In this document: piece after piece, positions 1 to 64,000 of the stretch | Numbering within the stretch: the stretch's first letter is position 1 | How the letters are laid out: each line of letters starts with the position of its first letter | From: Buxus sempervirens | Lineage: Eukaryota; Streptophyta; Magnoliopsida; Buxales; Buxaceae | Reading direction: 5' to 3' | NCBI GenBank assembly: GCA_947561395.2 | Contig: OX387186.1 | Span: forward strand, 4,742,835-4,806,834 | DNA: 64,000 nt | Position numbers and translations under genes: made by a program | The notes under the pieces: generated by a model | Told to the model about the DNA's origin: nothing | Database searches by the model: none | The model's input: the letters and a program-made list of their open reading frames with translations, nothing else

Positions 1-228
1 CTTAAAACTACCATTTAAAATTCTAAATAGCTGTAGTCTTGTGGAAATAAAAATAAAATAAATTAAAATGTAACCTTTAGATGACAAGCAATCAGTGATG
101 AAATTTTCCTTACAAATGTTGATTTTGATGCAAAAAAAACTATGTTTTATAGAGCAATTCAAATTCTAAGTAGACATAGTACCTTCAAAATTTTGGAGAA
201 AAAAGATATGAAGTCATTAGTTCTAGTG

Positions 229-254
229 TCATATATATATATATATATATATAT
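229..254. repeat. (TA)n microsatellite
   Basis: An uninterrupted alternating TA run lies in the presumed intron upstream of the first visible MOR1 exon. Nothing else recognisable is seen in positions 1-331, which are AT-rich and read as intron. Confidence 0.85.
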
Positions 255-331
255 GGTAAGTATACCTTTGTACTTTTTGACCTGTATCTGCTATACTTAT
301 TGGATGTGACATAGACTTCCATCTCCTGCAG

Positions 332-2212
332 GTTCTTCAGAGTACAATCTTTGATGTAGACCTCGATCGTATCCTGCAAAGCATCCATATGTACTTGCAA
401 GATCTGGGGATGGAAGAAATTAGAAGAAGGTAACTTACTTATATTTCTTTTTAGAAGAAATTCAAGGAACTTTCCTTACCTTATATGCTTTAAGGTCAAT
501 TGTGATTGTTACCCAGCTTATCATATGGATTGTGGTTGATGGTAATCTGTGTTTACATAAATATAATTGTGGGCAGAGCTGGAGCTGATGACAAACCGCT
601 ACGTATGGTAAAAACTGTCCTGCATGAACTGGTTAAGCTTCGGGGTACAGCAATTAAGGGTCACCTGTCCATGGTTCCTATAGATATGGAACCCCAACCT
701 ATTATTCTTGCATATATCGACCTTAATCTTCAGGTATGTTGTAGTCATAGAATTTGACATAGATACTGTGCTTTGGTCATCTTATAAAATTGTTGTTCTT
801 TTACCCTTCCAGACTCTTGCTGCCGCAAGAATGTTGACACCATCAGGGCCTGTGGGCCAAACTCACTGGGGTGATTCTGTGACCAATAATTCATCATCTG
901 CCACACCTTCTGCAGATGCTCAACTGAAGGTTTTATTGTCTTCTGCCCTTTTTTCAGTCATCTTGTGTATTTAATTATGGTATTCTAATAATGATTGCAG
1001 AAGGTCCATTGGATTCTTCATGCAAAACTGCTGTTGTGGTTATTTATCATGTCTTGTATTTTTTATTTTTCATTAACCAGTTTGTTTCCATGTGACCTCA
1101 CAGCAAGAGCTTGCTGCAATATTCAAGAAAATTGGTGATAGGCAAACATGTGCCATTGGACTATTTGAATTGTATCGTATTACTCAATTATACCCTAAGG
1201 TGAACATATATTGGATGCAGCTTTGGTGATAATTTAGTAGTAAAATTGTCGGATGTCCTTAGGATGGTTTGAAAAATTATATAGATAGGCATGTATTTTT
1301 GTTGAATAGTTGGACTGTCTTGAATGTTCTTTTGCTTTTGTTTCTTGCAGGTTGACATATTTGCTCAGCTCCAAAATGCGAGTGAGGCATTTCGTACATA
1401 CATAAGAGAAGAGTTAGCCAAGGTGTGAATCAATCTTGTTCTCTTTAATACACTCGGGGTGGGGAAATTTTATGTTTATGAGCAGTTGGTTTTTTAATTT
1501 CATCCTATTTTTGTGTGTTTGTGTGTGATATTGTTGTTCTGCAGGTGGAAAAGAATGCAGCTGCTGGGAGGACACCTTCCAGCCTGCCGTTGTCAACTCC
1601 TCCTCCAGGGGCTCTGACCCTTTCTTCCCCTAAATTCGCACCGTTGTCACCCATACAGACAAATTCCTTAAATGACACAAAGTCACTAAATGTGAAGCAT
1701 GAATCTACAAACCTGAATTTGCCACCATCTTATTCTGAAGATGACAGGGCTTTGAATGCCATTTCTCTAAGAGGCCCTACATCTGAGCAATCAGAGTTGA
1801 GGCAACATATTGGTGATGAAAGGCTTGACAGAAATCCCTCTGGAGGTAATGTTTCAGGGATTCATTGATTGTGTTTTGCTATCTAATTCCATCCATTAAT
1901 GACAATATAATGGTGGTAAATTCATATGATGGTGTTGCAGTGAGCAGCGGGACACTGGATGCAATCAGGGAAAGAATGAAGAGCATTCAGCTGGCAGCAG
2001 CGGCTGGAAATCCAGATCCTGGAAACAAGCCATTAAGTTATACTAATGGCAATACGGATCATGGGCTCTCAAATCAATTGTCCCATGGATCAGACCGCGT
2101 GAGTATGGAGCACCCAGTGCAGACAGGGGTCCTTCCTATGGATGAGAAGGCATTGTCTGGGCTTCAAGCCAGGATGGAAAGGCTCAAAAGTGGTTCCATT
2201 GATCCCCTATAG
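332..2212 (+). CDS. MOR1: MOR1/GEM1-type XMAP215/TOG microtubule-associated protein, C-terminal part
   Basis: This is the 3' end of the plant XMAP215/Dis1 family gene (MICROTUBULE ORGANIZATION 1), a TOG-domain protein that promotes microtubule growth in cortical, spindle and phragmoplast arrays. Visible exons are 332-429, 577-733, 813-929, 1104-1199, 1351-1422, 1545-1845 and 1941-2212, all GT-AG with closing phase, giving the last 370 residues and a TAG stop. Recognisable blocks are DLDRILQSIHMYLQDLGMEE, ILAYIDLNLQTLAAARML, SEAFRTYIREELAKVEKNAA and the terminal MDEKALSGLQARMERLK, which match the plant MOR1 C-terminus as I know it. The family protein is about 2000 residues, so the TOG domains lie upstream of the window. 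The region 1545-1845 encodes a Ser/Pro-rich, probably disordered linker. The gene is cut only by the window edge and shows no internal break. The 3' UTR probably runs to about 2530. Confidence 0.95.
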
Positions 2213-3873
2213 AGAGATGAAAATGAAGTGGAGATTCTCACATTTTTCATCCAACATTGCCAGGGCATTCAAATTTTGTAAATGGCATGGCTGAGATCGT
2301 ATGCCTGTATAGATAATGTGCCTGTCATGTTGACATACTTCGTGTCGTGGGTGAATGAAAAAGGGTACAAGGTCTGGAATTTGGTTGCTGGTCTCCAATA
2401 CGCGGCTTCAAGTTGTGTCCTTGGTGTAGGGTAATCAAGAGAAGCATTGTTATTTAGAGTTGGAGGCCTTTATAATACTTGGTTAACTACATATCATAAC
2501 CCTGTGTGTACAAATGAATTGTTATTTCAAATATTTGCTAACAGCAGCATTTTATGGCTTGAGTGCTGCGTAGTCAGGTCTTTTACTTGTGTATTTATTC
2601 TACCCCGATAACATGCTCGAAAGGAAACATTATTTCACTTTTCATTTTTCATTGGCAATAATTCTGTGGGGTGAACCCATTCTCCTTTACGCCAAAAAAA
2701 GAAAAAAAAGTGAACCCATTCTTCGAATGATATGGTTATGTGTTATTTCTATTATTGTTAATAAATGAATGGTATGAAACCTGAAGAGTGGCTTCAAACA
2801 AGGAAAGCGGTTGACCTTTAGTTGCAGATAAGATGGACCTTTCTAGTTCCCGCCATACAAGAAGTTTACGCCTGGGTGGATTAAATATTTGGCATATGGT
2901 TGGAATAGACTCGAAATTTATTAATTTGGCTTTCTTTTGAGTTGGGTTTGCAAATGAATGTAATGAATAAGACTGCTTCGTTTTATATTCTTGGATTGGA
3001 TCTTTCCAATGGATTATTCTACATCTGGGTCACCAGTTCTCTTTCACCATCAGACCACCACCCACACACACACACCTCCAATCCCATCCCTTTCTTCCTC
3101 CTCTTCCAATTTATACGTACAAAATAATAAGCTCTTAAGTCTGAGATTCGATTCGCAATTTTTAAGTTTAGGTGGACATGTTCCTCTATCAATTAATTTG
3201 TCAGTTCTTATGCCTGGTTGGTACATGAAACGTGATGTTCCAGTTCCTTCCTCTTCGTCCTACTCCAAATGCACTCAGGTGTACCTCTTCCGTAATTATT
3301 ATTCACTTATATATAATTTTTACACTTCACTATCGTATTTGTGACAGAATTGTAGCAAAATCCCGTCCCTTGGGTCCGGTTTACGTTACGTCGTTTCTGC
3401 GTCTCCCGTACTAGAAGAGGAAACGAGTTGAAAAATGGCCTGCTCAACACAGGACCTGAGTCGTCTGACCCTCGAAGCCGGTCACTCTTCCTTAACTAAT
3501 GGATCTCACCACGGAAGATCTCGTCAGGACTACGCTTCCCGCCGTCAGATCCGCAGTTACAATCAGAGATTGAATATTCTCCACTAATTAAGAGCTAGAG
3601 AAAGAGTAATTAATTACCAAAAGCAAGCTGTTATTAGGACACCGACAATGTATACCAGAGGTCAGGTGTGCTTGGTTATAATAATCATTTAAGTTCTTTT
3701 TACAGGTGGCAAATCGTTTTCTCGGTGGGTGGGGGGGTGGGGGCGTCTTATTTTGGTCTTCTTTATTTCGTTGGTTGCTTTGCCTTGACAATTTGTGTGT
3801 GTTTCTGGGTGTAGATTTGTAGATTGGGAGAGAGAGAGAGAGAGAGAGAGATCTGGAGTGATCTGAAGCTCCC
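2213..3873. other. Intergenic: MOR1 3' UTR and DUF1218 upstream region
   Basis: This 1.7-kb stretch contains the MOR1 3' UTR, AT-rich spacer with a short CA run near 3061-3076, and the leader of the next gene. A 50-codon ATG-to-stop ORF (3435-3587) sits about 290 bp before the next start codon. It matches no family I know and may be chance or a uORF. No TATA box was assigned with confidence. Confidence 0.6.
3828..3850. repeat. (GA)n microsatellite in leader
   Basis: A GA dinucleotide run ends 23 bp before the DUF1218 start codon, so it is probably transcribed in the 5' UTR. GA/CT runs in 5' leaders are common in plant genes and can bind GAGA-type BBR/BPC factors. Function here is inference. 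Confidence 0.8.
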
Positions 3874-6579
3874 ATGGCGTCGAAACTGCTCTTGATCGTC
3901 GTCTTCGTCTTTGATCTAATTGCTTTTGGTCTCGCTGTTGCAGCTGAGCAGAGGAGGAGTTCTGTGAGTACTTCACTCACCTCTCCTTTTGTCCTTTTTT
4001 TCACGCTAATTCCTTTCTAAGCAGTGTTTCCTTTAGTGTATTCTCTTTTTTGCTCTTCTGTTTCGCTCATGTGGTGCTTGACATTTTAGAGTCTTTTATT
4101 GGATGCTTTGTTCTTGAATTGGTTCTTCAACTGTACTCTGTGTTTTGCTACATTTCTGGAGAAACGTAAGTTAAAAATTCGTTTGATTTGGATATTTACT
4201 TTTTTATACATCTTTCTGATGAGTTAGACAGAATTGAGTATCTAACAATGCATTTTGCCCAAAACCCCTCTTTGGTCGTAAAAACACATTTGAGGTTCTC
4301 TTAAAGGATCTGCCATGTTTTCACCCCATTAGGGATTCCCTCGAACCAAACCTAATCAAAAAGGAAAAAGAAACACGAAAAGGAAGATCTACTTCCGTTC
4401 AAATTCGTAACGGTTTCATTCTGTAACTTCTTCCTCCGATAGAAATGAAAGAAAGAGCTATGGTAGAGACGCCTTAATCTCGGATTGCTTATAATCAATG
4501 CAGCCATGCTAAGATCTCAGATATAGAAAAATGTGTTACAAATATGATTTATTAAGGAAGTTCTATGTCATTGTTTGGCCGTTGTTAGCATATTTCTAGT
4601 TCATCAAAGCTATTGTATGAAAAAGCTTTGACATATATAAGAGAATCAGAACCAAATATCTTTTTTTTTTTTTGGTGATAAATAATAGGCTTAAAAAAAA
4701 CAGGCAACAACAAGGAGAAACACAGGTTACCCATGAGAGATGGGCATGAGAGAAACAGGACAGAAGCATCTGTGGCTACCCCTGATAGCTCTTTCTTTTT
4801 CTCTCTTTTTTCCCCTTTATATCTATCTAATTTACATTTTACAAATGTTTTTATCTAACATGAAACTAAGGAAGTAATCACTAGAATCATAAGCTCAAAT
4901 TTAAGTAATGTAAGTAGATACACTATGCAGTCAAGTTCAACTTATGAAACAGCATGATTATTATAAGAGGTTTAATACTGTTAAAAGTTTTTAGATTGTG
5001 TTGTACTGTTTGAGTGTGGCTCTTACTTAGAGATGGGTCTAATTCTGGATAGGTTAACTCATTTTTGGGGAGTTCAAACCAGTTGGGCGGGGGGAGGGGT
5101 ATGGTAAGGATATATTAATAAATTCTCTAATATACCAGCTTTGGGGTTGCAACAGGGGGTCTAGGTATAAGACATTTTTAGCCTTACTGATGTAACTTTT
5201 CTCTGAATGGTGTATTCCTCTCTCTCTCTCCCGTGGACATAGGAACAATGCCAAACCACGTAAATCTGTTCACACAGTTTTTCACTTGATCTTTCTTAGT
5301 TATCTCATGGTTTAGTATTTCAACAAGTGAATGAGTGACAATTGAATAAAAAGTTCATGAACTGAAAATAGAGATTAAAAAAAAATTTGAACTTACGTGC
5401 TATACATCGATCCTTCCCCACTTCTGGAATTTCTACTGTAAAATGTCTTGATGTGAAGATGATTTTCTGTTGGTTTTTCATGTTGCATCAACTGAACCAA
5501 GAAATCTTTATATAACAGGCAAAGATCATGCCAGATGCCGAGAAAAACTTTAATTTCTGTGTCTATGACTCAGACATTGCAACTGGCTTTGGTGTGGGTT
5601 CTTTTCTGTTTCTCATGGCTAGTCAAATCCTTGTAATGGTGGCAAGCAGATGTTTCTGCTGTGGGAAGGCTTTGAATCCTGGAGGTTCTAGGGCATGGGC
5701 AATCGTCCTATTCATCATCTGCTGGTAATTTCCCTTGTCAATGCAATCATGTGAAATTGCAGTCTTGGTTGCAAGGTGTTTGCTAAGTTTACCAATGGGA
5801 AAATTAACTTTTAGTGATACTTTTTCAAAATAATTAAGATTCAGTCAGCAAAGGTTTTTGTTTTAAATTTTAATGATTCTTTATCAAAATAATTAATTTT
5901 TAGTGACATTTCACTGTTAGCAATAAATTCGTCCAAAAACACCCTCATACAACTCACTTTCAGGACTTGTACAAGCAATAAAATGACTTGTACCTTGAGT
6001 GAGTGATTTGTACAAGCCATTTGGATGAGTGATGTAAGGGCATTCATGGAATAGTTGATATGTAATAGTAAAATGTCACTAAAAAAAATTATTTTGATAT
6101 AGGTTCATTAAAAGTTAAAATTCAAAAGTTTGCTGATTGAATCTTAATTATTTTGAAAAAGTATCTCTAAAAATTAATTGTCCCTTTACCAATTAACATT
6201 TACAAATCTGCAATTGTTTTCAGATATTTTAGCTAACTTTTTCTCATCATTCACTCAATTATTTCACTTTCATGAATGCATATCATTTTTAACGGATAAA
6301 ATTGCATCGATCTATCTCAGGGTAACATTCATTATTGCGGAGGCATGTTTGCTAGCAGGCGCAGTAAGGAATGCGTATCACACCAAGTATGCTTTGTTTT
6401 TTGCTGACCAGTTTTCCTGCCAGACTTTGAGAAAGGGAGTCTTTGCAGCAGGGGCAGCATTCGTTGTCTTCACTGGCATAGTTTCAGAGTTCTATTATGT
6501 TTGCTATTCAAAGGCCAATGATGGTTTCAATACTTCATATGGTAAAGACACTGGTATCAGGATGGGAAGCTACAGCTGA
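3874..6579 (+). CDS. DUF1218 (Fb34/MWL-type) four-helix membrane protein
   Basis: Three exons (3874-3963, 5519-5724, 6321-6579) encode 184 residues, the usual size for the plant DUF1218 family, whose members include cotton fibre protein Fb34, VCC and the MODIFYING WALL LIGNIN proteins. The N-terminus (MASKLLLIVVFVFDLIAFGL) is a signal-anchor-like helix. Further hydrophobic segments lie near residues 51-73, 86-107 and 138-162. Conserved pieces include CVYDSDIATGFGVG, the cysteine cluster RCFCCG, and the terminal FTGIVSEFYYVCYSKA. The start is the first ATG after the GA-rich leader and opens directly into the helix. The protein probably sits in the ER or plasma membrane. Some relatives affect lignin content or vein patterning, but the biochemical role of this one is unknown. 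Intron 1 is 1.56 kb. Intron 2 contains a MITE (5797-6184) that makes up about two thirds of its length without disturbing splice sites. Confidence 0.93.
5797..6184. mobile_element. Mutator-type MITE in DUF1218 intron 2
   Basis: A 388-bp element is bounded by terminal inverted repeats (left GGGAAAATTAACTTTTAG, right arm reading GGGACAATTAATTTTTAG on the minus strand). It is flanked by a perfect 9-bp direct repeat TTTACCAAT at 5788-5796 and 6185-6193. A 9-bp target duplication and G-starting TIRs are typical of Mutator-like elements. The interior has no convincing coding capacity; a short antisense ORF recurs in the 15-kb relatives only because the DNA is homologous. It resembles the pair at 15.0-15.8 kb. 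Confidence 0.88.
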
Positions 6580-7227
6580 GCTTACCACAAGTAACACAAT
6601 ATGGAGAGATAAGACTCTTTCATTCTCTAGATTGATTAGTAACTCCAGCTATTTCTGAGTTCCATTTCAAGTTTCTGGTGCTGTTTAGTTAGTTGGGCAA
6701 AGAGGAAGAGAGGGAGTCAGCATGTTATGATAGATTTGTTTCTCTGACTTCTTGTGATGGATTTTGTTTGTTTATTTTGCTGTTTACATGTATGCAACTG
6801 CTGATGATATATAATACTGCCACAGAAATTTAACTTTTTTGCATATTGAGAAAGAATTGAGCAAACGCGTTGGTGTTATGAACGAGGCAGTGCTAACTAG
6901 TGTGAAGATGTGTATGTTCTTTTTTTATTTTTCTGTTGAATCTTCTCAAGAACATGAGAGGGATCATGCATTTCAGAACAATTCTAGATTAGACCTGTTT
7001 TTAAAATTGATTCGTGATGTTGCTAAAGTTTGCAGGTGGACAGAGTACATCCCTATGTGCCCAAAAATCAATGGACGGAGTACCCTTTCAGGATCAGAGA
7101 AAATTTCCTTTTTCTTGTGTGGAACTCAAGCATGGGCTATGTGTATTATGCTTCAGTATCCGCCAAAAAGGTCTCTATCGAGAAAGGGGGGGTCGAAAGA
7201 ACATATTAATTTCCGCAACCATTGGGT

Positions 7228-7405
7228 GACACAAGGTTCATAATTAGTTAATTTGAAACTAATTAATCATTTTTTTATTATGTTGGATTTCAAATTCAAC
7301 CATGATTAGTTAATTTGACACAAGGGTCATGATTAGTTAATTTCACTGCTTACCAGCTTGATGTTTTTTTTTTGGTTGGATTTCAAATTTAATCATGTTA
7401 ATTGC
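7228..7405. repeat. Two-copy tandem duplication, about 89-bp unit
   Basis: Two adjacent units each begin with GACACAAGG, continue with a variant of ATGATTAGTTAATTT and end with TTGGATTTCAAATT. They are AT-rich and diverged. No coding content is seen. Confidence 0.7.
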
Positions 7406-8828
7406 ACAAATCCACTAGCCTGTCTACTAATAGTATGAAATTTCAATTGACCTAATAAGTTTTAATTTAATTGGTTTCATGTTAACCAGTAGAGTATTCT
7501 TATCTAATAGGATCTTGATCAAGAAGATGTATCCAGATGTATTAGCAAATTCGACAAGGGAGCCTTAATCACGTGGGGCCCACTTAGATAAACAGCCCCT
7601 TCAATGTACAAGAGTACTGGTGGATCGTTATAACAAGGAGAATTGTTTTGTTTGTGGAAGATAATATTTGAAACAAAAATGAAGGGCGAAAATCTTAGAG
7701 GAATATCCCCTGTTATCTTTAACGATTATAGTGTAATATGAATAATTTTATTATGTTCAACCCAAAGGAGCTTTGGCACAGGAGGGTGGTGTTGCTTCAT
7801 TCCCAAATAACATTAAATCTGTCAACCGGTAAGTGGCTTGAATTTCCACTTTCATTTATAAATACAAAGTTCGACGAAATCTATGTAAATCCAACGAATA
7901 GCAGCTCAACACCTCACCTCTCACACAGTTCAAGTTTACCTAGATTTTATTTTAATAACTATATATATATATTCAACCAACAAAAGTAATGGATAAGCTT
8001 CCCGTTAATGCTTCAAGCTTTCCTTTACATCCCTTCTATAATATAATATTTTTCTGCACTCAATTTCATCTCTACCGAAAGCTTGTCTGCAGTGTACAGC
8101 TATCATTGTTTTGGTGCGTGGACGGAGTCCCTAATCATGTGAGCTGACCCTGTTGTGATCGAAGGGTTCTCGTAAATAGCTTTTCAAGATAAATATCATA
8201 ACCCAGAGCCAACCAGACAGGGACACGTTTCACCGAGCTGGAACGTCGAAAACGATATTTTAGAGTATTATTATTATTCAATCCGTTTGGAAATTTAATT
8301 CGGCTACGACGTGGGACTGCGTGACAGGTTACCACCCAGGCACCGACACGTATACACTCCACCGACTAAGCACACCAGTTTGTTTGTTGTTGACTTTGCT
8401 TGGGGCAGGCGGTCATGGCCTGTGACGGTTTGCGTCATGCACCGAAAGTGAGAACCCCCAAAACGTCCAAACAAAAAAAATCCACCGTGTTGTACCTTGA
8501 CACTCTCCCCAACATGTGTTTTAAAAGGTAAATCACGGACGGCAATGTGTTAGGTTAACCGGCTCACCTGATGGACCCGGTTGGTTTTGTTCTTTTTCGG
8601 TTTGACTCAACTCCATATTCACATTAAGATGGACTTTTCGTAGTTGAACTTTAAGTACTCATGTCCACGTACAAGTATGTGAAGAGTTTCTACTGGATAG
8701 TTAATAGGTAGAAGTAGTGTTTTAAATCTTGAAAATCATACTGTATTGTTTATGGCCGGTACCAATTATTGAGAAATTATAGTTGGGCCTTCCTATACAC
8801 AGTGTTGAGAATTGTGCAATCTGAATAA

Positions 8829-9020
8829 CAAAAAAAAATAGAGAGAAGAATAAGAACAAGAATATTCAAATTTAAGTGATTCGGCAATGTGTCTATGTTC
8901 ACTGTGTATGGTAAAATTTTTTATTATAAAAAATGTCATAGGGTTACATTCATGTATATATGCCAATCCTAAACCCGTTATTTCTTAACTCCCCAAAATA
9001 CCCTTTACTGTACCCAAAAT
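8829..9020. repeat. Dispersed repeat, copy 1 (degraded)
   Basis: This stretch shares an ordered set of short motifs with copies at about 26.94-27.12 kb and 38.67-38.96 kb: a GTGATTCGGC-type motif, a following CTATGTTCAC-type motif (CCTACGTCCATGG in the best copy), then AGGGTTACA, and an AATCCTAA/CCCCAAAATACCC tail. The arrangement looks like the LTR or leader region of an old retroelement family. Assignment to a superfamily is inference. Confidence 0.45.
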
Positions 9021-9515
9021 GTGAACCGCTGTTTCCAACACATACTTACACATTTACTCATTTGTTTAAGCTTTTAGGTACAATGGTTGTTTAATATTGT
9101 ATCGAAACGGGAGGTCTTGTGTTCTTCTCTTGGTGGTGAGTTTGCCTTAACATTTATTTGTATCCAGCATGTGGGGTTGGCGACGAGACCAACTGAGATT
9201 TAAAACCCTAGGTGGAAGATCTTTTTCCTTCTTGTCTACAGATGGTGTGTAAATATACATGTGTGTATATTTATGTATTTATTGTTCATATATTTTATTA
9301 ATTTGGAAAGCTTTAATTTATATTTTTCTATTTGAGCTTGCTAACAAGCAAGCTTCATTAGATGACTTTTTAGAAGTACCGGAATCCATTCAACTCTTTC
9401 AAAATAGCTAGCGAAAGTTTACTTAAAGCTTTTACTTGACTTTACGTACATCCCGTCCGAGCCAATAATTGGGCTAAAATCCGGTCGGTCCGGTATAGGA
9501 AGAACGTTGGTCGAG

Positions 9516-9523
9516 TATAAATT
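9516..9523 (+). promoter_or_regulatory. Candidate TATA box upstream of the ERF gene
   Basis: TATAAATT is followed by non-AT-rich leader-like sequence. It lies about 850 bp before the ERF start codon, so use of this site would imply a long leader or a 5' UTR intron. A second weaker candidate, TTATAAGG near 9931-9938, lies closer to the gene. Which one is used cannot be told from sequence. Confidence 0.35.
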
Positions 9524-10368
9524 AGAGAGTCGTCACCTGTAGCACGAATCGCACACAGGACCCTTCAGACTGCAAATAGAAAAGTCAATCAAAGCAGCAA
9601 GGAGAAGAAACTTCCATCAGAGATCGACTTCTCATGGTATCTGTGTGTGCCAGATCATTCCTTAACCGCCCTTAAAACCCTTACTTCAAATTCAAACAGA
9701 AACAAAGACTTTACTTGGCATTCTAACAGCGGAAGGAGGATGGCGTTTCGAAATCAGCAGACAACACGAGAGAGACAGAGAGTCGTTTAAGAGACGGAAG
9801 ATGGGAAGAAAAGTCGTTGATTGGTCAGGATACAGGAAAGGAGAATTGGAGTGGAAGCGACGACACATAGGCAAAATCCTTGTGGGGTCCATGCCCACCA
9901 CCTCTCTACGGACCCAAATCTTTTGCTGCTCTTATAAGGCTTCTCCTGTCCCGTCTCTTCCTCTCTAAATCTAAAGCTCACACTCGTCTCGTTCCTTATT
10001 CTGCTTGTCCAGGCAAGTACCCCCTCCTACTGCTACAGAGCAGAAGAGAACTTTGGATTGCTTCTCTGGGCTTATTCGCTGCGGCCGCTCGCTCTCTCCC
10101 GGACCAGCTCTCTGCTCTTTCTTTCTGTATATATTTGTCTTTGTGTATGTCTTTGGGGATGGGTTGCTTGGGGCAGAATTTGGAATTTTTGTTCCCGATT
10201 GTGTTTTTATTCGATCTTTGATCCTTAAGTTTGAACAAAGGTGGGTTGTTTTTCTTTTCAAGTTTCGAACAAAGATTTTAATCCTGGTTTTTGGGATTTT
10301 TGTTCTCCTTTTGTTTACCCTGTCGAGTCCTGGAAGAGCGGGCGGCTATTAAAGCAGCGTTCTTCACC

Positions 10369-11745
10369 ATGGCAACATCAGGGAAAAGTAGCAGATCGAA
10401 ACCGGGGGTCGATGGCGGTGGCATATCTCTGATGGCGCCGACAAACAAGGGACGTCAATGGAAGCCAGTTTTTGAAGAAGCTTCTGTGTCCCCAAGGCCT
10501 CTCAAGAAGACCCGAAGCCCAGAACGTCACGACCCATCTCATTACTCTGCTTCCTTCTCCCACCAGACAACCCCCGAGCTCCCAATCTTTCTCTCTTCTC
10601 CTTCTTTTTCTAGTGCCACGGATGGAGTTCCAGTTTCTGCTCCGTCTTCTTCCTCGCGGCTCGTGTTTCCTTTTGCCTTTGATGGCTCTCAATCAACTGA
10701 AATACCCCAACATTACAGAACGACACCTTTGCCTCTGTTCCAACCCCCACAGCAGCAGCATCAGAATCAGCAGCAAATGATCTCTTTCGCACCTAATAAT
10801 CAGGGGATGGGTTACCCTCCATACTTCATGGGAGAAACTCAATCATCCCAGCATCGGCAGCAGCTTCTCCAGTATTGGAGCGATGTGCTCAATCTCAGTC
10901 CTCGTGGGCGACTGATGATGATGAACAGATTGAGCCACGATGGTGGGCCTCTGTACAGGCCTCCCGGTCCTACGGTCACCACCACCACCAAGCTCTACAG
11001 AGGAGTTAGGCAACGCCACTGGGGCAAATGGGTAGCCGAGATTCGCCTTCCTCGCAACAGGACTCGCCTTTGGCTGGGCACCTTCGACACAGCTGAAGAT
11101 GCTGCATTGGCCTATGATCGCGAGGCCTTCAAGTTGAGAGGGGAGAATGCCCGCCTCAATTTCCCTGAACTTTTCCTCCGCAAGGACAAGACAGACACAG
11201 TAGCTTCGACGGCTCCAAGTTCATCGTCTTCTTCGTCTATTTCCCATGAAAATTTGAAGCCCAGTCGGTTCCCAGAGCAGCTCCAACAACCTCCAGTGGG
11301 TCTCGGTTTTGAGGATCAGCACTTGGAGATCAAGCCTACACCTCAAGGAGACAATTCCAACAATGCTCAGGATGATAGGTCTCATTTTCAGGGCAATTCT
11401 CCTTCTGCATTGGGATCGAGTGAGGTCACGGCAAGCGATGAAGCTCAGGCACCCACCCCAGCATCTGGGACAGGAGATGGCCCTTCAGTGTCTGCTGAAT
11501 TGGTGTGGGGAGATTTGGAAGAAGCTTGGTTCAATGCCATACCAGCTGGATGGGGTCCTGGTAGTCCGGTTTGGGATGACCTCGACAATAGTCTTTTGCT
11601 TCAACCCCATCTTGCAATACCCAATTCCTTCCAACAGGAAGTGGACGGTATTGATCTCCAAGTGCAGCAAGACATCTCCGCGTCAGCTTCATCATCATCT
11701 TCTTCTTGTCCTATGAAGATGTTCTTTAGGAAGGATGGGAACTGA
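10369..11745 (+). CDS. AP2/ERF transcription factor, group I (DREB A-6; ERF053/ERF054/RAP2.4-like)
   Basis: A single exon encodes 458 residues. The start is ATG 10369 in a favourable ACCATGG context; the open frame extends upstream but contains no earlier ATG. The AP2 DNA-binding domain spans about residues 208-266, beginning [20 protein letters not shown], with the [17 protein letters not shown] core and the RLNFP end. The WVAEIRLP signature and the run of shared sequence before the domain place it with group I/A-6 factors, which in Arabidopsis act in drought, heat, light and wounding responses by binding DRE/GCC-type elements in the nucleus. Upstream lie a basic Lys/Arg patch (about 36-45), a Gln-rich segment (about 123-139), and the [13 protein letters not shown]-type motif. 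The C-terminal part is Ser-rich and acidic with VWGDLEEAW and VWDDLD motifs, likely activation regions. It is intact; a CT-rich tract follows in the 3' UTR near 11811-11834. Confidence 0.92.
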
Positions 11746-14700
11746 TTTATTCCCCCGAACGAAGCTGAACAAGATTTGGCTTGCTGTGGATCCATACGGC
11801 ATGGAAACCCCTCTCTATCTCTCTCTCTCTCTCTCACAAACACGTGCACACATTCGGACCTAGGTTTTAAAAAGAATTTTAGTTAGGCAATCCCCTCATT
11901 TTCTCTCACTGGTTGTTGATTTTTCAAAGGACAACCAGTGAGTTTTTAGTCATTTGCTTAGGAGAACAGGAACCTTTATCCCCGTTTCATTTCGTACACA
12001 TTTCTTCCCCCCAAGCATCCAAATACCTTCGTCATGCTTCACTTCCTATATTCGGTCTCTCCATGCTGCACCAAGGCAACATATTTTTTAGGCCTTCCAG
12101 CAGCAATGGCTCCACTTTTGGTTTTTTTTAGACTTTAGTACAGCAGCAGTGGTAGTAGCAGCTGCGGTGTTGATTATGGTTGTTGATGTTGTTTTATAGA
12201 TATAGTTGTAGCAGCTTGTTTATCATTAGACCGATGATACCGGAGACGGTTTTGTGATCTCCCCTCCATCAGTCTATCCATCTTGAGCTCTGCCAGTGAT
12301 CTGTGAGAATGAAAAATGATTTGTACAGGGTCAATTGTACTGCCTCTTGTCTCTTATTAATGTAGACATAGAGGCTGGTTGATAGTGTCAAACAAGTGAC
12401 TGGCAGCAATTTATATCTGTTTCTATTTTTTATGGTTTATGAGTGATATTGGATCTGTTTTAGTTATAATTCACAACAGTTCATAACAAGTATATTTTGT
12501 GCTTCTCAATCTGGCCTTCTCCATTCTTTTGTCATTGTGCAGTTTTTGAGCTACTTTTTAAGTGTCTAATTTTTCTGTTTTTAGATACATAAACATCCCC
12601 TTAACTCTGAGGCTAGCCACACAACAGCAGCATTTTAACTACTGCAGAAATTATCCATTTCAATGTTAGAAATTGAAACTGGTTACAGCCAACTTCTATT
12701 TGAACTGTGACTAAATATACTTTATCATTCTCCCTAATGCCTCCTCTTGAACGGTATCAGGACTTGCAGTATTGTCTGATGCTTCCAAAATGTGGCCTGA
12801 AATTTACTTCTCAAAGACTGCTGCTTCTTCCTATGTTGTCAAGGGGTTTTGATTACCACTGTAAGTCCATTCCTAAATATTTATATCCTGCTTGTAAGCA
12901 AACTACCTCCTGTTTGTGCTGGGTATTGATTTCAATGTGCAGTCTTTTGTACTTTGTTGATGCATACTAGAAAAACTGGTGAAGCCTGTAACATCCAAAT
13001 ACCACATGCAAGCCAATGAACTAGCTATGTTGTTAAAAAAAATTTTAAAAATGGGAAAAAAAATTTTGGGATTAGAAGTATATTCCTCAATGATATAAGC
13101 AGTAACTGAAGTTAGCAAAACATGTAACATAATGCATGAAACCTTTTTCGCATTGTTTATTATGTTGACTTTCAGGATATGCAATGGAGTAGACATGGAT
13201 GGAGAGAGGTGGGGTCAATGGCCGTCCCATGAGATCATTGGCACATTTCTTATTGGGAAGGGCACAAAATTTATGGATAAAACAATAAAATAATCATGAC
13301 GCAAAGTGTCTGTGTGGAGATAAGGTGGCCATGGATGTGGAAATCACTTGTCATTTCTTTAGAATACACTAACTTCAATGTTATGTTGTGCATATCACTA
13401 TCTCTTGCACAGAATAAGAAGGAAAAAAATAATTGGTAGAGTTTGGAAGCTGGTATGATGTCAGTTCAAATTAACCTTGCACTGCCCAGGCCTTAATACC
13501 TAGTAATTAGTTGGCTGGATGTGGTCAAGGAGCAAGTTCCTTGTCAAAACCATGTTCTTCTGTTCATTTTTCTGTTCCCGTGATCCAAAATGTTCATTAA
13601 AAAAGGATTAATGTGCATACGTGATCACACCAAGTTAAAAAAAAATTGGGTGGTAGTATATCATCAAATTGGACACTAACAAGAAGGATATGGTAGCATG
13701 CAAATAATTTCGGCTTTATTTATTAACTTCTAAGTTCTATTACGGAATCAAGGCTCATCTACTTTGGAGTTTCGGAAGTCTTCCATAAAACCAGAATACT
13801 AGGAATAATTGTTCTGTTGCTTGGATGTACATGAAATTTTTGCTTCAGTTATTCCCATTGAATAGAAATGGGATGAGATATTAATGAGTTAAACTTTCTG
13901 ATAATCTACCATAAGAAAGCGGGGCTCATTTCTTGGGTTATGAAACATCAGGAAGTGGTTTAAAGTCCATAGGTTTTGATGATATTTCACTGAAAATGGA
14001 TGCAGTTGTATGGCCTATTACATTAAATAGCCTTCCAATTGAAAATTTTGGTGCTTCGGATGTATACAGTCGCACCCATTGTTCTCCTGCATATTTAGTT
14101 TTTGGTGAGATCTGAAGGATTAGAAAAGGTAGCAGACCCAATAGTTCAGAAAGATTAAAGACATTAAATCAGGTCCGAAATTAACATTCTTTCTATGGTC
14201 AATTGCATTTATCTCCAGAACTTAATTTACACGACTCTGGTTAGATCTAAGCTTTGGGGAAAGGAAAACTAGGTGACTTTTATGGTTTTCTGCAACAACA
14301 TCCTAGACAAAACTTAGAGCTATGAGTAGAGAAAAATGTTTAGTAAATGATCTGAAAATCCTTTTGATCTAGTGTTTAATTCTTACTTGTGTTCTAATAA
14401 TTAGATGACATGGAGGTAAAAAGCAGTGGAAGCAATAAGAAAGACACACTCAACAGAAGCTTAATCTTCCCCCCTTCAATTTACAATCTAATCTTGGTAG
14501 GGAGGGAGTGATTTAAGAGGAATTCTCTACAAACAGAAGATAATAGTGGTGGTATAGGTTGAAATTCATGAACGTTGGGCTAGAAGCTCTAGTTATACAA
14601 ATACCTCTGAAAAAATTAGGTTGGATGATCATTATTGATATGAATACTGTTTTGGCTCAGTTATTTTGACTAACAAGGCAGAGGTTTCATGGTTTGTCAT

Positions 14701-15021
14701 TTTAATGGGAGTTCATGTTCTTGGAAAACAATTCTTAAAAATGGGAAGTGTTGACATACAAAAGTATTAATGGCAATCTGTATATAAAACAGCTATTTCA
14801 TATTTATAAGTTCTTGAAATATTGGTCTTATTTTGTACCCTAGAAATCAGAACGAATGATTACATATGTTTATTATACGTCAATTAGCATAGTCTTCAGA
14901 ACTGATTTAACCTTGCAGGCTGACAACAATGAACATTCAGTAATCGTCTAGATGGAACTAGGGAAGACAAAGATAACAGAAATTCACCACTTGTACCAGG
15001 GGAAAAAAAATTACAAAAAGC

Positions 15022-15451
15022 TGCAAAATTAATTTTTAGTGGTGCTTTATAAAAGTATTTAAGATTTAGTTAGCAAAGTTTTGAGTTTTAACTTTTATTG
15101 CACATTTATCAAAATAATTAATTTTTAGTGTCATTTCACTGTTACAAGTGAATTCTTCCAAAAATACCCTTATACAACTTACTTCCAGAACTTGTACAAA
15201 CAATAAATTGACTTGTACAAGCCATTTTAGACTTGTACAAGTTAATAAATTTGCTTGTACCTTGAATGAGTGATTTGTACAAGCCATTTGGATGAGTGAT
15301 ATAAGGGCATTCTTGGAATACTTGATTTGTAATAGTGAAATAGCACTAAAAATTAATTATTTTGATAAAGGTGCAGTAAAAGTTAAAACTCAAAGCTTTG
15401 CTAACTAAATCTTAAATATTTTATAAAGCACCACTAAAAATTAATTTTGCA
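15022..15451. mobile_element. MITE copy A (same family as the DUF1218 intron element)
   Basis: The left arm TGCAAAATTAATTTTTAGTG is mirrored by CACTAAAAATTAATTTTGCA at the right end. Immediately inside, GGTGCTTTAT and AAGATTTAGTTAGCAAAG have inverted counterparts on the right. The interior shares long stretches with the element at 5797-6184, including the repeated CTTGTACAAG motifs. No coding capacity is seen. Confidence 0.8.
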
Positions 15452-15844
15452 GTTTTTAGAGGTGCTTTATCAAAATATTTAAGATTTAGTTAACAAAGTT
15501 TTGAATTTTAACTTTTATTGCACATTTATCAAAATAATTAATTTTTAATACCATTTCAATGTTACAAGTGAATTCTTCCAAAAATACCCTTATACAACTT
15601 ACTTCCGGGACTTGTACAAGCCATTTTAAACTTGTACAAGTTAATAAATTAGCTTGTACCTTGAATGAGTGATTTGTACAAGCCATTAAATGAGTGATGT
15701 AAGGGCATTCTTGGAATAGTTGATTTGTAATAGTGAAATAGCATTAAAAATTAATTATTTTGATAAAGGTGCAGTAAAAGTTAAAACTCAAAGCTTTGCT
15801 AACTAAATCTTAAATATTTTGATAAAGCACCACTAAAAATTAAT
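15452..15844. mobile_element. MITE copy B, adjacent to copy A
   Basis: A second full-length copy in the same orientation abuts copy A, sharing the TGCA border. Its left arm is slightly eroded (TTTTTAGAGGTGCTTTATC); the right arm ends CACTAAAAATTAATTTCCCC. The right end is followed by a roughly 31-bp duplication of AAAAATTAATTTCCCC plus a T-rich tail. The closeness of A and B suggests a local tandem duplication or insertion of one copy into the end of the other. Confidence 0.78.
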
Positions 15845-18390
15845 TTCCCCTTTTTTTCTCCCAAAAATTAATTTCCCCTTTTTTTTCCTCCCACTACGTT
15901 GAAAGAAAATGCTTCACAGCTTCATATTTGTTATATTAATAGAAGTTGCAATAGTGATAGGTAGCATTTGTACTTGGATCATGGATGGCCACCATAGGGT
16001 GATAGAATCAGTTGGTTTATGCTGGTGACATCCCTATGTACAGGGACTGATTAAGCTCAACTTTGACAGGTACATGAATAAGGATTGAAAAAAGAGAATC
16101 TAGGGAATCTTCTTAGTGACTTTTTTTTTGTTGAAAACTTAGTGACTCTCTTGGTAGACTATTTGTAGGAGACCTCCATTTAAAATTTCCTTACTTATTT
16201 GGGAAAAAGAAGAGAATATATGAAAGAGATTTGATTATTTTCTTCTTTCTCTTCTTTTATTTGATTTAATTTGTATTTTTGATTGAGAGATAGAAAGCTG
16301 CTTGATAATGACCATTTTACCTGAACCTTTTTGGTCATGGGATTTGGACCTAGGTCTGTTGGTTTTCCACAACCAGGCATCTCTATAAAAAGATAAATTT
16401 CAAAAACTTGTTCTGTTTTTCTGTCATGCTATTTTTATAACCATAATTTTTTTTTATTTACTTACAAATTTTGAAATATTTGTAGCTTTGAGACTTTTCA
16501 AATTTTAGAATCAAATCTTATATAGGTAATCTTAAAAATCACCATATATATATATACTGATTCCTAACTTATGATATCAGTTATACACAATTTTTGGGTA
16601 TATACTATTTATTAATGTTTCAATAAAAATATATTTATAGTTTTCATTCTATGGCTCTGTTTTGCCCTATTTTTTTCTGCCAAAATTGTATTCAACTTAG
16701 ATCCCATAATGCTTTTTTGATAGAATTCATAAAAAATAAAGCATAAAAATGTATTGCAAAACTTATGGCAGATGTAGACTAGTGTGGCATAACCCTTTTT
16801 TTAATATTTACCTTTTTCTTTAAACGAAGAAACTATATTTAACAGTTAGCCTTAGAAAAATGTCTGTGCTTTGCTGAAAGTGCCAGTGAAAAGATTTGCA
16901 TCAGCTGGCACTCTCTGTGACATCCTATTTTGAACAGGATCAAGGTGCCTTGGAGAATAAGATCTTTAATTGCTGATTTAATAGTTACATTTTGTGACAT
17001 GAAGCGGCCAAAGATCACATTGCTAACCCTTGGCTGGTATGCTGGGATGTCCAAAGGCTGTTTGGCAGAATTAGAAGGACAGGGAAAAAGGTATTGCAGG
17101 TGTTTCAAAAGGAATATTTTAACTCAATAAATTTGCAAAACAGTATCCAACATCCTCTCATAGTATTCTGAGGGAGAGATGTTCTGTTCTGCACAAGGAT
17201 GTTTGGTTCTGAGGCAGTATATTTCAGGCCAAGTTTCTCCCAGTTTGTCTTTTCATGCTTGTTAATTCAAGTCCTTTCTCTGGGGAGAAAGAACGAAAAC
17301 ATGCCAATGCATTATTGATTCTGAAAACAGATTTCTATAATCAGAGTTGTTTTGTTGGTGATTCTTCCAGTGTCAAAGACCAAACTCTGCATTTGCTTCT
17401 GCCCTGTTCCTTAATCTAATACAAGTAGTACAAATCACATGCAGACCCTAAAGCACTCATAGAGATGTTACATTGATATGTCTCCTTGGCTTTGTTGAAA
17501 CTGCCAAATGCTCTCAATGTCTACTATTTTTATTAAGAAATGATTCCACCCCAGATGCAAAAACATTAGGACCCTTCTTGGTAAGCACTTGGCGGGTACG
17601 TGTTTTGCGAGGAAAAGGTTTCCTTTTGGAGGAAATTATCAAGCTGATTAGCTGTTTACCAATGGTGCTTTCTGTTAAACATCAGCCAAGATCACCTGGC
17701 TAGATTCATCAAGCTGTGGGTACTGATCATGTGTGTAGGAAATAAACCTCTTCTTTCTGTCTTTGTCGCTCTATTAAACACAGTTAGAATGACAGGAAGA
17801 GAATCTATCTTTCTCAATCTTTGTTATAGACTGTAAAATTAAGGAATTGTTGAGATAAAAGACAAAGCTAGGTGAAGAGGGGTTTGATTGATACTAGCTT
17901 ACCTGTCTCAACAAAAACAGGCAAAAGGAGAATAACCTGTTATTATGTTTCATATAACTTTAGACAATTAAGCACGAGCACATCATTTCATCCTTCTTTT
18001 TTGTCCCTTTTTCTCTCAATTCTTTTCAGATGCAAACGTGAGTGTGGCATCCAAGAAACTCACAGTACCAAAACAACTCCTTTTAAGTAAAACGCCAAGC
18101 TCATCTAAACAAGGACGATGCTGTGCTGTACTTAGCATGCCAAAACCATAAACAAACACAATGCAACTTGCTTCATTGTCTAAATAAGAAGCAGGTCTAT
18201 AATGACTGGGTTTTGAATCTATCATTCTCAAAAACACATCTAGTTTTGAATTATTACAGATGAATAAATAGAAAATAAGAAGCAGGTCTATAATGACTCA
18301 AAACTCTTCTCACTTCTCAATTAGTTTAAAGACTTTGAGCTTAACCAGGCTGTTGGGAATCAAGCCACGTGGTCTTCCTGTCCCCTTTGT

Positions 18391-18412
18391 CTCTCTCTCT
18401 CTCTCTCTCTCT
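18391..18412. repeat. (CT)n microsatellite
   Basis: A perfect CT run of about eleven repeats in intergenic sequence. No gene could be tied to it. Confidence 0.85.
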
Positions 18413-19220
18413 GTGTAATTAATTAACTTTGCTCAACGTGGGTAATTTATATTATTATTTATAAACTCTGGACTAATAATGGTGGCGTTAATGGCGGAGG
18501 TAACGGTGGAAACCGTGTAAAGCAGAGCAAAGGCATAACTGATGATCGAGCATTTACAGCCAGAAATCTATGGATTTAGAAGAGTCTCCTTGCAATTCGG
18601 CCCCAGTTGACAATGCCCCGTGAAGGAGTAGTTGAGCTTTTAACTGCGTTTTTTATTCTTTTTTTTTTTGGTACAAAAACCGAGTCAAAGACTGGCCGGG
18701 ACTTAGTGGGGTTTGCGGCTGGCTCTAGTTGTCCACCACTGGTTGACTTGGGCAGAACTCACAAAGTCACAAGTCAACCGATTCGATCCATTAGGTAGAC
18801 GGGGCGAACAGAACAGTCTTGACCCTTGACACTGCAACAAGCGTCGCGTTTGTGAAGTTTTAAGGCTATTTATTCCCGGCCATTACTTTATTACTGGCTG
18901 GCGTGAGTGAGGTAGCCGGCGGGTTGACGTTTTCACCGTCTCCACCGTCCCTCCGTTTTCTTCGCTTTTTCCTCTCCTTAACACACTTATTAAATAATAA
19001 TCACACAGCTGCACTGCATAAGCTGCCTCCACACTCTTTCTGATTTGAGGAGACCTGTTAATATTTACTCCCAAAACTAGCAATTATTGATTTACAACGG
19101 CGTTTTTCTTTTTCTTTTTTTCCCCTGTACTTTGATGCCCAACTGGATTTTTTAGGACTTAGCTAAATCGCCTGTTCATTGGCAATTTAGCTAAATTATG
19201 ATGTGTAGTGCACACAAATG

Positions 19221-19712
19221 AGTGTATTTAACATGTAAATTAGTGCATCCAAAATTACCTATAACAGAGTAACTTATGATTCTTTTTGAGAGAAAAAAAA
19301 ACATATTGTATCTTACACATTAAAAAAAAAAATTGTGTCTCAGCGTATAAATCGGTGCATCAAAAATCAAATCTATACTATATTTAATGCGAGAAGGTTT
19401 CTGGGGAAGCGTGCTAAGATCCATGCACAAGTTCTCAAAAAAGCCCATACCGTACGTTGTTAAGGTTTTATTAACATAGGGTTTCAATAGTCATACCCTA
19501 CCTCTTTGTTCAAAACTCAGACAGTTACAAAACCGTTCCCTTTCTCCATGCACATTACTGCACGTGCACCCCTGCTAGTCACTTATAACTTGTGTGTCAA
19601 ACATGTAAACTGGTACATCTAAAATCACATGTGACGACTAAGCGATTTTACTTATAAGTGCGTCTTATACATAGAGAGAGTGTCCAACATATAAATTAGT
19701 ATATCTACAGTT
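19221..19712. repeat. Degenerate four-copy motif cluster
   Basis: Four variants of GTGTCAAACATGTAAATTAGTGCATC followed by AAAATCA occur near 19221, 19333, 19591 and 19679 in the same orientation with irregular spacing. This looks like decayed repetitive DNA; family unknown. Confidence 0.5.
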
Positions 19713-20320
19713 TTAAGTATATTAGAATAACCGTTGGATGGTGTGACCATCCCATGATGAGACATGCAAACCACTAACTCCCTGCATTAATAAAATGGTG
19801 GCAAAACAGTTGAACTTACTAATCAATTAATCCTACGGACTGCACCGTCAGCGTCGCTATTGACAGCAGCGGACCTCAAACTTGGCCCAAACCAGGCCCA
19901 AAGTGGTCACCTTGAGCAGCCATGGAGGTAGCATCAAGGAAGGAATCATTCTTTCTCTCGAGTCTTGGACTTATCCTCTGATACCCTAATGATCTCATTA
20001 CCTGCAACCCCCCACATGATGACCTATGAGCTTGGCATTAGGCAGCTTGGATTACTGAACCGGAGGCCAACTCCTCCCAAATTTTCCCTTTAAAAAAATC
20101 ACGTAGGCTTGGGTAAGAAACAGTTGAAGATAATAAACAAACAGGGGATAGAAAGAGAAAGGGAAGGGAGAAGGAGCAGATAGAGAGAGAGAGAAGCAGT
20201 GAAGAGTTGAGGTCGTTTCGTTTCTTTTGTGTCATTTTCTTTTATTTTCACTCGCGTGTCGCGTCCAGATCTACAAATAAACCCCAAAAAAAGAAAAAAA
20301 AAACGCAAAAAGAGAGAAGC

Positions 20321-20389
20321 ATGAACGACACCATCACCAACGACTACAACAAGGGCAAGACCAAGGCTGTCTTTGCACGAACTGCATAG
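20321..20389 (+). CDS. Candidate uORF (22 aa) in the WD40 gene leader
   Basis: ATG to TAG, 22 codons, starting MNDTITNDYNKGK and ending 202 bp before the WD40 start codon. The 14 codons after ATG all end in C or G in an otherwise AT-rich region, which is unusual for chance sequence. I do not recognise it as a known conserved-peptide uORF. It counts as a uORF only if transcription starts upstream of 20321, which the sequence does not prove. Confidence 0.35.
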   Translation: MNDTITNDYNKGKTKAVFARTA

Positions 20390-20555
20390 GGCTTCGTTCC
20401 TTTATCTGTTCTCTCTCTCTATCTCCGACTCTCTTTACAAATCATCGGATCTGAGTCCCAAGTACGAGCCACAGAGATCGATTGAATTGAATCCTCGGAT
20501 CTCTTCAAATTCCGATTAGATTTTAGATTTTGATCGGATCGAAGCGTGTTCCTGA

Positions 20556-20589
20556 TTCGGGCATTCGCATTCTGATGGGAATGCCCGAA
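20556..20589 (+). promoter_or_regulatory. RNA hairpin immediately before the WD40 start codon
   Basis: TTCGGGCATTC (20556-20566) and GAATGCCCGAA (20579-20589) form a perfect 11-bp stem with a 12-nt loop. The main AUG at 20592 is two nucleotides past the stem. The loop holds the AUG of a six-codon uORF. Such a structure could slow scanning or modulate start choice; regulation is inference. Confidence 0.6.
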
Positions 20590-20595
20590 CGATGA
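20575..20595 (+). CDS. Six-codon uORF overlapping the WD40 start (AUGA)
   Basis: ATG GGA ATG CCC GAA CGA TGA encodes MGMPER. Its TGA overlaps the WD40 ATG by two bases (ATGA at 20592-20595). The arrangement is typical of termination-reinitiation sites. Whether it is translated is unknown. Confidence 0.45.
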   Translation: MGMPER

Positions 20596-23500
20596 CCAGA
20601 GCCGGGGACGAGGAAGAAGAGGAGGAGTGCTTTTACGAATCTCTCGATCGTATCCTCTCTTCTTCGTCTTCTTCCACTTCCGCTTCCGAGGACGACGACG
20701 CCAATTCTCCTAATTATGCTTCCGACCGTCTCCCGGTTCCCAGATTCCCCATGTCTCTCTCCAAGTACGATATCTGGATTTCCGAGCCCTCCTCCATTGA
20801 AGAGCGCCGGAAACGGCTCCTCCGTGAGATGGGCCTTGCCGGCGACCGCTCTCTTTCCCGACTGAAATCCACTGTCACTGCCGCCGACGATAACGGGAAA
20901 GACCGAGGCGGCATTATGGACGGTGACTTTGGGAGATCTATTTTTTCTGATAGTCTTCCGACTCAGCATCAGCGAGGGAACTCTGAGGATGTCTCCATTT
21001 CTGACATCGTGCGGTCTAAGTCTGATGGTGATGCTGATCGTGACTCCTCTTTGTGCCGGCCACCTCACGATCACTGTAATTCCTCCACTTCTTCTTGTAT
21101 TCATTCAATTCGTTCTATTCATTCGGTCGCGGAGATCGGTTCGTCTGTAAATAACCATCTTGTCGTTAAACAACGAAGCAACGGAAGTAGTGGATCTCCC
21201 ACTGCTAACGCTTCTTCTCCGAATAAGCCTCCTACCGGGAAGTCCTCAAGGAGGGTGGAAGAGGAGATCAGGAGCGACTCCACAGCTTTGAACCCGAAGC
21301 CTGACTCGAATTCGTCACCCGTTCTGGGCAATGCCAGTGGTGGGGAATTCGATGAGGATTTGAACTGTAACGGAATTGTCGAGGTCCCTGATCAGGTTTG
21401 CACCATTAAGAATCTGGACAATGGCGAGCAGTTTGTTGTTAATGAGTTCCGAGAGGATGGTATGTGGGACAAGCTTAAGGAAGTTGTGACGGGACGACAG
21501 CTTACAATGGAGGAATTTCAGATGTCCGTTGGGCATTCACCGATTGTCCAGGAATTGATGCGGAGGCAAAATGTAGAGGAATCGAACCGTAAAAGAGACG
21601 ACCCGTACCAAAATGGGAATGGTAGTGTTGGCAGTGGATCAAAGCCAAAGAAGAAAGGCGGCTGGTTCAAGAGCATAAAGAATGTTGCCGGTACAGTAGC
21701 TGGTCATAAGGAGAGGCGGAGCAGTGATGATAAAGATACATCATCGGACAAAGGTGGGAGAAGGTCGAGCTCTGCAACTGATGACAGCCAGGATATCTCA
21801 TTTCACGGCCCTGAGAGGGTTAGAGTTCGGCAGTATGGAAAGTCTTTCAAAGAGCTTACATCGCTCTACAAGAGCCAAGAGATACAGGCCCATAATGGAT
21901 CCATATGGACCATCAAGTTCAGCTTGGATGGCAGGTATCTTGCGAGTGCTGGAGAAGACTGCATAATTCACATCTGGCAGGTCCTGGAATCAGAGAGAAA
22001 GGGTGATTTGCTGATGGAGAAGCAGGAAGATGGGTCACCAGAACCAGCATTGGCAACATTCCATGTAGACAGCCATTCAGAGAAGAAGAAGAAGAGAGCA
22101 AAGTCATCAATTAGCCGGAAATCTGTCAACTTGGACCATATTGTGGTGCCGGAGACTGTTTTTTCGCTTTCAGAAAAACCCATTTACTCCTTCCAAGGGC
22201 ATCTTGATGACGTGCTTGACCTCTCATGGTCCAAGTCTGAGGTTAGTTGCTATCTCATACAATGATTATTTTCATTTCATTTCTAGCATTCCTTACTTTG
22301 TGCATGAGGATTAGGTTTGAATTTCTCAATTTAATCTTCATCTATCATCCTCCTTTATTGTCTTTCTGGGGAAATAGAGTTGATTAGATCATTTTAAGTG
22401 AGAATGAGTCGTTGATAATTCAATAAGCTGGAACCAGCGTCTTAAGCCACCTCAGTGATCACCACACACATGCCGGAAATAAGATCTCAGGATATTTCTT
22501 GTGGGATTCCAGAAATGGAGAAGTACTTGTAATGCTTGTAAACAATTTATATGATGAGATTAAGGGGGAACAAAATGTACAATGAGATTTGTTGAAGTTA
22601 ATAAATTTAGGTAGTCTCCTTGCAAAATATGATCATAGAAGTTTCTGTATGTTAAATGATGCAAAATCATTTATTTCAGATACTTCTTCCCTTGGCAACC
22701 ACCCATAACCAACTATTTTGCTTTTATGGTTAAAGTCAGCATTTCTTGTTTCCCACTTTTAAATCCCTGTACAATATAGGGTTATTGTCATTCAAGTCTG
22801 ACAATTATAATGTTTTTACTAGATTCTGGGGAAATGAGATTAATTTTTCTGCCATTCTCGTTACCCATGTGCACCTCTGAACGTGACCCATACTTTAAAA
22901 GATATCAAAACTCTATGTATAATTGACGTTGTGAGAAATGCTTGGGTATACATTTCTATATGAGTGGACTCAAGGCCAAAATTATTATTTATGTTTTTAT
23001 ATTATTGTCAACAGTTGTTTAGGGTGGCCACAAGAACCTGGAAAAAGTCTTTTTTAAGATGGAAAGGAAAATTTAAGGTTAATTTTCCACTATTTTCTCA
23101 AAATTTAGGACATGCTTAATAGCGTTATGGGCCAAAGTAAATGTGATTTAAGTAGTTAGAAAATTTTTCAAAGCCTAATGCAGTAATGGAGGGACTATAT
23201 ATGAGGGATCTATATTTGTTGATCCAAGCAGTTGTGTTATGGCTTGGCTATTGCAGCTGTGGCATATACCCAATGGAATATAAGGGCCTTAGATAGCTGT
23301 CCTTAATGATATGGTCAAATATTTTTAATCCAAGTAGATATTGTAGTTTCAAATTTAATTGATGTAACAGGTTTTACCACGTAAAAGCTTCTATGGAATT
23401 TGATTTCCTGGAAAAGAGGTTTGGTTTGGCTACTTATTATTTATTATTTGGTTAGAGAGTTGATAAGAGTGTCAAAAATGTGTGATGTTTTCTCTTTTGT

Positions 23501-26500
23501 TTTATTGAATGGAAAAATGTCAAAAAAGCTGGTGGTGGTCATTCCGTAGCTTGTAGGTGGTGGTGCTGTTACTGGAGGAGGTGACATTAGTGTTCTAACT
23601 AGATATGATGGTAATGGTGTTGGTATTATTGTTTGAGGTGATAGCCTTGCTGTATGTTATGATAGTGGTGCTGTTATCATTGATGATGGTTGAACAACTG
23701 ATGCCATCATGAAATTTCGTGGTGGCATTATTATAAATGGAGGTCGTGGTGTTGGTGGTGAGCCAGCATTGAAGCTAGTAGCTATGGCATTGCTGTTGTG
23801 ATGGCACTGGACAATTCATGATTGAAATGTGGAAGTGATATCATTTTTTAAGATGGTTTTTGTGTCAGATGGTGGCCATGACAGTGTCATCACCAAAGGA
23901 GGTAATGGCATTATGGTTGGAGTTGTACTATTGCAGAGGTGATATTCATGTTGTAATTGATGGTGTTAGTGTTGTTAATACTACTGATGGTGGTGATGGT
24001 ACTGTTATCGGAGATAAATACAAATACAAAGGAAGGAACTTAAGAGGTGTTGGATCTAGAATGATGGTATATTGGTTTTTGGATCTTGTAACTTTATCTT
24101 GGGCTAGACCTTCAAACTTCCATAAGCATCTAAAAGCGTTGATTTGTTGTGGTTTGGTAGCTTGTTTAGTTGTTTTTCTAACAAACTCAGGTTCGTCTAT
24201 TGATATTGGTTGTGGTCAAAATACAATTAGCAAAAAAAGGTGTTGGATTATGTTTGGGATCTAAAGGAAAATAAATTATGTCATGATTTATTGAAGTAGA
24301 AATAAGATTAGATTTCTGAATATTCAGTGTAAAAATTAAAAAGTTGGATATTACACCAGAGAGCTAGGTAAAGTTTTCATCAAAAGCAATCATTCAGGAA
24401 CCTCTCAAAATGCAAAGAGAAAATTATTTTTTCTGCATAGTATTTTAAATGATATTTACTATCTTATTTCTATTTTTGAAGGTCGCTCTTTCTCCATTTG
24501 TTATCTTGGTGATGCATCATGTATAACTTTTTAGTGGAGACGTGCATGACTATGATTTGAAAACCTTAATTGAAAAAATGAGTCATTGGTGACCCTGAGA
24601 TTTATTCTTTGAAGGATGAATGAAGATTCACATTGCAAAGAAAGTCTATGTTCTAACTCCCATTGTTGAACAAGTGATGGAAGACTCGGGACATGTTCAA
24701 TGGCATTAATCAAAATAACAGTGCAATATTGCTGACTTTAAGCAAAAACCATTACTTAGGATGATGGCCAAAACTTAAGGAACAGATCAGTATCGAGATT
24801 GAAAAGTGAAATACATTTGCCCTGCTGACTTTTAACAAAAAATGTTACTTAGGATGATAGCCAAAGCCTAAGGCACAGATCACTATCGAGATTGAAAATG
24901 AAATACATTTGCTTTGCTGAAATCTAACATAAGAACATCAAGATTTGAGGGAAGACAAATTGGCAGTCATTAATTTCAAAATATGATTAGCCATAACAAA
25001 GATAGATGGCTATAAAATTGGATAAAATTTTGCTTGAACACTGATTGGATGGGGCAGTAACAAACTTTACCACAAATTTACCGCCCCCCGGCAGCCCCAC
25101 CATCACATTTGGAAGGTTCTTTATTTGGAAGTTCTTGGGTTTCCACAAATGAATCACTATGCCCAAGAAAAAATGGAACAAAAACTTTCTTCATTTTTTG
25201 ACTGGATTCTAGATTCAAAAAAGTTTCCAAAGCTTTATTTGTCCTTATCAAGCTCAATATCTTGTAATTTAGATATGAATTGAAAGAAGTTATGGTTAAA
25301 TTGAATGATGAATTTCTTATTTAAACCTATGTTACAGAATGTTGGGCAACCAAAAAAAAAAAAATACACATGTTCAAAAGATGAGTGTTATCGGGATGAG
25401 AATGCTAAGACGGACATGTGACAAAAAATAGAAAAGACAAAGTAAGAACCGAAGATATTCGAAAGTAGTTCGGCATAGCATGCATGGGGAAAATTTTGAG
25501 TTAGTTTGGAAATATAAAGTGGATATTTTGAGATACACCTGTAAGAAGGTATGAGTGGATGCATATCGAAGGGCCTAAGAGATCAGAAGAAGACCTAAAA
25601 AGACATGGAAGGAGTTAATAAAATATTGCTTACATAAACATAACTTAACTAAAGATATGATTTTTGATAGAGTGGGATGGAGATCAAGATTTGTGTCACC
25701 AACCCCAGAGAACTGGCTTATGTTGATGATGATGACGTTTAAGAGTTCTAATTGGTTGGAAAAGCTAGTTTATGAACCTGATCACATTTTATGATTTGGT
25801 GGTTTTATCGAAAATTTCTGGTCCATAAAATGTTTAGATGTCCAATAGTTTACCAGAGATAACAGGAATTTCATGCCTTACAATTGTCTACCTTTTGTTG
25901 CTGTTCTTGGGAGGCTGCAGTTTTTGTTTCATGACTGGTTTTTTCCTTTTGAAGTCACCGGGTTTTAGTTTTATTTTTGTGGTGCTTTGGCCTTTGTCAC
26001 CTCTGTCTGTGTTAGTCACTACTCGTAGGTGCATAACTGAATATTGGTGGTTCATTTTATTACATATTTTATCTGCCTGGATCCCACATCTTGTAGGATC
26101 TTTGTCTCTGTTTTTATTTGGATGAATTTTCATTACTTGTAAAAAAAAAAAAAAAAAACAGTTTACCATGTGTTTTAGTTTGAGAAATCGTTGCTTGAAT
26201 TAAGAGTGGAAGGAATTCCTTATTCTAAATTTCAGTCGTTTGATTTTTAAAATACCATCCAACCGATTCCTTCTATATATTCTAGACTTCAGAGGATCTG
26301 TTTACAATTCCGTGAAATTCATGATACTGTTTTCTGCATCAGAAAGACCAATTCCTAGTATCATGCCTGATGACTATGTGACCCCTTAAATGCATTTGTT
26401 TGTTTATTACAGAAAGCTTAGATTTGGCAGCTCAAATATATGGAATAAAAGGCTCCTAAATTCAAGAGAAGAGATTGAATATTAGTGGTCTACATATTAG

Positions 26501-29500
26501 ACATCATTAAATTCTGTTAATAAGCAGAAGAATGGAAGTATGTGTCAGTGATACATTCTAACTAAAAACGCTGCATGGTCTTAGACGTGAATTTTGACCA
26601 CTGCATCAACTAAAGATGGCTGCGACTGCGAGTTTTGCTTTTGTAAGCTTGAAGGAGGCATGTAATGATTTTGTGGTTCATTACTACTATTTTTAAGTGG
26701 TGCAATACTCTTATTGTTCAGTTCAACAAAATGGCTGCAAGTATTTTCAGTGATCTCATAAGGGGATTGTATATGTTTTATCTACTTAGAAGTTTTTATG
26801 CAACTTTATGGTGATGGGTTTGCCATTTTTTGTTTGGTTGTTTTATGCAACTTTATTGTTATGGGTTGCTATATTTGCTCATCTATGTTCATTTTTGTTG
26901 ATTAAAACTTTTGATATGCAAATATTTTGAAATCAATAGAAAAAACAAGAAGTAACTTCACAAAAATATACGTGGTTTGGCTGTGCCTGCATCCACGAGA
27001 GAGAAGGAAGTTTTCCAATCTATTAAAATAAATTAGGGTTACAACTTATGTTTCCAATCCCCAATTATAATCCTAACCTGGTAAATTAGGAAAAATCTCC
27101 AATGTACCCCTGCATTCCCCCAACCTATGGTTTGACCTGGCACAAACCAGGTCTACCATCAAGGGAGGGACCTCTTCCCGTGGGTGGAGTGAAGGCCATC
27201 CCCCTTTGAACCCAAAGATTAGTGTAAATAATTTTTGCTGAATATGAGTTACTCTCTCTACCATTTTGTATTATTTTTTGTTCATAGCTTATTTCACAAA
27301 GCTGTGTATGTATACCCTGGTTAAAATATAGATCCTTTCTTAGAATCAGACTATAAATTTTCTGATTACATAAATGTTTTTTCAATATATATGATATGAT
27401 GGTGTACTTTCATTTCCAGTATTTGCTCTCATCCTCGATGGACAAAACAGTAAGGTTATGGCACATGTCTAGCAATTCTTGCTTGAAGGTGTTTTCACAT
27501 AGTGATTATGGTAAGTTTCAGATGATCACTAGACTACATTTTTATGCGTATTTTGCTTCTTCACCATCCAAATGGTGCCTTCTGTAAAATGTTATCGTTT
27601 CTCAGTTTGTGATTTTTCTCATTGGCTAATTACATCACTGTTGTTTGAACTTGCCATTTGTCCCAGTAACTTGCATCCAGTTTAATCCTGTTGATGATAG
27701 ATACTTCATTAGTGGATCATTAGATGCTAAGGTTCGAATATGGAGCATACCAGATCGTCAAGTTGTTGATTGGAATGATTTACATGAGATGGTCACTGCT
27801 GCCTGCTATACACCTGATGGCCAGGTCAGTTCACATCTCATGAGTTGTCTTCATTAATTGTTTAATACTTTTAAGTACAGTTACACCAAGAAAATTTATT
27901 TTTGTGCTATAGTCTTTGGTTCAAGGATTTCTATTTTTTGACTTTTGAAGGGTGCATTAGTTGGTTCATACAAAGGGAGTTGCCGTTTATATAACACCTC
28001 TGGTATGACTATAAAATCTCTTTTCTGTTTGTAATTATTGGTGTCTTCTTGTGCTGATTTTATGTTATGTCCTTGGATGCTTCATTCAAAACCATGTTAC
28101 GCTGTTCTTTTGAAGAAAAAGAAAAAGAAAATTGTATTTAGTGATTCCCCTTTTTGAAATATTACTTTTCACAAGAGTAGACTGATCGTAGCTATTCTGC
28201 TCCAGATATCATTGTTTGATCATAAGGTGAGTGTATAAATTCAATTTGTCCCATTGTCTCATATTTCAGAAAATAAGCTGCACCAAAAGCGTCAGATTGA
28301 TCTACAAAACAAGAAAAAGAAATCCCATCTGAAGAAAATCACTGGCTTCGAGGTAATAAACTTTCCATACCATACATGCTTCTTCAGATATGCTACTGCT
28401 TGTTCTTGTGTAAGTGTTTTATCCTTTTGATATTTAATGATATTATATTATATTGAAAATGGATTTGTTTTGTTTTTCTCTTCTTTGAGCTCCAAGTTCG
28501 CATGGGCATAATAAAATAAAGAATTTATAAAGAGGAAAATATGATCGGAAAAAGGAGTAGGATATGGACAATCAATCTTTGAAATTATGCTTGTGGGATT
28601 GATCCATGGGACTTTTGCATGTGTGTGCGTGTGTGGATAACCAGTGTACTGATTAGAAAACACGCATGCAGAGCGAAAGGAAACATCAAATGAGAAAAGA
28701 TTTCCGTTTTTTTAAATTCAAGTTTAAGATTGCAAAACTTAAGCAGAGTGAGAGGAGTTCATCAGTTTGGGTTTCTTAATTGTCCACATGTCTCAAGCGT
28801 TTCATGGTTTTCATTTGCTGAGCAGTTTCATTAAACAGTTTTCCCCAGGAAGTTCTTCGGAAGTGCTTATTACATCTGCAGATTCAAGAATTCGAGTCAT
28901 TGATGGTGATGATCTAGTTCACAAATTCAAAGGTAGACTGCGTTTTCATTGTCATCATCATTTTCTAGAGCTATGTTGAAGTTCTTTGACATGCTTTTTA
29001 AATAAATTTAACAATGCAAAACAGGATCATTTGTAAACTCAAGGCTCTCACTTATAATCTTTGATTATTGTCCATTTCTTATATGACATATCTTCAGCTG
29101 GTATTTAATGCTACAGAAACTTGCCCACTTTCAAATTGATTGAACTTTATAGTGAGCTCAGTTGGAGACCTTTCATATGTTTAATTAACTATTCACCATG
29201 CAAAAACTCTTTACCTTTTCAATGTAGTGAGACACGGATTGTCATTAACTGCAATTTCTGGACATGTGTCTCATTTATAGTTGATTAATGACCCAACAGT
29301 GGGTGGGCGTCACCTATTAGTGTTCCAAGGCCAGAAAGCAGAATGATCATATGATTGTTTACAATTTCCAGAATTTTTACCATGTGATTTTTTTTGTGAA
29401 TTTTCCACAGTCCAAATGGAGTAATACTGATTCTGATATCATCTGTTGATGTTTACCTTTATCTTTCAATATTTCTTCTGTTGACCTGTTAAGGGATGAT

Positions 29501-31682
29501 TCCTTGTCCTCCACATGGCAGCCACATTTCAACATACAACCTTAATGAAGTCCAAGCTTTAGGTATTATGTTTTCAGCATTTTCCCTCATATTAGGTAAT
29601 TCTATTTTAAGTTTGTTTAGGCATGGTCATTATAATCATCCTCAAAGCCTTACCGTACTTGTTGGAATAGATGGTAGGAATTTGATTTCTTCAGCAACCC
29701 TATCAATGTTGAGTATTGAGACCATTATTTTCTCTCTGTCTCTGTGTTCTTATTTGTCATCCCCTGTCTCTTCATAACCATTTCAGGTACATGATTCATG
29801 CTGCTCTCTTTTGAAATTTTCTTTTTCGTTTGCTTGTAAAATGCTCAATCACCCAGCTCTAATTATACAAGCAACTTCAACTTTGTCTCCACCTCTTGTC
29901 CATAATCGATTCAAGATGATCCAATTGATTGCTTTTACATCCTGATTACCATTATTGGAATTCACAATAGTTCTGAATGCAGCCTGCATACGTTATGTAA
30001 CAGGCTAAAATATTATCCAATCCTTCTTATTGTAGTATTAGCTTGTAGGCTACCTTAATGTTTCAAATATCCTGATATCACAATAATGAATTAAAGACAA
30101 GCTGCAGATGCTTGTAAAATGTTTCTCTCAATACCCAAGGTGTACGTATAACTTTTAACCAGTAGCAAATTCAGCACGAGAATATCAAGGATAGTTACGC
30201 AATAAAAGAAAAAAGCCTAATTCTGAAAAAGAATTAAAACTTTCCTTTTGGGAGGATGAGAATAAAAGTTTGCTCAAGTATTTTTCTTTTGCTGTTACTG
30301 AATGGGTAGTGTCAAACTTTTGTAAGCCTTGTATTCTGCAGTTGTCATATCTTCTTCTTTTTTTAAGCCTGCAAAACACTTCATAAGTTTCTTTATTTCA
30401 TTCAAGATCTTTTTATCCTGTTGAAAACATTTCATTGAACATCGATAGTCAGGATCCTTTGTTTCATTTGATCTGTTTAGATGATTTGAGTGATCCATAC
30501 CTGATTTGAGTTTTGTGCTGTTGAGAAGAAACTCCATTCCAATTGAAAATGGGGAACTGTTAGATTTGAACGATCCTTGTAATTGATTGCGTGCTCTATA
30601 GTAGTTGAAGCCTTACATCTGTCGCTTATTCCCTAATATCCCAAGAGAAAAGAAAAATAAAGATAGACCAATTATACTACATTTGCTTCACAAAATCAGT
30701 GACTCAATTCAACTTTCATGCTTGAACGGGTTCTCATTTATAATGCATGTTTGGGAATTTGTGACAATGGATCCCTTTTAACGGTTTTGGCTTGTAATTG
30801 TTTATCTGAGATTCTCATTTATTTCCAGTTAGTTTATCTGATAGCAGGCTAGTTTCGTATAGAGCAGGCTAGTTTCGTGATTCTCATTTATTTCCAGTTA
30901 GTTTATCTGAGAAACTTGGACACATTTCATTCATACAACAAATGGATATGTTCCTTCAAAATCCTTTATATGGTTTGGGAATGCAAAGACCAAAAAATAT
31001 CTTCCAATACTCTTCTGTGCTGATATAAGCATATAAGTTATCAAGATTTTGACAAATTTGATAGGGTAAGTTGGTATTATGTTTGGCAGGGTTTCGTAAC
31101 ACAAACAGCCAGATATCAGCTTCGTTAGCAGCGAATGGGAAGTATGTGGTTTGTGCAAGTGAGGACTCATACGTGTATGTGTGGAACCATGAGGTTGATT
31201 CTCGACCTAGCAGAAGCAAAGGTGTTGCTGTCACACGTGCTTACGAGAATTTTCACTGTCAAGATGTATCAGTGGCTGTTCCTTGGCCTGGCATGGTTAG
31301 CACCTGGGGGATGCTGGATGGTTGTAACAGGGAACAAGATGGACTTGACCATGGTGATGTGGTGTCCATGGCCAACCATCCACCTAGCCCGGTCGAGGAG
31401 ACAGGGCAGGCCAATTCACCATTGGCACTGGGTTGCACCAATAGCCCTCTGTATGGTACCATTTCATGTGCAAACAACAGCTATATCTCTGACAGAATTG
31501 CAGCAACATGGCCTGAAGAAAAGCTTCTTGTGGCCAGTAAGAACCGTAGTCCCCGGACCAGTGTGGACTTATCCAATGGGGCAATGCAAGGTAAGTCAGC
31601 ATGGTGCATGGTGATTGTAACCGGAGGCCTTAAGGGTGAAATCAGAACTTTCCAAAATTTTGGATTTCCAGTTCGGATTTGA
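20592..31682 (+). CDS. WDR44-like WD40-repeat protein
   Basis: Seven exons (20592-22241, 27420-27510, 27667-27824, 27951-28002, 28270-28352, 28839-28932, 31090-31682) encode 906 residues. The acidic, Ser-rich N-terminus contains the plant-family motif [15 protein letters not shown] and is followed by a long disordered region with a basic patch around residues 350-370. WD40 repeats run from about residue 430 ([20 protein letters not shown]) through [38 protein letters not shown] and later blades to [12 protein letters not shown] near residue 735. A Lys-rich segment (KKKKSHLKK) sits between blades. The C-terminus ends [18 protein letters not shown]. Animal WDR44 binds Rab11 in membrane recycling; plant relatives are poorly characterised, so function is inferred only as a scaffold. 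Intron 1 (5178 bp) and intron 6 (2157 bp) are unusually long, and intron 1 holds LINE and retroposon relics. Two uORFs and a hairpin precede the start. Confidence 0.93.
23520..24010. repeat. Degenerate GGT/GAT triplet-rich tract in WD40 intron 1
   Basis: About 490 bp are dominated by GGTGGT, GATGGT and GTTGTT triplets with stops in all frames. It resembles an expanded and decayed trinucleotide repeat rather than an exon. Confidence 0.6.
24731..24925. repeat. Two-copy tandem duplication, about 92-bp unit
   Basis: Two adjacent diverged copies share TTACTTAGGATGATGGCC, ACAGATCA, TATCGAGATTGAAAA and GAAATACATTTGC. Intronic; no function seen. Confidence 0.75.
25375..25745 (+). mobile_element. Decayed 3' end of a LINE-type reverse transcriptase gene
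   Basis: Frameshifted translation gives MLRRTC, then [12 protein letters not shown], then [11 protein letters not shown] and [10 protein letters not shown] in order. These correspond to the characteristic C-terminal tail of a widespread plant LINE-type RT (RMLRWMCG, IRNEDIR, RGRPKKTW, DRNEWR). It is followed by a GAT-rich tail at 25717-25738. Several stops and frameshifts are present, so it is a dead relic, in sense orientation within WD40 intron 1. Confidence 0.75.
25856..26159 (+). mobile_element. Retroposed insertion with poly(A) tail and 9-bp target duplication
   Basis: A roughly 304-bp segment ends in an 18-A tail (26141-26158) and is flanked by AGTTTACCA at 25847-25855 and 26160-26168. 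These are hallmarks of target-primed retroposition. The body is T-rich and contains no recognisable protein domain. It is either the 5'-truncated 3' UTR of an L1-type LINE, a SINE, or a retrocopy. Confidence 0.72.
26940..27115. repeat. Dispersed repeat, copy 2
   Basis: This copy carries ACGTGGTTTGGC, a CCTGCATCCACGAG motif, AGGGTTACAA and a CCAATCCCCAATTATAATCCTAA tail in the same order as the copies near 8.9 and 38.7 kb. It lies in WD40 intron 1 about 300 bp before exon 2. Confidence 0.5.
30185..30537 (-). other. Antisense coding-like stretch in WD40 intron 6
   Basis: On the minus strand a roughly 80-codon open stretch (30295-30537) contains [16 protein letters not shown] and KKLMKCFAG, charged and compact like real protein, and continues after a frame change. 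I do not recognise the family. A decayed retroelement polyprotein fragment is possible; chance is also possible. Confidence 0.25.
30801..30912. repeat. Short local duplication in WD40 intron 6
   Basis: ATTCTCATTTATTTCCAGTT followed by AGTTTATCTGA occurs twice, separated by two copies of AGCAGGCTAGTTTCGT. The near identity indicates a recent slippage or duplication. Confidence 0.8.
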
Positions 31683-34062
31683 GAGCTCTTGGAAAGAAAA
31701 AAAAAACTGGGCACAGAGAGTATAGAGCTTGGTAACCAATAGATTGTTTTTAGTGCTATGTCCCAGTAAACTCAAGACCCCAGTTGCCACTTGGTGTATA
31801 GATTATGTACGGTGAGTGAGGTTTGTAATATTGGCTGGTTCCTTCCCTTGTTCGCATATGCAAGTAACCATAGATGATAGAACCACACATTTGATTTAGA
31901 AGCCCCCCAAAGGTTTGTGTAATCGGGAACTGTAGAGCAAAAGAGCATGCTAAAAGAAATTGGATTTTAAAAGATTCTTTTACCGTTTTATGAAGTTACA
32001 CTCTTCTATCCGTGAAGCTGGATGGAGAACTTGCGTCTTTCAGAATCACATGTAAGAAGAAAGGAGCTTATATGGTTTCTTCCAGTTTTTTATACCATGT
32101 AAACAAGAAGAAAGAAATGCATTAACGTTCGTCACCTAAAAGATAGCAGGAGGGAAGATAAAGAGAAGGTTTTGGCAAAAAAAATTGGAAATTGGACCTT
32201 TAGGATAACCGGGAAAATTAAGTAAAAAAAAAAAAAAGCAATTTAAAAACAAAAATAAGTTTAAATTTGTTTTTATGATTTTGGAAATTAGAAATAAGTG
32301 AAGAGAAAACCCATTTTGTTACAATTTGTTAACATCAATTTTGACCTTAAAAATCTGTGAGAATGCGTTTGATAAACATTTTGGGTTTTATAAAACTAGA
32401 AAAACAATAACACGCTCGCAACTTGAATCCAGTGTGAATCCAGTCTGATAAGTCGACGCAAAGCTATCACATTCACAACACATTGATCAAAGCTTAATGA
32501 TGTATTAGAAAAATTGAGCAGCTGCTGTTTTTAGACCAGGACTGAACTGGCTGCTGTTTTTAGGAATAGGACTGAACAGGCTGAATAAAAGAAAATGACT
32601 ATTCAGACCTTTGACCGGATTTCCTTATAATTTGGTTTGAATCTTGGTGTAATTTGGATCTAAAGCTGTGTGGACAGGAACAATCTGCTCAAAACTAGAT
32701 GATATCGTATGTAATGCTTCATTGCATTGCAAACTGTTATGATCATGAGATGCTACTATGTGGCCTCACTATTTTTTCAAGTGGAACCCACCTGATACAG
32801 TTATAAAAATGAAAAAAAAAAAACTACCATGAGATGCTCCACATGGCAGCATCTCACGGCCATAGTAGTCTGCAATACACAGACCATGTCATTTTGCCAA
32901 AACCAATATGGAATCGATTTGAACTTGGTCCGGTTCTAAAACATTAATGTTTCCAGCTGACAAAATCCGTTATGAATTGTACAATGGTTTGTTACCCAAA
33001 AAAAAAATTGTACAATGGTTAGTTGGGGTGGGTTAAAATATCATCCATCCAATTCCCTCCCCTCTAGAAAGTCTCCACGTCACAAAAATAAAAGTCAGTT
33101 CACACAGACAACTGAACTTGGCGAAGCAGATCCAACAACGGACAACTCGTCGATTGTTAGGACGAGTTTTTCACACTCAGTAGCTCGGCCGTTTCGTCAA
33201 GAAAACTTGGATTGCTTGCACTTAGGGAATCGACCAATTCACTTGAAAATCTGATGAGAGCACGCTGATTTCAAGAATGGGAAGTCTAAAATTTTATGAT
33301 TTGAGCTTGTTAGCTGCAACAATCTCATAAAGTATCTTCTTCTTCTTCGCAGCAGTTTTTCTCTCTACATCTGGGCGTAATGTATCTGATGAACTTAGCT
33401 GGGTTTTGGATATGATTCCCGAGGTTTGGTGGGTGACAATGTAGCATCTTCTTCTATCCACAGCAAAGCTCATCCATGGATTCAATTGAAACATAAACAG
33501 CATACCAAAGAGAACACATGATTGATCTCCTCAACTGAGACCCTGATTAATTAAGCGAAATCAGCTAATATTTCAATTGACAATAAAAAATATGTATCTC
33601 ACAGGAAAACGAGAGTTTTAGCAGAAACTAAAAAAACTTTGAACCAAACCAGTAATCACATCCAATCAACCAAGCTGTAGGAGACCCCTTTCTATCTGAA
33701 TCTACAGTGAAGAACTCAACCCCTTCTTAATTATCAGAAGAAAAAAAAAAGAACTCAACCCCTTCTTTACATTTATGGTAATCCGAATAAAAATAAGAGA
33801 GAACAGATCCTGAAGCCTAAACTAAAAACCACAGCTTCAAACAGTTCTATCCCTCCCAGTGAAACATCGATCGATCTCAACACAGCAACAGATACATCAT
33901 CACACTCTTTACTACTTAAAAGAACCGATTACCTAAATATATATATATATACGAAAATGGAGTGCTTCGGAATGTAGAATATATCAAGAGAGATTTAAGA
34001 TGCATGAACCTTCACAAGCACACAGATTCACATCAAAAAAGAGACAAACCCTGCTTAATGAA
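31683..34062. other. Intergenic between convergent WD40 and Dof genes
   Basis: The first 200-400 bp are WD40 3' UTR, and the last part (about 33.5-34.06 kb) is probably Dof 3' UTR. Between them is AT-rich spacer with a short inverted-repeat element at 32745-32858 and a duplicated AACTCAACCCCTTCTT near 33715 and 33753. Short ORFs at 33015-33254 and 33294-33503 have no recognisable content. Confidence 0.6.
32745..32858. mobile_element. Small MITE-like inverted repeat
   Basis: The left arm ATGAGATGCTACTATGTGG is mirrored at the right by CCACATGGCAGCATCTCAC, with an A-rich centre. The right arm itself contains a second palindrome. No convincing target duplication was found. It resembles part of the left arm of the 38.0-kb element. 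Confidence 0.45.
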
Positions 34063-34914
34063 CTACTTCCCGTTTGGTTTGTCCCCAAACTCGTCCCACG
34101 TTTGCTTGAGATCCGTGGAAACTAATGTTGCGAAATCGTCCCAGTTCCAGGTGCTCGTCGAATCCAAAAAGTTGTTACTCGTGGGTAACTGCCACTGCGG
34201 CGTAATACCGCTGCTGGTGATGACGGGATCGACTACAGTTTCGGTCTCGCCACCGTAGTTATAGCCCTCCGATGGTGAAAAGGAGGCGGTGACTGAAGAG
34301 GAAGCGTTGTCAAAAGAGATTGAGCTTGTGAAGGGAAATTCAGAGATTGAAGGTAGAGGTAGAGATAAGGTTGAATCCAGGAAGGAGTTGTTGTTGCTGT
34401 TGATAGAAGAATCTGGGTGTAACGATGGTGGTAAAGAAGATGGTGTGTGCAGCAGGGCGCGGTACACCATTTCGGAGATGTTCTTGCTATCCCCAAGTGC
34501 AAAAGGTAGATGCTGAAACTGCTGGCGGGATTGAATTTCGATGTTGGTATCACGTCCATGATGATTGACCTGGTTGTTTATGGTGGTGGAGGTTTTGGCC
34601 GTCTTGACGCGCTTATTCTTTCGTCCACCACCAACAGGAACGTTTCGAAGCGTACCTCCTTTGGTCCAGTGCCTCCTACATGTCTTGCAGAAATGGCGGG
34701 GCTGCGACCTGTTGTAGTTGTTGTAGTAACAGAACTTTGTGTTTGTAGAATCACACCTTGGGCAATTTAGAGGCTCTTGTTGTTGTTGCTGCTGCTGGTG
34801 TCTCACTTTCACTTGAGGAGGGTTTGGGAGCTCCAAAGCCCCCACCTGCAACAAGGTCTTTTCCCAATCCAGTTGGAGCCCATTACAGGAAACTTGTTTC
34901 GAACTCAAACCCAT
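34063..34914 (-). CDS. Dof-type zinc finger transcription factor
   Basis: A single coding exon on the minus strand encodes 283 residues, from ATG at 34914. The Dof domain spans about residues 49-102 with a CX2CX21CX2C zinc site (C51, C54, C76, C79): [18 protein letters not shown], then [14 protein letters not shown] and [12 protein letters not shown]. Dof proteins are plant-specific nuclear factors that bind AAAG cores. A Gln run (40-46) precedes the domain. The C-terminal half is Ser/Asn-rich, with the acidic tryptophan motif TWNWDDF near the end, a plausible activation patch. Two positions differ from the family consensus I know: Arg instead of Leu after YYNNYN, and His instead of Tyr in RRYW. 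The zinc ligands are intact, so the protein is probably functional. The subgroup is not assigned. Confidence 0.93.
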
Positions 34915-35389
34915 CTTTACTGTAACAAACTTGTAAAGAAGAACAAGACCAAACCCAGAAAAAACAGATACCCTAAATTCTTTTCCAAAAGAAAAAAAAA
35001 ATGGAAGTAATTAACAAACTAGCCTTTGGATAAAGGTGCAAGAAGGCAGATGAATTTGAAGAAGAGAAGGAAGATTAGATTTTTGAGCTTGACCCAGAGA
35101 GCTTCTTGCTCAGGCTGGACGGATTCTGATCCAACAAAATGCTTGAGCAGCTGATGAGAACTGAGCATTTCTAGAATCTTTCTATCTAATCTAAGCACCC
35201 CCTACCTGTAAAGGAAGCCAAAGAATAAGAAGAATATTAGTTTAGGGATCAAGTTACTGAATCGAATGGTAGGTCAGCTCTCAACAGAGTCTTTGATTGA
35301 TTTGTGTGGGGGTGTGATGGTCGGAAACTCCTTTTAAATTATAGCAAACTTTGATTGCCATCTACAGCATCTCTTTCATTCCTCTCCAC

Positions 35390-35398
35390 AATTTTATA
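35390..35398 (-). promoter_or_regulatory. Candidate TATA box of the Dof gene
   Basis: On the minus strand the sequence reads CTATAAAAT, followed by a pyrimidine- and AG-rich leader. It lies about 475 bp before the Dof start codon, leaving room for a leader of about 440 bp or a 5' UTR intron. Confidence 0.45.
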
Positions 35399-35830
35399 GG
35401 GTAGAAAGAACCTTGTTTCAAAGAAAGATAGATACTTAGGGATTAAGCTGAAGGTGGTCAGTTTGACACGTGGTTGACCCCACACGTCTCTGCTGCCTCA
35501 TTATATACATGTAATATATGTATGTGCGTGGTCCTCAAGAGGGTATATATATAAGTATATGTTCATACCATGAAAAAGAAATTAGTAATTATTATTAAAG
35601 AATTAACCCAAAAGAATCCTTTTAACAGGCTAGGAAGAGGAAAAATGAAAATGAAAGCCATGAAGTTTGGGAAGGGTGGGCGTACTATTGTCTGCAGTCG
35701 TAGTCCATCGTCTGACGTTCGTTTCTCTGTTAGCTAGTGCGCTACAACAAGACACACACACAAGAGGGAAACAGAGACAAGAGGGAGATCCCAGACCACT
35801 GTGTGTGTACAGGGTAAGTGGTGGTGGACT

Positions 35831-35848
35831 GGTGGTGGTGGTGGTGGG
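35831..35848. repeat. (GGT)n trinucleotide repeat
   Basis: A GGT run about 900 bp upstream of the Dof start. A second one lies at 36655-36677. Confidence 0.85.
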
Positions 35849-36592
35849 ACCCTTGAAGCAGATTGGAACAGTTGTCATCACGTGATCCCTCATGGGATAT
35901 ATAAGACTATTTCAACCGGTTAGTGACTGTGATCATCTTCTACATGTGACGACATGTTGGGGGCTGGGTGGTTTATTTTCAGCTATGATGGGGTGAAGCT
36001 AACTGGCTCTCTCCTCACCATGGATTGGGGCTTCAATAGTTTTTCCTTCACTCTTTGTTTAAAACTGGCAATTAACACAGAAGAGATAGAGAGAGAGAGA
36101 GAGATGTTTAGAGAGATTGAGGATAACATAATTAGATGAATGGCATGTGGTTTAATTAGTGGAAAGTTGAGTGTAAAGGTCCTTGGTCGGTCGGTTAGGT
36201 AAAGTCCAGTGGAGGTTTGGACATTTTTGTGCTCTTAGGACCAACTGGAAAAGGACTGGTGATTTCGGCTCTTAAAAAAAAGTTGAAAACAATGTGTACT
36301 ACTCCTAACTCATTAATTGTAAAGAGACGATCCACCAATCTATTATATGTTTCTGCTGCTTGAGATGGGGTCTCTCAGCCTACCATTCTCCTTTGAAAGT
36401 GAACTGAATGGGTGTACCTAGAACTTTTGACTCCTCGTTTGACTATTCTTCTATTTTATCTAATCAGATTCAATTAATTTCATAAACACATGCTAATGCC
36501 AACTGCCAACCCAAAAGCCTATTCTAGCACAACCCCATGTTTTGGTTTTTAATATAATTGTGTTAATTTATTTGAGAGGAGAGAATTGAATA

Positions 36593-36630
36593 GAATCGAA
36601 TCGAATCGAATCGGATCGAGTCGAATCGAG
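36593..36630. repeat. (AATCG)n pentanucleotide repeat
   Basis: Successive GAATC/GGATC/GAGTC units form an imperfect pentanucleotide array of seven to eight units, just before a GGT run. Confidence 0.75.
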
Positions 36631-36654
36631 AATGTCGCATGTGTCACCAAATCA

Positions 36655-36677
36655 TGGTGGTGGTGGTGGTGGTGGTG
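36655..36677. repeat. (GGT)n trinucleotide repeat
   Basis: A perfect GGT array of about seven repeats in intergenic sequence. Confidence 0.85.
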
Positions 36678-38016
36678 AGGTGGTGATAGCTAGGCTCTAC
36701 AGCAGAACCACTGCTGATGATATTGATTGATAAGGATGCAAGTTGGAAATGAACTTTTGGGTGTTCAAGTAGATGGCAACCTGTCATTTATCATCCATTT
36801 GAGAAATTAATTAAGAGGTGTAATGTCATCGGCATGCATTATCATCTTTAAGAATGATTATTAGTGATTCTTACACGGAAATTTTGTTTTGTTCTTTCAA
36901 TCTTTGTGTTTTTACACATCAGCTTGATTTTTCAAATAATTAGATGGAAGCCCATCTAACTCATGCGTTAAATCTTGTACAGCAACCCTTCTTCCAGATG
37001 ATCTTGAATTGCATTCCCTTCTGGCTGCAGGTGGTTGGTGGGGGAGGGCCCCTTGCAAAAAAGAAGGATTGGAGTAAGGAAGAAGCAACGAATATACGTT
37101 AATTTTTTTATCAAGTACAAAGGCGTATCCTCTTATACCACCCCATCTTTATAATATTACTTGAATTGTAGATCATTATATGCATGTTCCATGTACTTTT
37201 TGAAGGCTGGGTTTCCTCTCTCTCTCTCTAGATCTCTCTTTCTCTCTGTCTGTGCTTTGTTAGCTAGCTGTTTTTCCAATAAGAGAGTAGGACAAGACGT
37301 ACAGTCACTTTAGGGATTTACATGCAAGCTTTAGGTTTCTTAATGACGAAGAAGTTGGTGGAGAGTGATGCTGATGATATCCTCAGGAATCTTCTTTTTG
37401 GCATTGGATCCCTTCAATCCTCATGCACAAGTGAATCACGTCATATGGATACCGTTCCAAGTTCAAAAGTTGAACCAACGTCTCTTCTCGATTAAGGCTG
37501 CTTCTTTTAAGTTTTTGGAAACTTTGTAGACGTAAGCTACGAATATCTGTCGCTGGGTTTGATGAAAAAGTTAATCATAAAATTCTGCTAATATATAAGC
37601 TTGTATTTATGTCTTAAATTAAGTATACAAGACATATTTCAGGAAGGAGTACTGCATTTAGCCATTAACGAATTAACTCCACATTCTGGTAATGTGTGTA
37701 AATAAATTAAAACAATAAAATTTCTGTTACCAGCTCTATTTGATTGATCCAAAATGGATCGAGCTAATTGGTTTGCAACGAAAACCAAACCATGCTTTGA
37801 GCTTGGTTTATGATACATATATAAGTGATCACCAGACACATGGTTAAAGGCCCTCTCTTTTTTTTCTCCCCTTTTTTGGTAGGGGTTAAAGGCCATGCTT
37901 TGAGCTTGGTTTCATGGACCAATCCTACTTCGCATGGGGCAAAATCTAAGGTCTAAAAATCAAAGATTCTTGGACACTTTTAAGTTTTAAGAGTTGGATA
38001 CGTGTGACAAACTCAC

Positions 38017-38230
38017 GGAATGAAATCGTCGGCCCCCAGCATTCTGCGTAGGCCCTGCAGCCACCATGTGATGCTGCCACATGCAACATCCAAATGGTGG
38101 CTGCATTTTACAAAGTGAAATGTCATTGAAAAATGTGACATTTTACTTTGGAAAATGTGAAATAGCAGCCACCGTTGGATGCTAGCTGTAGGGTCTACCA
38201 CAACATGCAGGCAGCACATGATTTCATCCC
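38017..38230. mobile_element. Mutator-type MITE with long inverted repeats
   Basis: A 214-bp element starts GGAATGAAATC and ends GATTTCATCCC. The arms stay complementary inward for about 65 bp, including GTAGGCCCTGCAGC versus GTAGACCCTACAGC and CATCCAAATGGTGGCTGC versus CATCCAACGGTGGCTGC. The left arm carries a roughly 22-bp extra segment. The centre forms a small AAATGTCA/TGACATTT hairpin. A perfect 9-bp direct repeat CAAACTCAC flanks it at 38008-38016 and 38231-38239. Confidence 0.87.
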
Positions 38231-38664
38231 CAAACTCACCATCCTACATGCATGAACCTTACATTCTTCTATGGGAAAATTATGAAAGCAACCCATAAAA
38301 AAAACTCATTTCCAGAAAAGGGTTATTTTTTAAAAAAAGAATTAAAGTTCAAGGTCACTTTACTATAGCTATGTGTGGGATACATGGGATACCGACGGAG
38401 CCTACCTCTACTTGGAATAAGAGCGCATTGTAAGTAGGATACAAGCTTCCCTACGTGGGACATGAACACATCCTACATGGGACCCGAGCGCATCAAACAT
38501 GGATAAAATGTTTCTTACCTACAAGAAAGTGACATTAATTTTTAAAATTTTTTTTAAAGTGAACTTGTAATTCAATTTTTATTTTTAAGTGACCATCTTC
38601 CAGAAAGAAGATTTTTGATTGACTGCTTATATAAATGCAGGCCAAAAAGTGATTCTTATTCATA

Positions 38665-38960
38665 ATTTTTGTTAGAAATTTAACGGCAACAAAAAAACGA
38701 AATAGAAAACAAAGTAAACAAGAAACACGATTTATGTGGTTCAGTAAGAATGCCTACGTCCATGGATGATAGGGTTCCTTTCCTTATTTGATGAAAAATA
38801 GGGTTACAAAACACACAACCCTCTCCTGGTCGAAAACAATACAGTTTCTCAACATGACTACCAGAAACCCTAATTCTTGGGTTTTATACAAGAGACACCC
38901 AAATTACAAAAATGCCCCTCATACGGTTTCTCAGGGCTCCGCCCCAAACCCCGAGTAGGG
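38665..38960. repeat. Dispersed repeat, copy 3 (best preserved)
   Basis: Contains ACGATTTATGTGGTTCAG, CCTACGTCCATGGATG, AGGGTTACAAAACACACAAC, a GAAACCCTAATTC block and AAAATGCCCCTC in order. It matches the ordered motifs at 8.9 and 27.0 kb. It is followed by a G/C-rich segment GGGCTCCGCCCCAAACCCCG near 38934. Likely a retroelement LTR or leader remnant. Confidence 0.5.
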
Positions 38961-39741
38961 GGGGCCAGCGCCCAGCGAGTTCACCGTGGAGCTCGACCTG
39001 TGAAAGCTGAGGCTAAGTGTACAGTATGGCCCATATCTAAATTTTGACTTAATTCAAATCACATACACAACAATTTTCCTTTCATCTATTACAAGTATAA
39101 TAAAGCCATTAGGCTCTATAATCATATCGTATCGTATCATTAGAGGCCCAATACAAATATTAAAATATACCCGTACGTATAAGTTTCCAATACTTCAACC
39201 ACACAGGACAAACAGATCTTCCACCCTTCACAGTTGAACAAACAGATCTCTGTGGGAGGGGCTCCAACTGATTTCAAAGTCCGAATATCTGCGTGTGAGG
39301 GGCTCCAACTGATTTCAAAGTGGGCAACCGGGGCTCGGTACGATTCTGGCTATAGGCCCAGCATGGCACGAGCCCTTTGGACTGGGGCTTTCTCTTCCAT
39401 TGATGGGAAATAGAAAAGTCGGGCTTTATCCACTAATCAAAAACTTGTTTGTCAACGAATCATTAATGGATTGGTCAGAGAAACCTGATCAAGGTATCAT
39501 TCCGATGATCATTACCAAAAAAAAAAAGTATCATTCCGATGATGATCACACAAGCGAGCGAAGCTGCAGATCCATTCCGGTGGTTTAAAATAATGTCTGA
39601 AGTGGAGTCAATGGTGAAAATGATGCTCGGATATTCCCCAGATTATCGGACAATTGCCACTCTTGTCCTGCGTAACATAAAGAAGAAGCTCTACCTCTGC
39701 TCTGTGTCTTCACTCTTTGGACCCCCGACCCTTGCAAATCA

Positions 39742-41048
39742 ATGGATCAGATACAGCACAAGTACATCGACATAAGAGGATTAAAGCTTCACATCGCCGA
39801 GATAGGAGCTGGTTCAAATCTTCACTAAATAAGTTGAAATTTTTCTCTACCCTTTATTTGTTTTTCCCAATCTGAGACAGTTTGTTTTTTCTTACATGTA
39901 GGTCCTTCGGTTGTAGTATTCTTACATGGGTTTCCAGAGATATGGTATTCATGGCGGCACCAGATGATCGCAGTAGCCAATGCTGGTTTCCGGGCAATCG
40001 CACCCGACTTTCGCGGTTATGGATTATCTGAGAAGCCCCCGGAGCCAGATAAGACAACGTTCAATGATCTCTGCGAAGACACCCTTGCCATCCTCGACTA
40101 CTTCCAGATCCCTAAGGTTGTATTCAGCTTATCAGTGAACAACACCTTAATTACTAGCTTCAAAGCTTGTTTAACACTTCGGATATTCGCAGCTTTTGCT
40201 AATGAAATCTAGGGCTTTTATATTAGGACAGGCGTTCCTAGTTGGGAAAGATTTCGGAGCCTGGCCTGTGTATTTGTTTGCCCTTCTCCAACCTGCAAGA
40301 GTGTCTGGAGTTATAACAATGGGTGTGCCATTTCGTGTGCCCAGGTCCGGTGCTTATAATGATTTTCCCAAGGGTTTTTATGTTCGGAGGTGGAAGGTAC
40401 TGCAATTTTCATCTCTATTGAGTTTTGACTTTGTTTGCTGTAAATTCATTATTTTGTTCCTCTTTACAGGAACCTGGACGAGCAGAAGCAGATTTTGGGC
40501 GCTTTGACGTTAAGACAGTAGTGAAGAACATCTATATTCTCTTTTCCGGAAGCGAGCTTCCTGTAGCAGATGATGACAAGGAGATCATGGACTTGGTAGA
40601 CCCATCAAGTCCTCTGCCTCCCTGGTTCACTGAAGAAGATCTCACTACCTACGCTAATTTGTACGAACATTCTGGGTTCAGAACACCATTGCAAGTACCT
40701 TATAGGTAAGAGTAGCAAATTTCTCAACTTGCGGATGGACATGATGATTTAGCACACATGAAAACATTAAACATGCCTACTTGGTTTCTGGGCTGATGCA
40801 GAGTGCTACATCAGGAACTTCCCGTGAAGGACCTGAAAGTTCATGTTCCGGCGCTGCTGATCATGGGCTGTAAGGATTATATCCTCAAATTTCCAGGGAT
40901 GGAAGAATACATTACAAGCGGAAAGGTGAGAGAATACGTCCCTGATTTGGAGGTCAAGTTCTTGCCTGATGGATCCCATTTCATCCAGGAGCAATTCCCA
41001 GAACAGGTGAATCAGTTGATGATCACCTTTTTTAATAACAATGGTTAA
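39742..41048 (+). CDS. Soluble epoxide hydrolase (alpha/beta-hydrolase fold)
   Basis: Five exons (39742-39811, 39902-40116, 40232-40396, 40470-40705, 40802-41048) encode 310 residues, the normal length for plant soluble epoxide hydrolases. These enzymes open epoxides of fatty acids to diols, in cutin and oxylipin metabolism and detoxification. Visible features are the oxyanion motif HGFPEIWYSWRHQM (from residue 32), DFRGYGLSEKP, the nucleophile elbow VGKDFGAW with Asp79, the lid region PPWFTEEDLTTYANLY, and the C-terminal ALLIMGCKDY and DGSHFIQEQFPEQVN with catalytic His288; the acid is probably Asp231. The elbow reads GKDFGA rather than the common GHDWGA. There is no N-terminal phosphatase domain and no signal peptide, so a cytosolic location is likely. 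Exon 1 begins at the only ATG that gives the family N-terminus (MDQIQHKYIDIRGLKLH). Confidence 0.93.
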
Positions 41049-41922
41049 TCACCTTCCTACCCCATGCACATATTAAGGGATAATATTTGAAACTGAGTGA
41101 CCTGAATGTACGCAGATGCTTCTGAACATCATTTATTGTATTGACTATTGAGAAATCATGGCAAAGGAAACACTATTAATCTGTGTAATTCATAAAGCCA
41201 CCATTCACAGTATTTTGAATCCTATCAATTTTCATGTTTATCAATGGTCGTCCAGAGCTTGCTGTCACTTGGTGTGATGATAAAAACCTTAAGGTAAGCA
41301 CAAAAGCACAAGTTCAAGTCTAGACATAGCCACTTTGTGCAAAAATTATAATTTGAGCCTATTGTCTGCCCAGATTCTTCAGACCTTGCTTTGACAGGAC
41401 CTGCACCAGGTTTCAGTTCTTTTTGACATTACAATTAATGAAAGCCATTGGCCATTAGGCACGAATTAAACAAGATTGTCTGGCAACATTCACAAAAAGG
41501 TAACTGATATTCTGCTTAATTGTTCTTTAGGATCTGTTTCCACCGGTAGTCCATGCTATAAGATAAAGCACGGTCACCATTCAAAACATAAGAAAAACCA
41601 AACTAAAGATTGAAGAGCAGTGAACACTTCATGTGATGTTACATCCAGGCCCAGGCAATCAATACAGAAACACAAAATCATCATAAACTTTCCCCTCAGA
41701 GTTAAACCTATACTTCGTGAAATTTGATATAATTTCTCACAAGCACCTTTCACATAAGATTAATAAAAGCTAAAACTGGCAATGAAAACAAAATTTCTAA
41801 CACATCACTAAACTGTACAATCTATAGAAGCCATGCTACTGATGTTTTATTCTTATGTGGCATCCATGAAAACTGAATTCCTGTCCATACTTGTAGTTCC
41901 TCTTTGCTTATGTATATAAAAG
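41049..41922. other. Tail-to-tail spacer between epoxide hydrolase and LanC-like genes
   Basis: This 0.87-kb interval holds the two converging 3' UTRs and a SINE-like sequence at 41250-41420. No ORF of interest is seen. Confidence 0.6.
41250..41420 (+). mobile_element. Candidate tRNA-derived SINE or similar repeat
   Basis: TTGGTGTGATGATAAAAACC resembles a pol III A-box region, followed about 35 bp on by CAAGTTCAAGTCTAGAC, resembling a B box. The downstream body (AGCCACTTTGTGCA, GTCTGCCCAGATTC) resembles repeat sequences I recall from other dicots. No target duplication was found. Confidence 0.35.
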
Positions 41923-43981
41923 TTAAAGTTCATATGCTGGGAACCTGGCATCAGAAGGAGTGATCATGTCTAGGAGAAGATAAGCCATACCTCCAATTCC
42001 TTCAAACAGTGAGGAGGGACGATCACCAGCATGCATCTTCCCTTCCGATATAAGCTTTTGAGCTCTATCAAGTAAAAAGCATGCAAAAGCATTGGCTCTG
42101 TACAAGTGCTCAACATTACCTGTCAGTCGGTAAAGTGACAGGAACACATAGGCATTGCCACTTATCCCATGGCAAATTCCAACTCGCTTTAGCAGTCCTC
42201 TGTTCCAGACTACCTCTCCAGCTTCCCCAGCTGCTTTAAGAAACTCCTCGGTTCCAAAAACCTGTCCACATTATTTACACAAATTGTAATCAATGCTGTT
42301 TCAGGAAAAACAGTAAAAAAAATTCCCAAAACAAGAGATTCAATGAGATCAAGGGAGTAGAGGGGAAATCTGGGAATATTTGCACAAACATGACTACATG
42401 GGATCTAGGATCAGCTATGGCAATTGATGTATGCACAACACAACCCTGAGCAATTTCATTATGCAAAGCACGTGTGAAGAATGAAAAGAAGAACAGTCCA
42501 TATGGTTCACAAAATGATTGTCCAACACATTCAGTTCTCATTATACTAGCACATACAACACTATCTTAGCATTCAGCAAATAAGTCATTTTGATTCCATG
42601 AAATATCTGGTATTTGGGAGGAATATCCATGGATTCCCCGTTATTAGGTGCTCATAACTATTTTCCAGCAACCTGGGGACCATCATAAAGATTACCTCAG
42701 TAGCTTTGACAAGGGTGAGGGCAACCCCAGGGGCTCCATGACACCAGTGCACAAGACGGTCGTAATCGCTTCCTTCACTTGAGGGGTAATTTCCACTAGG
42801 AAAACGATTCTTAATCATATAACGAAGAGTTCCCTTAACATCCTCCTGCTCGTCCGGTTTCAGTTCCATGTGCATCAAAACATGCATAATCCCTGCCAAT
42901 CCATGGGCAGCACCCCAGTACTTCTTACCATGCCATTCATACATCAATGGACACCTTCCCTTGTTGGACAGTCGTCTTCCTTCCTTAATAATCTCATTCA
43001 CAACAGCATCCTACATGATTAGCACCCCCCAAATGTTCATATCAAATCCACCCATTTGACCCTCCAATGAAAACAGATTAGAACTCAACTGATATCACAC
43101 AGAGAAAAGAGAGACTTACAGTGCAGGTGGAAGGAATTGTTCCTTTACCAATGTGCTTGTCTAAGAACAAACAGGCCCATAAAAACCCTGCTCTCCCGTA
43201 CAGTAACTCATGAGGAATATCTCTAGGAAGCTTAATCTGCCCAAAGCAGTTCATTTATCAATACCAACGAATTCAAATCAAAATTGAAGATTATTTCCAC
43301 TTCCTTTTTCCTTAATACAAATTAATAAACACAACTAAAGCTACCTTCTTAAACTGGGTGAGATAGTGATTAAGCAAACGTTCATCACCGGTCAACTTTG
43401 CTGCAACAGCACCAACAGCACACACACCAGCTCGCCCACATATAAATGTCACATGCCTAGCGTCCACAAGTTAGAAGAAACCCTAATTGAGCTTATTATC
43501 TTTACACACGGTGGCTAAGAGGTAAGAGAGACAAGAGAGTACCCTGAACCGCTAGAAGCAGAATCACATGCCTTGACAATCTCGGAACAGAGATTGAGAT
43601 CATTTCGGTCCTTAGTGACTTGGTAGGCTTTTAAGAGCAAGAAAGCAGTTCCAAGCGCGCCTGTGTAGAGAGTAAAATCCTTCACGCGTCGTCCACCATG
43701 TCCCCAAGTCTCCATCACAACCTGAAACAGTCACAAAAACACATGATGGTGTAGAAAATGATATCAACACCATCATGGAAGGAGGCAACAATCACGACGT
43801 TTCTTCCTCTGAGTACCGTTTCCTTTAGCTCAAGAGCTGCTCGCTTAAATTTCTCTGAGACTGTTGGGTAGGGCAGAGAGAGGAGCTTCAAGAGTGAATC
43901 TCCAGCGCCTTCAGCAACAGCTTCCTCTGTAGTTTCCGCCATGAAATCCGGCATTTCGTTGGGGAAGAAACGATCCGCCAT
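41923..43981 (-). CDS. LanC-like protein (GCR2/GCL family)
   Basis: Six exons on the minus strand (43981-43817, 43721-43543, 43456-43345, 43236-43120, 43010-42696, 42261-41923) encode 408 residues, like Arabidopsis GCR2 and GCL proteins. The family has a double seven-helix barrel related to lanthionine cyclases. Zinc ligands are visible as Cys281 in HWCHGAPG and Cys326-His327 in GICHGISG. Other conserved blocks are KDFTLYTGALGTAFLLLKAY, LYGRAGFLWACLFL, YEWHGKKYWGAAHGLAGIM, NRFPSGNYPSSEG and the C-terminal SLFEGIGGMAYLLLDM. GCR2 was once proposed as an ABA-binding GPCR; that is disputed, and eukaryotic LanC-like proteins are now linked to glutathione adduct formation on dehydrated residues. 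The start is the first ATG (MADRFFPNEM). It converges on the epoxide hydrolase gene. Confidence 0.95.
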
Positions 43982-44800
43982 CTCCCACTTTCTCAAATCC
44001 GCGGATTTCGACTGGATTTTGTCGAAAAACGAACTGTGTACTCCCCTTCAGTTAGCAGTTGACCCTCGCTGAAGACAAGGCCCCTCGAATAACCTGGAGA
44101 GAGAAAACATGCGGTGGAAAGAAAGTGAGAATGACAAAAACGACATTCAAGTAAACCTCGTTTTCGACGATAAGCGGGGCCAAACTTGACATTTCACACG
44201 GATCGCGGACTTGGCGCGTTGTCGCCAAGCAACGTGCTAAACCGACGAGATGCAGACGAGGAAGACTGGGCTTGGAGCTACATCGTCAAGGTCAACAGAA
44301 CTTCGGCCTTTAAAAGGGAACCCAGACCGAACCCAAATCCAATCTATCGGTCTCTGTCGGACTGGGCTGCCCCGTCACAAGCAATTCAATATAATATGCC
44401 GTAATTTTTTTCCGGCATTTATTTAATCTGCCATGTGCAGGAAAAATTGCAGCAAATTTTCATCCATCTTTTTGACTCTAAGCAACATTGCCTACCCGAT
44501 CATGCTGGTTCAACAACAGATCATGACCCGCCTACCTTGAACGGCTTTGTATTAATTCTTTGTTTGGTATAACTGTTTGTCGACAGCCTTGTAAACAAAT
44601 TATTCCTTTATAATATCATTTCACTTTAAGTATTCCTAGTCAAGTAATTGCAAAAAATACTAAATTTTTAAGAGTAAATGTGCTAAATGCTAACCAAACC
44701 ACTAGCTTTCCCTTGGAATTCATTCCAAGCCCTCAACTCGTTCCAAGCCTCTGGAATGCATTCCCAAAATGAACGGCAAACAGGCCTTGGTATCTTTTTG

Positions 44801-45700
44801 TTTTGAAACTAAGTAGGATTTTTAGATAAGAATTGTCAACGGCGATATGGTCATTCTCAATTTGATCTCATTTGGAACTCAAAGATAGATAGGAATCCTT
44901 GTAGTTGGCTACAAACTCTAATTTGGTTGACAATACTCCATAAATGAATTAGCGTCTTTTGACTTTTGAAACTGGGTAGGTTTTGAGATAAGAGTTTGCA
45001 ACACTGCCCATATTTAAGTCTTAGATATGAACAAAAATCGTCTGTATCCAATTTAGCATGCACCCGTGCAGCAACCATTTGTGATTGGTCCATCCTACTT
45101 AAAAAAAAAAAAAGCATTTTTCTCTCTTGAAATGATTGAATGCACCAATCACAATGAATGTGTGCATGGGTGTATGAGAAACCAGGCACAGACGATACAT
45201 GCTCTACTCTTTGGATATAAGCATTCTCTATTTTGTTTCAATTTTGAAATTTCAAAATAAGACTCCTCAAATTTGCCTACAAGCCCTAATTTGATTGGCA
45301 ATATTCTATAATCAATCAGTCATTGACTTTTTTGAAACTAAGTAGAGTTTTGAGATGAGAGTTCACACAACATTGTTTCTATCTAAGCTTTTGACATAAA
45401 GAGTCTCAATTTGTTCCCATTTCAGTTGGAGTACCTAAGAGTTCTCAAAGTTGCTCACAACCTATAGCTTGAGTGACAATACTATGTGATAAATTAGCAG
45501 ATTTTTACTTCTTAAACTTAGTATGGTTTTGAGATAGAACTTCCCAATGTTGTCTCTCTCTAAGCTTCCAATATAGGCATTTTCAATTTATTCCCATTTG
45601 GAAGTCAAAGATAAGAGTCTTGGAAGTTTCCTTTTTAACTGGTTGACAATACTCTATAATAAATTAATATATATTTGACTTTTAAACAAGATTTTGTAAT
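44801..45700. repeat. Satellite-like tandem array, unit about 163-185 bp
   Basis: Diverged units begin near 44801, 44964, 45330, 45509 and 45679 (last truncated). Each starts with TTTTGAAACTAAGTAGG-like sequence, followed by TTTTGAGATAAGAGTT, TCTAAGCTTTTGATATAAGC, TCTCAATTTGTTCCCATTTG, GGTTGACAATACTCTATAAT and AAATTAGCATTTTTGAC. The second unit is 366 bp only because of an inserted MITE; without it the unit is about 185 bp. Confidence 0.85.
45033..45213. mobile_element. MITE inserted in a tandem-repeat unit
   Basis: Inverted arms ATCGTCTGT (45037) and ACAGACGAT (ending 45196) continue inward as CATGCACCCGTGCAGCAACC / GTGTGCATGGGTGTATG and TTGTGATTGGTCC / CACCAATCACAA, around an A-rich centre. 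It is flanked by GATATGAAC and GATATAAGC, an imperfect 9-bp target duplication. Outer limits are uncertain by a few bases. Confidence 0.75.
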
Positions 45701-46392
45701 ATTATTATTATAAAAAATTATAATTATATATTTAAAATTATATTTAATATTATGAATGGTTGATAAAATTATATTTAATATATTTAATATTATGGATGGT
45801 TGATGCTAACGAGATATCTTTAAAGTTATAGCGGATACAAAAATATAGAAACAAATACAAACGAGTGGAAACGCACCTCACGCTTGGCCTTGATTGAGTT
45901 CCTGAGCTCACTCGCGGCTCAACCAAGTGAACGAATCAGCGGAAGCCGTACGGGTTCTCCGCGTCTGGGATACGACGTACGACAAACGATTGATGGCCCA
46001 GTCGTCAGCCGCGGGTGACCTTAGCGCTCATGTATATTCCCTACGACATAGCTTAGTCGACTATTATCCTTTTTCGTCATTCTAATTATACGATTTCTGA
46101 CCTTTCCCTTTTCTTGATATTTCGTTCATCAACTTGGAAAGCTTGGACTTTTTAGGGTTTCTGTTCCTCTCGCCAAGCTTTAAACCCCATTAACCAAAAA
46201 CCAAAAGGCTGATCCGATCATCAGCCAAATTGATCGGTCGATCTGTCAGTCTCCGTTGCCGACTTGCCGTGGATCGTGGTAGCGGACATAAAATTTCAGA
46301 AACACAAGGCAAAAAACACAAAACCCTCCCGGTCAAATAGTTAATAGTGGTGGATATTGGGAGTTACGGATCACCGAAACACGCAAAACCCT

Positions 46393-46413
46393 ATGAAATC
46401 AACACGAATCTAA
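46393..46413 (+). CDS. CPL1 leader uORF 1 (6 aa)
   Basis: ATG to TAA with six sense codons, 200 bp before the CPL1 start. It is a uORF only if included in the mRNA. Confidence 0.3.
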   Translation: MKSTRI

Positions 46414-46420
46414 AGGACCC

Positions 46421-46471
46421 ATGACGATTTCATCTGTGAAAGACGACAAAACCCTATTTTCGAATTCTTGA
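46421..46471 (+). CDS. CPL1 leader uORF 2 (16 aa)
   Basis: ATG to TGA encoding MTISSVKDDKTLFSNS, upstream of the CPL1 start and in a different frame from it. No known conserved peptide recognised. Confidence 0.3.
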   Translation: MTISSVKDDKTLFSNS

Positions 46472-46493
46472 AAGAACCCATATTTTTCCTCTA

Positions 46494-46610
46494 ATGTTGA
46501 ATCAGGAACTTCGGTTCATACCGGACGGAAGGACCATCTACGGGAAAATATCAGTATACGGAGGAGGGATTTTGGGTTTGGAGCAAAATTTTTTTCTGGA
46601 TCTGTTTTAA
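46494..46610 (+). CDS. CPL1 leader uORF 3 (38 aa)
   Basis: ATG to TAA encoding 38 residues (starting MLNQELRFIPDGRTIYGK), ending two bases before the CPL1 ATG at 46613. The spacing would leave little room for reinitiation at that ATG. Unknown conservation. Confidence 0.35.
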   Translation: MLNQELRFIPDGRTIYGKISVYGGGILGLEQNFFLDLF

Positions 46611-46612
46611 AA

Positions 46613-49600
46613 ATGTTCAAATCGGTCGTTTACCAGGGGAATTCTCTACTGGGGGAAGTAGAGATTTACCCTCAGAACCAGACAGTCGACATGACGAACA
46701 GGGAAATCAGGATCTCTCACTTCTCACAACCAAGTGAGAGATGTCCACCACTGGCAGTTCTTTACACTGTCACCTCTTGCGGCATTTGCTTGAAAATGGA
46801 GTCGAAGTCGGAGTCAAAGGATTCACCGTTGTTTTCATTGCACTCCTCTTGTCTCAGAGACAATAAGGTACCACTCAACTCAGTGAAAAATCAACTCACC
46901 AGAAAAATTTTCCTGTGGCGCCTTGAAGGCCCCAAAGAACTTTACACTAATGGAGAACAGTAAAAGAATCAGTGTTAACAGATAAATACTCATAATTTTT
47001 AAGGAAAGAGGTACTTACAAACTTGAGAATTCATGGTATATAAATGTCTACATTTATCTAAAGGTGGCTTTTTTTTTGGTTTGCCAAATAAAAACTTGTT
47101 TTTACAGCAAGTTTTCTAAGGTTAAAAAGATACAATATATCTTAGATATGCTCATTGTGCTTCCATTTTGATGATATAGATGTTCTTTTAACATGCTTAT
47201 GATTCAACTCAATTCTTATAATTATAGAATTTTTACTCGTTTATTTTCCTTACAAAAGTTTGTATACCTCAAATAATTGACTATGGGTGTGGCTAGGAGC
47301 AAATGCTATGTATCATCATTAAGAGCCGATATTGCAGTTAAGATCTAATTGATGACAGAGGCAATTGTTAGCACCTGAAATTTACAAACTTGGTTGAAAT
47401 GATAATAATTGTTATGGTTTAATTCTAGTTCCTATTATTCAGAGCCTAAAGATGATCAAATGGTTTAGATAGAATATGCTCTAACATGCAATTTACAGTT
47501 CATCTATAATGCTGTTTGGAACGCATCCAATTTGATAAACGCACTATATATGATTGATTGGAAGCTTTCTTTATCTTGTCTGTTATTCATGATATACTCT
47601 CCATATGATTATGAATTAAATTATGATTTGAAGATGAGCAAGGTCATGGGTTTTTTGGAACACATAACATTTGCTTCTAGCCACACCCATAGTCAATTAG
47701 GAGGTGGGGTTTGTTTTGTGTGTGGGTAGGTTTGACAATAGACCTAAGTTTTGGTATTTTTGCTTGATGTAGCAGTGCTCAAACTTGAGCCCGCATTTTC
47801 ATGTTGGCAGCCTATGGTGTTTACAATCATTCTAAGTGAAGGAATGTCCCAGAAGAATAAATTGACATTAGACTTAAACTTTGGCATTTTTCTATAAAGT
47901 GGCTACACTCAAGCAAAAAAAAAAAAATCATTTATTATTCTTGTATTGGTAATTTTCTTTTTCTTTTTCTAATATAAATGACATTCTTTTAACTATTATT
48001 ACAGTGTCTGTCTAATAATGTTATTGTCTGGTTAATATTATTGTTGGTTTCATTTTTTCTATTGTATGTGGTGTGTACCATGTGCATCAAAAGGCAAATA
48101 GTTTTTATTCATTCATAGTCCTATTTATATATTTATGATTTTTTTTAAATACTAAAAATGTGACTACTTCTTGTCTGTAGACAGCAGTGATACTGCTCGG
48201 CAATGAGGAGCTTCATTTGGTTGCCATGTCTTCAAAGAGGAACAGCGAACAATGTTCATGTTTTTGGGGATTTAATGTTGCACGAGGTCTTTATAGTTCT
48301 TGTCTTGTCATGTTGAACCTTAGATGCCTAGGCATTGTATTTGACCTTGATGAAACCCTTATTGTTGCAAACACAATGCGCTCATTTGAGGACCGAATTG
48401 ATGCCCTACAACGGAAAATAAGCACTGAAGTGGACCCTCAACGTATTTCGGGAATATTAGCAGAGGTCAAGAGGTATCAGGAAGACAAGATTATTCTCAA
48501 ACAATATGCAGAAAATGATCAGGTTATTGAAAATGGGAATGTGATCAAAGTTCAATCCGAGGTTGTTCCTGCTTTGTCTGACAACCACCAAGCAATTGTT
48601 CGTCCACTTATAAGGTTGCAAGAGAAGAACGTTATACTAACTCGCATCAATCCTATGGTTTGTATTGATACTATTCACAATTTCTGTCAGTTCCCGTTCA
48701 ACGCTTTATTTAATTTCCTGTGTTGCATTTGCAGAATCACTGTCCTCATTATCATCACTGTGATATTCATACATTCAAACGCTTATATCAACTCAGATTA
48801 CCCATGATCTGTCATGACTTAAACACGTGCTTCAACTAACCTATATTGTAGTTTATATAGAATTTCTTTTAACCTAAGCAGTTATAGTTAAATTTAGTTA
48901 CAATTCTTGTTTTCATTAAATGGATTATAATTTAGATTCTCTACCATGCATTTGGAGCATATGTAGGAGTGTCTGCACCTCCAGTGGAGGCACACCACTG
49001 ACCGATTAATACAACTTTTTTGGCTGGATGGTGCAGACACCCATACAAATGCTATGAGGTAACTACTAGTTCTATAGTAGTTGTATACTCATCAATTTTT
49101 GTACAACTTGAAGTAATAACATTCTTTGTATCTTCATAGATTCGTGATACAAGTGTTCTTGTAAGATTGAGACCTGCATGGGAGGATCTCCGGGGTTACT
49201 TAACAGCAAGAGGCCGCAAACGATTTGAGGTTTATGTTTGCACAATGGCCGAAAAGGATTATGCTTTAGAGATGTGGAGGCTTCTTGACCCTGAATCTAA
49301 TCTGATCAACTCAAAGGAACTGCTGGATCGCATTGTTTGCGTGAAGTCTGGTGAGTTCTGCAAGGATTGTTATGCTTGTGTTGCATGGTTAAATTTTTTA
49401 GATTGTTTCCACTGCTCAAAAGCTGATTGATATTTTGTCTTAGATAATTCATTGTTCTTTCCTTTTCTAAACCATTTTATGTTGCATTCAATGCTTTAGT
49501 CTTTACCCTCTATATAAAACTGAATTGCAATGATGTATACATTTTTGTATTCAGTATCTTAGTTAATTTTATTGCGTGCTATTGTGTTTAGCTCCAGAGT

Positions 49601-52600
49601 CTTTATACTCCATGTTATAATTTTTTCCTTTGTCTTGGTAATTTTATTAGATGCTTTAGTAATAAAGGCCAGAAACAATGTTGCATTTTACATGATTCCC
49701 CGTGCACACGCAGAGCCCACGCCCCGCTGCCCCCCCAACAAAAACAACATTCTTTTCCTCTTGTCCTTTTTTGTCTCTTAAATTCAGTGAAATGCCTATT
49801 CTTCACCTGCTATTGCATTCAACACTTGAGTTTTTGCCCTTTATGTTGTATTGAAATACTTTATCTTGTGAAATGATTGTTATTGATTGATAGCTGTAAA
49901 CACCACCTCCCTTTCTTTAACTAAAAGGAAAAATGGGGGAAGAAAGGAACTTTCTATCATTCTAAGCGTTAATCTTCATATTTTATCATACCTTCTCACA
50001 ATTTGACAGGCTCAAGGAAGTCATTGCTCAATGTCTTTCAAGATGGAATTTGCCATCCTAAGATGGCATTGGTGATTGATGATCGACTGAAGGTGTGGGA
50101 TGAGCAAGATCAACCTCGGGTCCATGTTGTTCCAGCATTTGCTCCTTATTATGCTCCTCAAGCTGAAGTAATATCACACGCTTCAATATAGTTGAACACT
50201 GCTCTAATTTGAAGCGAAGATACTCATTTTTATGTAGTCGTTCTTTAATAATTTGCCATTCAATGTAACTATTATCTTGTAGGCAAACAATGCAGTTCCA
50301 ATTCTTTGTGTTGCAAGAAATGTTGCTTGCAATGTTAGAGGTGGCTTTTTCAAGTAAGGAAAGACATTTTACAAGTAAATTTTAGCTGGGATCGATTTGT
50401 TTATGTCTTAGGCTATTGCTTTGAATTTGGTTTTTGGTTAATTTTTTGTTGCATTTGCTTGTGAATTTCTGTTATGTATTGTATGACCTTGTTTTATTTA
50501 TCAATATCAGAGAATATGATGAGGGCCTCTTACAGCGGATTTCTGAGGTCTTATATGAGGATGATATGAGTGATTTTCCGTCTCCTCCTGATGTGGGTAA
50601 CTATTTAATTTCAGAGGTAAATAATGACTGAAGTTTGGGTTTCTGCTGAATCACTTCTATAAAATTTTCAAAATGTATATGGTAGAATGTGAGTATTGAC
50701 TGCCAACAGCATGGAATATATGTAATATTATGCACTTAATGGGATCTCGTCAATTTTGGTCCTATCTTGAGGTTTACATTAGAAAAGAAGTAAATGTAAG
50801 TATGCAACAGCATGGCAAAATATGTATACTTTATTCAGTTAATGGGATCTTGTCAATTTTGTCTTATCCCACATATCAGAAAAAGTAAATGTAAGTACAT
50901 AAATTCTAGCGTGTATGTCATTCTTAACATTCAGAAAGATATGGTAAAAAAGTGATCCAGGAAAAAAAATAAAGGTCTCAGTTTATTGATGTTGGTGTTG
51001 ACGAATTTTAGCTTTGGCACAGCTATCCATCCAGTATGCTATTTGTTTGTTGCCTATGGTGTATCAGATGTTTTCAGTAGTGTCTTTCTTAATACAATTG
51101 CATCGATTGTTGTTTAGGATGATGCTTCTATTTCAAATGGGAACAACGACCCACTTTCTCTTGAGGGAATGGCAGATGATGAAATTGAAAGAAGGTCAAA
51201 GGTAAATTTTTTATTGTCACTCTCGCCCTCACTGCTTATGCACTTATGCATGTGTTATAGATTCAGGGGCACCTTCATCTTGGATGCTTTAAATACAGAA
51301 GTGCCATCTCCTGTTCTATTTGTAAATTTATAGTGGTTCATGATTCGTGTCCTCTATAAGCCTTCTTTTTTATTTATTGGTTTATTCTTTACTCATTCAT
51401 CCAGGATGCAATTCCAGCTTCTTCCATATTAAGGAGTCTTGATCCAAGGGTTGCCCCTTCTTTCCAATATGCGGTGGCATCTTCATCAAGCTCTCTTCCA
51501 CCACCAACATCTCAAGGATCATTAACCTCTTTTCCCACTAACCAGTTTCCCCAGGTGGCATCATTGGTTAAACCTTCAGGTCACATGGGTCCTTTAGAAC
51601 CTACATTGCAGGGTTCACCTGCCAGAGAAGAGGGTGAGGTCCCTGAATCTGAGTTAGATCCTGATACGAGGAGGCGGCTTCTGATATTGCAACATGGGCA
51701 AGACACGAGAGATCATGCATCAAGTGAACCTCAATTTCCAGTAAGACCCCCACTACAAGTTTCAGCCCAAACGGTTCAGTCACGTGGGAGCTGGTTTCCA
51801 GTGGAGGAAGAGATGGATCCAAGACAATTGAGTCGAGCAGTTCCCAAGGAGTTTCCTTCAGAATCAGAGTCGCTTCATTTTGATAAACACCGCTCACGTC
51901 ATCCATATTTTCCCCATGGAGTGGAGAGTTCAATTGTGTCAGATAAATCTCCTCATGAAAATCGTAGATTACGTAAAGAGGTAGTTGGTGATTGTCTAAA
52001 CTTTCTGTAGGCTCTAGCTTGATACTAAAAGATTGTATGGAATTGCTGTAATTGATGAGGCATAATGATTGGAAGGATTGTTCATTTGCAGGCACAACAT
52101 GGTGATGGTCGATTGAGATTAAACCATTCTCTTTCAACTTATCATTCTTCCTCAGGTAGGCCTGGACCGAGTTGTACTGGTTTGTCAATATGGCAGCTCA
52201 TCCAAAAGATTTGCTGTAAAGTTGTCATTTTATTCCATCTTTTTAATGATCCTTATGTTATGCATACACAATGGATTTATGCAGTGACCTTTAGACAGAC
52301 ATTTGGAAAACATATCCTTTGTGGACAAGTTATAATAAAATTTTGCTTAGAAACCTGAGGTGATGCCCTTGGGCAGAAACACGTTTAAGATTTGAATTAG
52401 CAGTTCCTTGTCATACATGGATGGTTAAAACTACTTCGGGCTCTTAGCCACAAATCTCTTTTAGTGAGATCAGTAGTTCTGGAACCTTCTGCCTGATCAT
52501 GTCATGGGCTGGTGGATGATTGCAGATGTTGAACAATTTTAGGCACAGAAAATCTTCTCTCTTTTACTTAAATATGTTTGGTTTTTAACTGATGCATCTG

Positions 52601-55600
52601 CTTTATTCTCTGATTGATATATCTCAAGATCATGCTTGTGCTTACTTGATATGACTGTGGTGCTTTTATTCTGTGGAATGTAATTATCTGTTCTGAAAAG
52701 TTGTTAGTCTAATCTATATCAAAAGAGGAAAAAAGAAAGTAAAAAAAAAAATGGAATCTCAAATTGAAGATTCTGTCGCTGATGCAGTGTAATCCTGGAC
52801 TTCACATGTTAGATTGTTTCAGAGTTGTGATGTAGGTGTTGAAGATGAAAGAAGAGATGCCAATACACCTAATTTAACATTATGTATCCTCTGATGCGAG
52901 GGTGAGACTTGATGCAAACTACCAAATGATGCTCTACTCACCAATTGTGTGAGCTGATAATGTTGATTTGGTGTCTTGTTCATGTCAAGAGCTGATGGTG
53001 CCATTTGTCCTTAGATACATCATATATGTAGAAGAAGTATTTTGCAACTCCAGCATGCTAGTTTAGTTGTGGGGATATATTTTCGGAAAATATGAATCCT
53101 TAGGAGTTATTACGTTTTTATCACTCCTTATTCTACATATTGAAGAAAAAGAAGCTTGTTTCTTCATCTTGAAATATGGTCTTTTAAGAGGGCCTAAGTG
53201 ACAGCTGGTTTAGGCCTAATTTGGCGTTGATTTTGGGAACTCTTTCCGTGGCTTCGAATGAATTCCAAGGCTTAGAATGAGCTCCTGTCATAAAACAGTT
53301 GTATGGTTATAATTTGGGAATAGTTTTCCCCAAATGATTTTTAAAAAATGCACTATAGAGAGAAATCACCCCTAGGCCCGTTTTTGGATTTTGAAAACTC
53401 ATCTTGCTAAAACGTGGTGGCATGCTTACATTATTTAAAAACTTTGACGGATATACTTGAAACTTGTTCTAAAGACTTCCTTACATGACAAGGTTAGACT
53501 TGGTCATTTATGAAAAGTTCTTTTAAGTTAAACCAATAGCAAAGTTGTAATATTTATAACCTCTACAAGAATGAAACATTCTTCTGCAAACATCAAACCC
53601 AACTTCTCGTTAACTTGCGCAAACTCATTTGGGGAAGGAGTACCAAACAAGGCCTTATTTGTTGATCTTTGTTTCACCATACACACCTACACAAAACATA
53701 TTATATATATATATATATATATATGATTGATATGATATTATATACTGTGGGGCTTATGAATACTCCAAACTGGATTTGGAGCGTTTCTGTAAGTCATATA
53801 AGATCTTTGATTCTCTTTCATCTCCTATAAAAACAGCCTTCGGTATTTTCTTCTCACAGGTCTGGGTAAAATAAATCTGCTGTGTTACTTGAACTTTCTT
53901 TGTGTGTGAATGTATATTTATTCTTTTTGGATTTGGAATGTTTCCATGAATGATCCGTGATTGGCTTGAGTTATTGATGGCTTAATATCTCTTTTATTCA
54001 ATTGTTTTTACTTACGCGTTAGATTTTTATTCACAGGTGAGGAGATGCCTTTGGGCCGATCGTCATCTAGCAAACGGGATCTTCACTTCGAATCTGGACG
54101 AGGTACCCCTCCATATCAAAAAACACCTGTTAGTGTTCTCCAAGAAATTGCTGTCAAATGTGGAACTAAGGTATCAGACAGTGGCTGTAAGCTTCATGTG
54201 AATATTCATTTTTTTCATGCGATGTCTAACTTCAATTTTTTTCTTTCTTTTGTTTTTTTTCATTTCTGCAATGATAACTGTAGGTGGAATTCAGGCCAGC
54301 TTTAATTGCTAGCATGGAACTGCAGTTCTCAGTTGAGGTTATTTTGAGCTCTGGACTATGATTAATGTTGCAATTCTACAATTGGCTCTCAAAGTGTACA
54401 ATATTTTCTTCTGTGGTTATTATGATTGCTATGATGTTGGGACCGTCTGTGATGCTCCAATCTTGGAGATCCCAAAAGGTCAAAATATAACCTGTCCAGA
54501 TATTAAGGACTGACTGTTCACGACATATACCAATTTTTTTGTGGGTGTATTGGTTTGTTCTCTGGGTGATTGTCTTCTCTTGGTCTTTTTTTTCATTTTT
54601 AAGAAAAGACTCTGGAGTTTGGACATTATGATCATCCAATCTGTTGCTTTTTGGCCTTATCCTCTGTTGGGATACTAAATCCCTTACACACCAGATACTT
54701 CCAGATTATAATTACAACATACAGTGTTTTTATTTAGATAAATGCTTTAACATCTACCTTCCAACTTCAAGGGTTTGTAGATTTGAGTGCCTTTTTTGTT
54801 CTCTTGCATTTATATTGAGTTCTTACCCCTTTGGGTTTTTATGTCTCATATTATCTTTCTTCCTTGCCATAGTTTAATCTCATCTGTGTTTTGCTGTTTG
54901 GCTTCACATGTCATTTGTTTTTATCATCTCTCCGGGTGGCAAAGAGGAAGTTGAGCTAGGTTTTTATTTCTTAATTTTAGACTGAATAGCATCTGCATTG
55001 ATCATTGGTTTTCTTCCTTTTTATTTCTTAATTTGGTGCTTCTGTTAGGTTTGGTTTAATGGAGAGAAAATTGGTGAGGGAACTGGTAAAACAAGGAAGG
55101 AAGCACAGCTTCAGGCTGCAGAATGTTCTATTATGAATTTGGCCAGTAAGGGAACAATCAACTCTATTTCCTTCATTTTTTATTAAATAATAATTTGCTG
55201 CTGCTTATTAAGCAAGTTTAATCATGCCTTCTAGTTGTAGTTCATACTTAATAATTTTGTCATCTATCTAATTTTGTGTAATTTCCATGCCTCTTGATTC
55301 TATGTTTGAGTGAAGTATGTTAAATTGGCATTCTAGTATCCATCTCAGATGCTAAACCTAATATGACAAAAGTGCCTTGTATGTGTGTACACGCGAACGC
55401 ACGTGTAGCTGTCGGGTCACAAACATGAATTTTCTTCCACAATTCTAACATGTAAAAGCTTTTATCTTATATTAGATTTTGTGCTTTTGAATCTTTTATG
55501 ATGAACTTCATCCCAATTCTCTTTACTATTTCTTTATCCTATTCTGGTTTTCAACTTTCAATGACTACTGTTTTTTTACAGGCATGACAATGGTTCTCTG

Positions 55601-58600
55601 TATGATACATCCTCGCAGATGCCTTTTCTTTTAGCTTTCTTAGTCTTTCTGCCCATTTGTCTTAACATCTTCATCTTGGTTAGACTCGTCATGTGTTTCT
55701 TGGTTGCTCAAAATTTTGGTCAATATATCATTGCTTGTCTAAGATCATTGGTTGTATGAAATTTTCTTATACTAGTTTCTGCTTGAATTCAATGCACTGA
55801 TAATACTACAATCTGGAAGCACCTCTCTACGCAAGCCATCCAGCTCAAAAAACTTCGTTCACCAGTCTTCTCTACGTGCCCATCTTTATGCGTGATTGAT
55901 CTAGAATGTGACTGAATTTGGCATTTTCATGACTCTTTCCTCTTAATATTATGACTTATGATTTCTCTTTTTGTTTTTAGTGAAGTTACATTATCTGCTT
56001 TAGTTTGGTCTACCAGCATCACATCATCTACAAGGAACATACATCAATGAACCTACTCATTGACGCATTTTTCAATTGATATATAATCAATGAAAGGGAT
56101 AAGGGCTCATTAATGACCAAATTCATTGATCCTATCACCAGAATGTTCTTGACGTCCCATTAGTTAATGCTCCATCTTATGGGTCAGTCATGATGCTTGA
56201 AATTATTGTTTGCCGTTGTCAAAACCCATTCGTTTCATTCTTTAGGCATTCTACTAGTTGTTTTTCGGAAATCAACGATTACTGTTTAATGGTCTTTTCT
56301 TGGAATTTCTCAACTGACAAAGAAAAAAATAACCTTAATGGTCAGGAGAAAACAAACTGGTCTTTTGATGCTCATGTTATTTGTTTTCAGTGTTCTCCAT
56401 CAATCTCTCCTATAATATTGCATATAATACTAGTTTCACAGTATTTGGAGTAACTTTTGAGATATCTTGTTTGTTCTACTCCAAGTGTCCTGCATCTTCT
56501 TAGCCTTTATTGTGTCTTCCAGTTGGCAGGTTCTTTTCGATTCAGTTACCCTGATCCTACACACATTATATGTTTTGTTGGATAGGCAATAAAATATTTC
56601 AGTGAAAAAATATAAAATAGAGGTACTAAATAAGAGTGCTAAATCAAGACAAGAACTGCAATTGGACCATATTAATATGTTTGACCAGTATATGATGTCT
56701 TCAAAACGCTAAAATTCACCTAGTATAAGCTCTCTGTGAATTATTCATTCCATTAATTCAGGAAATACCGTTCCACGTTCATCTTTCTTTGGTCTCTTAA
56801 TCCTTTGCCAGAATTCTCTGACCTTTGCTTTTAGTGCTGAATCTAATACATTGTCAATATATTCTCCAATTAATACTCTACTAAATATTGGAGTTTTTAC
56901 TGATCTCTTTGTTTTGAGAACCAAATGTCATTATGTTTTGGATTGCTGATAACAGTTGCGGTGAGACTGTCTGACTTGCTGCTTTCTGTTTTCTTCTTAA
57001 TCTATGTAACATTTTTTTTTATTTATTTTTATTTTAAGGTAGCTTCTCATGCACCTTTCATTTACCTGGATAAATGCTCTTTACACAGTGGCTGATGCTC
57101 AAAACAAACCCCAACCACACACAAACACAACAAGAAACCCCCACAACAAAAGGGAAAAAATTGCGCATTACAATGATTCCCATTGGCTATTTTTTAGGGC
57201 TTTTCTTTTTGGCATGCTTCTTGGTGATTCTAACCATCTTGGACAATGTTTTTGCAGATAAGTATGTATCACATGTAAAGCCTGATTCTAGCTCTACACA
57301 AGGGGATTTGGAAAAACTTTCAGCAGATGGTTTTTCAAATGATTTAAGTTCGTTTGGGCATCAACAATCTCCCGAGGAGGACTCCATGCCACTTTCAACT
57401 ACATCTGAGCCATCCAGGCTTCTGGATTCAAGGCTGGAGAGTTCCAGGAAATCCAGTGATTCAGTTTCAGCCCTGAAGGACTTGGTAAGGACCAACATGT
57501 TGGTTTTGAAGTTACCCTTACGTTGTGTGTCTAATATGTCGTATGTTGCAATCTGGTATTTAACCTGCCAATGATTTTTCAGTGCTTACTGGAGGGTACT
57601 GGTGTAGTTTTTCGAGCTCAGCCTCCATTTTCTGCAAGTTCCATGCAGAAAGGTGTAATACATGCACAGGTCAGAAGTTTGCAGCATAATTTTTTTTTAA
57701 TGATATAAGAGACATTTGAATATGATCTTCTCGTGGTTCCTTTAAATGCTTACACGGTCACATGACTCTGTTTGTCTGTCCAGTACATAGACTGTGTCCC
57801 CTCGGAAACGGATGAGATTTTTCCGTTTATCTTTTCCTTTTTCCTTTAAAATTCTAGGGAAAGCATTGATTGGAGAACCTGATTAGATAAAGAGGAGTTT
57901 AGAAAGCTAGCATAAGAATTTTTATTTTATTTTATCTCATTTAATTTTGTACTTTTCTGCTTGAGAAATAATTAATTAACTAAATTACAATTTTAACCAG
58001 CACTATTTCAGAGATGATATACCAGTTTAGAAAAGAGGATCTTACAAAATAATTTTTAGTTTTTATTTTTATCTTGCTGTAATTGAATCTGCAATACTTT
58101 TTAACCATCACTGTCTTAGAGATGATATACCAGTTTATATGCCTTGATCTGTTCATGTAGAGTGTAAATGAATAAAATAATTCCAATTCTGCCATTTATA
58201 TGATATTTGTTTAAATTTGATCTTCAGTTGTGGATGGATGCACCATTTTCAATGGAATTTCATTGTTTTCCACTTAGTTATCATGCTTGGACCCATGTTG
58301 TAGGTTGAAATTGGAGGAGAGGTCTTTGGTAAGGGCATCGGATCAACATGGGATGACGCTAAGATGCAGGTATTGTGCCTTTTCGTTTTCATTTTTTATT
58401 TTGATGCATCCTATGGACACTTTTTTCCCCATCTGATTTAAAGATCTGGCATGCCCTTATTCGTTTAGGCTGCTGAAGAGGCCCTTGGAAATCTAAAGTC
58501 TATACTAAGCAAACGTCCAGATTCTCCAAGGTTGGTAATTTGACATGCAAAGGGTTCTTGATGGATATTACTTTTTCTCCTTTAAAGTTTCTCTTTTTTG

Positions 58601-59703
58601 TTGGTATCGGAAGTTTCAAGATTTATTCTTATTACCCCAGGTTTTAGGGTAAGATCATAATCAACTCAGTCCCAAAAATCTTGTAGCAATTTCAGCTTCC
58701 CAAAAATATGTTTCCTCCTAATCCAGTGTATGTGTCCAGTATCAATGCTTGATGGAAAGCAAATGTACCCTCATGTGAGCAGAGGTGAGGAAGGATGAAA
58801 GTAAATAAAAAAATGCTGTGAATTGGGGAAAGACTTGATAGACCTCCTCATAAGCATAGACATGGCCTTTCAACTAATAATACGCATAATTCAACTGGTG
58901 GATGAACACTTTGATGGGCTCTGCCTAAAATCGGAAGCTCAACTTTAACCCTCTAGGTTACAAACTTCTCCAAACTAGTGACTTCATTTTCAAACTGGAG
59001 ATAGAAGTTCAACATCTAAAGACAAATGAGAGAAGTTGCCATCCTCTTTTTTCACTTGGAAAATGGGCTGTCCACTGAACAGTTGACATCACTGGGTTAT
59101 GCACCATTTTCATGATTGGATTGAAGTGTTATTGGTGTTTTAACTGAGATGTGGTATCGATGCCCGACTCTCAAGTGAATGCATATATAGGACATAAAAA
59201 TATATATTAAAGAAATGAAAAATGAAGACAATCTGTGACTTTGGCCTGCTTGAGGTTTAAAAATTTAAGGATTCTGCCTAACGAATGCTACAGATCTTTC
59301 TCATACGGATCTTTTATCAAACAAAGTCATTGCAGCTTAGGGGCTTGTTGTAATAGCTCAAAGCTGTATAGGAATTAGAAAGGAGTACAGTTATGTTCCA
59401 GTGTACTGTATCTTTTAAGGTTTGGTTACTTCTACAAAAATCAAAATATGAACAATATCTAAGTTTTGGTTAGTTATCCTTCTGGTTGTTTTCTCGTCTG
59501 ATCAGGTTCTTTTTCCCTCTATTCTAATTTGGGTATTCCCTATCCTTTTTTTCAAGCTTTCTTATTCGGTGTGTCTAATGTTGTCACTTATCAGGTCCTT
59601 GCAAGTGATGCCAAGTAAACAGATGAAAACAGAGATCCCGCAAGTATTGCATCGGGTGCCATCATTTGCCAGATATTCCAAGAATGCCCCTCCTGTGCCT
59701 TGA
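46613..59703 (+). CDS. CPL1: CPL1/FRY2-type RNA polymerase II CTD phosphatase with two dsRBDs
   Basis: Seventeen exons encode 945 residues: 46613-46867, 48181-48657, 49140-49350, 50010-50167, 50283-50353, 50511-50616, 51118-51201, 51405-51980, 52092-52155, 54037-54170, 54284-54337, 55049-55145, 57258-57484, 57583-57669, 58304-58369, 58469-58530, 59595-59703. All junctions are GT-AG and phases close. The FCP1-type phosphatase motif is FDLDETL at 139-145 (Asp140, Asp142), with later blocks [20 protein letters not shown] and [21 protein letters not shown] conserved Pro/Glu patch [20 protein letters not shown] follows. dsRNA-binding domains lie at about 697-763 and 836-905, then a basic tail. Arabidopsis CPL1 is nuclear, dephosphorylates the Pol II CTD at Ser5, and acts with HYL1/SE/DCL1 in miRNA processing and stress-gene repression. 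The dsRBD-encoding exons are separated by long introns with repeat debris. The gene is intact. Confidence 0.95.
48957..49052. mobile_element. Small MITE-like inverted repeat in CPL1 intron 2
   Basis: The left arm GCATATGTAGGAGTGTCTGC is mirrored at the right by GCAGACACCCATACAAATGC, about 96 bp in all. The interior has nested palindromes such as CCTCCAGTGGAGG. No clear target duplication. Confidence 0.6.
50704..50900. repeat. Two-copy tandem duplication in CPL1 intron 6, about 100-bp unit
   Basis: Both copies contain CAACAGCATGG, ATATGTA, TTAATGGGATCT, GTCAATTTTG and AGAAAAAGTAAATGTAAGTA-type sequence. Intronic. Confidence 0.8.
53702..53724. repeat. (TA)n microsatellite in CPL1 intron 9
   Basis: Perfect TA run in a 1.9-kb intron that otherwise shows no recognised feature. 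Confidence 0.85.
55975..56170 (-). mobile_element. Decayed LINE reverse-transcriptase fragment, antisense, in CPL1 intron 12
   Basis: Minus-strand translation gives [16 protein letters not shown], corresponding to the RT catalytic block usually read as CMLFADDIVLVDETR. Just upstream in the same strand is an SALIPFID-like remnant of the SALSPYLF block. The catalytic FADD has become LVDD, and a stop precedes it, so the copy is dead. Confidence 0.6.
57991..58140. repeat. Local duplication in CPL1 intron 14, about 107-bp period
   Basis: TTTTAACCAGCACTATTTCAGAGATGATATACCAGTTTA and a close variant recur 107 bp apart. No function seen. Confidence 0.7.
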
Positions 59704-60628
59704 GTTCAACAACCAATACACTACTTTATTTTCTGGTGGGAGCTTATTGAAGCATCAGATTAATGCATTTCACATGAGGCAAAGGTTTTTGAGATCCAGG
59801 AACACTAATTCACTGCTAGCCTTTGAGATTGTGTAAGACATGATTCCTCATGAAGCCGAAACAGCTTGGATGGGTCTTAGACAGAGAAGAAACTTAACAG
59901 AATCTAATGGTCACTGCCAAGTTTCTGCAGTTCCAACCAAGTTTAAAATTTTTTTACTATGGGCAAGGTGGCTTTGAGGAAGATGTACATGAAGAGCTTC
60001 AGCGATAGTGGATTTTTTTCCTCGACGTGTTGCAGCTTCATGATTCCCCACTTTTACCTGATAAATGCCATGGGTATTTTGAGTGCACAGGTTTGCAGAG
60101 GTTTCACTTATTCTTGTTCTAAATTTGATGTTTATCTAGGGAGCACAGATTTGGATGTTGGTGGAGGGTAGCATTTGGTTTTAGGCTCAGATGCACTTGT
60201 CATTTGTCATAAGCTTATAAAGGTTATTTCGAAGACCTGTGATCAAGAATCAGAAAGAGGGAAGCCTATGCTTCACATCAAGGGATTAGGAGCATCTCTG
60301 AATGGAATCCCATTTTTGTCTTGGAGGTTCATCCCTCTGTTGCAATTATGATTGAGTTTCACTATGTATTAGAAGAAAAAAATCTATTATTGGCAGTATT
60401 ATATGGTTTCAAGGACTGATGTTGTTGAACCTGTAAACCAGGTTAATTGAATCAAGCTGTTATAATACAATCGTTTCACTTGTTTATGCCCTGGCAAATC
60501 CAAATCCGTGGAAAAAAAAGGATGAATTATGAAACGTGAACATTTACCGAACCATTTGGTCATTTTGCATTTTCTTTTGGGTCGCCTGGGTAATTTACGA
60601 CTTCCATTTAATAAACACTAGCAGAGCC

Positions 60629-60652
60629 CACGTGCAGTACTGCACGCACGTG
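60629..60652. promoter_or_regulatory. Palindrome with two G-box cores
   Basis: CACGTGCAGTACTGCACGCACGTG is a near-perfect inverted repeat with CACGTG at each end, about 400 bp before the clathrin light chain start. G-boxes bind bZIP and bHLH factors. It may equally be part of a mobile element terminus. Confidence 0.4.
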
Positions 60653-60892
60653 AAAAAGGAGGGAGTAGTTTTAAAACTGCACATGGAGAGAGAATAAGTG
60701 GGGAGAGGGGGAATGGAGAGATGAGAAGTGGGGGTGGTTACAAACTAATTGTTTTTGAACGAAAATAGTGAATGGAGACAGGTATAACCCTGTATTATTG
60801 AAACTAAACTATACAGGAGATGGCCATTTTGTGAAAGTTGTAACTTGTTGTTTGGCACAATTCCCAAAAAGGGCGCTTCGCTTTATATATAA

Positions 60893-60909
60893 TAGATAGA
60901 TAGATAGAT
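60893..60909. repeat. (GATA)n microsatellite
   Basis: A short tetranucleotide array about 150 bp upstream of the clathrin light chain start codon. Confidence 0.8.
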
Positions 60910-61054
60910 TGATAAACAAGCACGTTTAAATCGGTTCATCCTCGTTTCTCCCACCACTCCAACTTGCTTCGTTTAGAACAGAGAAACTCCATTGAAGCTC
61001 TCTTTAAGATTTGCTGTTTCTCGAGAGAGAAAGAAGCCCAGAAGATACGCAGAA

Positions 61055-61545
61055 ATGTCTTCGTTCGATACGTTTAGCAACGACGGAGAAGAAATCAGGA
61101 CCTCGACTCGCCCCTTCGATGATGACGGGTACATCGGCTACGACCCTCGCCTTCCCTCCCAACGCTACGAGTCTTACTCGAATTTCGTTGCAGATGACGA
61201 CGCCAAGGTTGATCCCATTGACGTCGCGGTCGACTCGCCTCCTCCGTCCGGTTACCACGACGATTTTCCTGCAGACGATGAGGTTGCGGTCCATAACGTC
61301 TCCCACGATGTCGACAGCGCCCCAGCTTCTCCCGAGATCTATGGTTTCCGCTCTTCTATGACCGACGACGCCAACCATGAGCATGCGCCGTCTCCGTTCT
61401 CGGCGGTTCCGGAATCTAACGGCAACGGTAAGCCTTACGGTATCGGGGAAGATCTGGATGGCGTGTTTACCTCCGACGGACCGGTCCTTCCTCCACCGAC
61501 TGAAATGCAGCCCGAGGAAGGTTTTGTTCTTCGGGAGTGGCGGCG
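61055..61545 (+). CDS. Clathrin light chain, first exon (gene continues beyond window)
   Basis: The exon encodes the first 163 residues and two bases of the next codon before a GTGAGG donor. The N-terminus [14 protein letters not shown] and the acidic, Pro/Ser-rich stretch with [28 protein letters not shown] and [11 protein letters not shown] match plant clathrin light chains. These bind the clathrin heavy-chain hub and regulate coat assembly in endocytosis and trans-Golgi traffic. The heavy-chain-binding coiled coil should begin in the next exon, which I do not find before 64000, so the intron is at least 2.45 kb. It carries a hAT element. The start is the first in-frame ATG; upstream in-frame codons lack one. 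Confidence 0.92.
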
Positions 61546-62062
61546 GTGAGGTTTTAAATTTTTTGATTTGGTGATTTCCGTTTTTCAGCAGTTCTTCATC
61601 GTGGTGATGTCTCAAAATATTTTAGCAAATTCGTATGTACATTGTTTTTGGTTCTTGATTGTATCGTCTTGTGATTATCTTAATTTTTTCTCATCTTTAT
61701 GTTTTACATCTGTATTTTTTTTTCTTCTGTGATGAAATGAAGTGTTATTTGGTTTGTTTTTGGGGTTTAGAACTGATTTTTACATGTGATTGTGTCAAGA
61801 TCGTAAATGGATACGCACTTTTTTTGCTTGCAATGTTACATTCAACTGTTTTATAGTTTGCCAAATAATTTCTTTATGATTGAACAAATGTCTACTACAA
61901 AATTGAATCAGTGGATCTGTGAAGATAACTGAAACTAGGGATGCTTATGCCTGGGCTGCGGCCTGGTTAGGCATGGCCTGCCAGGGCACGCGTGCCTGCC
62001 GAGGGCTAGTTCTCTATTCCATAAAAAAAATGGTTTTTTAACCACTTTTACCGCCCCTCCCT

Positions 62063-62079
62063 CCCCCCCCCCCCCCCCC
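62063..62079. repeat. Poly(C) run inside the hAT element
   Basis: Seventeen consecutive C in a longer C-rich tract. Homopolymers of this length are prone to sequencing and length error. Confidence 0.85.
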
Positions 62080-62196
62080 AACAGCTATATAACAGTATGG
62101 TTGTAATTGACTATTAAAAGACATTTTCTATCCTTTCAACTGCCAAATAACAGTCATATTAGAGTGTAGAGGTGGTAAAAAGCCACTTTTGGTTTT

Positions 62197-62205
62197 CTAT
62201 AAATA
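62197..62205 (+). promoter_or_regulatory. TATA box of the hAT internal promoter
   Basis: TTCTATAAATAGG is followed by a pyrimidine-rich leader typical of plant transcription starts, ahead of a possible donor GAGGTATTTT near 62386 and the ORF at 62581. Confidence 0.45.
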
Positions 62206-62580
62206 GGATTACCCTTTCCCACTCCAAACTACACCTCTTCTACAATCTCTTATTCTCTTCTTCTACAATCTCTCTAACCTATCAAGAAATAGTCGTTTTA
62301 CTTAAATTGTTCAAGCATCAGAAGTGGGAAATTGGATTATGGAGGTTGAAGGTTTCAACTGCAAAGTTTAAGCTTCATTCTAAAGAGGTATTTTTTTATT
62401 TAATTTTCCGATTTTAAAATTAGTATAAATATTATTATTAGTATAAATTAGTAAAAATATTATTATTATTATAAATATTATATAAGTAAGTCTCTCCTTC
62501 TACCTTTCTTATAAATTAATGTATCACCAAAAATTTATTATTATATTATTTATTAAGAAATTTTTTTCGAAAATTTGATA

Positions 62581-62820
62581 ATGGACCCCAAGCATCTTAT
62601 GTTCTTTAACATTGAAGAAAGGGAATTTCTTATACCCTATTCTGACCCAACTTTTTCTGATGATGTGACCCAATCCCCATATGGTGACCCTCCCATCCAA
62701 GATCATGAAACTCAGTTGCCTTCCCAAGAGATGGGATCATCTTCCCTACCAGCTAGGAGCACCAAGAGGAGTAGAACCTCCGATGATTTGAATCTTGATG
62801 AATTTAGTCATATAGATTAG
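62581..62820 (+). pseudogene. Short ORF inside the hAT element, probable transposase remnant
   Basis: From ATG 62581 the ORF encodes 79 residues (starting MDPKHLMFFNIEEREFLIPY), acidic, with a basic SARSTKRSRTS-like patch (ARSTKRSRTSDD), and ends EFSHID. It has no BED zinc finger or hAT dimerisation domain. The position after a promoter-like leader suggests the deleted 5' and 3' ends of a transposase gene joined together. Family membership of the ORF itself is inference. Confidence 0.4.
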
Positions 62821-64000
62821 TCTAAGTTTTATTATATTTTTTGTAATTAAAGTTTAGGAACTTACTTTCTCTTTTTTTTTTTCTTTTAAACTACAAATGA
62901 AAGATAGATGAGTGGGTGCCAACCTAGTTGGGATGTGCTCATACTATAGTGATGCAGCATTATTTGTGCAAGGGATTATGTATTATTTGCAAAATTGTAC
63001 TTGTACTTGTGATAATTAATTAATTTATATTTTTTCGAGCAAAATCTATCCCAATATGTGTAAGACAATTTTGTGAATAATAAAAATATTTTTCAGACTT
63101 TTTTTTGTGATTTTTTACTATTTTTTTGGAATTTTTCTTGATTTTTTAAAAAAAATACATTTTTTAATACCCCCGGCCAGCTGGCTGGGGCGTGCTGTGC
63201 CATGCCGGGCCGGGGGTATTCGCTAAACAGGCCGTGTGTGCCGCGGCCCGCGCTAAACAGGCCCGAGCCGGCCGTTTAGCACACCTAACTGAAACGCAAA
63301 TCATTTTATTGGAACTAAGAAAATATAAATTATTGTTTCAATATCTGATTGATGGGAACTTCTTTCATGATGCAGATTTAGAATGCACTTTATGCTGTAG
63401 TGCTGGCGTGGCTGTTTTATCAACTTAACTCCCAGTAGATTAATTTATCATTGTATGCTCTAGCTCAATTTATTTCAAAATATTGCCATTCCATAGACCA
63501 CTTGTGACTCAGAGGATTAAAATTGACACAAATCCAGGTGTGGCATATTAGGCTAACTATTTGATGGGCATATACAGAGTGCTTTAAGACAATATCTTAT
63601 CTTATGGCCCATGGGATGAGATATTAAACATAATTGTAAAGTACAGAAAGCTTTTCTTGTTTATTGTACTGGCTTCTTTTATCTTATGCAGCTGAAACCA
63701 CTGCAATCTTGGTAACATAAGGTAACAGAACAAGCTTATTTCAGGTTATTGTCAATAAAAAAGAAAAAAGAGGCAAAAACTATTCGTTGAGAAATTCGGT
63801 TAATGGGCTGGATTCAAAATAAAATCATCTGGATTGGATGTTGATACGCTTAAATGTAGAAGATGTCCTCTTAGTTAGTGATTGGGAGAGCGAGGATGCC
63901 TCAGTTTCTTGATTCATTTTAGTAGTATTGTTTTATATGATTTTTAGCTGCTGGCCTCTTGTTCTGATCTAGACAACTGCTTATAATGATAGATCAACAC

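Follow-up and report, generated by a model that had tools for sequence, protein, structure and literature searches.

The start codon of a WD40-repeat gene, at position 20592, lies two bases beyond a perfect 11-bp hairpin and overlaps the stop codon of a six-codon upstream open reading frame (uORF). The analysis covered a 64-kb stretch of DNA from Buxus sempervirens, referred to here as the window, and all positions are numbered within it. We consider it probable, though by no means certain, that the region is simply an ordinary plant 5′ leader with a uORF, where a hairpin of moderate stability lies ahead of the start codon by chance and there is leaky scanning past the upstream AUGs (uAUGs). 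The first-pass annotation had read the coincidence of hairpin, uORF and AUGA overlap as a translation-control device; our analysis leans against this.

The first coding exon of the gene occupies 20592–22241 on the forward strand and encodes a WD40-repeat protein (Pfam PF00400, E = 3e-11), with the GT donor at 22242 placed by eye. The reading frame that begins at 20592 opens with MTRAGDEEE, is 557 codons long and is uninterrupted as far as the stop codon ending at 22265. There is an in-frame stop upstream at 20553, and 20592 is therefore the first AUG of the main frame. The PDB was searched with the first-exon protein, and the matches listed (the best 60 of 154) were WD40 or WD40-domain proteins, matched mainly near residues 404–489. 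PF00400 also matches three of the four frames examined further downstream (27366–27584, E = 0.00044; 27630–27854, E = 1.3e-06; 31065–31679, E = 0.0018), of which only 27630–27854 passes the Pfam cut-off; the frame at 28752–28976 gave no PF00400 match in the Pfam search. On the basis of the three matching frames, the gene probably ends near 31.7 kb and has a first intron roughly 5 kb long, with exon borders drawn by eye. Within this probable long first intron, a 93-bp unit occurs in about two copies at 24730–24920. A 193-codon antisense ORF (20523–21104, reverse strand) overlies the start of the gene, and is probably a by-product of the composition of the coding strand.

The hairpin and both uORFs lie on the forward strand. 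The 5′ arm of the stem, TTCGGGCATTC (20556–20566), pairs with the 3′ arm, GAATGCCCGAA (20579–20589), by Watson–Crick pairs at 11 of 11 positions, leaving a spacer of two bases (20590–20591) before the main ATG. The perfect 11-bp stem, the 12-nt loop and the end of the stem two nucleotides short of the main AUG had all been noted on first inspection, and all of these coordinates hold. In five fold contexts, the outermost pair has a predicted probability of 0.75–0.91 and the remaining ten at least 0.97. A uAUG had also been placed in the loop. The uAUG at 20575 does fall in the 12-nt interval between the arms (20567–20578), but the predicted fold pairs it rather than leaving the loop open: RNAfold adds three pairs and leaves a 4-nt loop, with CAU at 20568–20570 pairing with the uAUG at 20575–20577 across a G–G mismatch. 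The unpaired probability of this uAUG is 0.20, 0.04 and 0.00 by base in all five contexts. The minimum-energy hairpin is predicted by RNAfold at −21.8 kcal/mol, and the bare form with an 11-bp stem and 12-nt loop at −17.4 kcal/mol.

The minimum-energy fold of 101 nt contains a predicted outer helix of 8 bp around the hairpin (20547–20554 with 20603–20610) and places the main AUG within a 13-nt unpaired stretch, with an accessibility that varies with context. The overall stability predicted for this fold around the start codon is unremarkable (z = −1.81; 8 of 200 shuffles were equally stable). Nor are the hairpin arms unique words, since the arm words GAATGCCC and GGGCATTC occur three and six times on the forward strand, the hairpin site counted.

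Such a fold could serve as a tunable brake, sequestering both uAUGs within the hairpin and delaying 43S complexes, with Ded1/DDX3-class helicases (RH11/RH37/RH52 in Arabidopsis) setting the supply to the main AUG. We regard this as possible but doubtful. The high probability of the stem pairs in five contexts and the predicted pairing of the uAUG are in its favor, as is the documented presence of helicase-regulated structure near plant uAUGs (PMC10499604). The Arabidopsis structures described by Xiang et al. (2023, PMC10499604) share with our site a plant leader, a uAUG and local double-stranded RNA near a start codon. However, those structures are 3′ of the uAUG and the helicases that unwind them relieve repression of the main AUG, whereas at our site the stem-loop surrounds the uAUG and would be melted by the time the uAUG is read. 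The 11-bp stem encloses the uAUG, and beyond the uAUG there is just one arm of the predicted 8-bp outer helix, whose other arm is upstream. A value of −21.8 kcal/mol is also moderate, and the thresholds for scanning blocks correspond to stronger folds. In the 40S subunit, the P site is about 12–15 nt from the leading edge; a subunit whose leading edge has just reached the hairpin would have its P site around 20540–20544, where there is no AUG. By the time the P site arrives at 20575 or 20592, the stem would already be open, and the hairpin would therefore slow all scanning and could not by itself choose between the AUGs.

The uORF has the sequence ATG GGA ATG CCC GAA CGA TGA (20575–20595) and encodes MGMPER. 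Its TGA (20593–20595) overlaps the main ATG as ATGA (20592–20595), and both the six-codon uORF and the overlap are present as originally described. A second in-frame uAUG at 20581, with four codons from there, is located inside the 3′ arm (20579–20589). The −3 position carries most weight in the context of an AUG. The bases at −3 and +4 are, respectively, C and G for the first uAUG (20575), G and C for the second (20581), and A and A for the main AUG (20592). By the rule given in PMC5902531, where leaky scanning is allowed when either favorable context base is missing, all three AUGs have a moderate context, and some leaky scanning is therefore expected at each uAUG. The first uAUG is without a purine at −3 while the main AUG has A, and we count this in favor of leaky scanning.

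In the ordinary leader that we prefer, and if, as we infer, transcription starts upstream and the leader is translated, scanning 43S complexes would melt the stem using helicases. A fraction would initiate at the moderate-context uAUGs at 20575 and 20581 and translate six or four codons; lacking space to reload, most of these ribosomes would be lost for initiation at the main AUG. The complexes that did not initiate at the uAUGs would reach the main AUG, with its A at −3, by leaky scanning. The net outcome, in the direction and size that we infer, would be a mild to moderate constitutive drop in WD40 protein. Reinitiation after short uORFs is described as dependent on the intercistronic distance (PMC5972666), and in human TP53BP1 reporters a 30-nt spacer after a 5-codon uORF gave 4–5-fold higher use of a start codon relative to another (PMC10193022). 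At our site there is no such distance, the uORF stop and the main AUG being overlapped, and where spacing is absent reinitiation is usually inefficient. Counting against an ordinary leader, the uORF may capture many ribosomes, given that all three AUGs are moderate; a G occupies −3 of the second uAUG; and DENR–MCT-1 might, according to PMC5972666, lift the spacing requirement for reinitiation.

The mechanism originally proposed was a structure-gated, AUGA-coupled termination–reinitiation, in which ribosomes terminate after MGMPER and then reinitiate at the main AUG that overlaps its stop codon. We consider this unlikely. The overlap of stop and start that characterizes TURBS systems is present exactly, as ATGA at 20592–20595, and there are precedents both in viral AUGA and UAAUG coupling and in mouse GAD and human SLAMF1 mRNAs, for which stop–start overlaps with TURBS-related sequence are described (PMC5972666). 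Calicivirus AUGA coupling is reported to rely on an upstream 18S-binding motif with the core UGGGA (PMC5972666, PMC5902531), and in influenza B the 6-nt core is AUGGGA (PMC3035654). The leader contains AUGGGA at 20575–20580, which matches the core of TURBS motif 1 as given in PMC5972666 and PMC3035654; this is a resemblance at the level of the motif. The calicivirus and influenza B systems, as described in these sources and PMC5902531, have in common with our site an AUGA overlap (UAAUG in influenza B), a UGGGA core and an upstream stem-loop, but they involve a long ORF rather than a six-codon uORF. Their motif 1 is near the 5′ boundary of the stretch that is translated through, which is about 45 nt in influenza B (PMC5972666, PMC3035654). 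In contrast, the sole UGGGA in 20001–20592 is at 20576, at the very start of the uORF, where it doubles as the uORF start and ends 12 nt before the restart codon, which is the wrong spacing for TURBS. In addition, the uAUG and motif are largely paired in the predicted fold, and a UGGGA no more than 90 nt upstream is unremarkable, being found before 40 of 402 forward-strand ATGA sites. Victoriviruses, on the other hand, are described as needing just the 32 nt immediately upstream of the overlap, without motif 1 (PMC5972666). The presence of AUGGGA and the GAD and SLAMF1 precedents thus keep coupled reinitiation alive. A more specific version, in which the uORF start AUGGGA doubles as a stem-presented 18S-binding motif that holds the post-termination 40S subunit for restart at AUGA, as a miniature stop–restart module, we find very improbable.

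We then consider how often such an arrangement arises by chance. There are seven perfect stems of at least 11 bp (loop 3–20) in the window, the leader hairpin counted, whereas Markov sequences averaged 0.42 across a set of 12. One of the seven is a TA run, and another two are copies of a single repeat. Any such stem was present in 1 of 400 Markov copies of 20100–20640. Since the actual DNA has more long stems than the simulations predict, simulated backgrounds overstate the rarity. A stem of at least 11 bp ends no more than 10 nt upstream of 2 of the 2,644 ATGs in the window on both strands, this site counted, where the total comprises every ATG triplet rather than known starts. Among simulated leaders, 458 of 4,000,000 (leader composition) and 342 of 4,000,000 (window composition) had such a stem, or about 1e-4. 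A GC-containing 11-bp stem so near a start codon is thus rare, and this counts against the ordinary leader.

Short uORFs ending in an AUGA overlap are common: of the 2,644 ATGs, 823 occur as ATGA, and a uORF of 2–10 codons terminates at 96 of them. We count their frequency (96/823), together with the unexceptional local folding energy (z = −1.81), in favor of the ordinary leader. Given ATGA, stem and uORF occurred jointly in 37 of 4,000,000 simulated leaders of leader composition and in 44 of 4,000,000 of window composition. The simulations suggest that the two arise independently, with the uORF found in 37 of 458 hairpin leaders as against 316,491 of 4,000,000 (7.9%) overall, and in 44 of 342 as against 11.6% at window composition. 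The gene number used for the genome-wide expectation is 30,000, and the combination is then expected, assuming independence, between about 0.1 times (simulated stem rate) and about 0.8 times (stem rate of the window with this site included). Hairpin-plus-uORF cases of this kind would turn up in a genome scan that looked for striking coincidences in general.

The only AUGs in 20121–20591 are at 20321, 20575 and 20581. Two uORFs (20321–20389 and 20575–20595) begin upstream of the main AUG, making the leader uORF-bearing at the sequence level. Its three ATGs compare with a mean of 5.3, and three or fewer were found in 428 of 2,000 Markov leaders. The upstream uORF (20321–20389) encodes 22 amino acids, MNDTITNDYNKGKTKAVFARTA*; its start codon has A at −3, and its codon usage is mildly coding-like. 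Its codon score was reached by 189 of 5,000 shuffles and its GC3 by 106 of 5,000, and it gave no Pfam match at E 0.01. A uORF at least as long is held by 1,582 of 2,000 Markov leaders, so that a coding peptide here is a weak lead; as a candidate peptide uORF it is better than MGMPER.

It is also conceivable, if quite improbable, that the cell does not use this arrangement, either because transcription begins downstream or because the main start is another AUG, such as the in-frame one at 20751. A motif scan of 19801–20600 gave no match to TATA[AT]A or CCAAT, which would favor this reading. CT-rich matches occur at 20411–20419 and at 19951, however, and a transcription start at the former could exist and would keep 20556–20595 in the mRNA; the uninterrupted ORF from 20592 also argues for the start as drawn.

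Rfam searches of 20000–20800 gave six matches at E ≤ 1, all under the gathering scores and taken as chance. Four are on the forward strand in the purine-rich/TC-rich start of the coding exon (20601–20684), one is on the reverse strand at 20571–20674, and one is at 20084–20267. Neighboring ORFs encode an AP2 domain (10291–11745, forward strand) and a Dof zinc finger (34063–34914, reverse strand). Two near-identical 11-bp hairpins at 15211–15242 and 15610–15641, 399 bases apart, suggest a local duplication.

The plant AdoMetDC leader has overlapping short ORFs as seen here, but the overlap joins two conserved uORFs and not a uORF and the main AUG. The human SLAMF1 long-isoform leader, as presented in PMC5972666, belongs to a cellular mRNA in which the stop of the last uORF overlaps the main AUG, and it has UGGGA-related sequence; it differs in being mammalian, with a UGAUG overlap and a 29-codon uORF. 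In the rice OsMac3 5′UTR, described in PMC11897733, a plant leader likewise has a uORF in predicted stem-loops, and changing the uORF AUG raised output 1.8-fold. However, that uORF is 34 amino acids long, there are several stem-loops, and it ends within SL2 rather than at the main AUG.

Relatives of the first-exon protein were confirmed neither among 44 pattern stretches from bacterial and archaeal contigs nor among 13 from viral contigs, in scans with a single-protein query that reaches close relatives only. This is expected for a plant gene in such collections. WD40 and transducin terms gave no match in the main text of the papers searched on conserved-peptide uORFs (CPuORFs). Literature searches combining WDR44, plant and uORF gave no match, those for CPuORF and WD40 gave only irrelevant matches as judged by their listing, and those for six Arabidopsis locus codes gave none on translation, as judged by title.

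The hairpin and MGMPER uORF are a real sequence feature, for which the simplest reading is an ordinary uORF with a somewhat repressive effect on translation. At present the site is a further candidate among regulatory leaders. Should its stem and stop–start overlap prove conserved, it would offer a compact case in plants of direct coupling between a uORF and the main ORF.
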